Source: Clostridia bacterium
Lineage (GTDB): Bacteria; Bacillota; Clostridia; Christensenellales; Aristaeellaceae
Reading direction: 5' to 3'
Assembly: GCA_017464305.1 (NCBI GenBank)
Contig: JAFUDS010000022.1
Location: 1 to 46,048, forward strand
DNA length: 46,048 nt
Numbering within the stretch: the first letter of the stretch is position 1; each line of letters opens with the position of its first letter. Shown one piece after another: positions 1 through 46,048 of the stretch. Below the pieces are notes generated by a model. That model searched no databases. It saw nothing but the letters and a program-made list of their open reading frames with translations, and had not been told where the DNA came from. The translations under genes and the position numbers were made by a program.

Positions 1-3000
1 ACAGATCAGCTGTTTGAGTATAGTTTTCTATATCCGATACGATAACATCATAGACAATCTCATCACCGTTCGGTGCATATTTCGGAAGATCGTTCCAGTC
101 TGCTTCATACCTGTTTTCGGCTGAACCGCTCGCCTCAGCAACAATCCCATATGCAGATAGCGAAACATCTTCCCCGGCTGCATCCTTTGCAGATAATGTA
201 TATGTAACACTTTCCGGCCTTCTGGAAGTATCGCCCTCCTCCCCGGCCCAAGTTAACCGAACATGTCGCTCCGTGGTTTCGAATGTATTCGTAATCTCAA
301 CTACGCTTCTTGTCAAATCGATGTTGGAGCCCATTCTTCCAGATACAACCCGCACAGAAACAGCATTGCCATTCACTTTGATCTGTGGATTACTGGAGGC
401 GACTTCCTTGACATAGTATGTGCCTTCACTTAGTCCAGTGACCTCGGTCTCTTTGGAAGTCTGCCCATTGATATATATGGAAACCTCGTCAATCAGCGAA
501 CCATCTGCCCGAGATGCTTCCTGGGTGCACTCTGCATCCTTGTACACCTTAAAGGTATATGTTCCATCCGCAAGCGAGCTCACCTCCATCGTTTCACTAA
601 AGGTTTGTACACTCTTTCGAATGATCAAACTTCCCAGCCGTTCGTTCTCGAAAGTAGCGTTTAATACCGGTACATACTGGGTAGAACCGTTCTCAGCATC
701 AGAATCAAGCGTACCCTGCCAATCTCCATGCGCTGTGCCCCTATCATTATCTTCTGACGACCCATCTTCTGTCTTTGAAGCCTCGGCATCGTTTCCAACC
801 AATGACACAGACGATTTCTTTGAATATTCTGGCTCCAATACATCCAGCTTTCCATCCTCCGGATCATAGTTCAGCGTTACTGTCACCAGGTATTCCGTTG
901 GATCGTATTTGATGCCGTTCTGGACATAATGATTCTGAGCGTCTCCATGTACATTCTCTGTAATTATATACGTCCAAATTTTTTGCTGTAGATAGTTTCC
1001 TTCCTCATCTTTGCCCAGATCACTAACAGTGTACTTGATAGTCCCGAAGCTGATATTTCCACTATCATCATTCTGTGCCTGCTTCGTTCCGTTCTCAGCA
1101 GAATCTTCCGGCATCGGCGCACCATCTATTCCCGTCAGCGTAAAGGAATACGTTCCCATCGCCACATTATGCTTCATCTGCTTCGATGCCTGGATCATTG
1201 CATAGGCAGTTCCAAGCGTGTTGGTAATCGTCCAAGTATTTGTATCTACATCAAACTCTTTTCCTGTTTGAGAATAATGATCAACCGTACTGACCTTTAC
1301 ATCATAGGTGATCTGCTTCCCGTCCTTCGTATACACCGGCAGATCTTCCCAACTTACCTCATACTGATTCGTACTATCTGCAATCTGTGTTGTCTGCACT
1401 CCGAGAATATTCAGCGCTACCGTCTGCTTATCGATATCTTCACCTGTCAGCGTATAAGTAATACTACCAGGACGCAACGACTGATCTTCATCCTCTTCCT
1501 CCCAGTTGATCACAACATGCCGTTCCGTTGTTTCATAGGTATTGACAATAGTCGCTACGCCATCTTCATTATTTACCTGTCCTCCGCTTTCGCCACCTAC
1601 CACAGTGACCCACTGCCCATCTGGATTGACCTGAATCTGTTTATTCTGCGATTCAATCTCCTTCACATAATATCTACCGGCATGCAGGCCGTCCACCTCA
1701 TGCAAGTCAGCCCATCCGTCCGTTACCCGAATCTCTATGGCGCCAATATCTTCCCCATTGGCTTTCTTCGCTTCTGTCCGTCCTTCGTCCTCATATACCT
1801 TGAATACATATACACCATCTGCAAGCTTTTCGACTGCGAGCGTATCTCTATCTGTCTGCACCTGCTTTTGAATCTTCAAGCTTCCAAGCAGTTCATTTTC
1901 AAAATGGATCGCCTCCGCGTTTTCCAGCACTCCCTGCTTGACTTTATATAACCTTTGCTCCGCAATCTTAATCTTCTTCTGCGCTTCATCATAGCTCAGC
2001 GTCACATGAAGCTGATATTCCGTTGAATCATATTTTGTTTCCCCCAGGATATTCTGATTTGCGGCCGCGGCGTCATCAATCACCTGTTTGAAGCTGTATT
2101 TATACGTTCTCGCGCTGGTTCGATCCTCCGCGGTTTGGAAAAGATCTGCCGTTACAAATGTAATTGTTCCGAAATCGATTCCACCTTCTGCATCATTCTG
2201 CGTGGTCAGCTTGTCTCCCAATACAGAAATTGTCTGTGGAGCCTTCGGCGACGGCATCGGTCCGCCATCCATCGCCGTCATCGTATAGCGATATGTCCCT
2301 CGTTGTGTCTCATCCCGCATATCAATGGAGCCTTGTATGGGCAATTCGGCCCATGAATATGCGTTTGTCAGTCTCGCTATCGCCTCTTCCTCGATCTGAT
2401 CATCATTCTTCCCTGGAGAGACAATAACCGTTTTAGTCTCTGAATCCATAACAACATGCGGATTAGTTGTTTCCAACTCTCGTACATAATATGTTCCACC
2501 ACGCAAGTAGCGAAGCTTCGTCTCTGCTTCCCACGCATTGGATACATTGAACTGTAATCTTCCCAGCGACGCTCCACTTACCGTTACTGCGGGCTTTTGA
2601 CACTCGGGGTCAGTAAACACGCCATACGTGTATGTTCCAGCTGCCATGGGACTACTTTTCTCTTCGCCATTGATCAGCACCTGATTGATCACTTTCAGGC
2701 TGCCAAGCAGTTCATTCTCGAATTCGATTTTTGTCGCTGCCTGGCTGAAGCTTATGCTTGGATATATTTTCTTCTCATACTGAACCCGGCTAACTTCCAT
2801 TGTTCCTTCGTCCGGATCATATGTCACTGTAACTTTCACAGTGTATACCGCAGGGTCGAATCGGGTATCATAAGAGATATAATTATTCTCATCTCTGCCG
2901 CTGAAGATCTGTTTTACCGTGTATTCAAAGATCTTCTCTTCCTCATATTCAGCTGTGCCAAACTTTGCCAGATCCCTCAACGTATATGTTATCCAGCCAA

Positions 3001-6000
3001 AATCGATTTCTCCCGTTCGAGTATTCTCCGTCTCTTTCGAATTGCCATATTTCCCATCTGGCATAGGTGTTAATGCGTTTTTTGTTGAAAGCACAAACCG
3101 ATAGCTTCCCATCTTTTGCTGATCCCGCATCCTGATGGTGCCGGATAGGTTCACGGCAGCCACGCCCAGCTTATAAGTGGCCACCCAAGTCTCTTGCGCT
3201 ACATCGTAAGCCATATTCGTCATCGTGTAATTTGTCACTGGTGCTGCCGATACGGTATAGATTATCTCTGTGCCTTCCGCGCTGTACTTAGGCAACCCAG
3301 ACCATAGCACACGATAAGAATTCTCTTTCTCCGCATTCTTTTGTGCGTCGATTCCTTCCTCCTGTAATTGGATCAACGCGCCTGGTGCTTCCTTTGCTGA
3401 AAGCGTGAAAGTCACACGCTCCGGGCGCCGGGAGGTATCCTCGTCTTCATTTTCCCAGCTTGCTGTCGCGCTCAGTTGGACCGTCTCATAGACGCCCTCC
3501 ACGCGGGCAACACCAGTTGCCTCGTCCACCTGATCGCCGCTACGGCCAGCGGTCACCTGGACAGGATAAACCTTCTGATTCTCCTGTATTCTCCGATTTC
3601 CGGAGGCTACTTCCTTAACGTAGTAGACCCCTGCATGCAGGTCAGCAATTTCGATTGTCTCCGCCTCTCCCTGCGCAATCGTTATCCGCTTTTTGCCGAT
3701 GGGGAGACTGTCCGCCCCTTTCGCTTCCGTGAGGCATGCATCATCCTCGTACACCCGGAACACATATGTACCATCTGCATGCTCGCCAACACTGATTCCT
3801 TCTTGATCCGCTGTAATGGATTTTTCTATTTTCAGGCTTCCCAATTGCTCGCTGGCGAAAACTGCATCCGGCGCCCCTTCTGCAACACTCTTTAAAATGC
3901 TGATTCCACCCTCATCATTATCAATGACATATACCTGAATCCATTGCTTGCGCACATCACCATACAATACATGATGCGCACGGTCTATATTGTATTCATC
4001 CAAGCTGATGGTTGATGTATCCTCTTCGATCAGGAACCAATACGTTTGTCCGATATCTTCCTCGGTAAAGATGAGCCCCTCCGTATGGAACGCGATCTCC
4101 TGCTGGTTGCCCGTGCTCCTTTCTGTATACGCATAAACCGTTGCAGGTAGCTTGCTCGTGATCTGGGTTTCACTTTGCTCTCCCGCTACCTGCTTCAAAG
4201 AGAAGGCAAACTGTTGATCAGCCAAATCCCCGTTGATGAAGCTCTTTTTTACCTTGAATGTGGTGGTTCCTTTCGCTGAAAAAACGTTATTCACGTTCGC
4301 CTGGATCACGCCCGATGCAGGGATATTTCCAGATAGATTTTTAACAGCGCCTTGTGAATATCCCAGATTGCTATATTTGTCCTCCGAGATAATGTATCCG
4401 GTTCCGGCGGGAATGCCCTGAATGGTGATGGATTGTCCATTCTTTAAGCTGACTTCGGCCACGTTGTTCGTGAATTGCAATGCAATACTCTCTGTTCCCG
4501 TGTTCCGAACCATCGGATAGCTATCTGCAAGCTGCACTCCTTCAGGTGGACTCAGCCTGATCTCAAACCGGAAAGCCGTATAATTGTCCATTTTTCCAGT
4601 AACCGTCTTCGTCAACTGCAGCCCGGCTGTATTGATATTATATTGGAAATCCGCTGATTGAATGCCGCCTTGATCATTCGCGCTGACATTTACCATCTGA
4701 GTCGAGCTTCCTGCCTTCAGCTCTGTTCCATTTGTAAGGGGTTGCGCCGTAACACTGTATTCTCCTTCGATCAAGTCTGTCAGCGTCACGCTTCCATTCT
4801 CTATGGTTATCGCGTTTCCATCCAATTGAGCAGCACTCGCAATGCCATTGATGTATTGGATCTCCAGTGATTTCGCTGTTCCTGCCAAGGGTGCCCCGCT
4901 GATCACGTAATAATATCTCCCGCTCACCAAGCCCTTGTCCGCCTGGCTGCTTTCCGCTGAAAGAGGCAGAACATTGACTGTAACGCTTGTATTGATTCGG
5001 AGGCTGCCTCTTCCTTTGCGAGCATTCACAAAAACAGCACGATCCACCGCTTCGTTTCCCTTTGTAATCACAGGCCCGATTAGCAGCAGGTTCCCATTTT
5101 CTTTTTTTACCGTGACCGCGATACTATACACCGTCGAATCATACACCATATCTCCAACGGTGTATCCGTTTTCAGCTGTAGCGCTGCCCGGCATCTTTTC
5201 CCGAATTTGGTAACGGTAGGTCACCTTTCCATCCATTGTACTGGAACCTACATCTCCCATGCCGTATACAATGGTGCCAAAGTTGATGAGCCCGGCGCTG
5301 TCATTTTGTCTCGTCTGGGCTGATGCACTATCTCCTTCTTCCTTCTTGGTTGGCATGGGTGGCGAATTCAGGCCCTCCAGAACGAATTCGTAGCTTCCGG
5401 GCGTGGAAGCATCCCGCATCTGCTTGTAAGCCGTTATATTCACTTCGAAGGATTGCAGCCTGTATGTAAAACGCCAAGTGTTTTCCACTCCAGAAACCTG
5501 CTCTCCATTTTCGGAAGAATAATGGGGGACATCTCCCCGAAGAATCTGATATTCAATCTCGGCCCCATTGTCCGTATATAGCGGCAGGTTATTCCAGTCT
5601 GCTGCATAATTGGGCTGCTGCGCATTTATGATCGTTTGAACTCCCATAGCCACCAAATTCACAGCTTGGCCATTCTTTGTATTGGCCATCAACACATACT
5701 GAATCTGTTCTGGCCGCCAGCGACTTTCGCCCTCTCCTTCTCCCACCCAGAGGGTAATCGCGTGGGCCTCTGTCGTAGTGATAGGCTCCGAGTATTGATA
5801 GTTGAATTTCGCGGAAACTCTGCCCGTGAAGATTGTTCCTGAAACAGTAGCTCCTTCAGATTGCTCCAGGGAATAATTCTCCGGAATCGTCTTCTGGGTT
5901 ACGGTATACTCAAATCCCGCTGGAATGTGGATAATTTCTACTGCTCTGCCCGGGGATATGATGAAATCATGCGCTCCTTCCGAAAATGTAATCGCATCCC

Positions 6001-7681
6001 CGGCTGAAGTATACAAAGTATATCCGGATGCAGGATTCTTATCCTTTTTTCGCAGCTCCACCGTGAATTGGAACGCGTCATTTTCGTTATCCTCTTTGCC
6101 TGTTGTCACAACGCCGATTTCCAGGCTGCCCTCGTTGCGATTGCTGACGAAAGGGACTGTCGCAAGCGCATCCTTCTGGACTGTCGCCATATGACTATAT
6201 CCATCCGGGTTCTCAATATATTTCGAGCTTAACCAGGGCGTAGTTTCAGTCACGGTATAGTTACCAATCGGCAGTTGATCTATTCTGGCGCCAGCTTCTG
6301 TTTTTATAGCGTTCCCGCTTACGCTGGTCACGTTCCCGTTATTGATTGTAATCTCAACCCTTATGCCCTCTTCCTCGCTGGCCACCTCTGCGCTACGAAT
6401 ATTGAATCCATAGGTTCCATCCATGATGCCGGAGGTTGTCTCATTTCCGTTGATTTTCACAATCTTTTGAATTTCCAATGAACCCAGTTCTGGCTCTGCC
6501 ACGGGTTCGCTCAATGTGAATTTCCAATTTAAAATTTTGTTCGATATCGTCCCATATCCGTTATTTTTCAATGGGTACCCGCTGATCTGCTTTGCAATTC
6601 TAAATCTGTTGTCCACACCATTAAATATACTTTGGATTACATTTTCTCTCCATATATTGCTTTCAATTACATCCGATTCGTATACATAAACTTGAACCTT
6701 ATATATATCACCAGTGGTACCAGTATTCACGGCCGCAAAATCAGTCAATTCTAATGTAATACTTCCAAAGCTCGTTATCCGTTTTCCAGCATAAACATTC
6801 ACCTGACCAAAAGATCCTGCTTCTTGCCTATAAGCACAGGCCAAAATATAGTAATACGGCCCTTCGCTCGGCAGCGTAGCCCCCACAGCATTAGAGAAAG
6901 AAATTTTTACTTGTGATATGTCAACAAAGTCCTCTGTTGGCTTTACCTCATCTTCCACCTCTGTCAGTGCGAACAGCTGTAAATCATTCATTGCGAACAA
7001 CGAGGCCATGTCAAATGGATTGTATATTCCTTCCGCAGGTATTATTTCAGCAGGTTCCTCGGCGGTTTCTTCCCCCTCTTCTTCCACCACCTGTTCCGAT
7101 GCATTTGTTTCCTCACTGGGCAGTGTATCTTGTCCCTCTGTCATATCTTCTTCTGTCAAAATGAAATGCGGTTTCTCATCAAACACGCTCCCCGGCTCTT
7201 CTTCATCTTCCGTTTTTTGCTGCTGCTCCCCATTCCATTCCGTGTCTGATTCCGTTTCTGCCTCCGATGGTTGTTCCAGTTCATCTACAGCTTCATCTAT
7301 ACCATCATCTGCCGTAATTTCATCGTTCTCTCCACCTGGCGCCGCGCTATTCTCCCCAAATTCATCAGGACCGTCGCTATAGGTACTGTTTTCCGAACCT
7401 TCATCCAGGCCCCCAGCATTAACCATCGGCATGCTCTCCCCATCACCCTCGCCATTTTCCTTCGCTTCCGTGATGGATGGAGTCTCCAAGAGGCTAGTGA
7501 TACTGATATCATCGTCCTTTTCCTGTTTGCTCGGAAAAAGGTCAGGATTCAAAGCCCCCACCGTCTCCTCTACGCCCGTAGCAATCGCCGGAGTTATTAC
7601 AGAAGCCACGTCGCCCCAGAACATCATCATCGCACAGAGCAGGGCCACCAGCTTTTTCATCCTGTTATTCCTTCTCATCAT
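1..7681 (-). CDS. Giant modular Cna-B/SpaA/Spy0128-type surface adhesin, C-terminus cut by the window edge
   Basis: One frame stays open from the ATG at 7681 to position 2, about 2,560 codons without a stop, so the C-terminus and any sortase motif lie outside. The start follows a GAAAGAGGG Shine-Dalgarno; a second ATG at 7660 also has an SD (AGAAGG). Residues 1-33 form a signal peptide with a basic start and hydrophobic core. Residues 34-240 are an acidic Ser/Glu/Thr-rich linker, and about 245-385 a unique head region. The rest is a string of beta-domains: SpaA/Cna-B units opening with an LGSL(K/E)I phrase (near 6485, 3845, 2710, 1885 and 640), Cna-B units with W-x(8-12)-RPE/RPG and LPxY phrases (near 5770, 3460, 1530 and 270), and Spy0128/FctA-like units with MxP, FGxI and YxYxxxE/Q phrases (near 5430, 3130, 2310 and 1180). 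Such domains in known proteins usually carry Lys-Asn isopeptide bonds. The likely role is cell-surface adhesion or a pilus-like stalk; the ligand is unknown. Confidence 0.9.
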   Translation of the reverse strand, partial: MMRRNNRMKKLVALLCAMMMFWGDVASVITPAIATGVEETVGALNPDLFPSKQEKDDDISITSLLETPSITEAKENGEGDGESMPMVNAGGLDEGSENSTYSDGPDEFGENSAAPGGENDEITADDGIDEAVDELEQPSEAETESDTEWNGEQQQKTEDEEEPGSVFDEKPHFILTEEDMTEGQDTLPSEETNASEQVVEEEGEETAEEPAEIIPAEGIYNPFDMASLFAMNDLQLFALTEVEDEVKPTEDFVDISQVKISFSNAVGATLPSEGPYYYILACAYRQEAGSFGQVNVYAGKRITSFGSITLELTDFAAVNTGTTGDIYKVQVYVYESDVIESNIWRENVIQSIFNGVDNRFRIAKQISGYPLKNNGYGTISNKILNWKFTLSEPVAEPELGSLEIQKIVKINGNETTSGIMDGTYGFNIRSAEVASEEEGIRVEITINNGNVTSVSGNAIKTEAGARIDQLPIGNYTVTETTPWLSSKYIENPDGYSHMATVQKDALATVPFVSNRNEGSLEIGVVTTGKEDNENDAFQFTVELRKKDKNPASGYTLYTSAGDAITFSEGAHDFIISPGRAVEIIHIPAGFEYTVTQKTIPENYSLEQSEGATVSGTIFTGRVSAKFNYQYSEPITTTEAHAITLWVGEGEGESRWRPEQIQYVLMANTKNGQAVNLVAMGVQTIINAQQPNYAADWNNLPLYTDNGAEIEYQILRGDVPHYSSENGEQVSGVENTWRFTYRLQSFEVNITAYKQMRDASTPGSYEFVLEGLNSPPMPTKKEEGDSASAQTRQNDSAGLINFGTIVYGMGDVGSSTMDGKVTYRYQIREKMPGSATAENGYTVGDMVYDSTVYSIAVTVKKENGNLLLIGPVITKGNEAVDRAVFVNARKGRGSLRINTSVTVNVLPLSAESSQADKGLVSGRYYYVISGAPLAGTAKSLEIQYINGIASAAQLDGNAITIENGSVTLTDLIEGEYSVTAQPLTNGTELKAGSSTQMVNVSANDQGGIQSADFQYNINTAGLQLTKTVTGKMDNYTAFRFEIRLSPPEGVQLADSYPMVRNTGTESIALQFTNNVAEVSLKNGQSITIQGIPAGTGYIISEDKYSNLGYSQGAVKNLSGNIPASGVIQANVNNVFSAKGTTTFKVKKSFINGDLADQQFAFSLKQVAGEQSETQITSKLPATVYAYTERSTGNQQEIAFHTEGLIFTEEDIGQTYWFLIEEDTSTISLDEYNIDRAHHVLYGDVRKQWIQVYVIDNDEGGISILKSVAEGAPDAVFASEQLGSLKIEKSITADQEGISVGEHADGTYVFRVYEDDACLTEAKGADSLPIGKKRITIAQGEAETIEIADLHAGVYYVKEVASGNRRIQENQKVYPVQVTAGRSGDQVDEATGVARVEGVYETVQLSATASWENEDEDTSRRPERVTFTLSAKEAPGALIQLQEEGIDAQKNAEKENSYRVLWSGLPKYSAEGTEIIYTVSAAPVTNYTMTNMAYDVAQETWVATYKLGVAAVNLSGTIRMRDQQKMGSYRFVLSTKNALTPMPDGKYGNSKETENTRTGEIDFGWITYTLRDLAKFGTAEYEEEKIFEYTVKQIFSGRDENNYISYDTRFDPAVYTVKVTVTYDPDEGTMEVSRVQYEKKIYPSISFSQAATKIEFENELLGSLKVINQVLINGEEKSSPMAAGTYTYGVFTDPECQKPAVTVSGASLGRLQFNVSNAWEAETKLRYLRGGTYYVRELETTNPHVVMDSETKTVIVSPGKNDDQIEEEAIARLTNAYSWAELPIQGSIDMRDETQRGTYRYTMTAMDGGPMPSPKAPQTISVLGDKLTTQNDAEGGIDFGTITFVTADLFQTAEDRTSARTYKYSFKQVIDDAAAANQNILGETKYDSTEYQLHVTLSYDEAQKKIKIAEQRLYKVKQGVLENAEAIHFENELLGSLKIQKQVQTDRDTLAVEKLADGVYVFKVYEDEGRTEAKKANGEDIGAIEIRVTDGWADLHEVDGLHAGRYYVKEIESQNKQIQVNPDGQWVTVVGGESGGQVNNEDGVATIVNTYETTERHVVINWEEEDEDQSLRPGSITYTLTGEDIDKQTVALNILGVQTTQIADSTNQYEVSWEDLPVYTKDGKQITYDVKVSTVDHYSQTGKEFDVDTNTWTITNTLGTAYAMIQASKQMKHNVAMGTYSFTLTGIDGAPMPEDSAENGTKQAQNDDSGNISFGTIKYTVSDLGKDEEGNYLQQKIWTYIITENVHGDAQNHYVQNGIKYDPTEYLVTVTLNYDPEDGKLDVLEPEYSKKSSVSLVGNDAEASKTEDGSSEDNDRGTAHGDWQGTLDSDAENGSTQYVPVLNATFENERLGSLIIRKSVQTFSETMEVSSLADGTYTFKVYKDAECTQEASRADGSLIDEVSIYINGQTSKETEVTGLSEGTYYVKEVASSNPQIKVNGNAVSVRVVSGRMGSNIDLTRSVVEITNTFETTERHVRLTWAGEEGDTSRRPESVTYTLSAKDAAGEDVSLSAYGIVAEASGSAENRYEADWNDLPKYAPNGDEIVYDVIVSDIENYTQTADL

Positions 7682-7792
7682 CCTGTCCCTCTTTCCTTCC
7701 CATCTATCTTCTACCATCGCATTCATTTTTGCACCAAAGGAACAAAATCGACCCTATCCGCTCCTGCTTACAGGTCTATTTTGTTAAAAATA

Positions 7793-7821
7793 ATGATAAT
7801 TTATTGCAAATTTATTGTAAA
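7793..7821 (-). promoter_or_regulatory. Putative sigma-A promoter of the adhesin gene
   Basis: On the minus strand TTTACA (7821-7816) and TATCAT (7798-7793) are separated by exactly 17 bases inside a very AT-rich stretch. Transcription would begin near 7786, leaving a leader of about 100 bases before the adhesin start. No known riboswitch motif was recognised in that leader. Confidence 0.5.
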
Positions 7822-7968
7822 TATTAAGAATTTTGTACCATTTTATGAAATAATTTCGTAATGTTTATGAAATATATACCTCTCCCGGCAGGATTTTCAT
7901 TCCTTTCGTTGTATATTACACCAAGGAACGGAGTGGTAATTCTTCTGCGGAAAGGACGGCGCACACCC

Positions 7969-8973
7969 ATGACCATCAGAGAACGGACCGAACAGGCGGA
8001 GTATCTTCTGCTTTCCCCCTTCGCCGCCCACGCAGCGGAAACCCGAGGCCGGGAGCGGCCCTTGGCGCCCTGCGATCTGCGGACGGATTATCAGCGGGAT
8101 CGGGATCGGGTGATTCATTGCAAGTCCTTCCGCCGGCTGAAATTTAAGACCCAGGTGTTTCTCTCCCCGGAGGGAGATCATTATCGTACCCGCCTGACCC
8201 ATACCCTGGAGGTTTCCCAGGTGGCCCGGACCCTGGCCCGCTCCCTGCGGCTGAATGAGGATCTCACCGAGGCCATCGCCCTGGGGCACGATCTGGGCCA
8301 TACGCCCTTTGGGCATATCGGAGAGCGAACCCTGAACACCCTGCTCCCCGACGGCTTTCGTCATAATGAACAGAGCCGCCGCGTAGTGGAAAAGCTGGAG
8401 CGGGATGGCGAGGGCCTAAATTTGACCTGGGAGGTGCGGGATGGTATCGAGCATCATTCCGGCGATGGTGCTCCCGCCACCCTGGAGGGGGAATGCGTCC
8501 AGAAGGCGGACCGCATCGCCTATTTAAACCATGATATGGATGACGCCTTGCGGGCCGGGGTGCTGAAGCCCTTCGAGCTGCCTGCTGATTGCCTGCGCAT
8601 TCTGGGCAAGACCCATGGAGAACGCATCGATACCATGATCTCGGACATCGTCTCCAGCAGCGAGGGTCAACCCCATCTGACCATGAGCCCCGTGGTGGGC
8701 GCGGCCATGGATGGCCTGCGGGAATTCATGTTCGACAAGGTGTACCGGGATGGCTGGCGGGATCCGGAGGAAAGGCGCTGCGATTACATCATCCGTGCTC
8801 TGTTCGATTATTTTTGTCATCATCCCGCGGAGATGCCGGAGGAATATATCATGATCACCTATCGGGACGGTCTGGAGCGGGGCGTGGCGGATTTCCTTTC
8901 CGGCATGACGGATCGATATGCCACCCGTCGGTTCACGGAGCTTTTCGTCCCCTCCTCCTTCCAGTCCTTCTGA
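7969..8973 (+). CDS. dgt: Deoxyguanosinetriphosphate triphosphohydrolase-like HD-domain protein
   Basis: This 334-residue protein belongs to the dGTPase family, which hydrolyses dNTPs to deoxynucleoside and triphosphate and so helps set nucleotide pools. The HD metal site is visible as H78 in the HTLEV phrase and H107-D108 in GHDLGHTPFGH, with a later conserved Asp in DRIAYLNHD. The N-terminus (SRGRER-like TRGRERP, then YQRDRDRVIHCKSFRRL) fits the short Gram-positive form. The ATG at 7969 was preferred to an in-frame ATG at 7861 because homologues begin MTIRExTE and the extra 36 residues look like untranslated leader. In many Clostridia dgt sits directly upstream of dnaG, as here, with a gap of about 150 bases. 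Confidence 0.93.
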   Translation: MTIRERTEQAEYLLLSPFAAHAAETRGRERPLAPCDLRTDYQRDRDRVIHCKSFRRLKFKTQVFLSPEGDHYRTRLTHTLEVSQVARTLARSLRLNEDLTEAIALGHDLGHTPFGHIGERTLNTLLPDGFRHNEQSRRVVEKLERDGEGLNLTWEVRDGIEHHSGDGAPATLEGECVQKADRIAYLNHDMDDALRAGVLKPFELPADCLRILGKTHGERIDTMISDIVSSSEGQPHLTMSPVVGAAMDGLREFMFDKVYRDGWRDPEERRCDYIIRALFDYFCHHPAEMPEEYIMITYRDGLERGVADFLSGMTDRYATRRFTELFVPSSFQSF

Positions 8974-9121
8974 GGCTCTTTTTCGCTTCAAGATCTCTGC
9001 TGTTTTCCTCTCTGCCCAAAGGCTCCGCATCCTTATTACACGCCGACCTAAACAAGGATTTTTCGCTTTTGTGTGGAATAAATACCTTAATAAATGAAAA
9101 ACCGGAATGGAGGTGGTTTTT

Positions 9122-10990
9122 GTGGCAGGTCGTTTCCCTCCCGCCTGGCTGGATGAGCTGCGGGCCCGCAGCGACATTGTCCAGACCGTCTCCAGCTATG
9201 TTCCCCTGAAGAAGAACGGGAAGAATTATTGGGGGCTTTGTCCCTTCCATGGGGAGAAAACCGCCTCCTTCTCCGTGGACGCCGAGCATCAGCTTTATTA
9301 CTGCTTCGGCTGCAAGGCCGGAGGCAGCGTTTTTACCTTTATCCAGGAGATGGAGCATCTCAACTTCTACGAAGCCGTGGAGCTGCTGGCCGATCGGGCC
9401 CATCTACCCCTGCCGGAAATGCTGGACAACGAGGATTACGAGCGCCGCCGCTCCCAGCGGGAAAGGCTTTTCAACGCCAACCGGGACGCGGCCCGCTTCT
9501 TCTATGACACGCTGTTTTCCCCCGAGGGGGCCGCGGCCCTGGATTATCTCCGGGGCCGTGGGCTCAGCGATTCCGTCATTCGCAAATTCGGCCTGGGGGC
9601 CGCGCCGAACAAATGGCAGGCCCTGACCGATCATCTGCTGGCCAAGGGCTATACCCTGCAGGAGCTGCAACAATTGTTTCTCACCGTGGTGAAGCCCCCA
9701 GAGCCCGCCACGGAGGATGCCCCAGCCAAGCCCCAGCGGGTCTACGATGTATTCCGGAACCGGGTCATGTTTCCCATCATCAATCAATACGGCAACGTCA
9801 TCGCCTTCAGCGGGCGCATCCTGGAAAAGGGCGGAGAACGGAAGTATGTGAACACCTCCGATACCCCGGTTTTCAACAAGCGGAAAAATGTCTTCGGTGC
9901 CAATTTGCTGAAAAAAGAGCGCCATCTGGATCGGGTCATCCTGGTGGAAGGCAATCTGGACGTGGTCAGCCTGACCCAGTTCGGCATTCGCGGCGTCTGC
10001 GCCACCTTGGGCACCGCCTTGACCCCGGAACAGGCACAGCTGCTGAAGCGCTTTGCACCGGTGATCTATCTGGCCTACGACGGGGACGCCGCGGGCCAGC
10101 ACGCTATCCTCAAGGGGCTGGAGATTTTCCAGTCTGAGGGGATCCCCTGCCGGGTGCTGGATTTCCCCGCCGGCATGGATCCGGATGATTTCATCCGCAA
10201 GGAAGGGGTGGACGGGTTTAACGCCCTCCCCGTCTTGACCCCGGAGGATTATCGCGTCCGCCGGCTGCGGGAGGAGGCCGATCTCTCCACCCGGGATGGC
10301 AAGGTGGCCTATGCCCGCCAGGCTATTTCCACCTTCGGCAAACTGGATCCCCTGGAGAGGGATGGCTTCATTAAGGACTTGATGGTCCAAACCGGCTTCA
10401 GCCGGCCTGTCATCGAGGCCCAGATCGCTGCCCAGGAGGCGGAGCAGCGCCAGAAAGAGGCAGAAAATGCTCATCCCAATCAGGCCCTGCCCCGGGCCAA
10501 GAAGGTGGATCCCCTGGAGGCGGTAGGCATGGAAACCAATGACGCTGGAGCCACTGCCCCTGGCGCGGCCCGGAAGCCCCTGGACGAAGCGGATTTAAAG
10601 ATTCTCCGGGCGGAGGAGCTGCTGGTCAGCCTCATGGCCACCGGTCGCCTGCCGGGGGACCTGGCCCAGGAAGAGGATTTTACAGACCAGGAATTGAAGA
10701 ACGTTTACTTGGATTTGAAGTCGGGGGTCTCCCCCTCCTCCCTGATCGATCAGGCCATCGATGGCGACAGCCGCTCCCGCCTTACGCGGCTGCTGCTTTC
10801 CCCCCACGCGGACAGCACAGACGAGCTCATCGCCATGGCGCAGGATTGTATTTCTACCATTCGTCGGGGCGGATGTGAAAAGAAATTAAAGGAAATCATG
10901 GATCGTTTGACGAATTGTACGGATGAGGCAGAGAAAATGGGCCTGCTGGCGGAATATCAGGCCCTCTCCGCCAGCCTTCGCAAGCTATAA
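9122..10990 (+). CDS. dnaG: DNA primase DnaG
   Basis: Primase makes the RNA primers for replication and works with DnaB helicase. The 622-residue protein starts with the CHC2 zinc-binding domain (C40, H43, C61, C64 in CPFH and CFGC). A TOPRIM catalytic domain lies at about residues 265-350, with the invariant Glu in VEGNLDVV and the DGDAAG metal site. The last 150 residues are the more variable helicase-interaction region. I chose the GTG at 9122 because GGAGGTGG (9109-9116) sits 8 bases from it; the in-frame ATG at 9107 has no good ribosome site. It precedes rpoD, as in the classical macromolecular-synthesis operon, but without rpsU. Confidence 0.97.
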   Translation: MAGRFPPAWLDELRARSDIVQTVSSYVPLKKNGKNYWGLCPFHGEKTASFSVDAEHQLYYCFGCKAGGSVFTFIQEMEHLNFYEAVELLADRAHLPLPEMLDNEDYERRRSQRERLFNANRDAARFFYDTLFSPEGAAALDYLRGRGLSDSVIRKFGLGAAPNKWQALTDHLLAKGYTLQELQQLFLTVVKPPEPATEDAPAKPQRVYDVFRNRVMFPIINQYGNVIAFSGRILEKGGERKYVNTSDTPVFNKRKNVFGANLLKKERHLDRVILVEGNLDVVSLTQFGIRGVCATLGTALTPEQAQLLKRFAPVIYLAYDGDAAGQHAILKGLEIFQSEGIPCRVLDFPAGMDPDDFIRKEGVDGFNALPVLTPEDYRVRRLREEADLSTRDGKVAYARQAISTFGKLDPLERDGFIKDLMVQTGFSRPVIEAQIAAQEAEQRQKEAENAHPNQALPRAKKVDPLEAVGMETNDAGATAPGAARKPLDEADLKILRAEELLVSLMATGRLPGDLAQEEDFTDQELKNVYLDLKSGVSPSSLIDQAIDGDSRSRLTRLLLSPHADSTDELIAMAQDCISTIRRGGCEKKLKEIMDRLTNCTDEAEKMGLLAEYQALSASLRKL

Positions 10991-11044
10991 AAGTCGAAGC
11001 GGTTTTTACTCACGGGGCCTACGGATTGAAAAGGAGAGATCTCT

Positions 11045-12187
11045 TTGGCGCAGGAAAAGGCAGAGAATAAAAAGAGCAAGCTGGAAGAGCTCTACGAAAT
11101 CGGCAAGAAGAAGGGCGTCCTCACCTCCAAGGAGGTCATGGATCATCTGACGGAAGCCGAAATGGAGCCGGATCAGCTGGATAAAATTCTGGAAACGATG
11201 GAGGCCTATGGCATCTCCGTCGTCAATGACGAAGCCGATATCACCCTCTCCGAAGATGACGCTGCCGCCAAGGCTGCGGAGGTGGCTGCCGCGGCGCCTG
11301 GGGCGGAAAAGGAAATCTCCATCGAGGAACAGCTGGATCTCTCCGTGCCGGAGGGGATCGCTATTGACGACCCGGTGCGCATGTATTTAAAGGAGATCGG
11401 CAAGGTGCCCCTGCTGACAGCGGACCAGGAGATTGAGCTGGCTAAGCGTCTGGAGCAGGGGGACGAGACCGCCAAGCAACAGCTGGCGGAGGCCAATCTG
11501 CGCCTCGTGGTCTCCATCGCCAAGCGCTATGTGGGCCGGGGCATGCTTTTCCTGGACCTGATTCAGGAGGGGAACCTGGGGCTCATCAAGGCGGTGGAAA
11601 AATTTGACTATCGCAAGGGCTTTAAGTTCTCAACCTATGCCACCTGGTGGATTCGCCAGGCCATTACCCGGGCCATCGCAGACCAGGCCCGGACCATCCG
11701 GATCCCGGTCCACATGGTGGAAACCATCAATAAGCTGATCCGGGTTTCCCGCCAGCTGCTCCAGGAATTAGGCCGGGAGCCCACGCCGGAGGAGATCGCC
11801 AAGGAAATGAACATCTCCGAATCCAAGGTGCGGGAGATCATTAAGATCGCCCAGGAACCCGTGTCCCTGGAAACGCCCATCGGCGAGGAGGAGGATAGCC
11901 ATCTGGGGGATTTCATTCCCGACGAGGACGCCCCTGCCCCGGCGGAGGCCGCTTCCTTCACCCTGATGAAGGAGCAGCTGATGGAGGTGCTGGATACCCT
12001 GACCCCCCGGGAGGAAAAGGTGCTTCGCCTCCGCTTCGGCCTGGATGATGGGCGGCAACGGACGCTGGAGGAGGTGGGCCGGGAATTCAATGTCACCCGG
12101 GAGCGCATCCGGCAGATCGAGGCCAAGGCCCTCCGGAAGCTCCGGCACCCCTCCCGCAGCAAGAAGCTTCGGGACTATCTGGACTAA
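11045..12187 (+). CDS. rpoD: Primary sigma factor RpoD (SigA)
   Basis: The vegetative sigma factor directs RNA polymerase to promoters with TTGACA/TATAAT-like boxes, several of which are found in this window. The 380-residue protein has a short region 1.1 (residues about 8-60), region 1.2 ([16 protein letters not shown]), region 2 with RFSTYATWW-type residues ([14 protein letters not shown]), region 3, and region 4.2 ending in the helix-turn-helix [18 protein letters not shown]. There is no large non-conserved insert, as is usual in Bacillota. The start is a TTG at 11045, 8 bases after AAGGAG (11031-11036); no ATG lies near. It follows dnaG by 54 bases and ends with a strong terminator. Confidence 0.97.
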
Positions 12188-12200
12188 AAGGAACCTACCC

Positions 12201-12229
12201 CCGGCGCGTTTCCCCGCGCCGGATTTTTT
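12201..12229 (+). terminator. Intrinsic terminator after rpoD
   Basis: An 8-bp perfect stem, CCGGCGCG (12201-12208) with CGCGCCGG (12215-12222), is followed by a run of six T (12224-12229). It separates dnaG-rpoD from trmK, though trmK begins only 23 bases later and may depend on read-through. Confidence 0.85.
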
Positions 12230-12252
12230 CGAAAGGAACTCGATTCATACCC

Positions 12253-12924
12253 ATGCTGGACGCAAGACTTTCCTTGGCCCTTTCCCTATACGAGCCCTGT
12301 TCCCTGGCGGCGGATATCGGCACGGACCATGCCCATCTGCCCATCGCGCTGCTGCGCAGCGGCCGCTGCCAGCGGATGATTCTTTCCGACATCAGCCCGG
12401 ATGCCCTGTCCAACGCCCGGGGGAACATCGCCAAGGCGGGGCTTACCTCTCTGGTGGATTTCCGATTGGGGGATGGGCTTGCTCCCCTGTGGGAGCGCTG
12501 CGGCATGATCTCCATTCTCGGCATGGGGGGCCGCACCATTCAGGAGATGCTGCTCCGCCATCCCGAGGCGTTGCAGGAGGCGCCGCTGCTGCTCTCCGCC
12601 CATACGGATCTGCCCCTGGTTCGTCAGGCAGTGATGGACATCGGCTATCACCTGGTGTCCGAAACCCCCTGCCTGGACGCCGGGCGGTATTATCTGATGT
12701 TGAAGGCCCTGCCCGGGCCGGAAGCGCTCACGCCCCAGGAGCTGCGGTTGGGAAAACAGCTGTTTTTCTCCGAATCCCCAGTCCTCCAGCCCTATCTGGC
12801 CCATCGGCTCTCCGTCCTGTCCAATAAGCTTCGAGGCCTGAAAAGCGCCGCATCTCCGGACGGGGCCCAAATCGCAGAGCTGGAATCTGACATTGAATTT
12901 CTGAAAGGAGCGCTCAAACCATGA
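12253..12924 (+). CDS. trmK: tRNA (adenine22-N1)-methyltransferase TrmK
   Basis: TrmK uses S-adenosylmethionine to methylate N1 of A22 in the D-arm of certain tRNAs. The 223-residue protein has the Rossmann SAM-binding loop ADIGTDHAHLPIAL near residues 19-32, a conserved DISPDAL acidic strand end, and the ILGMGGRTI phrase typical of this family (COG2384). The C-terminal helices match the coiled-coil hairpin known from the family. It lies between rpoD and a Nif3-like gene, the same order as in Bacillus subtilis (sigA-trmK/yqfN-yqfO). It overlaps the next gene by ATGA. Confidence 0.92.
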   Translation: MLDARLSLALSLYEPCSLAADIGTDHAHLPIALLRSGRCQRMILSDISPDALSNARGNIAKAGLTSLVDFRLGDGLAPLWERCGMISILGMGGRTIQEMLLRHPEALQEAPLLLSAHTDLPLVRQAVMDIGYHLVSETPCLDAGRYYLMLKALPGPEALTPQELRLGKQLFFSESPVLQPYLAHRLSVLSNKLRGLKSAASPDGAQIAELESDIEFLKGALKP

Positions 12925-13679
12925 CCGTGCAAAACATCTATGACCTGCTGGACGCGGTGGCCCCCTTTGAAACCCAGGAGCCCTATGACAATTCCGGCCT
13001 GCTGGTGGGCTCCCCCTCCCAGGAGGTCTCCGGCATTCTGTTCGCCCTGGATGTGACCGACTCCGTCATTCAGGAGGCGGTGTCCCTGGGGGCCAACCTC
13101 ATTGTCACCCATCATCCCCTGATGTTTGACCCCATTCGTCGGCTCACGGATGAAACCTTTGAAGGACGGCTCCTTCTGCGCCTGGCCCGGGAGAACATCT
13201 CCCTCATCGCCAGCCATACCTGCCTGGACCAGGCCCCCGGCGGCATCAATGACGCCCTGGCGGAATGCTGTGCCCTGCTGGAGGTGGAAGGGGAAGGCTT
13301 TGTCCGGGTGGGAACCCTGCCCCAGGCCATGCGGGCCGGGGAGCTGAAGGAATATCTGGCGGCCGCCCTGAACACGGAGGTACGCCTCATGGGGGATCCG
13401 GATATCCAGGTTTCCCGGCTGGGCCTGTGCTCCGGCGCCGGCGGCTCGGAATGGGAGGCAGCGGTAGCCCTGGGGGCCCAGGCCTTCCTTTCCGGCGAGG
13501 TGAAGCATCATCTGGCCCTGGCCATGGCTGGCAGCGGCGTGCCCTGCTTTGAATGCGGCCATTTCGCCACGGAACAGCCGGGAATTTTTGCCCTGGCCGA
13601 TGCTTTACAAAGCGCCCTGAATCAGGTACAATACACTTTGGGCATTTATAAAACGAAGACGGGAGCCTATCCCGCCTGA
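12921..13679 (+). CDS. Nif3-like dinuclear metal centre protein
   Basis: This is a member of the NIF3/YqfO/YbgI family, toroidal proteins with a di-metal site; a GTP cyclohydrolase I-like role has been claimed for some, but the physiological function is unsettled. Metal-binding signatures are present in order: DNSGLLVG near residue 21, VTHHPL near residue 59, SHTCLDQAPGGIND near residue 96, and HFATEQPG near residue 213. At 252 residues it is the short form, without the PII-like insert found in the roughly 370-residue B. subtilis YqfO. The start overlaps the trmK stop by four bases, so translational coupling is likely. Confidence 0.92.
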   Translation: MTVQNIYDLLDAVAPFETQEPYDNSGLLVGSPSQEVSGILFALDVTDSVIQEAVSLGANLIVTHHPLMFDPIRRLTDETFEGRLLLRLARENISLIASHTCLDQAPGGINDALAECCALLEVEGEGFVRVGTLPQAMRAGELKEYLAAALNTEVRLMGDPDIQVSRLGLCSGAGGSEWEAAVALGAQAFLSGEVKHHLALAMAGSGVPCFECGHFATEQPGIFALADALQSALNQVQYTLGIYKTKTGAYPA

Positions 13680-13738
13680 GGGCCGTGGCAGGCGGCGATA
13701 AATGCCTGATGCCTGCCAGACAGGAGGCCGTATTAGAC

Positions 13739-14437
13739 ATGAATTTTGAGGCATTATGGGCGTTTCAGACAGAGGATTTAAAGGCCGAGGCCATCGCCAC
13801 GGAAATTAAGCGTTCTCCCACCCGGGTGAAGCTGGAAAAATCCCGGGATTTTATCATGGAGCGCCAGAAGCAGTATAAGCAGATTGAGGATAGCATCGCC
13901 GCCATCGCGGACCGGAAGGATGTCCTGATTCACGCCCTGGAGAACACCATCGCCCAGATCGAGGGCCAGCGCCAGCGCATGGATGAGCTGGATCCGGAGG
14001 ACGAAGAGGCCGTCTCCGCCCTGCGGGAGGAGGTTTCCCGCTCCCGGGAGGAGATCCGTTCCCTGGAGAAGGAATTGAACCACATGACGGCTGATTCCGC
14101 CACCTATGATAAACAGCTCCGTGCCGTCCGGGTGGATGCGGCCAAGCAAAAGCAGATTTTCGACCAGCTGAAGGTGGATTACGAAAACGAGAGCAAGGCC
14201 AAGAAGGAAGAATTGGAGCAGCAACGCGTCCGGGTCAAGAATCTGGAAAGCTCCGTAGAGCCGGAGCTGATGACGGAATACTTGGCTATCAAGAAGCATA
14301 CCACGCCCCCGGTGGTTCGCCTGCAATATGGCCAGTGCTCCGGGTGCAACACCAGCCTTCCTTCCGCCACCCTGAGCAAGATCAAGAACGGCGCCCTGGT
14401 GGAATGTGAAACCTGCGGCAGAATGATCATTCAGTAA
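13739..14437 (+). CDS. Coiled-coil protein with C-terminal C4 zinc ribbon (COG1579 type)
   Basis: The 232-residue protein is mostly charged heptad-like helix (residues about 20-185), then a zinc ribbon with two CxxC pairs: CSGC near residue 200 and CETC near residue 223. This architecture is the COG1579/CdsZ family, which in other bacteria has been linked to nucleic-acid or ribosome-related roles; the exact job here is not shown. The ATG at 13739 was chosen because AGGAGG (13722-13727) precedes it by 11 bases and homologues start with a short phrase like MNFEALW; an in-frame GTG at 13685 is less likely. It commonly follows Nif3-like genes in Bacillota, as here. Confidence 0.88.
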   Translation: MNFEALWAFQTEDLKAEAIATEIKRSPTRVKLEKSRDFIMERQKQYKQIEDSIAAIADRKDVLIHALENTIAQIEGQRQRMDELDPEDEEAVSALREEVSRSREEIRSLEKELNHMTADSATYDKQLRAVRVDAAKQKQIFDQLKVDYENESKAKKEELEQQRVRVKNLESSVEPELMTEYLAIKKHTTPPVVRLQYGQCSGCNTSLPSATLSKIKNGALVECETCGRMIIQ

Positions 14438-14448
14438 TCGTACAATTT

Positions 14449-14480
14449 CACGCCCGCCCGCTTCCGGGCGGGCGTGTTTC
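14449..14480 (+). terminator. Terminator-like hairpin after the zinc-ribbon gene
   Basis: A perfect 12-bp GC-rich stem, CACGCCCGCCCG (14449-14460) with CGGGCGGGCGTG (14465-14476) around a CTTC loop, is followed by a short TTTC. The T tract is weak, so termination may be partial before malQ. Confidence 0.65.
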
Positions 14481-14523
14481 AACGAGGCAAAAAAAATACG
14501 CGCAATATCTTGGAGCAAAACAC

Positions 14524-15996
14524 ATGCGACAATCCGGCATTTTGATGCACATCACCTCCCTGCCCTCCCCCGGCGGCATTGGCGATTTAGGCCCGGCAGC
14601 CTATCGCTTTGCCGATTTTCTTTCCCAGAGCGGTATGAAAATTTGGCAGGTGCTGCCCGTGGGCCCCACCGGCTATGGGGAAAGCCCGTACCAGTCCGGC
14701 TCCGCCTTTGCTGGCAATCCCCTGCTGATCTCCCTGCATCTGCTGCGGGAGGAGGGCCTGCTTTCCTTTGAGGATCAAGAGCTCTATTCTCCGGCCGATC
14801 CTGCGCGGGTGGACTATGACGCGGTCCGGCAGAACAAAACCGCCCTGCTGCGCCGTGCCTTTCAGCAGTCCGGTGGGAAGCTGGCCCCCCAGCTTTCCAC
14901 CTTCCGACAAGCCCAGCCCTGGGCCGCGGATTACGCCCTTTTCTCCGCTCTGAAGGAGCATTTTGGCGGCGTGATGTGGACCCAGTGGCCGGATCAAGGC
15001 ATCCGGAACCGGCGCTTCCTTTCCCTGTGGAAATATCGCTGGCAGCTGCGCCAGGAGGTGCAGTTTCATCTCTTCTGCCAGTATCTGTTCCGGAAACAGT
15101 GGCTGGCACTGCGGCAGTATTGCAATGATCGAGGCGTCTCCCTCTTCGGGGATATGCCCATCTATGTGGCGGAGGATTCCGCGGACACCTGGACCCATCC
15201 AGAGATCTTCCAGCTGGACAAAAATCGCGTGCCCACCCGGGTAGCTGGCGTTCCGCCGGATTATTTTTCCGAAGATGGTCAGCTCTGGGGCAATCCCCTC
15301 TATCGCTGGGATGCGCTGGAAAAGAAGGATTTCTCCTGGTGGGTGGACCGGATGCGGGCCATGGCTGACCTCTACGACATGGTCCGGGTGGATCATTTCA
15401 TCGGCTTTGGCAATTATTATTCCATCCCTTATGGTGCCCCCAACGCCCGGAATGGCGAATGGGTCATCGGCCCCGGCCAGGCCTTGTTTGAAAAGCTGAA
15501 GCAGGCGGTGCCGGATTTGAAAATCGTCGCCGAGGATCTGGGCGAGGTCAGCGATCGGGTGCGTCAGCTCATGGATTGGACGGGCTATCCCGGCATGCGG
15601 GTGCTCTGCTTCGGCTTCGACGGGGATGAATCCAATCCCCATTTCCCGGCGAACTATGTGCCGAATATCGTGCTATATACCGGCACCCATGATAACGATA
15701 CCGTCCGGGGCTGGGCGGAGAAAGCCTCCCCCCAAGCCCTGGCCTTCGCGGAGAAAACGCTGGGCTTTCAAGGGCCGCAGGAGGCTCCCGCCGCCTTCCT
15801 TCGGGGTGCCGCCGCCTCCGTGGCGGATACGGTGGTCTTCCCCATGCAGGATGTGCTGGGGCTGAATGGCTCCGCCCGGATGAATCTCCCCGGCACCATC
15901 GGTGGCAACTGGCTCTGGCGCATGGGGCCAGAGGTGGATCTGGCCGCCCTCTCCCAGCAGCTTTCCCAATTGAATTTGAAATATCATCGGGCATGA
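14524..15996 (+). CDS. malQ: 4-alpha-glucanotransferase (amylomaltase)
   Basis: MalQ moves alpha-1,4-glucan chains between acceptors, releasing glucose and building longer maltodextrins that phosphorylase can use. The 490-residue protein is the standard GH77 short form. It opens with RQSGILMHITSLPSPGGIGDLG. The catalytic residues are the Asp nucleophile in VRVDHFIGF near residue 287, the acid/base Glu in VAEDLG near residue 340, and the stabilising Asp in GTHDNDT near residue 390. Its stop codon overlaps an upstream in-frame ATG of glgP, so the two genes form a maltodextrin/glycogen utilisation pair and are probably cotranscribed. Confidence 0.96.
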   Translation: MRQSGILMHITSLPSPGGIGDLGPAAYRFADFLSQSGMKIWQVLPVGPTGYGESPYQSGSAFAGNPLLISLHLLREEGLLSFEDQELYSPADPARVDYDAVRQNKTALLRRAFQQSGGKLAPQLSTFRQAQPWAADYALFSALKEHFGGVMWTQWPDQGIRNRRFLSLWKYRWQLRQEVQFHLFCQYLFRKQWLALRQYCNDRGVSLFGDMPIYVAEDSADTWTHPEIFQLDKNRVPTRVAGVPPDYFSEDGQLWGNPLYRWDALEKKDFSWWVDRMRAMADLYDMVRVDHFIGFGNYYSIPYGAPNARNGEWVIGPGQALFEKLKQAVPDLKIVAEDLGEVSDRVRQLMDWTGYPGMRVLCFGFDGDESNPHFPANYVPNIVLYTGTHDNDTVRGWAEKASPQALAFAEKTLGFQGPQEAPAAFLRGAAASVADTVVFPMQDVLGLNGSARMNLPGTIGGNWLWRMGPEVDLAALSQQLSQLNLKYHRA

Positions 15997-16022
15997 ATTT
16001 GATACAGGAGGATTACACACAA

Positions 16023-18398
16023 ATGAACGCGAAAGAATTGATTCAACGGACCGAGGCCAATCTGCTGACCCAGGCCCATACCACCCTGCAGGCCGCCACC
16101 TCGGTGCAGCTGCATAACGCCCTTTCCGCCGCCGCCATGGAGCAGATCGCTCCCCTTTGGCAGGCGAAGGAAGCGGAGCGTTACCCTCGCCGCCAGGCCT
16201 ATTATCTGTCCATGGAGTATCTGGTGGGCCGGCTGGTGTACAACAATCTGTACTGCATGGGCCTGCTGACGGAGGTGAAGAAACTGCTATCGGAAAAGGG
16301 CGTGGACCTGGCCACCCTGGAGGATATCGAGGATGATGCCTTCGGCAATGGCGGGCTGGGCCGGCTGGCCGCCTGTTTCCTGGATAGCGCGGTGACCTGC
16401 AATCTTCCTCTGACGGGCTACGGCCTTCGCTTCAAGTATGGCCTGTTTAAGCAGTCCTTCGTAGATGGCCGTCAGATGGAATCGCCGGACGATTGGTCCC
16501 GGTTTGGCGATCCCTGGTCCATCCGCCGGATAGAGGAGGCGGTGGTGGTCTCCATGAAAACCGGCGATGTGCTGGCTGTACCCTATGATATGCCCGTGGT
16601 GGGCTATGGGCTGAAGAATGTGGGCACTCTGCGTCTTTGGCAGACCGAAAGCCTCCACGAGATCGATTTTTCCCTTTTCAATGATCAGCAGTATGCCCGG
16701 GCCGCCGCGGATAAGAATCAGGCGGAGGATATCGTCAAGATTCTCTATCCCAACGATTCCAAGCGCGCCGGAAAACAGCTGCGGGTCAAGCAGCAGTATG
16801 TGCTGGTCTCCGCCTCCCTGCAGGATCTGCTGCGGAAATATGAGCAGCGCCATGGCCAGGATTATTCCACCTTCCCCCAGGAGGTTACGGCCCAGCTGAA
16901 TGACACCCATCCCGTCATGGCTATTCCGGAGCTGATCCGCCTGTTGGGCCTGCGGGGCGTGGATTTTGAAAACGCCTTCGTCCTCGCTCAGCAAACCTTT
17001 GCTTACACGAATCATACCGTCATGCAGGAGGCCCTGGAAAAATGGGATCTGCCCCTGCTGTCCTCCGTCTGCCCGGAGATCGTGGCCATCATGCGCCAAA
17101 TTGACGCCCGTTTCAAGGCGGAGATGAAGCAGCTGGGCAAAGAAGTGCTGCCGGATCGGTGCATCATCGAGGGCCGCCGGGTCCATATGGCCCAGCTGGC
17201 GGTCTATGCCACCCATGCCACCAATGGCGTGGCGGAGCTGCATTCCCAGATTCTGAAGGATGATCTGTTCTCCAAATGGTTCGAGATTTACCCGGATCGC
17301 TTCCAGAATAAAACCAATGGCATCACCCAGCGGCGCTGGCTGGGGCTGTGCAATCCGGAGCTCTGCGCCCTGATCGAGAGCCGGGTTGGCGCCGGCTTCG
17401 AGACGGATCTGGACCGGCTGCAGGGCTTGATTCCTCTCCTCGACGATACCCTGTGCCAGGAGTTTATGGCCGTCAAGCGGGCGAAGAAGGCGCAGCTGGC
17501 CGCAGAAATCGAGAAAAGGGAATCCATCTCCCTTTCCCCAGACATGGTTTTCGATGTACAGGTGAAACGGCTGCACGAATATAAGCGCCAGTTCATGAAT
17601 GCCCTGTCCATCCTGGCCATCTATCAGTCCCTGAAGCAGGGCGAGCTGCAGGATTTGCCTCCCGTCGCCTTTATCTTCGGCGCCAAGGCTGCTCCCGGCT
17701 ATGCCCGGGCCAAGGCGGTCATCTACTGGATCAATCAAATCGCCGCTTTGGTGAACAACGATCCCGACGTGGCCGGCCGGTTGAAGGTCGTCTTTGTGCA
17801 GAATTACAATTGCTCCTGGGCGGAGAAGATCATCCCCGCGGCGGATATCTCTGAGCAAATCTCCCCCGCCGGCACGGAGGCCTCCGGGACGGGAAATATG
17901 AAGCTGATGCTGAATGGCGCGGTCACCCTGGGGACCTTTGATGGCGCCAATGTAGAGATCACGGAGGAGGCTGGCCGGGAAAATGAGTATATCTTCGGCG
18001 CCACGGTGGCGGAGCTGAATACCCTGAAGGAAGGCTACGATCCCCAGGCCATTTACGACGCCAATCCCGCCATCCGCGCCGCACTGGACACCCTGGATGA
18101 TGGCACCTTCCCGGAGATCCCCGGTTTCGCCCCCGGGCAGGAGGGCGCCCTGGCAGAGCTGAAGCAGGCCATCCTGAAGGGCGCCAGCTGGCATGCTCCG
18201 GATCACTATTTCGTCCTGCAGGATTTCCCCTCCTATCTGGAGGCGAAGCTGGCCGCCATTTCCGACGCCGGACATCATCCCCTGGTCTTTGCCCGCAAGT
18301 GCCTCATGAACGTCGCCACCGCCGGCAAGTTCTCCTCCGATCGCACCATTCGCCAATATGCCCAGGAGATCTGGCAGGTGGAGGAAATTACTGATTGA
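16023..18398 (+). CDS. glgP: Glycogen/maltodextrin phosphorylase
   Basis: This GT35 phosphorylase removes glucose-1-phosphate from alpha-1,4-glucans using pyridoxal phosphate. The 791-residue protein contains the PLP-binding phrase EASGTGNMKLMLNGA with the Schiff-base Lys at about residue 627, and family phrases such as GGLGRLAACFLDS near the N-terminus and NDTHPVMAIPEL. The ATG at 16023 was chosen because AGGAGG (16006-16011) is 11 bases upstream; the in-frame ATG at 15993 overlaps malQ and lacks a ribosome site. It is the last gene of the unit, followed by a clear terminator. Confidence 0.96.
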   Translation: MNAKELIQRTEANLLTQAHTTLQAATSVQLHNALSAAAMEQIAPLWQAKEAERYPRRQAYYLSMEYLVGRLVYNNLYCMGLLTEVKKLLSEKGVDLATLEDIEDDAFGNGGLGRLAACFLDSAVTCNLPLTGYGLRFKYGLFKQSFVDGRQMESPDDWSRFGDPWSIRRIEEAVVVSMKTGDVLAVPYDMPVVGYGLKNVGTLRLWQTESLHEIDFSLFNDQQYARAAADKNQAEDIVKILYPNDSKRAGKQLRVKQQYVLVSASLQDLLRKYEQRHGQDYSTFPQEVTAQLNDTHPVMAIPELIRLLGLRGVDFENAFVLAQQTFAYTNHTVMQEALEKWDLPLLSSVCPEIVAIMRQIDARFKAEMKQLGKEVLPDRCIIEGRRVHMAQLAVYATHATNGVAELHSQILKDDLFSKWFEIYPDRFQNKTNGITQRRWLGLCNPELCALIESRVGAGFETDLDRLQGLIPLLDDTLCQEFMAVKRAKKAQLAAEIEKRESISLSPDMVFDVQVKRLHEYKRQFMNALSILAIYQSLKQGELQDLPPVAFIFGAKAAPGYARAKAVIYWINQIAALVNNDPDVAGRLKVVFVQNYNCSWAEKIIPAADISEQISPAGTEASGTGNMKLMLNGAVTLGTFDGANVEITEEAGRENEYIFGATVAELNTLKEGYDPQAIYDANPAIRAALDTLDDGTFPEIPGFAPGQEGALAELKQAILKGASWHAPDHYFVLQDFPSYLEAKLAAISDAGHHPLVFARKCLMNVATAGKFSSDRTIRQYAQEIWQVEEITD

Positions 18399-18421
18399 TT
18401 TATTTTTCTGTGTTCTTTATC

Positions 18422-18451
18422 CGTCCTCCCTTTGGGGAGGACGAGTTTTTT
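18422..18451 (+). terminator. Intrinsic terminator after glgP
   Basis: CGTCCTCCC (18422-18430) pairs with GGGAGGACG (18435-18443) around a TTTG loop, and a T run follows at 18446-18451. It closes the malQ-glgP unit. Confidence 0.88.
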
Positions 18452-18465
18452 GTCAAAAAACACCA

Positions 18466-18494
18466 TTGACGAAATTCCCCCCTCCTGCTAAAAT
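18466..18494 (+). promoter_or_regulatory. Sigma-A promoter of the SH3b gene
   Basis: TTGACG (18466-18471) and TAAAAT (18489-18494) are separated by exactly 17 bases. They lie right after the glgP terminator and about 50 bases before the next start codon, so the SH3b gene has its own transcript. Confidence 0.8.
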
Positions 18495-18543
18495 TTGTGC
18501 ATCAGGAAAGGAATGGAATTTATTTTTGAGGAGATGATGGATC

Positions 18544-19191
18544 ATGATGTCCAGGCGTTTCGGTTCCCTTCTGCTGGTTTGCCTGCTTCTGTTGGGCGTC
18601 TGTGTTTCCGCCCTGGCTGCCGGAGAGATGCAGCAGGGCTCCATGTATGTCAACACTGCCAATGGCAAGGCCCTGCGTTTCCGCTCTTCCAAGTCCACCT
18701 CGGCGGATAATGTGCTGACCGAGATTCCCTATGGCACCAAGGTTTACGTCCTGGACTGGGATAGCACCTGGGCCAAGATTCGTTATAACAGCGCCGTAGG
18801 CTATGTGGTGAAGAAGCATTTGTCCATCGCCCGGCCCGATTCCTACGAGGCCGTCCAGGCCGAACGGGCGGAGCAGGAAGCCATCAAGGAGCAGGAAAAG
18901 GCTGTGAAAACTGCCAACAGCAAGTTGGATCATTCCAAGCTGAAAAAGGTGGATGCCTATGATGTCACCGTCCGAACCGGGGTGGAGGATTTGGCCGCCA
19001 ACCTGTATGCCAAGGCGGATCTGACCTCCGAGGTGCTGGTTGCCTACGAGGAAGGGACCCGTCTGGAGGTCACCGCCAAGAACAAGGATTGGGCCCTGGT
19101 TTATCATGGCGGCACCGAGCGTACTGGCTATATGCTCCTGGAGGATCTGGAAGAGGATCTGGTGGAGGACGAGATTCTGGAAGACGATTGA
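18544..19191 (+). CDS. Secreted protein with two SH3b-like domains
   Basis: The 215-residue protein has a signal peptide (residues 1-27, with an ALA-A type I cleavage site). A bacterial SH3 domain covers about residues 35-97 (ALRFRSSKST, VLTEIPYGTKVYVL, WAKIRYN, GYVVKKHL). A charged helical linker follows, then a second, more divergent SH3b-like unit at about 145-205 (TVRTGVEDLAANLYAKAD, VLVAYEEGTRLEV, GYMLLEDL). An acidic tail ends the chain. SH3b domains usually bind peptidoglycan stems, so a cell-wall-associated role is likely, but there is no catalytic domain. Two adjacent ATGs (18544 and 18547) follow GAGGAG at 18528-18533; either could be used. Confidence 0.85.
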   Translation: MMSRRFGSLLLVCLLLLGVCVSALAAGEMQQGSMYVNTANGKALRFRSSKSTSADNVLTEIPYGTKVYVLDWDSTWAKIRYNSAVGYVVKKHLSIARPDSYEAVQAERAEQEAIKEQEKAVKTANSKLDHSKLKKVDAYDVTVRTGVEDLAANLYAKADLTSEVLVAYEEGTRLEVTAKNKDWALVYHGGTERTGYMLLEDLEEDLVEDEILEDD

Positions 19192-19199
19192 TTCTGAGA

Positions 19200-19255
19200 C
19201 ACAGGAAAACGGCGCGGAACTTTCCCGCGCCGTTTTCCTGTGCTTTGTTTTTTAT
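19200..19255. terminator. Bidirectional terminator between convergent genes
   Basis: An 18-bp perfect stem, CACAGGAAAACGGCGCGG (19200-19217) with its complement at 19225-19242, lies between the SH3b gene and sufU. A T-rich stretch follows on the plus strand. A-rich bases inside the stem could give the U-rich end for the minus-strand suf transcript. Confidence 0.85.
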
Positions 19256-19674
19256 TCTCCTTGGGCAATGGCGTCCAGCGTGTGCCATCCCAGCACCGCG
19301 CATTTCACCCGGGCGGGCATGTGGCTAACGTCGATCAGCGCCCCCGCCTCCTCCAGCTGTTCAATCTCCTCGTCCGTAACCTTGCCGGTAATCATCCGCC
19401 GGAAGATCTCCGAAAGCCGCTCCGCTTCCTCCTGGGTCTTCCCGATGATCAGGTCCAGCATGATGTCCGCCGAGGCCTGGGAAATGGCGCAGCCGTCGCC
19501 CACAAAGCCGCCGTCCACAATCTTCCCATCCTCCAGTCGCAGCTGCAGGGTAATATCGTCACCGCAGCTGGGGTTGACGCCCCGTTTTTCCACATTGGCC
19601 CCCGGCACCTCCCGTTTGTGGGCCGGGCGCAGGTTATGGTCGTTGATAATCTCCCGATAAAAGCTATTCTGCAT
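19252..19674 (-). CDS. sufU: SufU-type iron-sulfur assembly protein
   Basis: SufU in Bacillota accepts persulfide sulfur from SufS through a zinc-bound site and passes it to the SufBCD scaffold. The 140-residue protein has the three conserved cysteines and aspartate: C37 in NPSCGD with D39, C62 in GDGCAIS, and C125 in VKCAVLGW. It also has the roughly 20-residue insert between the second and third Cys that separates SufU from IscU. It is the last gene of the suf operon and overlaps sufS by 11 bases. Homologues confirm the order sufS-sufU. Confidence 0.95.
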   Translation of the reverse strand: MQNSFYREIINDHNLRPAHKREVPGANVEKRGVNPSCGDDITLQLRLEDGKIVDGGFVGDGCAISQASADIMLDLIIGKTQEEAERLSEIFRRMITGKVTDEEIEQLEEAGALIDVSHMPARVKCAVLGWHTLDAIAQGE

Positions 19675-20878
19675 ATCCCATTCTCCCCCGCACGGAGCGA
19701 AGGCTCTCCGCCAGGCGGTGAATCTCCTCCTCCGTGTTGTAAAACATGATGCTGGCCCGGACGGTGGATCGGACGCCTAAATGCTGCATCAAGGGCTGGG
19801 CGCAATGGTGCCCCGCCCGGATGCACACGCCGTCGCTGCTCAAAATCTCCGCTACGTCGTGGGGATGCACGCCCTCCATGGTGAAGGTAAAGATGCCATG
19901 GTGGTCCTCCGCCTTCTCCGCGCCGATCATCTCCAGGTAGGGCACGGCCTGCAGCGCCTCCATGGCGGTCCGGCTCAGCGCCTCCTCCCGGGCCTGAATC
20001 CATTCAAACCCCAGCTCGTTGTAATAATCAATGGCTGCAGCCAGCCCCGCCGCGCCGGCAGCGTTCACCGTGCCGGCCTCGAACTTGTGGGGCAGCTCCG
20101 CCCAGGTGGCCCCGTCCCGGGTTACATATTCGATCATCTCGCCGCCCCGCAGGAAGGGAGTCATCTTTTCCAGCAGCTCCTTCCGGCCGTACAGCACGCC
20201 AATGCCCATGGGGCCACACATCTTGTGGCCGGAAAAGGCCAGGAAGTCCACTCCCAGCTCCCTCACGTTGACCGGCAGATGGGGCACGCTCTGGGCCCCG
20301 TCGCAGACGAAGATGGCCCCCGCCTCGTGGGCGATCTGGGCGAACCGCTGGATGGGATATGCCCGGCCCAGCACGTTGCTCAGCTGCGTCATGGCGACGA
20401 TCCGGGTCCGCCCGTTCAGCTGCGCCCGGAAGGCCTCCTCCGAGATGGAGCCGTCGGCCTCGCATTCCAGGAAGCGAATCCGAGCCCCCACCCGCTCCGC
20501 TGCCATCTGCCAGGGCAGGAAATTGCTGTGGTGCTCCACGATGGACACCAGAATTTCGTCCTCCGCCTGCAGAAAGCTGCCGTAGCTGTAAGCAATCAGG
20601 TTCATGCTCTCGGAGGCGTTTCTTGTAAAGATGATCTCCTCCGTGCTCTCCGCCCCCAGGAAGGCCCGTACCTTTTCCCGGGCGTTTTCGTAGGCGGCGG
20701 TGGCCTCCTGGCTCAGCTCGTAGAGCCCCCGCAGAGGATTGGCGTTATATTTTCTGTAGAAATCCCCTTCCGCCTGAATGACGCATGCCGGCTTCTGGGC
20801 TGTGGCGGCGCTGTCCAGATAGGCGATATCCTTTCGCTCCTGGATCAGGGGAAAATCCGCCCGGATGTCCCTGTTCAT
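19664..20878 (-). CDS. sufS: Cysteine desulfurase SufS
   Basis: SufS takes sulfur from cysteine, giving alanine and an enzyme persulfide, for Fe-S cluster assembly. The 404-residue group II (SufS/CsdA-like) protein opens with DIRADFPLIQ and YLDSAATAQKP. The PLP Lys is K219 in FSGHKMCGP, and the active-site Cys is C359 in RAGHHCAQP. The closing phrase TVRASIMFYNTEEEI is typical. It overlaps sufD by four bases and sufU by 11, so the proteins are translationally coupled. Confidence 0.96.
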   Translation of the reverse strand: MNRDIRADFPLIQERKDIAYLDSAATAQKPACVIQAEGDFYRKYNANPLRGLYELSQEATAAYENAREKVRAFLGAESTEEIIFTRNASESMNLIAYSYGSFLQAEDEILVSIVEHHSNFLPWQMAAERVGARIRFLECEADGSISEEAFRAQLNGRTRIVAMTQLSNVLGRAYPIQRFAQIAHEAGAIFVCDGAQSVPHLPVNVRELGVDFLAFSGHKMCGPMGIGVLYGRKELLEKMTPFLRGGEMIEYVTRDGATWAELPHKFEAGTVNAAGAAGLAAAIDYYNELGFEWIQAREEALSRTAMEALQAVPYLEMIGAEKAEDHHGIFTFTMEGVHPHDVAEILSSDGVCIRAGHHCAQPLMQHLGVRSTVRASIMFYNTEEEIHRLAESLRSVRGRMGYAE

Positions 20879-21678
20879 GCGTCCTTTTCCTCCGTTCCCA
20901 GCAGCCTATCCCGGACGCCGGCGTCCGGAATCTTCCGGATCACGGCTTCCACCCGGGCCTTCGCCATCATCCGCTCCACCTCCTCCGGGCTTAATCCCCG
21001 GGTTTGCAGGTAGAAGCTCAGGTTCTCATCCAGCCGGCCAATGGAGGCACCGTGGTTGCCCACCACGTCTTCCTCCGCGCAGAGGATCACCGGCACGCTG
21101 CGGTTCCGCACCTGGGGGTCCAGCAGCAGCACTTCCTCCATCTCGTTGCCCACGGCGCCCTTGCAGCCCTTGCGCAGGTCGATGGTTCCCCGCAGAATCT
21201 TCTGGCTCTCCCCGCTCATGACGCCGGAGGCGTTGATCTGGCTTTCCGTCTTCCTGCCCAGATGGATGGCTTCCACGTTCATGTCCAGCACATCCGCCTC
21301 CGCCAGGCGGTATCCAATCTCCGCCGCGAAGGAGCTGCCGTCCCCCGCCAGCTCGGCGGTGCAGTTATCGTACACCGGGCCGCCCCCCAGGATCACGCGA
21401 TACCATTCAAACCGGGCGCCCGAGCCGCAGCGGACATGAATGTCGTTCACTCGCTGGCCGCCGGCGGTGGAAACCTGAATCAGCTTCAGGGTCGCCCCCT
21501 CCGCCAGCTCCGCCTGCCACCTCCAGCTATCTTCGCCGTTTTCCAGGATCACCGTCCGCTCCTCCTGGGGCGCCAGGGTAATCTTTTCTTCCCGTACCTT
21601 TTCCGGCAGGGAAACCTCCGTGCCGTTGCCCCCCAGCCAGCCAAAGGTTTTAGCGATCGGGGTATTCACTGTTGCCAT
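20875..21678 (-). CDS. sufD: SufD-like Fe-S cluster assembly protein (short form)
   Basis: SufD pairs with SufB and SufC in the SufBC2D scaffold complex. This 267-residue protein has the beta-helix core of the SufB/SufD family (GDGSSFAAEIGYRLAEADVL, HLGRKTESQINASGVM) and the C-terminal helical end (RGLSPEEVERMMAKARVEAVI). The conserved His-containing GNHGASIGRLDE phrase is present. The chain is clearly shorter than the roughly 420-440 residues of E. coli or B. subtilis SufD, lacking most of the N-terminal helical domain; short forms are common in Clostridia. Its start overlaps the sufB stop by one base. Confidence 0.92.
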   Translation of the reverse strand: MATVNTPIAKTFGWLGGNGTEVSLPEKVREEKITLAPQEERTVILENGEDSWRWQAELAEGATLKLIQVSTAGGQRVNDIHVRCGSGARFEWYRVILGGGPVYDNCTAELAGDGSSFAAEIGYRLAEADVLDMNVEAIHLGRKTESQINASGVMSGESQKILRGTIDLRKGCKGAVGNEMEEVLLLDPQVRNRSVPVILCAEEDVVGNHGASIGRLDENLSFYLQTRGLSPEEVERMMAKARVEAVIRKIPDAGVRDRLLGTEEKDA

Positions 21679-23087
21679 TATCCGATCGCCCCCTTCATTT
21701 CAATCCGAATCAGGTTGTTCATCTCAACCGCGTATTCCAGCGGCAGCTCCTTGCTGACGTTCTCCGCGAATCCGCTGACGATCAGTGCCCGAGCTTCCTC
21801 TTCGCTGACGCCCCGGCTCATCAGGTAAAACACCGCCTCGTCGGAGATGCGCCCGATGCGGGCTTCGTGCCCGATGTCGGCCTGGCTGGTCCGCACGTCC
21901 ATGGCCGGAATCGTGTCCGACCGGGAAACATCGTCCACCATTAGGCTCTGGCAGCTGACGGCGGATTTGCTGTTTTCCGCCTTCGGATTCACCACCACCG
22001 CGCTGCGGAAGGTGCTGATGCCCCCGTCCTTGGAGATGCTACGGGTGTTAACGTAGCTGGAGGTATCCGGCGCGTTGTGCACCACCTTGCAGCCCGTGTC
22101 CAGGTTCTGGCCCTTGCCCGCGAAGGTAACGCCGGTAAACTCGCTCCGGGCCCCCTTCCCGTTCAGCACGCTCATGGGGTACAGATAGCTGACGTGGCTG
22201 CCGAAGCTGCCGGAAATCCATTCCACCTTGCCGCCCTCTTCGACCCGGGCCCGCTTGGTGTTCAGGTTGTACATATTCTTGGACCAGTTTTCGATGGTGG
22301 AATAGCGCAGGGTCGCGTTCTTCGCCACGAAGAGCTCCACGCAGCCCGCGTGCAGGTTGGCCACGTTATATTTCGGCGCGCTGCAGCCCTCGATGAAATG
22401 CAGGTATGCCCCTTCCTCTACGATGATCAGCGTGTGCTCAAACTGGCCGGCCCCCGCCGCGTTCAGCCGGAAATAGCTCTGCAGCGGAATTTCGACGCTG
22501 ACGCCGCTGGGCACGTACACGAAGCTGCCGCCGCTCCAGACGGCCCCGTGCAGCGCGGCGAATTTATGATCCGTCGGGGGCACCAGCTTCATGAAATGCT
22601 CGTGAATCATGTCGCCGTATTCCCCATGGAGGGCGCTTTCGATGTCCGTATATACGACCCCCAGCTTCGCCACATCCTCCCGGATGTTGTGGTACACGAC
22701 CTCAGAGTCGTACTGGGCGCCCACTCCCGCCAGGGAGGCCCGCTCTGCCTTGGGGATGCCCAGTCGGTCAAAGGTGTTCCGGATGTCGTCCGGCACATCC
22801 TCCCATCGGGTGTTCATCCGTTGAGCGTTGGGGCGCACATAGGTGGCGATATGATCCATATCCAGCCCCTCGATGGAGGGGCCCCAATCCGGCATGGCCG
22901 TCTGGTTGAAAATCTCCAGGCTCTTCAGCCGGAATTCCCGCATCCATTCCGGGTCGTTTTTCTCTTCCGAGATCTGCTGTACAATCTCCTTCGTCAGGCC
23001 GTCGATCCGGTAGCTGTCCCGATCCTCGTATCGAAAATCGTAAAACGCCCGGTTAACGTCCTGCACCTGGGTCTTTTCGTCCGTCAT
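21678..23087 (-). CDS. sufB: Fe-S cluster scaffold protein SufB
   Basis: SufB is the scaffold subunit on which the cluster is assembled. The 469-residue length matches the family. Visible family phrases include QISEEKNDPEWMREFRLKSL near residue 34, GAVWSGGSFVYVPSGV near the middle, ENWSKNMYNLNTKRA, and the SAVSCQSLMVDD segment, whose Cys corresponds to the cluster-building Cys of E. coli SufB, followed by GHEARIGRISDEAVFYLMSRG with a conserved His. It overlaps sufC by four bases and sufD by one. Confidence 0.97.
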   Translation of the reverse strand: MTDEKTQVQDVNRAFYDFRYEDRDSYRIDGLTKEIVQQISEEKNDPEWMREFRLKSLEIFNQTAMPDWGPSIEGLDMDHIATYVRPNAQRMNTRWEDVPDDIRNTFDRLGIPKAERASLAGVGAQYDSEVVYHNIREDVAKLGVVYTDIESALHGEYGDMIHEHFMKLVPPTDHKFAALHGAVWSGGSFVYVPSGVSVEIPLQSYFRLNAAGAGQFEHTLIIVEEGAYLHFIEGCSAPKYNVANLHAGCVELFVAKNATLRYSTIENWSKNMYNLNTKRARVEEGGKVEWISGSFGSHVSYLYPMSVLNGKGARSEFTGVTFAGKGQNLDTGCKVVHNAPDTSSYVNTRSISKDGGISTFRSAVVVNPKAENSKSAVSCQSLMVDDVSRSDTIPAMDVRTSQADIGHEARIGRISDEAVFYLMSRGVSEEEARALIVSGFAENVSKELPLEYAVEMNNLIRIEMKGAIG

Positions 23088-23836
23088 CCTTCGTTCACCT
23101 CAAACCGGCTGAAGCCATCCCGGCTGATCTCCTCGATCAGCTCCGGCCCGCCTTCCTTCACGATGCGCCCGCTGACCAGCACGTGCACCCGGTCCACCTT
23201 CAGGGCGGAGAGGATGGCCGCGTTGTGGGTAATAATCAGCAGGCTGGCCTTTTCGTTCTTCCGGAATTCCTCCACCCCGCGACTCACGGTGCGTACCGCG
23301 TCCACGTCCAGGCCGGAGTCCGTCTCGTCCAGAATGGCCAGGCTGGGCTTCAGCAGCAGCATCTGCAGAATCTCCGCCTTTTTCTTTTCCCCGCCGGAGA
23401 AGCCCACGTTCAGATCCCGCTCGCCGTAGCTCTCGTCCATGCTCAGGGCGGCCAGCGTCTCCTTCACTTCCTTGTGGAAAACCCAGGGGCGCAGCTTCTC
23501 CCCCTTGCCCTGCTCGATGGCCGTGCGGATAAAGTTTTCCAGGCTGATGCCCGGCACCTCTACCGGGTTCTGGAAGCTGAGGAAAAGTCCTGCGCCCGCT
23601 CGCTGGCTGACGCTTTTTTCCAGCAGATTCTCCCCTTTGAAGGACACTTCGCCCCCCAGTATCGTATATCTCGGATCCCCCATCAGAGCGCCAGCCAGGG
23701 TGGATTTCCCCGCGCCGTTCGGGCCCATCAGCACATGGGTTTCTCCTTCGCCAATCTCCAGATCCACGCCCCGCAGGATCTCCTTTTCCTCCGCCGCCGC
23801 GCGCAGCCCGGAAACTGAAAGCAAACTGTTCGCCAT
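23084..23836 (-). CDS. sufC: Fe-S assembly ATPase SufC
   Basis: SufC is the soluble ABC-type ATPase that drives conformational change in the SufBC2D complex. The 250-residue protein has Walker A GPNGAGKST (Lys at residue 44), the signature FSGGEKKKAE near residue 145, and Walker B LAILDETDSGLDVD, whose TDSGLD ending is specific to SufC. The start follows GGGAGGAAG on the minus strand. It is the first gene of sufCBDSU and follows a clear promoter. Confidence 0.97.
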   Translation of the reverse strand: MANSLLSVSGLRAAAEEKEILRGVDLEIGEGETHVLMGPNGAGKSTLAGALMGDPRYTILGGEVSFKGENLLEKSVSQRAGAGLFLSFQNPVEVPGISLENFIRTAIEQGKGEKLRPWVFHKEVKETLAALSMDESYGERDLNVGFSGGEKKKAEILQMLLLKPSLAILDETDSGLDVDAVRTVSRGVEEFRKNEKASLLIITHNAAILSALKVDRVHVLVSGRIVKEGGPELIEEISRDGFSRFEVNEG

Positions 23837-23883
23837 TGCAATAACTTCCTCCCAAAAACATACCAGTTAAATAGGCAATGGAC

Positions 23884-23912
23884 ATCATATCACGAAATGG
23901 CGGCCATGACAA
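23884..23912 (-). promoter_or_regulatory. Sigma-A promoter of the suf operon
   Basis: On the minus strand TTGTCA (23912-23907) and TATGAT (23889-23884) are separated by exactly 17 bases. The predicted transcript starts about 40 bases upstream of sufC. No IscR- or Fur-box was recognised with confidence. Confidence 0.75.
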
Positions 23913-23918
23913 GGCGAA

Positions 23919-23947
23919 TTGACGAAAAAAGGTAAATATGATACTTT
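23919..23947 (+). promoter_or_regulatory. Weak candidate promoter of the YggS-like gene
   Basis: TTGACG (23919-23924) and TACTTT (23942-23947) have 17-base spacing and point toward the PLP-protein gene, divergently from suf. The -10 box is poor, so this is tentative; the leader would be about 150 bases. Confidence 0.35.
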
Positions 23948-24097
23948 TAATAGGAAGGAAATCAAAGCCTCTCTGCCAGGAGGGCGGTGGAAGAAAACCA
24001 TCGGAAGCGGTCCGCCGCACGAAATGCCTTCCCTCGGCTTCCTGTCCTTCCGCGCTGCTTTTGTGGCGCCATCTTCAGAAGCGAGGACAAAACACAG

Positions 24098-24844
24098 ATG
24101 ACTCACTCGATCTCCATTGCCGAAAATCTGTCCGCCATTCAGTCCAGAATCGGCGCCGCCTGCCAGCGGGCTGGCCGTTCTCCCCAGGAGGTGCGGCTCA
24201 TCGCCGTCAGCAAAACCAAGCCCTTCTCCGCCGTCCAGGCCGCCCAGGCTGTGGGCATGGTGGATTTTGGCGAAAATTATGTGCAGGAGCTGACGGAGAA
24301 AATCCATGCCTGGCAAGCCCTGCCCCCGCAAGCTCAGCAGCCTGTCCGATGGCATATGATCGGCCATCTGCAAAAGAATAAGGTGAAGTATCTGATCGGC
24401 AACGTCGCCTTGATTCACTCCGTGGACTCTTTGCCCCTTGCGGAGTGCATTGAAAAGGAAGCCGCCAAGCAGGATGCGTTACTGAATATTCTCCTGGAGA
24501 TCAACGCCGCGGCCGAGGAGAGCAAATGGGGTTTCTCCCTGGCCGAAGCCATGGACGCCGCCCGCGCGGTCGCTTCCCTGCCGCATCTGCGGCTGCAGGG
24601 GCTGATGACCTCCGCGCCCTTTACGGAGGATCCGGAAAGCAATCGGCCCTATTTCCGTTCCATGAAGGAGCTCTCCCGGGAGATGCATTCCCTGGGCCTG
24701 TTCTCCTTCGGTTCGGAGCCTTTTCCCTTCCCCATTCTCTCCATGGGCATGTCTGGGGATTTCGAGGTCGCCATCGAGGAGGGCGCTACCATGGTCCGCG
24801 TCGGCACCAGCATTTTCGGCGCCAGGGATTATTCCTCCAAATGA
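24098..24844 (+). CDS. YggS-family PLP-binding protein
   Basis: Proteins of the YggS/YlmE/PLPBP family bind pyridoxal phosphate without known catalysis and help keep vitamin B6 and amino acid pools balanced. The 248-residue length and phrases fit: the PLP Lys in LIAVSKTKP near residue 39, FGENYVQEL, WHMIGHLQKNKVKY, and the C-terminal LSMGMSGDFEVAIEEGATMVRVGTSIFG. The ATG at 24098 is chosen since homologues begin about 30 residues before the PLP Lys; the open frame extends upstream to 23987, but that part looks like non-coding leader. In many Bacillota this gene lies near ftsZ or sepF; here it stands alone. Confidence 0.93.
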   Translation: MTHSISIAENLSAIQSRIGAACQRAGRSPQEVRLIAVSKTKPFSAVQAAQAVGMVDFGENYVQELTEKIHAWQALPPQAQQPVRWHMIGHLQKNKVKYLIGNVALIHSVDSLPLAECIEKEAAKQDALLNILLEINAAAEESKWGFSLAEAMDAARAVASLPHLRLQGLMTSAPFTEDPESNRPYFRSMKELSREMHSLGLFSFGSEPFPFPILSMGMSGDFEVAIEEGATMVRVGTSIFGARDYSSK

Positions 24845-24871
24845 CCGCCGCTTCTTGCGATAAACATATCC

Positions 24872-25120
24872 TTATTTTTCCTTGGATTCCCGCCAGAGGC
24901 TTAGAATCAAGGAGATCAGGAACATGGGGAAGCCGATGATCCCGGCCGGAATCCACCAATCGACGCAAAAATGCAGAAAGGCTTCCCAGGTATAATCTAC
25001 GCGGAACCGGCTGCGGAACACCTCTGGATTGCGGGAGGTCATGAGCCCGATGACAAAAACGGCGATGAGCATAAAGCCCACGAAGATGAACACAGTGGCT
25101 GATTTATGATCCTTACGCAT
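24872..25120 (-). CDS. Small two-helix membrane protein of unknown function
   Basis: This 82-residue protein has two hydrophobic segments, about residues 9-27 (VFIFVGFMLIAVFVIGLMT) and 54-74 (WWIPAGIIGFPMFLISLIL), with charged ends (RKDHK at the start, RESKEK at the end). The ATG at 25120 follows AGGAGAGGG, and a promoter lies 75 bases upstream. I do not recognise the family. It lies between yggS (convergent) and an ECF transporter gene (same strand, but separated by a terminator), so it is probably transcribed alone. Confidence 0.75.
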   Translation of the reverse strand: MRKDHKSATVFIFVGFMLIAVFVIGLMTSRNPEVFRSRFRVDYTWEAFLHFCVDWWIPAGIIGFPMFLISLILSLWRESKEK

Positions 25121-25194
25121 GGCATTCCCTCTCCTGGCAAAAAACTATGATTGTTCAAACGAGCTTCCGTTTGCGTTCGATTCGAACCGCGATT

Positions 25195-25224
25195 AAGGTA
25201 GCACAATCTATCGCTCCCTGTCAA
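25195..25224 (-). promoter_or_regulatory. Sigma-A promoter of the small membrane protein gene
   Basis: TTGACA (25224-25219) and TACCTT (25200-25195) on the minus strand have 18-base spacing, immediately downstream of the terminator of the ECF gene. Confidence 0.65.
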
Positions 25225-25252
25225 CGAAAAAAAGGGAAGCTTCCGCCTCCCG
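25225..25252 (-). terminator. Intrinsic terminator after the ECF transporter gene
   Basis: On the minus strand GGGAG pairs with CTTCCC across a short loop, with an internal GGAAGCTTCC palindrome as an alternative pairing. A run of seven T follows directly. Confidence 0.7.
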
Positions 25253-25327
25253 AAAGACATATTTCTTTGATAACCATTCAGTCGTGCGAAGAGATGTTTT
25301 ACTCCCGCGCGCATACGGCTGAACAGC

Positions 25328-25897
25328 TCACTTTCCAATTACGCCTAGCTTATGCAGCGGCTGGTGCAGCGCGCTCATCAGAATGGGCGCGGCAATGGTC
25401 GCAAACGCCGCGTTGATCGAGGATGCGGGCAGCTTGCTCAGCAGGGAGGCCACCGCCCCGTCGCTGGTCAGCCCCTTTACGGTAATGCCCATCACATAGG
25501 TTTTCAGCATGTACAGCGCCACATAGGTCACCGCGCCGGCCAGCGCGCCTACCACCAGCAGCACATAATCCTTCTGCTCCAGCTTGCTCTTCCGAATGGC
25601 CTTGAAGCTGATCAACCCGGCCACCAGCGCGATGGCGCCCTTGGAAACCAGCGTAATCAACCCCTCCAGGCCGTATCCCGCGATGAGATCATACAGAAAA
25701 TTGCCCAGCCCCGCGGTCACAAACCCAGCCCAGGGGCCAAGAATAAACCCGCACAGCACGCACAGCGCGTTGCTGATGGCAATCTGGGACCCCAGGAAAG
25801 GAAACCGAATATAATTTGCCACGAAGGCCAGGGCAGTCATCAGCCCATAGGCCGTCAGCCGATAGGTCTTGCTGGTCGTAAGCGATCTGGTACTCAT
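25328..25897 (-). CDS. ECF transporter S component (substrate-binding membrane subunit)
   Basis: S components of energy-coupling factor transporters bind a vitamin or similar small molecule and share a common EcfAA'T module encoded elsewhere. The 189-residue protein has six hydrophobic segments and an N-terminal phrase LTAYGLMTALAFVANYIRFPF. The FLGSQIAISNALCVLCGFILGPWAGFVTAGLGNFLYDL segment (given here in the order it occurs around residues 34-69) resembles the COG4720/ECF-riboflavin-like S family. The substrate cannot be assigned. No riboswitch was recognised in the roughly 30-base leader that would name it. Confidence 0.8.
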   Translation of the reverse strand: MSTRSLTTSKTYRLTAYGLMTALAFVANYIRFPFLGSQIAISNALCVLCGFILGPWAGFVTAGLGNFLYDLIAGYGLEGLITLVSKGAIALVAGLISFKAIRKSKLEQKDYVLLVVGALAGAVTYVALYMLKTYVMGITVKGLTSDGAVASLLSKLPASSINAAFATIAAPILMSALHQPLHKLGVIGK

Positions 25898-25933
25898 GTT
25901 TACACAACTCCTTTCACCCTTTAGGTTGGGAGC

Positions 25934-25962
25934 ATTATACGCCGAATATGGTCATCTGAAAA
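25934..25962 (-). promoter_or_regulatory. Sigma-A promoter of the ECF transporter gene
   Basis: TTTTCA (25962-25957) and a perfect TATAAT (25939-25934) on the minus strand have 17-base spacing. The predicted transcript starts about 30 bases before the ATG at 25897, leaving no room for a riboswitch. Confidence 0.7.
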
Positions 25963-26045
25963 TGATCAGAATAAAAGTTTTTTATATAACCAGTTTGAAG
26001 GATCTCACATCCCCATTTCGTTCGGCATTCGTTTTGCTCTCATGT

Positions 26046-26078
26046 AAGAACACCGGCGCGTTTCGCGCCGGTGTTCTT
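26046..26078. terminator. Strong hairpin after the amino acid ABC operon
   Basis: A perfect 15-bp stem, AAGAACACCGGCGCG (26046-26060) with its complement (26064-26078), lies 6 bases beyond the glnQ-like stop. A T run (GGTTTTTA) follows only on the plus strand; on the minus strand, where the operon is read, the tail after the hairpin is ACATGAG. Termination or 3'-end protection of the minus transcript is still the likely role. Confidence 0.65.
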
Positions 26079-26083
26079 GGTTT

Positions 26084-26806
26084 TTACAGCACCTTGTTGA
26101 GAAATTCCTTCGTCCGGGCCTGCTGCGGGTTGCCGAAAATTTGGTCCGGCGTCCCCTGCTCTAAAATCTTGCCCCCATCCAGGAACAGCACCCGATCCGC
26201 CACCTCCCGGGCGAAGCCCATCTCATGGGTGACGCAGACCATGGTCATGCCGCTGTTTGCCAGCTCTCGCATGACGTCCAGCACCTCCCCGACCATCTCC
26301 GGGTCCAGGGCGGAGGTAGGCTCGTCGAAGAGCATCACCTCGGGATCCATGCATAGCGCCCGCACGATGGCCACCCGCTGCTTCTGGCCGCCGGAGAGCT
26401 GCGCCGGGTATCCGTTGGCCTTGTCCTCCAGCCCGACTCGCTTCAGCAGCTCCATGGCCTTCTTTTCCGCCTCCGCCTTGCTCAGATGCCCTGTGCGGAC
26501 CGGCGCCAGCGTCAGGTTTTTCAATATCGTCATGTTGGGAAACAGATTAAAGTGCTGAAAAACCATGCCCATCCGCTGGCGCATCTTGTCGATGTCCGTC
26601 TTGGCGTCGGTCATGGACACGCCGTCGAACAGAATCTCTCCGCTGGTAGGAATCTCCAGCAGGTTCAGGCACCGCAGGAAGGTAGATTTCCCGCTGCCGG
26701 AGGGGCCGATGAACACGACGCATTCGCCCTTCTCCACCTCCAGGTCCACGCCCTTCAGCACTTCCAGCCCTTCGAAGTTTTTCTTTAAATCCTTAACGAC
26801 GATCAC
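26084..26806 (-). CDS. Polar amino acid ABC transporter ATP-binding protein (GlnQ type)
   Basis: This 240-residue ATPase powers uptake of a polar amino acid. It has Walker [10 protein letters not shown] (Lys at residue 40), the Q-loop in [16 protein letters not shown], the signature [11 protein letters not shown], Walker [15 protein letters not shown], and the switch His in CVTHEMGFA. The start is the GTG at 26806 ([11 protein letters not shown]), about 10 bases after GGAGG; an upstream in-frame TTG is unlikely. The gene overlaps the permease by 14 bases. The amino acid transported cannot be named. Confidence 0.94.
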
Positions 26807-27557
26807 TTGCCCGCAGCCTCCTCTCAAAAATTCCCAGCAGCCAGGTGAAGATCATGACCAGAATCAGATAGATCACCGCGGCGCCGATGTAGGGGAACAT
26901 GGCTTCATAGGTCCGGCTGACGATGCCCTTCGCGGCGTACAACAGCTCCTGCCCGCCGATGACGGAAATCAGGCTGGTGTCCTTCAGCAGCACGATGAAC
27001 TCGTTGCCCAGGGCCGGCAGAATGCTCTTGATGGCCTGAGGCACGACGATAAACCGCATGGTGTCCACATAATTGAGTCCCAGGCTGCGGCCGGCTTCCA
27101 TCTGTCCCTGATCCACCGCCATGAGGCCGCCCCGGATGATCTCCGCCGTATAAGCACCGGAGTTGATGCCCAGGGTCAGGGCGCCGATGAGGGAAAATTC
27201 CCGGCTGCTGGAGAAGATGACGAAGCCCATAATCAGCAGCTGAACCATCATGGGCGTCCCGCGAATCACCGTAACGTAAACCTTGAAGATCGCGTTCATC
27301 ACGCCCAGCACGGGATTCTTGTGCCCCGGGCGCTGCTGGTCATGAGCTGTGCGAACCACCGCCACCAGCACGCCCAGCGCGATGCCCAAAATCAGGGCCA
27401 ATACCGTAACATACAGCGTGGTTCCCACGCCGTTCAGGTATTGCTGCCAGCGGTTCTTCTCGATGAAGGCCTGGTAGAAATAGACGTAGAATCTTTGCCA
27501 GCCGCTGACCGGGTCTCCCGCCATGATCAGCGCTTTCCATGCGGTATAGTTTTCCAA
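26793..27557 (-). CDS. Polar amino acid ABC transporter permease
   Basis: The 254-residue membrane protein belongs to the HisM/GlnP-type permease family. It has the family start [20 protein letters not shown], the EAA-loop phrase [24 protein letters not shown], and about five to six hydrophobic segments. [12 protein letters not shown] is also a standard phrase. One permease gene is present, so the transporter is presumably a homodimeric permease. It is separated from the binding-protein gene upstream by an internal terminator-like hairpin. The N-terminal 35 residues before the first membrane helix are longer than usual and carry several aromatic residues. Confidence 0.93.
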
Positions 27558-27591
27558 AAAGGATTCCTCCTTGATCGTTTGTCCGTTATAC

Positions 27592-27625
27592 GCGGAAAAA
27601 CGGGCGGCTTTTTACACCGCCCGTT
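27592..27625 (-). terminator. Intra-operon terminator-like hairpin between binding protein and permease genes
   Basis: On the minus strand CGGGCGG (27623-27617) pairs with CCGCCCG (27607-27601), and a run of five T follows. It sits 16 bases after the binding-protein stop and before the permease start. This would give partial termination and more binding protein than membrane components. Confidence 0.75.
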
Positions 27626-27638
27626 CAACGTACCGGTA

Positions 27639-28385
27639 TTATTCGTTGTACTTCAGGATCAGGGCTTCCACCGTTCCGTCTTCCTTCAGGTCAGCCAGCA
27701 CAGCGTTGATGGCTTCCACCAGGGCGGTGTTCCCCTTGTTGACACCGAAGGCGAAGCTTTCGGGCTCGTAGGAGGTGGGCTGAATACCCAGGCCAGGGAT
27801 CTGCTTCACGTAGGCATTGCCCACTGCGTCGTCCAGCAGCACGCAGTCCACCTGACCATTCTGCAGCGCCTGGAAGGCCAGAGAATAGGTCTCGTACTTG
27901 GTCACGTTCGCGCCATAATCATCCTCGGCGTAAATCTGACCGGTGGTGCCGCTCTGAACGCCGATGATCACGTCCTTCAGCTGATCCTCTGTCACCGCAC
28001 CGTCCTTGCTGACGATGGCCTGGGTAATGGTGGTGTAGGAATCGGTGAAATCGTAAATCAGCTTCCGCTCTTCCGTCACCGTAACGCCGGAAACCACCGC
28101 GTCGGACTTGGCGCCCTGGTCCACCCGGGCCGCCAGCAGCGCGCCATCAAAATCCATGGGAACAGCTTCCGCCTCCAGGCCGATCTTTTCCATGATCAGG
28201 GCGATCAGCTCCGGCTCGATGCCGATGATGTTGTCGTCATCATCCCGATACTCAAAGGGCGGAAAATCGGGGCTGGTAGAATAAAGGAACTTGCCCGCCT
28301 CAATCGTCTGGATCCCCTCCGCGCAGGCGGCCGCCAGGCTCAGAATCATGCACAGGGCCAACAGGCTCGCAATCAGCTTTTTCAT
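27639..28385 (-). CDS. Amino acid ABC transporter substrate-binding protein
   Basis: The 248-residue extracellular solute-binding protein (family 3) captures the amino acid and delivers it to the permease. It has a typical N-terminal signal (MKKLIASLLALCMILSLAAA). The Cys that follows could be lipidated, but position -3 is Ala rather than Leu, so lipid anchoring versus signal peptidase I release is uncertain. Family phrases include DFPPFEYRDDDDNIIGIEPEL and FTDSYTTITQAIV. The ATG at 28385 follows GGAGG by 9 bases; an in-frame TTG at 28391 is not supported. It is the first gene of the transporter operon. Confidence 0.93.
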   Translation of the reverse strand: MKKLIASLLALCMILSLAAACAEGIQTIEAGKFLYSTSPDFPPFEYRDDDDNIIGIEPELIALIMEKIGLEAEAVPMDFDGALLAARVDQGAKSDAVVSGVTVTEERKLIYDFTDSYTTITQAIVSKDGAVTEDQLKDVIIGVQSGTTGQIYAEDDYGANVTKYETYSLAFQALQNGQVDCVLLDDAVGNAYVKQIPGLGIQPTSYEPESFAFGVNKGNTALVEAINAVLADLKEDGTVEALILKYNE

Positions 28386-28451
28386 CTTCAACTTCCTCCA
28401 TCTTAATGCTTATTCTCCCCTCCCGGAGGGCTCTCCGAGAGGATTGGCGCA

Positions 28452-28480
28452 AGTATAGCACTGGGAAAACCCCTTGTCAA
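28452..28480 (-). promoter_or_regulatory. Sigma-A promoter of the amino acid transporter operon
   Basis: A perfect TTGACA (28480-28475) and TATACT (28457-28452) on the minus strand are separated by 17 bases. The leader of about 60 bases contains a short GC hairpin (around 28418-28430) of unknown meaning. Confidence 0.85.
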
Positions 28481-28555
28481 TAGAAAATTTGCATTTTTAT
28501 GCACGAATTTATGAATTTATTGTATATATGCGTGCTCTCTTGCATAAATACAGTG

Positions 28556-28598
28556 TAAAAACAGGCCTCCTTCTCCCTTTGGGGGAGAAAGAGGCCCG
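28556..28598 (-). terminator. Intrinsic terminator after typA
   Basis: On the minus strand GGCCTCTTTCTCCC pairs with GGGAGAAGGAGGCC, with one bulge, around a CCAAA loop, and TGTTTTTA follows. It begins about 10 bases after the typA stop. Confidence 0.85.
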
Positions 28599-28606
28599 TC
28601 GTTTCC

Positions 28607-30433
28607 TTATCCTTCCGTGTTATGGCTCCGCGCCTTGGCCCGCAGCTGGTGGTCCAGCTGCCGTTTGCGCATCCGCAGGTGCTGGGGCGTAATCTCCAGC
28701 AGCTCATCATCGTCGATGAACTCCAGGCATTCCTCCAGCGTCAGGGGATGGACGGAGATCAGCCGCATAGCGTCCTCCGAAGCGGAGGCGTTCCGCATGT
28801 TGGTGACATGCTTGGCCTTGCAAACATTGACCACCAGATCCCCCGGCCGGGCGTTCTGGCCACAAATCATGCCGGCATAGACGTTCTCTCCTGCGCCGAT
28901 GAACAGGCTGCCCCGCTCCTGGCTGTAGAACAGGCCATAGCTGGTGGTCACCCCGGTTTCGAAGCAGATCAGTGCCCCCGCGTTCCTGTGCGGGATATCC
29001 CCTTTCACGGGCTCGTACCGTTCGAACACGGAGCTCATGATGCCCTCGCCCCGGGTGTCCGTCATGAACTCGCTACGATAGCCGAACAGGCCCCGGGAGG
29101 GAACCAGGAATTCCATCCGTACCCGGTCCGTTCCGCTCATTTCTACCAGGGTGCCCCGCCGGCGGCCGATCTTTTCAATCACCGCCCCGGCGCTGGCCTG
29201 GGGCGTATCCACCACCAGCCGCTCGATGGGCTCGCATTTCACGCCGTCGATGGTCTTGAAGATGACCTGGGGCTTGGAAACCGCGAATTCGTATCCCTGG
29301 CGGCGCATGTTTTCGATCAGGATGGAAAGATGCAGCTCGCCCCGACCGCACACCTCGAAGGCGTCCGTGCTCTGGGTATCGTTGACCCGCAGGCTCACGT
29401 CCGTCTGCAGCTCCCGCATCAGCCGGGCCCGCAGATGCCGACTGGTGACATACTGCCCTTCCCGGCCGGCGAAGGGGCTATCGTTGACGGAGAAGGTCAT
29501 GGTCACGGTGGGCTCGCTGATCTTTACGAAGGGTAGGCCCTCCACGCAGGCAGGGTCGCACACCGTATCGCCGATGGAGATATCCTCCGCGCCGTACAGG
29601 GCTACGATGTCTCCCATGCCCACCTCCGGGGCGTTGACTCGCTTCAGCCCGTCATACTGGAACAGGCCGCCCAGCCGCCACACGGGGCTGGTGACGCCGG
29701 TTTCCAGGTTGGTATGCACCACGTTCATGCCTTCCGTGAACTTGCCCCGCACCACGCGGCCCACGCCGATGCGTCCCACGTATTCGGAGTAATCGATGGT
29801 GGAAATCAGCACCTGGGCCGGGCCCTCCGCGTCCCCTTCCGGAGCGGGAATGTATTTCAAAATAGCGTCGAACAGGGGCCGCAGGTCTTCTCCCGGCTGC
29901 TCCAGATCCAGGGTTGCCGTGCCCTTCCGGGCGGAAACGTATAGGATGGGATTCTCGATGGTGGTCTCGTCCGCCTCCAGGTCGATCAGCAGATCCAGAA
30001 TCTCGTTCACCACCTCGTCGCATCGGGCGTCGGGCCGATCCACCTTGTTGATGACGATCAGCACCTTCAGCTTCAGTTCCAGCGCCTTCCGCAGCACGAA
30101 GCGGGTCTGGGGCATGGGGCCTTCAAAGCTGTCCACCAGCAGCAGCACGCCATCCACCATTTTCAGCACCCGCTCCACCTCGCCGCCGAAGTCCGCGTGG
30201 CCGGGGGTGTCCACGATGTTGATCTTGGTCTTGCCGTAATGCACGGCGGTGTTCTTGCTCAGGATGGTGATGCCCCGCTCCCGCTCCAGGTCATTGGAGT
30301 CCATGACCCGGTCCACGGTCTGCTGGTTTTCCCGATAAACACCGCCCTGCTTCAGCATCTGGTCCACCAGGGTGGTTTTGCCATGGTCTACGTGTGCGAT
30401 GATCGCGATGTTTCGAATATCTTCCCGAACCAT
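28607..30433 (-). CDS. typA: Ribosome-associated GTPase TypA/BipA
   Basis: TypA is an EF-G-like translational GTPase involved in ribosome assembly and stress adaptation. The 608-residue protein has the G1 loop AHVDHGKTTL near residue 12, G2 RGITILSKNTAV, G3 DTPGHADFGGEV, and G4 NKVDRPDAR. The C-terminal part (RRGTLVEMSGTDRVRMEFLVPSRGLFGYR, positions about 430-458) is specific to TypA. The ATG at 30433 (MVREDIRN) matches homologues; the open frame reaches further upstream but the added 50 residues look non-coding. It follows prfC on the same strand with an 83-base gap. Confidence 0.95.
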   Translation of the reverse strand: MVREDIRNIAIIAHVDHGKTTLVDQMLKQGGVYRENQQTVDRVMDSNDLERERGITILSKNTAVHYGKTKINIVDTPGHADFGGEVERVLKMVDGVLLLVDSFEGPMPQTRFVLRKALELKLKVLIVINKVDRPDARCDEVVNEILDLLIDLEADETTIENPILYVSARKGTATLDLEQPGEDLRPLFDAILKYIPAPEGDAEGPAQVLISTIDYSEYVGRIGVGRVVRGKFTEGMNVVHTNLETGVTSPVWRLGGLFQYDGLKRVNAPEVGMGDIVALYGAEDISIGDTVCDPACVEGLPFVKISEPTVTMTFSVNDSPFAGREGQYVTSRHLRARLMRELQTDVSLRVNDTQSTDAFEVCGRGELHLSILIENMRRQGYEFAVSKPQVIFKTIDGVKCEPIERLVVDTPQASAGAVIEKIGRRRGTLVEMSGTDRVRMEFLVPSRGLFGYRSEFMTDTRGEGIMSSVFERYEPVKGDIPHRNAGALICFETGVTTSYGLFYSQERGSLFIGAGENVYAGMICGQNARPGDLVVNVCKAKHVTNMRNASASEDAMRLISVHPLTLEECLEFIDDDELLEITPQHLRMRKRQLDHQLRAKARSHNTEG

Positions 30434-30516
30434 TTTTCTTTTCTTCTTCCTTCCTCTTCTTGCCTTCCATGTCGGCCTGAACTTTCCAGGCCGCGCCCAT
30501 CCATCTATTTGCCTTT

Positions 30517-32133
30517 TTATCTGTCCGCCGTGTCCTTCAGCTGCAGGCCTTCGTTGTTTTCGCAGGCCAGGCGAATGCTCCATTCGTTTTCGAACAGCAG
30601 CACGTCCCGCCCATGGCTGTCCTTCGCCCGGCCGGAGGTGGAGGTCAGCTTCAGGTCCTCCACGGGCTTCGGGGTTTCCACCACCCAGCGGACAAACCGG
30701 AAGGGCATCCCTTCCATCACGATCTCTACCTGATATTCCGTCTTCAGCCGGTGCTCCAGCACCTCGAATTGCAGCATGCCGACCACGCCGACCATGAATT
30801 CCTCCCGGCCGGTTTCCGTCCGCAGGAAGGTCTGTATCGCGCCCTCCTCCGCCAGCTGGTTAATGCCCTTCTGGAATTGCTTTCGCTTCATGCTGTCCAG
30901 GGGTCGCACCCGATTGAAGAATTCCGGCGCGAAAACCGGGATGTTGGCGTAATGCATCTTGGGCCCGGTGCTCAGGGTGTCTCCCAGGCGATAGATGCCG
31001 GGGTCGAACAGCCCGATGATATCCCCGGCCCAGGCCTCCTCCACGGCTTCCCGCTCGTCCGCCATGAACTGCTGGGGCTGCTTTAGGGCCACAGGCTTTC
31101 CTGTGCCGCTGTGCCAAACCTCCATGCCCTTTTCAAAGGCACCGCTGACGATGCGCATAAAGGCCAGCCGATCCCGGTGGGCAGGATTCATATTGGCCTG
31201 AATCTTAAAGATAAATCCGGAGAAATAAGGCTCCTGGGGCCCAATCATGCCCAGATCGCTCTCCCGGGGCAGGGGCGGAGGCGTGAAGCTCAGGAACCGG
31301 TCCAGGAAGGGTTCTACGCCGAAATTGGTAACGGCGGAGCCGAAGAACATGGGGGTCAATTCCCCGTTTCGCACCTTCTCCAGGTCGAAGGGATCCCCCG
31401 CCTCGTCCAGCAGCTCGATCTCCTCGCTCAGCCGGTCCCGATAATGCTTGTCCAGCACCTTTTCCAGCGCCGGATCGTCCACTGCCAGATCCGTCTTTTC
31501 CACCATGGTCTTGCCATGATCCCCGCCGGTGTATATCTCTACCATCTTCGTGTCCCGATGATATACCCCCTGGAAATCCCCGTCCACGCCGATGGGCCAG
31601 TTGATGGGGCAGGAGCGAATGCCCAGCACCTGCTCCAGCTCCTCCATCAGGGCGAAGGGATCCTTGGCCGCCCGGTCCATCTTGTTGACGAAGGTAAAGA
31701 TGGGAATATTCCGCATCCGGCAAACCTTGAACAGCTTGATGGTCTGGGCCTCCACACCCTTGGCCGCGTCCAGCAGCATGACCGCCGCGTCCGCCGCCAC
31801 CAGCACCCGGTAGGTATCCTCCGAGAAATCCTGATGCCCCGGGGTGTCCAGAATATTGATGCGATAGCCGTCGTAGACGAATTGCATGGCGGAAGAGGTC
31901 ACGGAAATGCCGCGCTGCTTCTCGATCTCCATCCAGTCGGAGGTGGCGTGCTTGTCCGTCTTCCGGGCCTTGACGCTGCCAGCGCTGCGAATGGCGCCGC
32001 CGTAGAGCAGCAGCTTCTCCGTCAGCGTGGTTTTGCCCGCGTCCGGGTGTGAAATAATCGCGAAGGTTCGCCGCTTCTCCACCTCTTCGCGCAGCAAGTT
32101 CTGAAAGGCTTCCGTGTCCTTCTCCGGCAGCAT
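30517..32133 (-). CDS. prfC: Peptide chain release factor 3
   Basis: RF3 is a GTPase that recycles RF1/RF2 from the ribosome after termination. The 538-residue protein has G1 SHPDAGKTTLTEKLL near residue 28, the RF3-type switch DWMEIEKQRGISVTSSAMQF, G3 DTPGHQDFSEDTYR, and G4 NKMDR. The C-terminal domain phrases (GAVGVLQFEV-like VGVVGMLQFEVLEHRL) match RF3 rather than EF-G. The start follows GAAGGAGGG. A promoter just upstream gives it its own transcript, which probably includes typA. Confidence 0.95.
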   Translation of the reverse strand: MLPEKDTEAFQNLLREEVEKRRTFAIISHPDAGKTTLTEKLLLYGGAIRSAGSVKARKTDKHATSDWMEIEKQRGISVTSSAMQFVYDGYRINILDTPGHQDFSEDTYRVLVAADAAVMLLDAAKGVEAQTIKLFKVCRMRNIPIFTFVNKMDRAAKDPFALMEELEQVLGIRSCPINWPIGVDGDFQGVYHRDTKMVEIYTGGDHGKTMVEKTDLAVDDPALEKVLDKHYRDRLSEEIELLDEAGDPFDLEKVRNGELTPMFFGSAVTNFGVEPFLDRFLSFTPPPLPRESDLGMIGPQEPYFSGFIFKIQANMNPAHRDRLAFMRIVSGAFEKGMEVWHSGTGKPVALKQPQQFMADEREAVEEAWAGDIIGLFDPGIYRLGDTLSTGPKMHYANIPVFAPEFFNRVRPLDSMKRKQFQKGINQLAEEGAIQTFLRTETGREEFMVGVVGMLQFEVLEHRLKTEYQVEIVMEGMPFRFVRWVVETPKPVEDLKLTSTSGRAKDSHGRDVLLFENEWSIRLACENNEGLQLKDTADR

Positions 32134-32170
32134 CCAATCCCTCCTTCTTCCTGGGTCACAACAAGCCTTG

Positions 32171-32200
32171 ATTTTACGCTTTCTCCCGCTTGTTTGTCAA
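32171..32200 (-). promoter_or_regulatory. Sigma-A promoter of prfC
   Basis: A perfect TTGACA (32200-32195) and TAAAAT (32176-32171) on the minus strand have 18-base spacing. They lie between the pyrH terminator and the prfC start. Confidence 0.8.
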
Positions 32201-32218
32201 GAATTTCACGCCCAATCG

Positions 32219-32246
32219 CAAAAAAATCCCCGCTTTCGCGGGGAAT
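32219..32246 (-). terminator. Intrinsic terminator after pyrH
   Basis: On the minus strand CCCCGC-GAAA-GCGGGG forms a compact GNRA-capped hairpin followed by A and a run of seven T. Confidence 0.9.
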
Positions 32247-32270
32247 GTAGTGAATCATCGCATCCTTGGC

Positions 32271-32981
32271 TCATGGATGAACAAAGGTTCCCATCTCGTC
32301 GCCCTCCAGAACCTTGATCAGGTTTTCCGGATCGTCCAGCCCGAAAACGCGAACCATGGGCACCTTGTTTTCCGCGCACAGGGCAAAGGCGGAAGCATCC
32401 ATTACCTTCAGCCCCTTCGCCAGGGCGTCGGCGTAGGTAATGTCTTTAATCAGGGTAGCAGTGGGATCCTTGGCCGGGTCCGCCGTGTATACGCCGTCGA
32501 TGTTCTTGGCCATCAGCACTGCGTCCACTTCCATTTCGATGGCCCGCAGGGCGACGCCGGAGTCCGTGGAAAAGAAGGGATTTCCAGTTCCGCAGGCAAA
32601 GAGAACCACTCTGCCCTCGCTGAGATGCCGCCGGGCCGCCATGGCATTGAAGGGCTCCGCGAAGCGGGTCATATCCACCGCGCTCTGCACCACCGCATCC
32701 AAGCCTTCCTTCCGCAGCGCGTCCGCCACGCAAAGGCAGTTGATCACTGTACCCAGCATGCCCATCTGATCCGCCGTCACGGCGTCCATATTCGCGGAGG
32801 GGCCTTGCCGTCCGCGCCAGATATTGCCAGCGCCGATGACGATACCGATCTCCACGCCCATGTCGTGCATCCGGCGAATGATCTTCGCCACCCCATTCAC
32901 CTTTTCAAAATCGAACAGATCGTGATCCGCCTTCAAGGCTTCTCCGCTCAGCTTTAACAGCACGCGATGATAAACAGCCAT
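32271..32981 (-). CDS. pyrH: UMP kinase
   Basis: PyrH phosphorylates UMP to UDP in pyrimidine nucleotide synthesis. The 236-residue protein starts VYHRVLLKLSGEAL and contains IVIGAGNIWRG, ADQMGMLGTVINCL, and GTGNPFFSTDSGVALRA, all hallmarks of bacterial UMP kinases of the amino acid kinase fold. The ATG at 32981 lies 9 bases after GGAGG; an upstream in-frame TTG at 32990 is unlikely. Unusually, the common neighbours tsf and frr are absent: pyrH is bounded by its own promoter and terminator, next to prfC on one side and a repeat protein on the other. Confidence 0.96.
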   Translation of the reverse strand: MAVYHRVLLKLSGEALKADHDLFDFEKVNGVAKIIRRMHDMGVEIGIVIGAGNIWRGRQGPSANMDAVTADQMGMLGTVINCLCVADALRKEGLDAVVQSAVDMTRFAEPFNAMAARRHLSEGRVVLFACGTGNPFFSTDSGVALRAIEMEVDAVLMAKNIDGVYTADPAKDPTATLIKDITYADALAKGLKVMDASAFALCAENKVPMVRVFGLDDPENLIKVLEGDEMGTFVHP

Positions 32982-33020
32982 CGATTCCAACCTCCTCCCC
33001 CTCTCGGGGTTTCTGCAGGC

Positions 33021-33029
33021 ATTATATCA
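33021..33029 (-). promoter_or_regulatory. Extended -10 promoter of pyrH
   Basis: The minus strand reads TGA-TATAAT, an extended -10 element, about 40 bases before the pyrH start. No good -35 box is seen at 16-18 bases upstream. Confidence 0.5.
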
Positions 33030-33143
33030 CAGCATTTTTGGATTTTCCATCCCCGCGTCGGTACATTTTCCTTGGGGAGCGTGTTTTCGTTTAGGAAAAA
33101 GAAATTCCCGCTTCTTGCCCTTTCAGGCATTCAATCGTTCTTC

Positions 33144-33665
33144 TCATCTCCGCCGCAGGATCTCTCCGTATACAAAACCCTTCACAAGCTCATCCCCCGT
33201 CCAGTCCAGTTTTAGCCCACCTGGCTTTTCTGTGGTCGCTTCCTCTCCGGCGGTTTCAGCCCCCAGCGGTTCCCAATCCTCATGGCAGGGGTCCAGGCCT
33301 TCCATGGATATTCCTTCCAGACTGCCGGAGGGCAGGGCGTAGGGATCGTCATGGCAGGGATCTTTTCCCTCCATGGATTCGCCCCCCAGGCTGCCCACAG
33401 GAATCTCCGCAGGATCATCATGGCAGGGATCCACCCCTTCCATGGATTCAGCTTCCTGGCTGTACAGATGGGGAAATTCCTGCTGCATCCGTGCCTCCAT
33501 GGCCGGTCCCAGGGAGGGAGTCTGTGCTGCTGAATTCCTTCCCGCTTTCCCATTCACTTTGATCGTCTGCTTGCTTTTTCCCGCGCCCTTCCGCGCGCCG
33601 CCGCGCATCGCAGCGCTGAAAATCCAGAGGAGGATCAGGAAGAAGAATACACCCATTCCTTCCAT
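33144..33665 (-). CDS. Membrane-anchored protein with three SMEG-DPCH repeats
   Basis: I do not recognise a named family. The 173-residue protein begins with one hydrophobic segment (residues 5-20, GVFFFLILLWIFSAAM) followed by a basic stretch (RGGARKGAGKSK), so most of the chain probably faces the cytoplasm. Three tandem 23-residue repeats start at residues 74, 97 and 120, each with SMEGxDPCHxD and the first two also with a PxGSL ending. The conserved Cys-His-acidic cluster could bind a metal, but this is only inference. The last 35 residues (KLDWTGDELVKGFVYGEILRRR end) look like a short folded tail. The ATG at 33665 has GGAGGG 6 bases upstream; the ATG at 33671 is too close to it. The gene is just downstream of floA, about 45 bases away, so a membrane-microdomain link is possible. 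Confidence 0.8.
   Translation of the reverse strand: MEGMGVFFFLILLWIFSAAMRGGARKGAGKSKQTIKVNGKAGRNSAAQTPSLGPAMEARMQQEFPHLYSQEAESMEGVDPCHDDPAEIPVGSLGGESMEGKDPCHDDPYALPSGSLEGISMEGLDPCHEDWEPLGAETAGEEATTEKPGGLKLDWTGDELVKGFVYGEILRRR
33255..33446 (-). repeat. Three tandem 69-bp coding repeats (SMEG-DPCH units)
   Basis: The repeated DNA phrase, seen on the plus strand as CATGGCAGGGATC or a close variant, recurs near 33285, 33351 and 33420 at a 69-base spacing and encodes the three protein repeats. The first two repeat units are closest to each other; the third diverges after the DPCHED phrase. Confidence 0.8.
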
Positions 33666-33710
33666 GCTCATCCCTCCTTGTTCTCCGGATCAATTTCACC
33701 GGTCAGCATT

Positions 33711-34709
33711 TTACTTCTTTCCCTGGGCGTCCGGCGCGGTCTGGGGCGCGCTGGCCTTGGCGATGGATTCCCGCATCTCCGTGTCCGCCACGGTGTTCTT
33801 CATGTTGTAGTAGTCCATCACGCCCATCTTGCCTTCCCGCAGGGCGGTAGCCATGGCCTTCGGCACTTCCGCTTCTGCTTCCACCACCTTGGCCCGCATC
33901 TCCTGCACGGAGGCCTTCATTTCCTGCTCCCGGGCCACGGCCATGGCTCGGCGCTCCTCCGCCTTGGCCTGGGCGATGCGCCGATCCGCCTCCGCCTGGT
34001 CCATCTGCAGCTGGGCGCCCACATTCCGGCCCACGTCCACGTCCGCGATGTCGATGGACAGAATTTCATAGGCCGTGCCAGCGTCCAGGCCCTTGCTCAG
34101 CACCGTGCGGCTGATCAGGTCCGGGTTTTCCAGCACTTCCTTGTGGGTCTCGGAGGAGCCGACAGTGGTCACGATGCCTTCGCCGACCCGGGCGATGACG
34201 GTTTCTTCTCCAGCGCCACCTACCAGCCGCTCGATATTGGTGCGCACGGTGACCCGGGCCTTGGCCCGCAGCTCAATGCCGTCCTTGGCGATGGCCGCCA
34301 CCACCGGGGTTTCGATCACCTTCGGGGTAACGCTCATCTGCACCGCCTGGAAAACATCCCGGCCCGCCAGGTCGATGGCACAGGCCTTTTCAAAGGCCAT
34401 TTCGATGTTGGCCCGCTGGGCGGCGATCAGGGCGTTGATCACCCGGTCCACGTTGCCGCCCGCCAGGTAGTGAGTTTCCAGCTGGCTGATGTTCAGGTCC
34501 AGCCCCGCCTTCCGGGCCTTGATCAGGGGATAGACCAGCCGCTGGGGCTGAATCCGCCGGATCCGCATGCCCACCAGCGTGCCGATGGAAACGTGCACCC
34601 CGCTGGCCAGGGCGGTGATCCACAGCCCCATGGGCACAAAATGCAGGAAAATGGCCAAAACCACGATGGCCAGTACAATGATCAGGGGAATCAATACCAT
34701 GCTCTCCAT
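33711..34709 (-). CDS. floA: Flotillin-like protein FloA
   Basis: FloA organises functional membrane microdomains in Bacillota. The 332-residue protein has one N-terminal membrane segment (residues 5-25, [20 protein letters not shown]), an SPFH/PHB domain ([26 protein letters not shown] through about residue 220), and an Ala/Glu-rich coiled coil ([20 protein letters not shown] onwards). Length and phrases match B. subtilis YqfA/FloA closely. The start follows GGAGGTAAAGTAA. The NfeD-like partner gene that often precedes floA is not present here; upstream is a short gap, then the AT-richer region. Confidence 0.95.
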
Positions 34710-34817
34710 TTACTTTACCTCCGCGTTTGCTGCGGGAAAGAATCTTCTCCCCGCCAGTTTAAAATGTCATTCTCGTTTTTCTCTAAGGGCGATCCATGGA
34801 GCATCAACAAGAAATGA

Positions 34818-34991
34818 TTAGCAGCTTGTTTTCGCTTTCTTCCAGTATTTATTTGCCGTGATTTTAGCATCCGTTTCTGAAGCATTGAACATTTGCATAA
34901 ATGCTTCTATCGCTTTGGAAATGCTTGATCCAAGTAACTGAGCGGTTTCAACAAAAGTCTTTTTCTTCCCTTCCTCAATTCCGTAACACAC
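34818..34991 (-). CDS. Small hypothetical protein
   Basis: A 57-residue protein is predicted from the GTG at 34991, which has an excellent GGAGG 7 bases upstream; the open frame extends to 35063 but without a ribosome site. Phrases include EEGKKKTFVETAQLLGSSISKAIEAFMQ, a likely amphipathic helix pair, and a Lys-rich end (NKYWKKAKTSC). No family is recognised. It lies at the edge of the AT-richer region, convergent with nothing and on the strand opposite the signalling operon. Confidence 0.5.
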   Translation of the reverse strand: MCYGIEEGKKKTFVETAQLLGSSISKAIEAFMQMFNASETDAKITANKYWKKAKTSC

Positions 34992-35101
34992 GTTAACACC
35001 TCCACTTTTAGTTTTGACTTCAATCCCTCTGTATTTCTGAAGAAAACAGATCTGTCGAGGCATCTACAGGTTGTCCTTGGCCAGGAATTTTTCCCTTACC
35101 T

Positions 35102-35284
35102 TTAATTGCCAAATCCGCATCGTCTCCTTCCCTTATGCTGCAGGATATACCATTTCATTTCGCTTAACTCTCGCTTGGCACTTGACAATTCTGTAAACAA
35201 TGTCTCGTCATAGTAATCGTTTTTCCCGAAACACTTACAGTCTCTCTGCGATGTTTTCCACACTGGAACTTCCATTGAATCCAT
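35102..35284 (-). CDS. Possible small protein, weakly supported
   Basis: A 60-codon open frame from the ATG at 35284 has AAAGGGG about 11 bases upstream and a plausible composition (DYYDETLFTELSSAKRELSE). No family is recognised. A promoter-like pair at 35289-35318 would start transcription about at this ATG, which conflicts with translation from the AAAGGGG site, so either the promoter or this gene is probably wrong. Confidence 0.28.
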   Translation of the reverse strand: MDSMEVPVWKTSQRDCKCFGKNDYYDETLFTELSSAKRELSEMKWYILQHKGRRRCGFGN

Positions 35285-35288
35285 GCGT

Positions 35289-35318
35289 ATTTTAACCCCT
35301 TTAGGGTTACCCCGTCAA
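35289..35318 (-). promoter_or_regulatory. Promoter-like boxes with an overlapping inverted repeat
   Basis: On the minus strand TTGACG (35318-35313) and TAAAAT (35294-35289) have 18-base spacing. Between and overlapping them lies a perfect inverted repeat, TAACCC-CTTTA-GGGTTA (35293-35309), placed as an operator would be. It could control the small minus-strand genes. No regulator is assigned. Confidence 0.45.
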
Positions 35319-35532
35319 CTGCTATGCTTGGACTTTGAATCACAAAATACTATTCACTGCAGCGGATGAGTCCGCGTAAAAACACGGTATCTTCTATCAT
35401 AGATGTATTTTCCAGGTTCCAGAAATCATATTCTGCTTACTCAACTTGTTCCTTTCGAATACCGGAAGCCGTCTCCTCCACCATGTAGCAGTGTCCCAAG
35501 AGAAGACTTTTGGTAGAAGCAAACCGTTTTCA

Positions 35533-35562
35533 TTGCACGCTTTTCAATCCATATGATATAAT
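35533..35562 (+). promoter_or_regulatory. Sigma-A promoter of the phospho-signalling operon
   Basis: TTGCAC (35533-35538) and a perfect TATAAT (35557-35562) have 18-base spacing. They lie about 40 bases before the first gene of the ten-gene block; no other equally good promoter was seen up to 46048. Confidence 0.75.
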
Positions 35563-35603
35563 TTCTTATATTTTTTCGGGAGGCAAAGGAGGTATCAACT
35601 GCG

Positions 35604-36047
35604 GTGAGGTCAAGAATCACGACCAGCAGATTATTAACCATGATCCACGGAGCAACAACCTTCGAAGAAGCCACCGCCTACCATCAGACTGTTCCTGAAC
35701 CCCAATTCAAGGACTATTTGTATGAACTGATGGTAAAGAAGGAACTCAATCCCAAGGATATCATTCAGCGCAGCGGTATTGAGCGGTCCTATTTTTACCA
35801 TATTCTGAATGGCAACAAACACCCTGGCCGCAATATCATCATCCGGATTGGTCTTTGCATGCATGCATCTTTGCAGGAAATCAACCAGTTGCTTCGTTTG
35901 GCTGGTCTGTCAGGGCTTTATTCTCGTCGGAAGTGGGATGCCACCATTATCTACGCTATCAGCAAGAATTTCACTATGGAGGAAACCAACCATCTTCTGA
36001 TCAGCGAGGGAGAAGAACCCTTATACAGAGAGGATCACAATGTCTGA
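35604..36047 (+). CDS. XRE-like helix-turn-helix protein, first gene of the signalling operon
   Basis: The 147-residue protein carries a helix-turn-helix of the lambda-repressor type at about residues 40-85 (NPKDIIQRSGIERSYFYHILNG then RNIIIRIGLCMHASLQEINQLL). The remaining C-terminal part (FTMEETNHLLISEGEEPLY) resembles a second half-domain with the same ExNxLL phrase. The start is a GTG at 35604 with AAAGGAGG 11 bases upstream. It overlaps the next gene, a protein kinase, by 8 bases, so both are translated together. It may be the operon's regulator or an adaptor phosphorylated by the kinase; neither is shown. Confidence 0.8.
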   Translation: MRSRITTSRLLTMIHGATTFEEATAYHQTVPEPQFKDYLYELMVKKELNPKDIIQRSGIERSYFYHILNGNKHPGRNIIIRIGLCMHASLQEINQLLRLAGLSGLYSRRKWDATIIYAISKNFTMEETNHLLISEGEEPLYREDHNV

Positions 36048-36867
36048 AATCACTCCTGAAGTATGGGCCTCCTGCCCGCAGGTTATACGCTCTCGTTATC
36101 GATTTCTCTCTTGTCTCTCGGGGGAGGAGCATTACGCGGTAATGCTATGTCAAACGATAGCTACCGATAAAAAGGTAATCATCAAGGCCTCAGACAGTCT
36201 TGAAATCGCAGACCGACTACGGAAAGAAAACCAACTGCTCACGATGATCCATAGCCGGCAAGATCCCCGCGCGGATCTTTTTCCCCACGTGGTTGAGCTT
36301 TACCATGAGACAGAAAACTCATTTACCGTGCTGATCAGAGATTACGTCTCTGGCCATTCCATTGAGTCGCTGGTGGAATCTCGGCAAGATCGTCCAGGTC
36401 TACACCGAGAAAAAAGCATTCAGTACCTGAAAGAAGTGCTGAATCTGCTTTCCTTTCTTCATCATCTGGATCCTGTCATTATTCATCGTGATATCAAGCC
36501 ACAGAATATCATTGTGGATGAATTGGATCACTGCCACCTGATCGATTTGGATATCGCCCGTTCACCCAATGATTGCAAAAATGCCCCCGATACCTTCATC
36601 ATTGGCACCAGGCTGACAGCGCCACCAGAGCAGTTCGGATACCAGCAAACAAGCATTCGCAGCGACATCTACTCTGCAGGGGTATTGTTGCTTTACTGCA
36701 TGACCGGTTCCTACTATCTTTCTGCTGCCAAGGAGTTGGATCCCTTTCTTCGAAGGATCGTGAAACATGCTACCAATTTCGATCCCAATCAGCGCTACGC
36801 CAGTGATGAAGCTATGTGCCGAGCCCTTGGACGGGCCTCCAAATTCTCTTTCTGGAATTCCAGGTAA
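36040..36867 (+). CDS. Hanks-type Ser/Thr kinase with an atypical nucleotide loop
   Basis: This 275-residue soluble kinase lacks any membrane segment. The ATP-anchoring Lys is K49 (VIIKAS). The catalytic loop HRDIKPQN is complete (D151, K153, N156). The metal-binding triplet, normally DFG, is DLD (D169-L170-D171), and the activation segment ends in APPEQFG. The glycine-rich loop is missing: the corresponding strand reads CLSGEEHYAVML. It may thus be active but bind nucleotide in a non-standard way. It is the second gene, overlapping the HTH gene by 8 bases. Confidence 0.88.
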   Translation: MSEITPEVWASCPQVIRSRYRFLSCLSGEEHYAVMLCQTIATDKKVIIKASDSLEIADRLRKENQLLTMIHSRQDPRADLFPHVVELYHETENSFTVLIRDYVSGHSIESLVESRQDRPGLHREKSIQYLKEVLNLLSFLHHLDPVIIHRDIKPQNIIVDELDHCHLIDLDIARSPNDCKNAPDTFIIGTRLTAPPEQFGYQQTSIRSDIYSAGVLLLYCMTGSYYLSAAKELDPFLRRIVKHATNFDPNQRYASDEAMCRALGRASKFSFWNSR

Positions 36868-36988
36868 GCGGTGGCTCTGCTTCGTCTGCCTTTAGTCTCG
36901 ACGATAGTGCAGTGAAAAGATAGAATTGTTTAGTTAGCTACCAATTTTCCGGCTCAGGCCAGGAACAAAGAAAAAGGATAGTGGTAAA
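36868..36988 (+). other. 121-base gap inside the signalling operon
   Basis: This is the largest gap in the block. No good promoter or terminator was recognised. It ends with AAAGGATAGTGG, the ribosome site of the next gene. Confidence 0.5.
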
Positions 36989-38071
36989 ATGCTTCTGGAT
37001 GGTGAAATCACAACCGTTTCCCACGAGGATTTAAACGCAGTCATCCGTTTGCGTCGTAATAGCGATTTTGCTCGTCAATATTTGGAGTCAGGAATTCATC
37101 CCCGCGCATTTTCAGATACGATGCTGCGTTGTGCTGAGCTGACTGATCTCGTGTCCTTACGTCTGAAATTGTTTTCGTTGGATGGGTTTATCGGGGAATC
37201 CTCTGGTGACAGTTTACGCCGAAAAATTGATGGTTGGCTGAAGAACAAATCCATTCCCAACAGCCGGGATCAATTGGTTCGGATCTGCTACGCACTGGAC
37301 ATGTCTCCAGAAAATGCACAAAACTTTATGGCAACCGTCAGTGAGGGCGGCTTTCACTATCGCAATCCTCAAGAGCTCACCTGGATGTTTGGCTTGCAGG
37401 AGAAGCTCCCGTATAACACAGTGGTCAAGCTACAGGAAAAGGTATCTGCCATTCGCATTGGCGGTTCAGGCGTCACACGTGATATTGCCTATCATTTTCA
37501 AAACATACGTACTGTCGATGAATTTCTGGTTTTTGTTTCTACCCATGCTGATAATTTAGGAAAACTGCACAATGCCGCTTATTACCACTTCACCCGCTTC
37601 ATGAATTTGCTTACGGGCCCACAGAGCTCCTTATTCGACATGCAGGAAGAAATCTACTCTGTCAGGGATGTCGTACGCTTGTACTTGGAAATGCCAGCCG
37701 TAAAAAGCCAGGACAAGACAGCTCTAACCAAGATTCTCAGCCATCACTGGCCAGACGAAATACTCCTCAGTCGCATTGCCAATCGACAAGTGGATGTTCC
37801 CCGAAAGGTATTAACGCTTCTGTTTCTGATCACAGATGGCGGAGAAGACAATAATTGTCTCAGTGACGATCCAGCGGAAATATTTGCTGATCGGTATCGC
37901 AGACTGAACCTTTTGCTCGATGAATGTAGTTTCAGCCCGCTTGATCCAAGAAACGCCTTTGACTGGCTGGCGTTATACTGCATGTATGTAGAAGATGACG
38001 CAGATGTCAGCGAGCGCATGAGAGCTGTATTCCGGGAGAACATTGGTGATGCTCCAGTGGAAATGGACTGA
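36989..38071 (+). CDS. Unknown protein with an HTH-like N-terminal region
   Basis: The 360-residue protein is not recognised as a named family. Residues about 75-115 (RRKIDGWLKNKSIPNSRDQL then VRICYALDMSPENAQNFM) have the spacing of a helix-turn-helix-like unit and match, in pattern, the HTH region of the first gene of the block (P-x-R-x(3)-I-R-I ... E-x-N-x-L-L). A phrase FHYRNPQELTWMFGLQEKL follows. The remaining 230 residues are mostly helical, with no membrane segment and no catalytic motif I can name. Position between a kinase and a PP2C gene suggests a signalling substrate or regulator. The start ATG at 36989 has AAAGGATAGTGG upstream. Confidence 0.75.
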   Translation: MLLDGEITTVSHEDLNAVIRLRRNSDFARQYLESGIHPRAFSDTMLRCAELTDLVSLRLKLFSLDGFIGESSGDSLRRKIDGWLKNKSIPNSRDQLVRICYALDMSPENAQNFMATVSEGGFHYRNPQELTWMFGLQEKLPYNTVVKLQEKVSAIRIGGSGVTRDIAYHFQNIRTVDEFLVFVSTHADNLGKLHNAAYYHFTRFMNLLTGPQSSLFDMQEEIYSVRDVVRLYLEMPAVKSQDKTALTKILSHHWPDEILLSRIANRQVDVPRKVLTLLFLITDGGEDNNCLSDDPAEIFADRYRRLNLLLDECSFSPLDPRNAFDWLALYCMYVEDDADVSERMRAVFRENIGDAPVEMD

Positions 38072-38144
38072 AAAAATAGAATCGTACGTGTGTTATCCTC
38101 CCACCGTCGGGACATTACCGAACAACGAAGAAACAGGAGAGAGA

Positions 38145-39161
38145 ATGATGACTTACGCATGGGCTGAAAACGTTATTCAGGAGGAAATTGCTCCCATTGC
38201 AGAAACTACGATTAACCCTGAAGATCAGGGCATACTGACCTCATTTCTTCAAGCATTGCCCGCTTGGGTGCTGCCAGTTGCCGGAGCCATGCTGATTTTG
38301 ATCGTCGTGCTAATCTGCCTCCTCATTCATCGAAACAAAAAATCCCCCAAAACTCCAGAGGTCGAGAAAACGACTGGCTCTGCCGACGCCCGGACAAATA
38401 TTTCCATTTTCTCTTCAAGCGAACTACCTGTGACCTCCATTGGCAATATTCACGGAATTGGTTCTCGTCCAGATCAACAGGACGCCTTTGGTGTATCGGA
38501 TCTGAAGAAACAGAACCATATCCGAGAAAATGGCATTCTGGCCATCGTAGCGGACGGCATGGGCGGGCTCAGTCACAGCGGAGAGATCAGCCATACCCTT
38601 GTGCAGCGAATGCTGAAGGAATATGAAAATGCAACAGGAAACCAACGGGAACGTTTACTTTCCCTGGGAGCCATTGCCAATTCTTTGGCCAGTCGGGAAT
38701 TTGGCAGGGATACAGGAACAACCCTGATCGCCGCCAGCATTCAGGGAGATAAACTGGACTTTCTTTCCATCGGCGATAGTCGCATCGCCCTCTGCCGCTC
38801 CGGCGCTCTCCTCACCTTAAATCGGATGCATAATTATGCTGCAGACCTGGACAGTTCTGCAGCCAGGGGCCTCGTCAGCATATCTTCCGCCATGAATGAT
38901 CCCAAGCGCGCCAGGCTAACCAGCTATGTGGGAATGAACGATCCCAAAGCGGTTGACCTTCCCGCCAGCCCCATGACGCTGCAAAAGGGAGACCGGATCC
39001 TATTGATGACAGATGGCGTATACAACACCTTGTCGGATGAAGATATCTTGCACGCCATGTCTAAACCAGCTCACATCGCTTCCCAGCAACTGGAGGAAAT
39101 GATTCTTTCAAAAAACAAACCCAATCAAGACAATTATACCGCCATCATCTTAGAGATCTGA
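38145..39161 (+). CDS. Membrane-anchored PP2C-type Ser/Thr phosphatase
   Basis: The 338-residue protein has one membrane segment (residues 41-62, VLPVAGAMLILIVVLICLLI) followed by HRNKKS, placing the catalytic part in the cytoplasm. PP2C motifs are in order: RPDQQDAFG near residue 115, VADGMGG near 140, GTTLIAA near 196, IGDSRIAL near 211, LMTDGVYN near 288, and QDNYTAIIL at the end; the metal-binding Asp residues are all present. The ATG at 38145 has ACAGGAGAGAG upstream; an in-frame ATG at 38043 overlaps the previous gene and is unlikely. It could reverse the work of the kinases in the same block. Confidence 0.9.
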   Translation: MMTYAWAENVIQEEIAPIAETTINPEDQGILTSFLQALPAWVLPVAGAMLILIVVLICLLIHRNKKSPKTPEVEKTTGSADARTNISIFSSSELPVTSIGNIHGIGSRPDQQDAFGVSDLKKQNHIRENGILAIVADGMGGLSHSGEISHTLVQRMLKEYENATGNQRERLLSLGAIANSLASREFGRDTGTTLIAASIQGDKLDFLSIGDSRIALCRSGALLTLNRMHNYAADLDSSAARGLVSISSAMNDPKRARLTSYVGMNDPKAVDLPASPMTLQKGDRILLMTDGVYNTLSDEDILHAMSKPAHIASQQLEEMILSKNKPNQDNYTAIILEI

Positions 39162-39182
39162 TGTGCGGGAAGGAACGTGGAC

Positions 39183-40442
39183 ATGGAAGAAATCAGAAAT
39201 AATGAAGAGCTTGCTTCAGGAACCATCTTGGCCGGAAAGTATCTACTGGAAGAGCCCATTGGCCGTGGTGGTTTTGGAATCACCTATCGGGGAAAAACCC
39301 TTCCTTTGCCCGGAAATGCTGTAGCAATCAAGGAGTTTTTTCCACGGGCCATTTATACCCGCAGCGCTTCTGGGAAGGCAATCGTTCAACCCGGGAGAGA
39401 GAAGGATCTGGTCAGATGGTCAGAGGATTACGAACGAGAATGTGCTTTAATGATGGCGCTTCGAACCAATCAAGCGGTAGTTCATGTCTGGGAAACCTTT
39501 AAAGATCCCCTGACTGAAACCCAATTTCTAATCATGGATTTCATTCCAGGAGAAACGCTGGAAAAACGGGTTCAACGTGGATCCCTTCTGTCCGGAGAAG
39601 AGGTGGAAAGCATGCTGAAATCTTTTCTCCCTGAACTTGCGAAAATGCACCAAATTGGTATCCTGCATCGAGACATCAATCCCGGAAATCTGATGTTCTC
39701 TGAATCACAGGGGTTAAAGCTGATCGATTTTGGTAGCGCGCGGCAGATTCCTCGAAATGGTGGTAAACTGACTACCCTGCTCAGGCCTGGCTTTGCCCCG
39801 CCTGAACAATATGATAGTCGAGGTCCGCAAAGCTCGGCTACCGATGTTTATGCCCTATGTGCCAGCCTGTACTTCGCTTTGAGCGGCGTCATTCCCCCGG
39901 ATGGAAAGCAGCGCATGATCCAGGATGAATTGACACCTCTAAGTAAACTGATGCAGGTTCATGCCCGTCCTCAACTGATTCAAGCCATCATGCAAGGCTT
40001 GGTTCTGCCAATAGAAGATCGTATTCAGACTTTTGACGAAATGTACCGTGCGATCTATCGCGAACACAAGGAAAGCTTCGGAGACAAACCTATATCGGCA
40101 AGCAAGCTTCCTCCGCCGAAACTGGTTTCCCAGGTTGGAAATATCCATGCACTCGGTAGCAATTCTATTCCATCAGACGCAAAGATTTTTTCGACCGAGG
40201 ATAGACCTTCCATCCGGGCAAAATCCTGTATTAAAGCTGCCAAGGCACTATCCTTCCTGCAACAAAAGAAGTATCAGGTCTTCCTACAGGAGTTGGAGCG
40301 TATCAATAACTTGCCTGAGAGCGATACCAAATGGATAGCACTGGAAGAAGCCATCTGGAAAAATGGAAAGCTCTTCGTGCTGTTGACAGATTTAATGACG
40401 CCCAGTCTTCCGCCCGGAAATGAATTGAAAAAAATGCAATGA
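39183..40442 (+). CDS. Hanks-type Ser/Thr kinase with HRDIN catalytic loop
   Basis: The 419-residue protein has a canonical glycine loop GRGGFGITYRG (residues 27-37) and the subclass phrase VAIKEFFP with the ATP Lys at residue 50. The catalytic loop is HRDINPGN (D164, N169), so the usual catalytic-loop Lys is replaced by Asn. DFG is intact (D182), and the activation segment ends in APPEQY. There is no membrane segment. The last 110 residues are a helical tail (KAAKALSFLQQKKYQVFLQEL) of unknown role. The start at 39183 follows AAGGAACG; a GTG two codons earlier is in frame. VAIKEYFP-type kinases with a substituted loop Lys are common in Bacillota. Confidence 0.9.
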   Translation: MEEIRNNEELASGTILAGKYLLEEPIGRGGFGITYRGKTLPLPGNAVAIKEFFPRAIYTRSASGKAIVQPGREKDLVRWSEDYERECALMMALRTNQAVVHVWETFKDPLTETQFLIMDFIPGETLEKRVQRGSLLSGEEVESMLKSFLPELAKMHQIGILHRDINPGNLMFSESQGLKLIDFGSARQIPRNGGKLTTLLRPGFAPPEQYDSRGPQSSATDVYALCASLYFALSGVIPPDGKQRMIQDELTPLSKLMQVHARPQLIQAIMQGLVLPIEDRIQTFDEMYRAIYREHKESFGDKPISASKLPPPKLVSQVGNIHALGSNSIPSDAKIFSTEDRPSIRAKSCIKAAKALSFLQQKKYQVFLQELERINNLPESDTKWIALEEAIWKNGKLFVLLTDLMTPSLPPGNELKKMQ

Positions 40443-40461
40443 GCGGCTGGTATACTCTTCT

Positions 40462-40490
40462 TGAGAGTTGAGAACAGCTCTCATATTACA
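40462..40490 (+). promoter_or_regulatory. Possible internal promoter or hairpin before the FHA gene
   Basis: TTGAGA and TATTAC with 17-base spacing overlap a small inverted repeat, TGAGAG-N10-CTCTCA. Either an internal promoter or a weak processing hairpin is possible; support is low. Confidence 0.3.
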
Positions 40491-40509
40491 AAACACAGGA
40501 GGTTTTCCC

Positions 40510-41070
40510 ATGGAAATGAAACAGTGTGCTTATGGACATTTCTACGACTCTTCCGTATACAACGAGTGCCCCTACTGCGGTGATAAATCCTTGAACAGTG
40601 CAAATCCAAATGTTGTTGACCGTGAGGAGATTGGCGCGACTCTGCCCTTGAACGGGGCCACAAAATCTTTTCCGCAGGATGAAGGTGTTACCATTCCCCT
40701 GGATGACAATCAGGAAATCCGTCCCGTGGTTGGTTGGCTGGTTTGTGTAGAAGGTCCCAACCGTGGTCGGAGCTATGAAATTCACAATGAGAATAACTTC
40801 ATTGGCCGCAGTGAAACGATGGATATCAACATTCAGGGAGACCAGGGAATTAGCAGAGACAAGCCAGTCATCGTGACCTATGATAGTCACACTCGCTCCT
40901 TCTTCTGTGGCTTCATGAATGGCCGTGGAGTGGTTCGCCTGAACGGTACTCCCTTGCTGTCCACCACTGTGCTGAAGCAGGGGGATGTGATTGAGATCAG
41001 CAAAACCCGGCTCATGTTCATTCCCCTCTCCAGCGAAAGCTTTGACTGGGACTGGGAAAATCTGGAATAA
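40510..41070 (+). CDS. Zinc-finger FHA-domain protein
   Basis: FHA domains bind phosphothreonine peptides. This 186-residue protein begins with a short zinc-finger-like unit (CAYGHFYDSSVYNECPYCG, C-x2-x-H and CxxC), a known N-terminal partner of FHA domains in Bacillota. After an acidic linker the FHA domain covers about residues 75-175: FIGRSETMDINI, then ISRDKPVIV, then GRGVVRLNGTPLL. The GR and SR residues are present, but the usual His after SR is replaced, so phosphopeptide affinity is uncertain. There is no membrane segment. AGGAGG stands 7 bases before the ATG at 40510. It lies between two kinase genes, as a likely reader of their products. Confidence 0.88.
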   Translation: MEMKQCAYGHFYDSSVYNECPYCGDKSLNSANPNVVDREEIGATLPLNGATKSFPQDEGVTIPLDDNQEIRPVVGWLVCVEGPNRGRSYEIHNENNFIGRSETMDINIQGDQGISRDKPVIVTYDSHTRSFFCGFMNGRGVVRLNGTPLLSTTVLKQGDVIEISKTRLMFIPLSSESFDWDWENLE

Positions 41071-41103
41071 GACCATATTAAATAGATAGTGGAGGCATGC
41101 CCT

Positions 41104-42906
41104 ATGGAAGAGAAAAAGATGGATCTGGATATATGTCTGCGCTGCATGACGCCTTTGAATGGGGTTAAGGTATGCCCCCATTGTCATCTTGAGGCTGGTT
41201 CCTATGTTCCGGAAAAGCATCACCTGGCCCCCAGGACGATTCTTGATGGAAAATATCTGGTTGGTTGTGTGCTGGGAGAAGGCGGCTTTGGTATTACCTA
41301 TATTGGATGGGACCTGCAATTGCACACCATGGTGGCAATCAAGGAATACTTCCCCACCGGTATCGTTTTTCGGGATAATAGCGTTTCCAATATACTGACC
41401 ATCTATTCCGGAAACAGTGAAAAGACCTTCCTGTATGACCGGGATAAGTTCATGCGGGAGGCGCAGATGCTCGCTAAATTCGGCGGTAATCCCGGCGTAG
41501 TGGACGTGAAGAACTATTTCAAGGAAAATGGAACCGCCTATATTGTCATGGAATACGTGCAGGGGATCAATTTAAGTGCCTATACGGAGCAAAATGGCGG
41601 CAAACTGCCCATTGGTCAGGTCCTCAAACTGCTGGAAACGCCCATCAAAACCCTGGGAGAGATGCATCAAGCCCGTACGTATCACCGCGACTTGAGCCCA
41701 GAAAACATGATGGTGACAGAAAATGGAACTGTCAAATTGATTGACTTCGGTTCCACCATGACAATCCAGAAGAATAAGAGCACCACCACGCTAAAGGTTC
41801 GCGCGGGATACTCCCCTATCGAATTGTACACTATGTCCGGCCAGGAAGGTCCTTTCTCGGATATCTATGCCCTGAGTGCTACCATTTATCGTACAATTAC
41901 TGGAGTTACTCCTCCTGCCGCAACGGATCGTATTGATACCGACCAACTGATTCCGCCAATTAAGGCTGGAGCCAAGGGTCTGACCCCTGCACAGGAGCAA
42001 GCGCTGATGAAGGGATTATCTGTCAAAGCGCAGGATCGCTTCCAAAGGGTGGAAGATCTTTATGCTGCCTTAGTAGCGGGTGACCAGGGGAAAAAGAAAC
42101 TCTCTTGGAAGCAAGTTTCAGGTATAACTGCCGCCTGTCTGGTCCTGGTTGGTGCAGGAATCTGGAAGCTCTCTGATTCTTCAAAGCCACTGGAGCCAAT
42201 TCTGATTACTGAAGAAAGCTTTCATGGCGATACGGAACGCTACACCTCTTTTCAGCAGGGAGACTATACAGATATATCTGTATCTCTCTCCCCAGAGGAG
42301 CTTCGTATTGAGGATTATCTTGGATATATCTCCCAGATCGCCTCTCAGGATCAACAAAAGCCCCAGAAACTCCGCAGCAATCTTTTGCAAGCATACCTGG
42401 ATGGTTTGGAGCAATCTGAATATTGGCCTTATCTGGGCAATCTATTGATCGTGAATGCAGATATTGAGTCTTTAATTCCCTTCCAACGGCATTATGAGTC
42501 TGGCCTGATCTGTCTGGAATTCCATAATTGCGTACTCCCGAAGGACCTCAGTCCCTTGAAATCTATGGCGCCTTCTCTTGTGGAGTTCAGTGGAAGAGAC
42601 AATACTCTTTTCACCTGTGATACCATCGACTGGCTTGAGGCTTCAACAAACCTACAAGTATTGGACATGACCTTTGCTCCGGGGAGCAAAGCAGATCTAA
42701 GCGTTCTCAAGAATTTTACCCAATTGAGGATCCTGAGGTTGCGGAATGTCGCCATTTCCGAAGCCGACCTGGCTGAATGGATTCCTTCCTGGCAAAATCT
42801 GGAGACTCTTCAATTAAACAACACCGGAATCACAGATGAATCCCTGTTTAATCAATTGCCTGCGCTACAAAATATCATTGTACACAACGAGGAGGAAGCC
42901 TCATGA
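41104..42906 (+). CDS. Zinc-ribbon Ser/Thr kinase with membrane segment and C-terminal leucine-rich repeats
   Basis: The 600-residue protein has a zinc ribbon (C11, C14, C24, C27), a kinase domain (glycine loop GEGGFGITYIG at 58-68; VAIKEYFP with Lys 80; catalytic loop HRDLSPEN at 194-201; DFG at 214-216; YSPIELY in the APE position), a membrane segment (about 337-356, QVSGITAACLVLVGAGIWKL), and an external part of about 240 residues. The last 110 residues show leucine-rich repeat phrases (LQVLDMTFAPG, LRILRLRNVAI, LETLQLNNTGI). The catalytic-loop Lys is replaced by Ser 198. The layout suggests a receptor kinase: LRR sensor outside, kinase inside. The ATG at 41104 follows GGAGG by 8 bases. 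It overlaps the next gene by 4 bases. Confidence 0.9.
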   Translation: MEEKKMDLDICLRCMTPLNGVKVCPHCHLEAGSYVPEKHHLAPRTILDGKYLVGCVLGEGGFGITYIGWDLQLHTMVAIKEYFPTGIVFRDNSVSNILTIYSGNSEKTFLYDRDKFMREAQMLAKFGGNPGVVDVKNYFKENGTAYIVMEYVQGINLSAYTEQNGGKLPIGQVLKLLETPIKTLGEMHQARTYHRDLSPENMMVTENGTVKLIDFGSTMTIQKNKSTTTLKVRAGYSPIELYTMSGQEGPFSDIYALSATIYRTITGVTPPAATDRIDTDQLIPPIKAGAKGLTPAQEQALMKGLSVKAQDRFQRVEDLYAALVAGDQGKKKLSWKQVSGITAACLVLVGAGIWKLSDSSKPLEPILITEESFHGDTERYTSFQQGDYTDISVSLSPEELRIEDYLGYISQIASQDQQKPQKLRSNLLQAYLDGLEQSEYWPYLGNLLIVNADIESLIPFQRHYESGLICLEFHNCVLPKDLSPLKSMAPSLVEFSGRDNTLFTCDTIDWLEASTNLQVLDMTFAPGSKADLSVLKNFTQLRILRLRNVAISEADLAEWIPSWQNLETLQLNNTGITDESLFNQLPALQNIIVHNEEEAS

Positions 42907-44273
42907 GATGCCCCCATTGTAAATCTGAAATACCCTTTTCAGAATTCTGCCCACAATGCGGTCAAAAAATCAGTTATGGGGGAAACACTGTCCTCTACAA
43001 AGCGTCGCAAAGTGGAACATTGACCTATAAGGAAATCTTTGCTAACACGTTCAAGCGGCATACTATGGAGGATACGCACCGGAGTCTGGCTGCCGTCCCA
43101 GGGGATAATATGCTGTCTTCATGGGAACGTCCATGGCTGTTTCTCCGCTTATTCCTGGTTCTGCTAATCATGAGCGTTTTGCTGATCATCCAAAGCAATC
43201 ATTATAGCACGCTGCATGCCTCAGATATGAGTTCGATGTTCCTCATTGAATTCAGCTTCGTAACCTCGTTGATCGGACCCTTTGTCATCGCTATGCTGGT
43301 CTGGGAGATGGATATTCATCGGCAGATAAACTTCCTCAACTTTCTGGTTCTGGTCTTCTTCGGTGGCATTTTATCCACGGCGATTGCCCTGCCGCTGAAC
43401 AACGCGATCAATGGCGCTTCCTGGACAGCGGGGCTGACAGAGGAAGCAACGAAGCTCCTAATTTCTGTACTTTTCATCGCTGTATTCCGCCCAAAGGGGT
43501 TGCACTGTCTGGATGGGCTTGCTATCGGCGGAGCTGTTGGCGCTGGATTCGCCTTCTGGGAAAATGTCTTCTATGCTTTTCTGAAATCTGGAAGCGTTGG
43601 AATCATGTATATGGCCATGTGGCGCTCCTTCTGGGGATTCTTCGGTTCCCACATGATGTATACAGCGCCATATGTGGGGGCATTGTGCTATGCTATTAAC
43701 GGTAACAAACTGCAAGCGAAGCATTTTCTCAACCCCTTCTTCCTAATCATGTTAGCTTTTGGGATGGGCGCCCATGCGTTGAACAACGTGGATGAAAACC
43801 TGGGTATCGCCCTTCAGATCACCTTTGGAGAACTCGTTTTCCCAGTTTTCTGGATTCAGATCATTCTGGGTGTTTTCGCTTGGGGATTGCTGCTCTATAT
43901 GTTGCGTCGCGGCATCCGACAGGCACTGGAAACCAACGAAATCGATCAAGCTGTTCATTATGCTCATACAGAAGTGTGCCGCGGGCATGCCCTGATATGT
44001 CGGGAAGGAACTTATGCGGGGAATGTGTTTTCTCTGGAGGTGCCATTGGTCATTGGCCGGCAACCTAATGACTGCAATCTCATTCTTCAAAGCGACGCAG
44101 TCAGTCGAAAGCATTGTGCCATCTACATGTCAGGCTCTCAAATACTCTTACGGGATTTTGGTTCCAGCAATGGAACTAAGCTGAATGGAAGCAAAATCAG
44201 CATCAATCAGGACATTTCTCTCCAAACCGGCGATTTGATTGTAGTGGGTTCGGAAAGGTTCGAAATAGCATGA
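42903..44273 (+). CDS. Zinc-ribbon, PrsW-like intramembrane protease and FHA domain in one chain
   Basis: The 456-residue protein starts with a zinc ribbon (C3, C6, C16, C19). A membrane part with about eight hydrophobic segments follows (residues about 78-350) and carries the PrsW-family residues: TEEATKLL with E180-E181, ENVFY with E220, H250 in GSHMMYTA, and H291 in GMGAHALNN. PrsW enzymes are proposed glutamic-type intramembrane proteases that act on membrane anti-sigma factors. The last 80-90 residues are a complete FHA domain (VIGRQPNDCNLIL, VSRKHCAIY, FGSSNGTKLNG) with all the usual phosphothreonine-binding residues. The start and end overlap neighbours by 4 bases. The likely role, by inference, is proteolysis of a membrane protein recruited or triggered by phosphorylation. 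Confidence 0.88.
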   Translation: MRCPHCKSEIPFSEFCPQCGQKISYGGNTVLYKASQSGTLTYKEIFANTFKRHTMEDTHRSLAAVPGDNMLSSWERPWLFLRLFLVLLIMSVLLIIQSNHYSTLHASDMSSMFLIEFSFVTSLIGPFVIAMLVWEMDIHRQINFLNFLVLVFFGGILSTAIALPLNNAINGASWTAGLTEEATKLLISVLFIAVFRPKGLHCLDGLAIGGAVGAGFAFWENVFYAFLKSGSVGIMYMAMWRSFWGFFGSHMMYTAPYVGALCYAINGNKLQAKHFLNPFFLIMLAFGMGAHALNNVDENLGIALQITFGELVFPVFWIQIILGVFAWGLLLYMLRRGIRQALETNEIDQAVHYAHTEVCRGHALICREGTYAGNVFSLEVPLVIGRQPNDCNLILQSDAVSRKHCAIYMSGSQILLRDFGSSNGTKLNGSKISINQDISLQTGDLIVVGSERFEIA

Positions 44274-44980
44274 TACCACCAGTTATAGCCTCCTTTTCAT
44301 TACCTGGGGGGCGGGTTATAAATGAAGATACCGTCCTATCCACCCAAACCAATAAACGTACCTTTGCCCTCGTGGCAGATGGTCTTGGGGGATATGGCGG
44401 CGGGGATGCTGCTTCCCACGCAGCTGCGTCCGCCATCATGGATTCGCTAACCCAATCATCCAGGTTGTCCAGAGACATCCTGGCTCAGGCCTTCAATCGG
44501 GCCAATGCCGCGGTGCTTGCCTGCCAGGCTGAACATCAAGGCAAAATGATGTCCACCATGGCCGTAATAGGTATAGAGCATCATCGACTTTGGATTGCAC
44601 ATCTGGGGGATACAAGGATATATTGTTTTCAAGGACGGCAGCTGCGCTCCTGTACCCATGATGACTCCGTTACGCAGCTTCTGGTAGATCGCGGGGAAAT
44701 TTCTCGGGATGAAATGCCTCATCACGAGACCCGCAATCTACTGACGAAATGCCTTGGACGCATGGAACAGCCCGACGAAAAAATTGATCATTATTTTTGG
44801 GGAAAGCATTCTCGTGTACTCATTTGTTCAGATGGTTTCTGGGAAAACTTCACCGATGAAGAATTAACCCACATCGTTACCGGCTCACCCATAGAAACCG
44901 CGTTGGAGCAATTAAAGGAATTGACGCTCCAGCGACTTTGCGAGGACAGCGATAACTGTTCCGCCCTTCTGATCGGATAA
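44270..44980 (+). CDS. Soluble PP2C-type Ser/Thr phosphatase
   Basis: The 236-residue protein is a minimal PP2C domain without membrane segments. The motif order is INEDTVLS near residue 18, ALVADGLGGYGGGDAAS near 33-48, TMAVIGI near 95, HLGDTRIY near 110, ICSDGFWENF near 185, and DNCSALLIG at the end; the metal-binding Asp residues are present. It overlaps the PrsW-FHA gene by ATGA, so the two are made together, and it differs clearly from the membrane-anchored phosphatase at 38145. The two may work on different pools of phosphoprotein. Confidence 0.92.
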   Translation: MIPPVIASFSLPGGRVINEDTVLSTQTNKRTFALVADGLGGYGGGDAASHAAASAIMDSLTQSSRLSRDILAQAFNRANAAVLACQAEHQGKMMSTMAVIGIEHHRLWIAHLGDTRIYCFQGRQLRSCTHDDSVTQLLVDRGEISRDEMPHHETRNLLTKCLGRMEQPDEKIDHYFWGKHSRVLICSDGFWENFTDEELTHIVTGSPIETALEQLKELTLQRLCEDSDNCSALLIG

Positions 44981-45000
44981 CAGGAAGGAGAATATACACC

Positions 45001-46048
45001 ATGGCCAATCGCTCAGGAAAAAAAACACTTTCATTCCTGCTGGTTATTGTCTGGCTGGCAACGGTTCTCACCGGCTCTTCTGTTGCTGAATCAATGGATT
45101 TTGATACAGTACATATTTCATTCTCAGTCCCATTGGAGAAAATAAAGATACCATTAGAACCAGCAGGCTCTATTGCTTCTATTACCAATTCGATCTCGCT
45201 ATCCGCTGGACTATTATCATCAACTCATAACTCTCCTTCTCTGTCCAAAGAGGAGATAACCTCCGCCCTAAAGCAGCAGTTTTCTGCCCAGAATAATGAT
45301 TCCTCAATATATTCGGGGAAAGGGTCCTCTTCTGTTTATGATTGGATGCTCGCCACGTTAGTTACGCTAAAAGATGGTGATTTGGATTGCATTGCATTCT
45401 GTTCCGTTGGGTATTTTACGGAGGATGCAGTCCTCTTGTTCACTAATACTGACTGGTTAATCGATAGTGGCTATACAAAGTATAGTGAGTTGAATAGTTC
45501 CCAGTTGTACATCATGCCAATAGATTATAATAACCAAGCCACTGGTGAACTCATCCCCGCTTATGTTTCCCCTGTTAGTGATAGCTCTCCGTTTAGTTGT
45601 GTAACTGCGGAGTATTGTTCTGACAACATGGAAGGGATATCTCCTGAACTCACCGATCCCGAATATAACGGAATATTGATTGCCCTCTTAGAGAATGGAG
45701 AAGCCGTGGCACAATATACCACAATCAGAAAATATGAAGATGTATACAAAGCCGATGATGTGAATTCAATTGTTCCAATTCCAGGTTTCCCATTCTACGT
45801 CAGTGCTACAGAAAACACAGTAACCTCCCCCGCCGCAGGCATTTGGGGTTGTGATGGATACATATATTCTCTCTATGACATTATTCTGGAGGCCATTCAT
45901 GCCGCCTCATCGTCATCTGAAACACCAACTCCCACGCCGACACCCACACCCACACCCACCCCCACACCCACACCCACACCTACACCTAAATCTACTCCTA
46001 CGCCGACGCCAACGCCTACACCCACACCTACGCCGACTCCGACGCCAA
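45001..46048 (+). CDS. Secreted protein with Thr-Pro repeat, cut by the right edge
   Basis: The frame from the ATG at 45001 is open to the window end, 349 codons. The start follows GGAAGGAG and lies 20 bases after the preceding phosphatase gene. Residues 1-29 are a signal peptide (TLSFLLVIVWLATVLTGSSVAE). About 280 residues of an unrecognised extracellular domain follow, with few Cys and repeated aromatic residues. From about residue 308 a strict Thr-Pro dipeptide repeat begins, the kind of rigid linker that leads to another extracellular or wall-anchoring part beyond the window. It is the only secreted protein in the block and is a possible output or sensor of it. Confidence 0.85.
   Translation, partial: MANRSGKKTLSFLLVIVWLATVLTGSSVAESMDFDTVHISFSVPLEKIKIPLEPAGSIASITNSISLSAGLLSSTHNSPSLSKEEITSALKQQFSAQNNDSSIYSGKGSSSVYDWMLATLVTLKDGDLDCIAFCSVGYFTEDAVLLFTNTDWLIDSGYTKYSELNSSQLYIMPIDYNNQATGELIPAYVSPVSDSSPFSCVTAEYCSDNMEGISPELTDPEYNGILIALLENGEAVAQYTTIRKYEDVYKADDVNSIVPIPGFPFYVSATENTVTSPAAGIWGCDGYIYSLYDIILEAIHAASSSSETPTPTPTPTPTPTPTPTPTPTPKSTPTPTPTPTPTPTPTPTP
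45921..46048 (+). repeat. Thr-Pro (ACN-CCN) coding repeat
   Basis: About 20 or more TP dipeptides encoded by alternating ACx CCx hexamers with one interruption (PKSTP near 45988). It continues past the window end. Third bases vary (a, c, g, t), more so toward the end. Confidence 0.9.

Follow-up and report, generated by a model that had tools for sequence, protein, structure and literature searches.

The window analysed here, a stretch of 46,048 nucleotides from an uncultured clostridium and a whole contig ending at position 46048, carries a block of ten genes that appears to combine two XRE-kinase units with a relay of FHA, PP2C and PrsW proteins. We read it in this way because the clades of two block proteins, UNK and HTH1, each pair with kinases elsewhere. 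Taken as a whole mechanism, that of a transferable island for phospho-signalling from membrane to gene, this reading has in our estimate a probability of about 0.5.

Ten ORFs, all on the + strand, fill positions 35604-46048, with intergenic gaps of -29 to 121 nt when starts are taken as first called. Likelier starts, accompanied by a Shine-Dalgarno-like sequence, were found for two genes, at 38148 and 40510. ORF calling and Pfam searches confirm the tightly packed, same-strand block of ten genes proposed in the initial annotation. Its HTH protein and "unknown HTH-like" protein are both of the HTH type and can now be described more precisely as XRE-like, by profile or fold. Together the genes encode two XRE-type HTH proteins, three Hanks kinases, two PP2C phosphatases, a Zn-finger-FHA protein, a Zn-ribbon-PrsW-FHA protein and a signal-peptide protein (E-values are those of Pfam matches):

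35604..36047, + strand: HTH1, XRE-type HTH protein of 147 aa from a kinase-linked clade (profile against PDB; kinase adjacency in relatives)
36040..36867, + strand: K1, Hanks kinase domain alone, 275 aa (Pkinase, E = 1e-24; no TM)
36989..38071, + strand: UNK, 360 aa, XRE-like domain (residues ~40-120) and helical C-terminal part; kinase neighbour
38148..39161, + strand: PP2C phosphatase with N-terminal TM anchor, ORF opening at 38043 (PP2C_2, E = 3e-13; TM; motifs; start)
39177..40442, + strand: K2, Hanks kinase without TM, 421 aa (Pkinase, E = 1.5e-27; 43% identical to the G244 copy)
40510..41070, + strand: Zn-finger-like and FHA protein, ORF opening at 40468 (FHA, E = 2e-4; 75% identical to the G244 copy)
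41089..42906, + strand: K3, receptor kinase of 605 aa, Zn-ribbon-like - Hanks kinase - TM - LRR (Pkinase, E = 2.7e-27; LRR_4, E = 4.7e-07; TM 343-361)
42903..44273, + strand: Zn-ribbon-like - PrsW intramembrane protease - FHA (PrsW, E = 3.2e-16; FHA, E = 1.3e-17)
44270..44980, + strand: soluble PP2C phosphatase (PP2C_2, E = 1.6e-12)
45001..46048, + strand: signal peptide - ectodomain - TP repeats, truncated where the contig ends; candidate FHA receptor of bitopic type

Scanning the whole window for Rfam families and tRNAs gave no matches. Three of the four Pkinase matches in the window's assembly (68.6% complete) fall within the block, so the clustering of kinases there is not due to chance.

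Most of the predicted enzymes and readers keep their motifs. K2 and K3 both have the VAIK lysine, HRD and DFG of Hanks kinases, and in K2 the Gly-loop is present as well. K1 reads VIIK, HRD and DLD, with no glycine-rich loop; it consists of the kinase domain only and has no TM. Most relatives of the HTH1-K1 pair have a TM and LRR behind the kinase. The LRR-kinase architecture claimed initially was upheld for K3, with the order kinase-TM-LRR given by Pfam and the predicted TM; its copy in G244, the nearest relative, is 1673 aa long with eight LRR_4 stretches. Motifs are likewise retained in both PP2Cs, in PrsW and in the FHA domain of the PrsW protein. The soluble PP2C matches the NCBIfam model Stp1_PP2C_phos (2.3e-45), under that model's cut-off. 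In the Zn-FHA protein the FHA domain retains GR and S, and the SxxH position reads SRDK. PrsW proteases are marked by EExxK, FxxxE and a membrane His. The block protein has EEATK, FAFWE, H250 and H291, all conserved in three homologues, and Pfam domain and motifs place it among PrsW proteins; its score of 17.4 bits is below the 225-bit cut-off of the NCBIfam PrsW equivalog. PrsW-FHA proteins are rare (3/308 family genomes): the genome-contig search returned no relatives, none were found on plasmids, and the order-level PrsW search gave the genome itself and one PrsW ORF without FHA. UNK, not PrsW-FHA, proved the useful anchor for finding related loci.

The two XRE-type proteins are genomic partners of kinases, as initially supposed. 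Of 60 UNK loci elsewhere, 57 have a kinase gene no more than 1 kb away, and in 54 of the 60 this partner comes immediately after UNK in the same orientation. In 43/60 the kinase gene is itself followed at once by a lipoprotein-like gene or fused with one. Most loci are a three-gene set of XRE protein, kinase-STAND-TM and lipoprotein. The UNK collection (A4) comprises 53 of the 60 loci and the window; L104 and L114 were excluded by hand, and L088, L108, L117, L120 and L122 are fragmentary. NACHT was detected in 30 of the 42 partner kinases scanned (A6, from a total of 57), a figure that describes this type of pair only, since the omitted kinases include those of L064, L065, L085, L118 and L119, which have no P-loop by pattern. 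A Foldseek search with UNK gave no match at E<=0.001.

HTH1 belongs to a clade related to UNK. Its profile (A5, which leaves out L134 and L152 and adds L085) matched C.AhdI (5.8e-4) and HipB(Lp) (0.045) in PDB. Of the 30 family loci that match best, the window among them, 28 have a kinase, mostly kinase-TM-LRR, adjacent to HTH1. Among the phylum-wide matches listed, 29 loci were examined with 1.5-kb flanks, and a kinase is adjacent in 13/14 of the closest and 0/15 of the more distant ones, a split drawn after seeing the result. All 35 HTH1-partner kinases scanned (A7, out of 41; window K1, L125, L130, L146, L152 and L174 are outside it) match Pkinase and 25 of them LRR_4, and 35 of the 41 have a hydrophobic segment. 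By their domain make-up, partner kinases of both kinds look like sensors.

A gene order of this kind is familiar from HipBA, where the gene of an XRE protein stands just before that of a Ser/Thr kinase, HipA, which is not a Hanks kinase. The HipA family is not among the families listed for K1-K3 and the 35 HTH1-partner kinases, which all match Pkinase, and many partner kinases here, unlike HipA, have TM-LRR or STAND-type parts.

Such regulator-plus-kinase gene pairs are common in related genomes and apparently undescribed. We tentatively suggest, at somewhat less than even odds, a widespread class in Bacillota in which an XRE-type regulator and a Hanks receptor kinase dedicated to it share one operon, as a Ser/Thr counterpart of two-component systems; the window would hold two kinds of it, merged with an FHA/PrsW proteolytic relay. 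The proposed receptor kinase is either kinase-TM-LRR or kinase-STAND-TM with a lipoprotein sensor. To our knowledge, most bacterial Hanks kinases have no known dedicated transcription factor. An XRE family travelling with receptor-like kinases in Bacillota would make it possible to test kinase-substrate pairs directly for many genomes of the gut and rumen. The sensor parts, of LRR and STAND type, have parallels in the receptors of plants and animals.

The block could instead be a conflict system (abortive infection or anti-phage), with kinases as toxic output restrained by the PP2C and XRE proteins, by analogy with kinase-phosphatase modules and XRE-kinase toxin-antitoxin pairs. We consider this unlikely. 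The block kinases match PADLOC PD-T4-6 models (best 4.1e-39), the usual partner kinase of UNK has a NACHT/STAND-type P-loop region, and the distribution is sporadic. However, the PD-T4-6 match is unspecific, because these kinases are also matched by numerous kinase models with other functions. A tblastn search of plasmids and phages and a pattern scan of viral contigs found no UNK, and none of the PADLOC models shown had matches to more than one of 63 neighbour ORFs (of 99 listed, from nine loci). The KKP module resembles the block in combining two kinases, one with FHA, and a PP2C; it is described as restricted to Gram-negatives, mostly in prophages, and includes a cold-shock-domain kinase (PMC11341870), whereas Pfam gave no CSD match in K1-K3.

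How far the genes belong together can be judged from relatives. In G244, which is from another genus, eight of the ten block genes are co-located, seven of them 43-75% identical to the window copies. The block is complete there and its flanks appear unrelated by eye. UNK, FHA and kinase genes are consecutive in G233, and in G301 a vWA protein and a kinase are encoded not far from a PrsW-FHA protein. The hand-assigned tree label "island" also takes in L121 (vWA and extra kinase only) and L107, where the extra kinase carries PASTA domains. The initial view of one coherent set stands for most genes, but not for the HTH1-kinase pair (35604-36867) as part of a single unit. This pair is missing from the G244 block, in G233 it sits on a different contig from the UNK-FHA-kinase row, and in the window a 121-nt gap follows K1. 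The block might therefore be an envelope-homeostasis core of kinase, FHA and PP2C to which chance or transfer has added an HTH-kinase pair with no relation to it. We regard this as slightly less probable still than a conflict system, as the HTH1 and UNK profiles align over 72 columns and in L085 the genes for UNK, an HTH1-like protein and a kinase-LRR follow one another.

The statement that no described system has this combination was right in part: T7SSc-T7SSj clusters of Bacillota, with T7SSf occurring in Clostridia, frequently group membrane kinase, PPM/PP2C-type phosphatase and FHA genes, although the words PrsW and LRR are absent from the main text of the source (PMC11217815), and PrsW fused to FHA and Zn-ribbons, as in the block, has been noted as a predicted signalling peptidase (PMC3482391). 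That the block is the regulatory arm of a T7SSe/f/j-like cluster with its machine past the contig end is nevertheless very improbable: WXG100 (PF06013) and YukD (PF08817) were each detected in 0/5 genomes with these genes (MAGs, only three of them >=90% complete; the B. subtilis control was positive in both), FtsK_SpoIIIE (PF01580) matched strongly once in each genome, always away from the block contigs (that of G000, the window's genome, ends at the block), and the G244 block is complete between its seemingly unrelated flanks. Compared with PrsW/RsiW site-1 proteolysis, the block protease is set among kinases, and no sigma or anti-sigma gene is among the ten. TerY-P triads consist of vWA, PP2C and kinase. 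The block shares with them a zinc-ribbon kinase and PP2C, and G301 adds the vWA neighbour, but none of the ten window proteins has a VWA match in Pfam; in L007, the G244 locus, none was found by a one-sequence model that also missed vWA proteins found elsewhere by Pfam. A theme of kinase with zinc ribbon, PP2C and vWA is described from actinobacteria (PMC7159879).

As a phospho-signalling island, the block would work as follows. K3 and the signal-peptide/TP-repeat protein would read outside signals, and K3, K2 and K1 would phosphorylate threonines, around which the FHA modules (PrsW-FHA, Zn-FHA and the putative receptor FHA) would assemble. This recruitment could place PrsW to cut a membrane partner, the candidates being the last gene's product and the TM-PP2C. 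The two PP2Cs, one membrane-bound and one soluble, would reset the system. Output would pass through HTH1 and UNK as presumed DNA-binding proteins, probably phosphorylated or held by kinases. For the initially proposed chain of sensing, phosphorylating, reading, cutting, resetting and transcribing, architecture, motifs and kinase partnership speak in favour and the separable HTH1-kinase pair against a single unit; every enzymatic step is one that we infer.

The last gene was initially taken to encode a secreted protein. This may be wrong, because the window gene ends inside the TP repeats at the contig end, and its positional counterpart in G244 (L007:10672-12510), SP-ecto-TPEP-TM-FHA, runs on past the repeats into TM and FHA. 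By this comparison the product may be a bitopic FHA receptor. BLASTP gave no match between the two proteins. A local alignment of the parts before the repeats scored 54, equalled by 8/1000 shuffles; for the last 50 residues alone, a segment chosen afterwards, 0/1000 shuffles reached the score. The two ectodomains are thus at most weakly alike; the same alignment with three other receptors gave no similarity. An AlphaFold model built from two sequences for the G244 ectodomain had a pLDDT of 35.6. This ectodomain did not match those of trypsin receptors, while the FHA end of the same protein does match theirs. Sister islands encode proteins of the types SP-trypsin-TM-FHA and SP-vWA-TM-FHA.

The window is one entire contig of 46,048 bases in an assembly of 2.53 Mb that is 68.6% complete, and ten plus-strand ORFs run from 35604 up to the contig end with intergenic gaps of -29 to 121 nt. 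Their order is HTH1, K1, UNK, TM-PP2C, K2, Zn-FHA, K3, PrsW-FHA, PP2C and a last gene, three of which are placed as follows:

35604..36047, plus strand, HTH1, 147-aa XRE-type HTH protein
36989..38071, plus strand, UNK, 360-aa XRE-like protein
45001..46048, plus strand, last gene, signal peptide, ectodomain and TP repeats

The initial annotation had proposed a packed, co-oriented block of kinase, PP2C, FHA and PrsW genes, and Pfam agrees, identifying three of the products as Hanks kinases, two as PP2Cs and two as FHA proteins, one of which is a fusion with PrsW, and placing LRRs on K3. The block is real and coherent, and its XRE-kinase units are of greater interest than the list of ten genes. 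The whole assembly has four Pkinase matches, three inside the block and one on contig C31. HTH1 matched HTH_31 under the cut-off, and UNK had no match in Pfam. Hydropathy analysis placed one TM in TM-PP2C, a TM separating kinase from LRR in K3, four strong segments in PrsW-FHA and a signal-peptide-like N-terminus on the last gene. PrsW-FHA retains the motifs GR, SRKH and SSNG, and in Zn-FHA the SxxH motif is replaced by SRDK. K1 is a bare kinase domain that lacks the Gly-loop and has DLD at the DFG position.

PrsW-FHA occurs in three of 308 family genomes (E<=1e-20): the window's own, G244 (62%, another genus) and G301 (29%). G244 holds eight of the ten block genes together in changed order (UNK, K2, Zn-FHA, TM-PP2C, K3, SP-TPEP-TM-FHA, PrsW-FHA, PP2C), its K3 being 1673 aa with LRRs; HTH1-K1 is missing there. 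Seven best-match pairs have identities of 43-75%.

Identity of window and G244 proteins (BLASTP, %)
UNK, 66
K2, 43
Zn-FHA, 75
TM-PP2C, 56
K3, 47
PrsW-FHA, 61
PP2C, 48

In genome G233, UNK, FHA and K3 reach the end of a contig. In the vicinity of PrsW-FHA in G301 are instead a vWA protein and a kinase. This locus (L009:6067-12760), which also has PP2C-like (by eye) and zinc-ribbon-like TM proteins, is a TerY-P-like neighbourhood.

The GC content of the block is 47.8%, 2-kb bins dropping from 0.56-0.63 (8-34 kb) to 0.47-0.50; that of the G244 block is 65.5%, close to its flanks. Low GC is not proof alone, because the first 8 kb of the contig are low too (0.45-0.49). In the UNK tree the window clusters with L065 and L064, from another genus (100/99), and an eight-row clade (100/98) contains seven of the ten rows labelled by hand as islands. 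Within the window's genus there is just one further UNK, from G045; it has 33% identity and a STAND-type partner kinase. We infer transfer of the block between genera as the simplest reading. Also low in GC is a 2574-aa surface protein cut at the contig start (5-7726, minus strand; Cna_B, FctA, DUF7601).

Searched against PDB, the HTH1 profile matched XRE proteins (C.AhdI, 5.8e-4; HipB(Lp), 0.045), and HTH1 and UNK alignments match each other across 72 columns (Prob 96.8, E 2.3e-10). HTH1-like proteins, many distant, are present in 139 of 308 family genomes (E<=0.001). A kinase adjoins the gene in 28 of the 30 best-matching loci, window counted, the exceptions being L129 and L153; at L129, an HTH1-clade member, a signal-peptide protein gene comes next instead. 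Phylum-wide, 40 of 398 genomes matched at E<=1e-10, and among 29 loci examined a kinase is adjacent in 13 of the 14 closest (L168 excepted) and in none of the 15 more distant, a split set after the result was known. The kinase is divergent in L172, L176, L177 and L178 and convergent in L173. All 35 partner kinases scanned have Pkinase and 25 have LRR_4, despite sequences cut at 1.5 kb; a hydrophobic segment is present in 35/41. At L085, UNK, an HTH1-like protein and a kinase-LRR are consecutive.

Anatomy and linkage of the block genes are direct observations. HTH1 and UNK would be outputs of the pathway, with putative DNA binding and phosphorylation, since they have XRE-like domains and are linked to sensor-type kinases, divergently in four loci.

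Of 60 UNK loci, nine have FHA or PP2C matches. A three-gene set of UNK, kinase-STAND-TM and an approximately 400-aa lipoprotein-like protein was seen in 43/60, in Clostridia (L064-L123; for example, L078:9890-15520), and in L066, L081, L083, L092 and L123 the kinase and the lipoprotein-like part form one fusion protein. Sister islands with UNK are L058/L119 together with L062 (G256), L070 and L073; L158, also of G256, is without it. G256 encodes 14 kinases. Kinases of sister islands carry MORN (L073), DUF6709 (L058) or RDD-FHA (L158) by Pfam and, by eye, repeats that resemble LRR and Sel1 (L062). The large island on G256:C47 (L058 and L062) has six kinases, with LRR-like, Sel1-like or propeller-like tails (by eye) or DUF6709 (Pfam), two PP2Cs and four FHA proteins, one with trypsin and one with vWA.

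Pairs of PP2Cs are further members of the sister islands, as are proteins built as signal-peptide-trypsin-TM-FHA or signal-peptide-vWA-TM-FHA. At its FHA end the G244 receptor matches the trypsin receptors (Prob 99.5), and bitopic FHA receptors whose ectodomain can be exchanged are therefore a recurrent part of islands. The last genes of the window and G244 both encode a signal peptide, an ectodomain of about 300 aa and TP repeats. BLASTP found no match between them, and the local alignment score of the stretches preceding the repeats was reached by 8 of 1000 shuffles. Because the G244 counterpart runs on into TM and FHA, the window gene probably, though not with certainty, encodes a bitopic FHA receptor cut by the contig end; of its earlier description as a secreted TP-repeat protein, the signal-peptide-like start and repeats hold, and 'secreted' may not.

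Kinase/PP2C/FHA signalling is a known kind of system. T7SSc-j often include kinases, phosphatases and FHA proteins (PMC11217815), in common with the block, whereas none of five genomes with block genes, of which three are at least 90% complete, gave a WXG100 or YukD match; for FtsK_SpoIIIE each genome had a single strong match, in no case on a block contig. Fusions of PrsW to FHA or to a Zn-ribbon have been noted as likely peptidases of signalling (PMC3482391), actinobacterial GAP1-N2 systems have a kinase and zinc ribbon alongside PP2C and vWA (PMC7159879), KKP is Gram-negative with a cold-shock-domain kinase (PMC11341870), and a survey of kinase architectures mentions a Pseudomonas kinase with LRRs and cyanobacterial kinases with FHA (PMC1262709). 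The earlier view that no described system fits is too broad, given the T7SSc-j sets and PrsW-FHA fusions; the regulator-kinase class behind the block is apparently undescribed so far. Among the matches listed in full-text searches of open-access papers, none described a pair of XRE protein and Hanks kinase or the three-gene set; because the searches covered open-access papers, support for novelty is weak.

Elsewhere in the window, beside floA (33714-34709), a small membrane-type protein (33147-33671, minus strand) with no Pfam match has three copies of an SMEGxDPCH-like motif.
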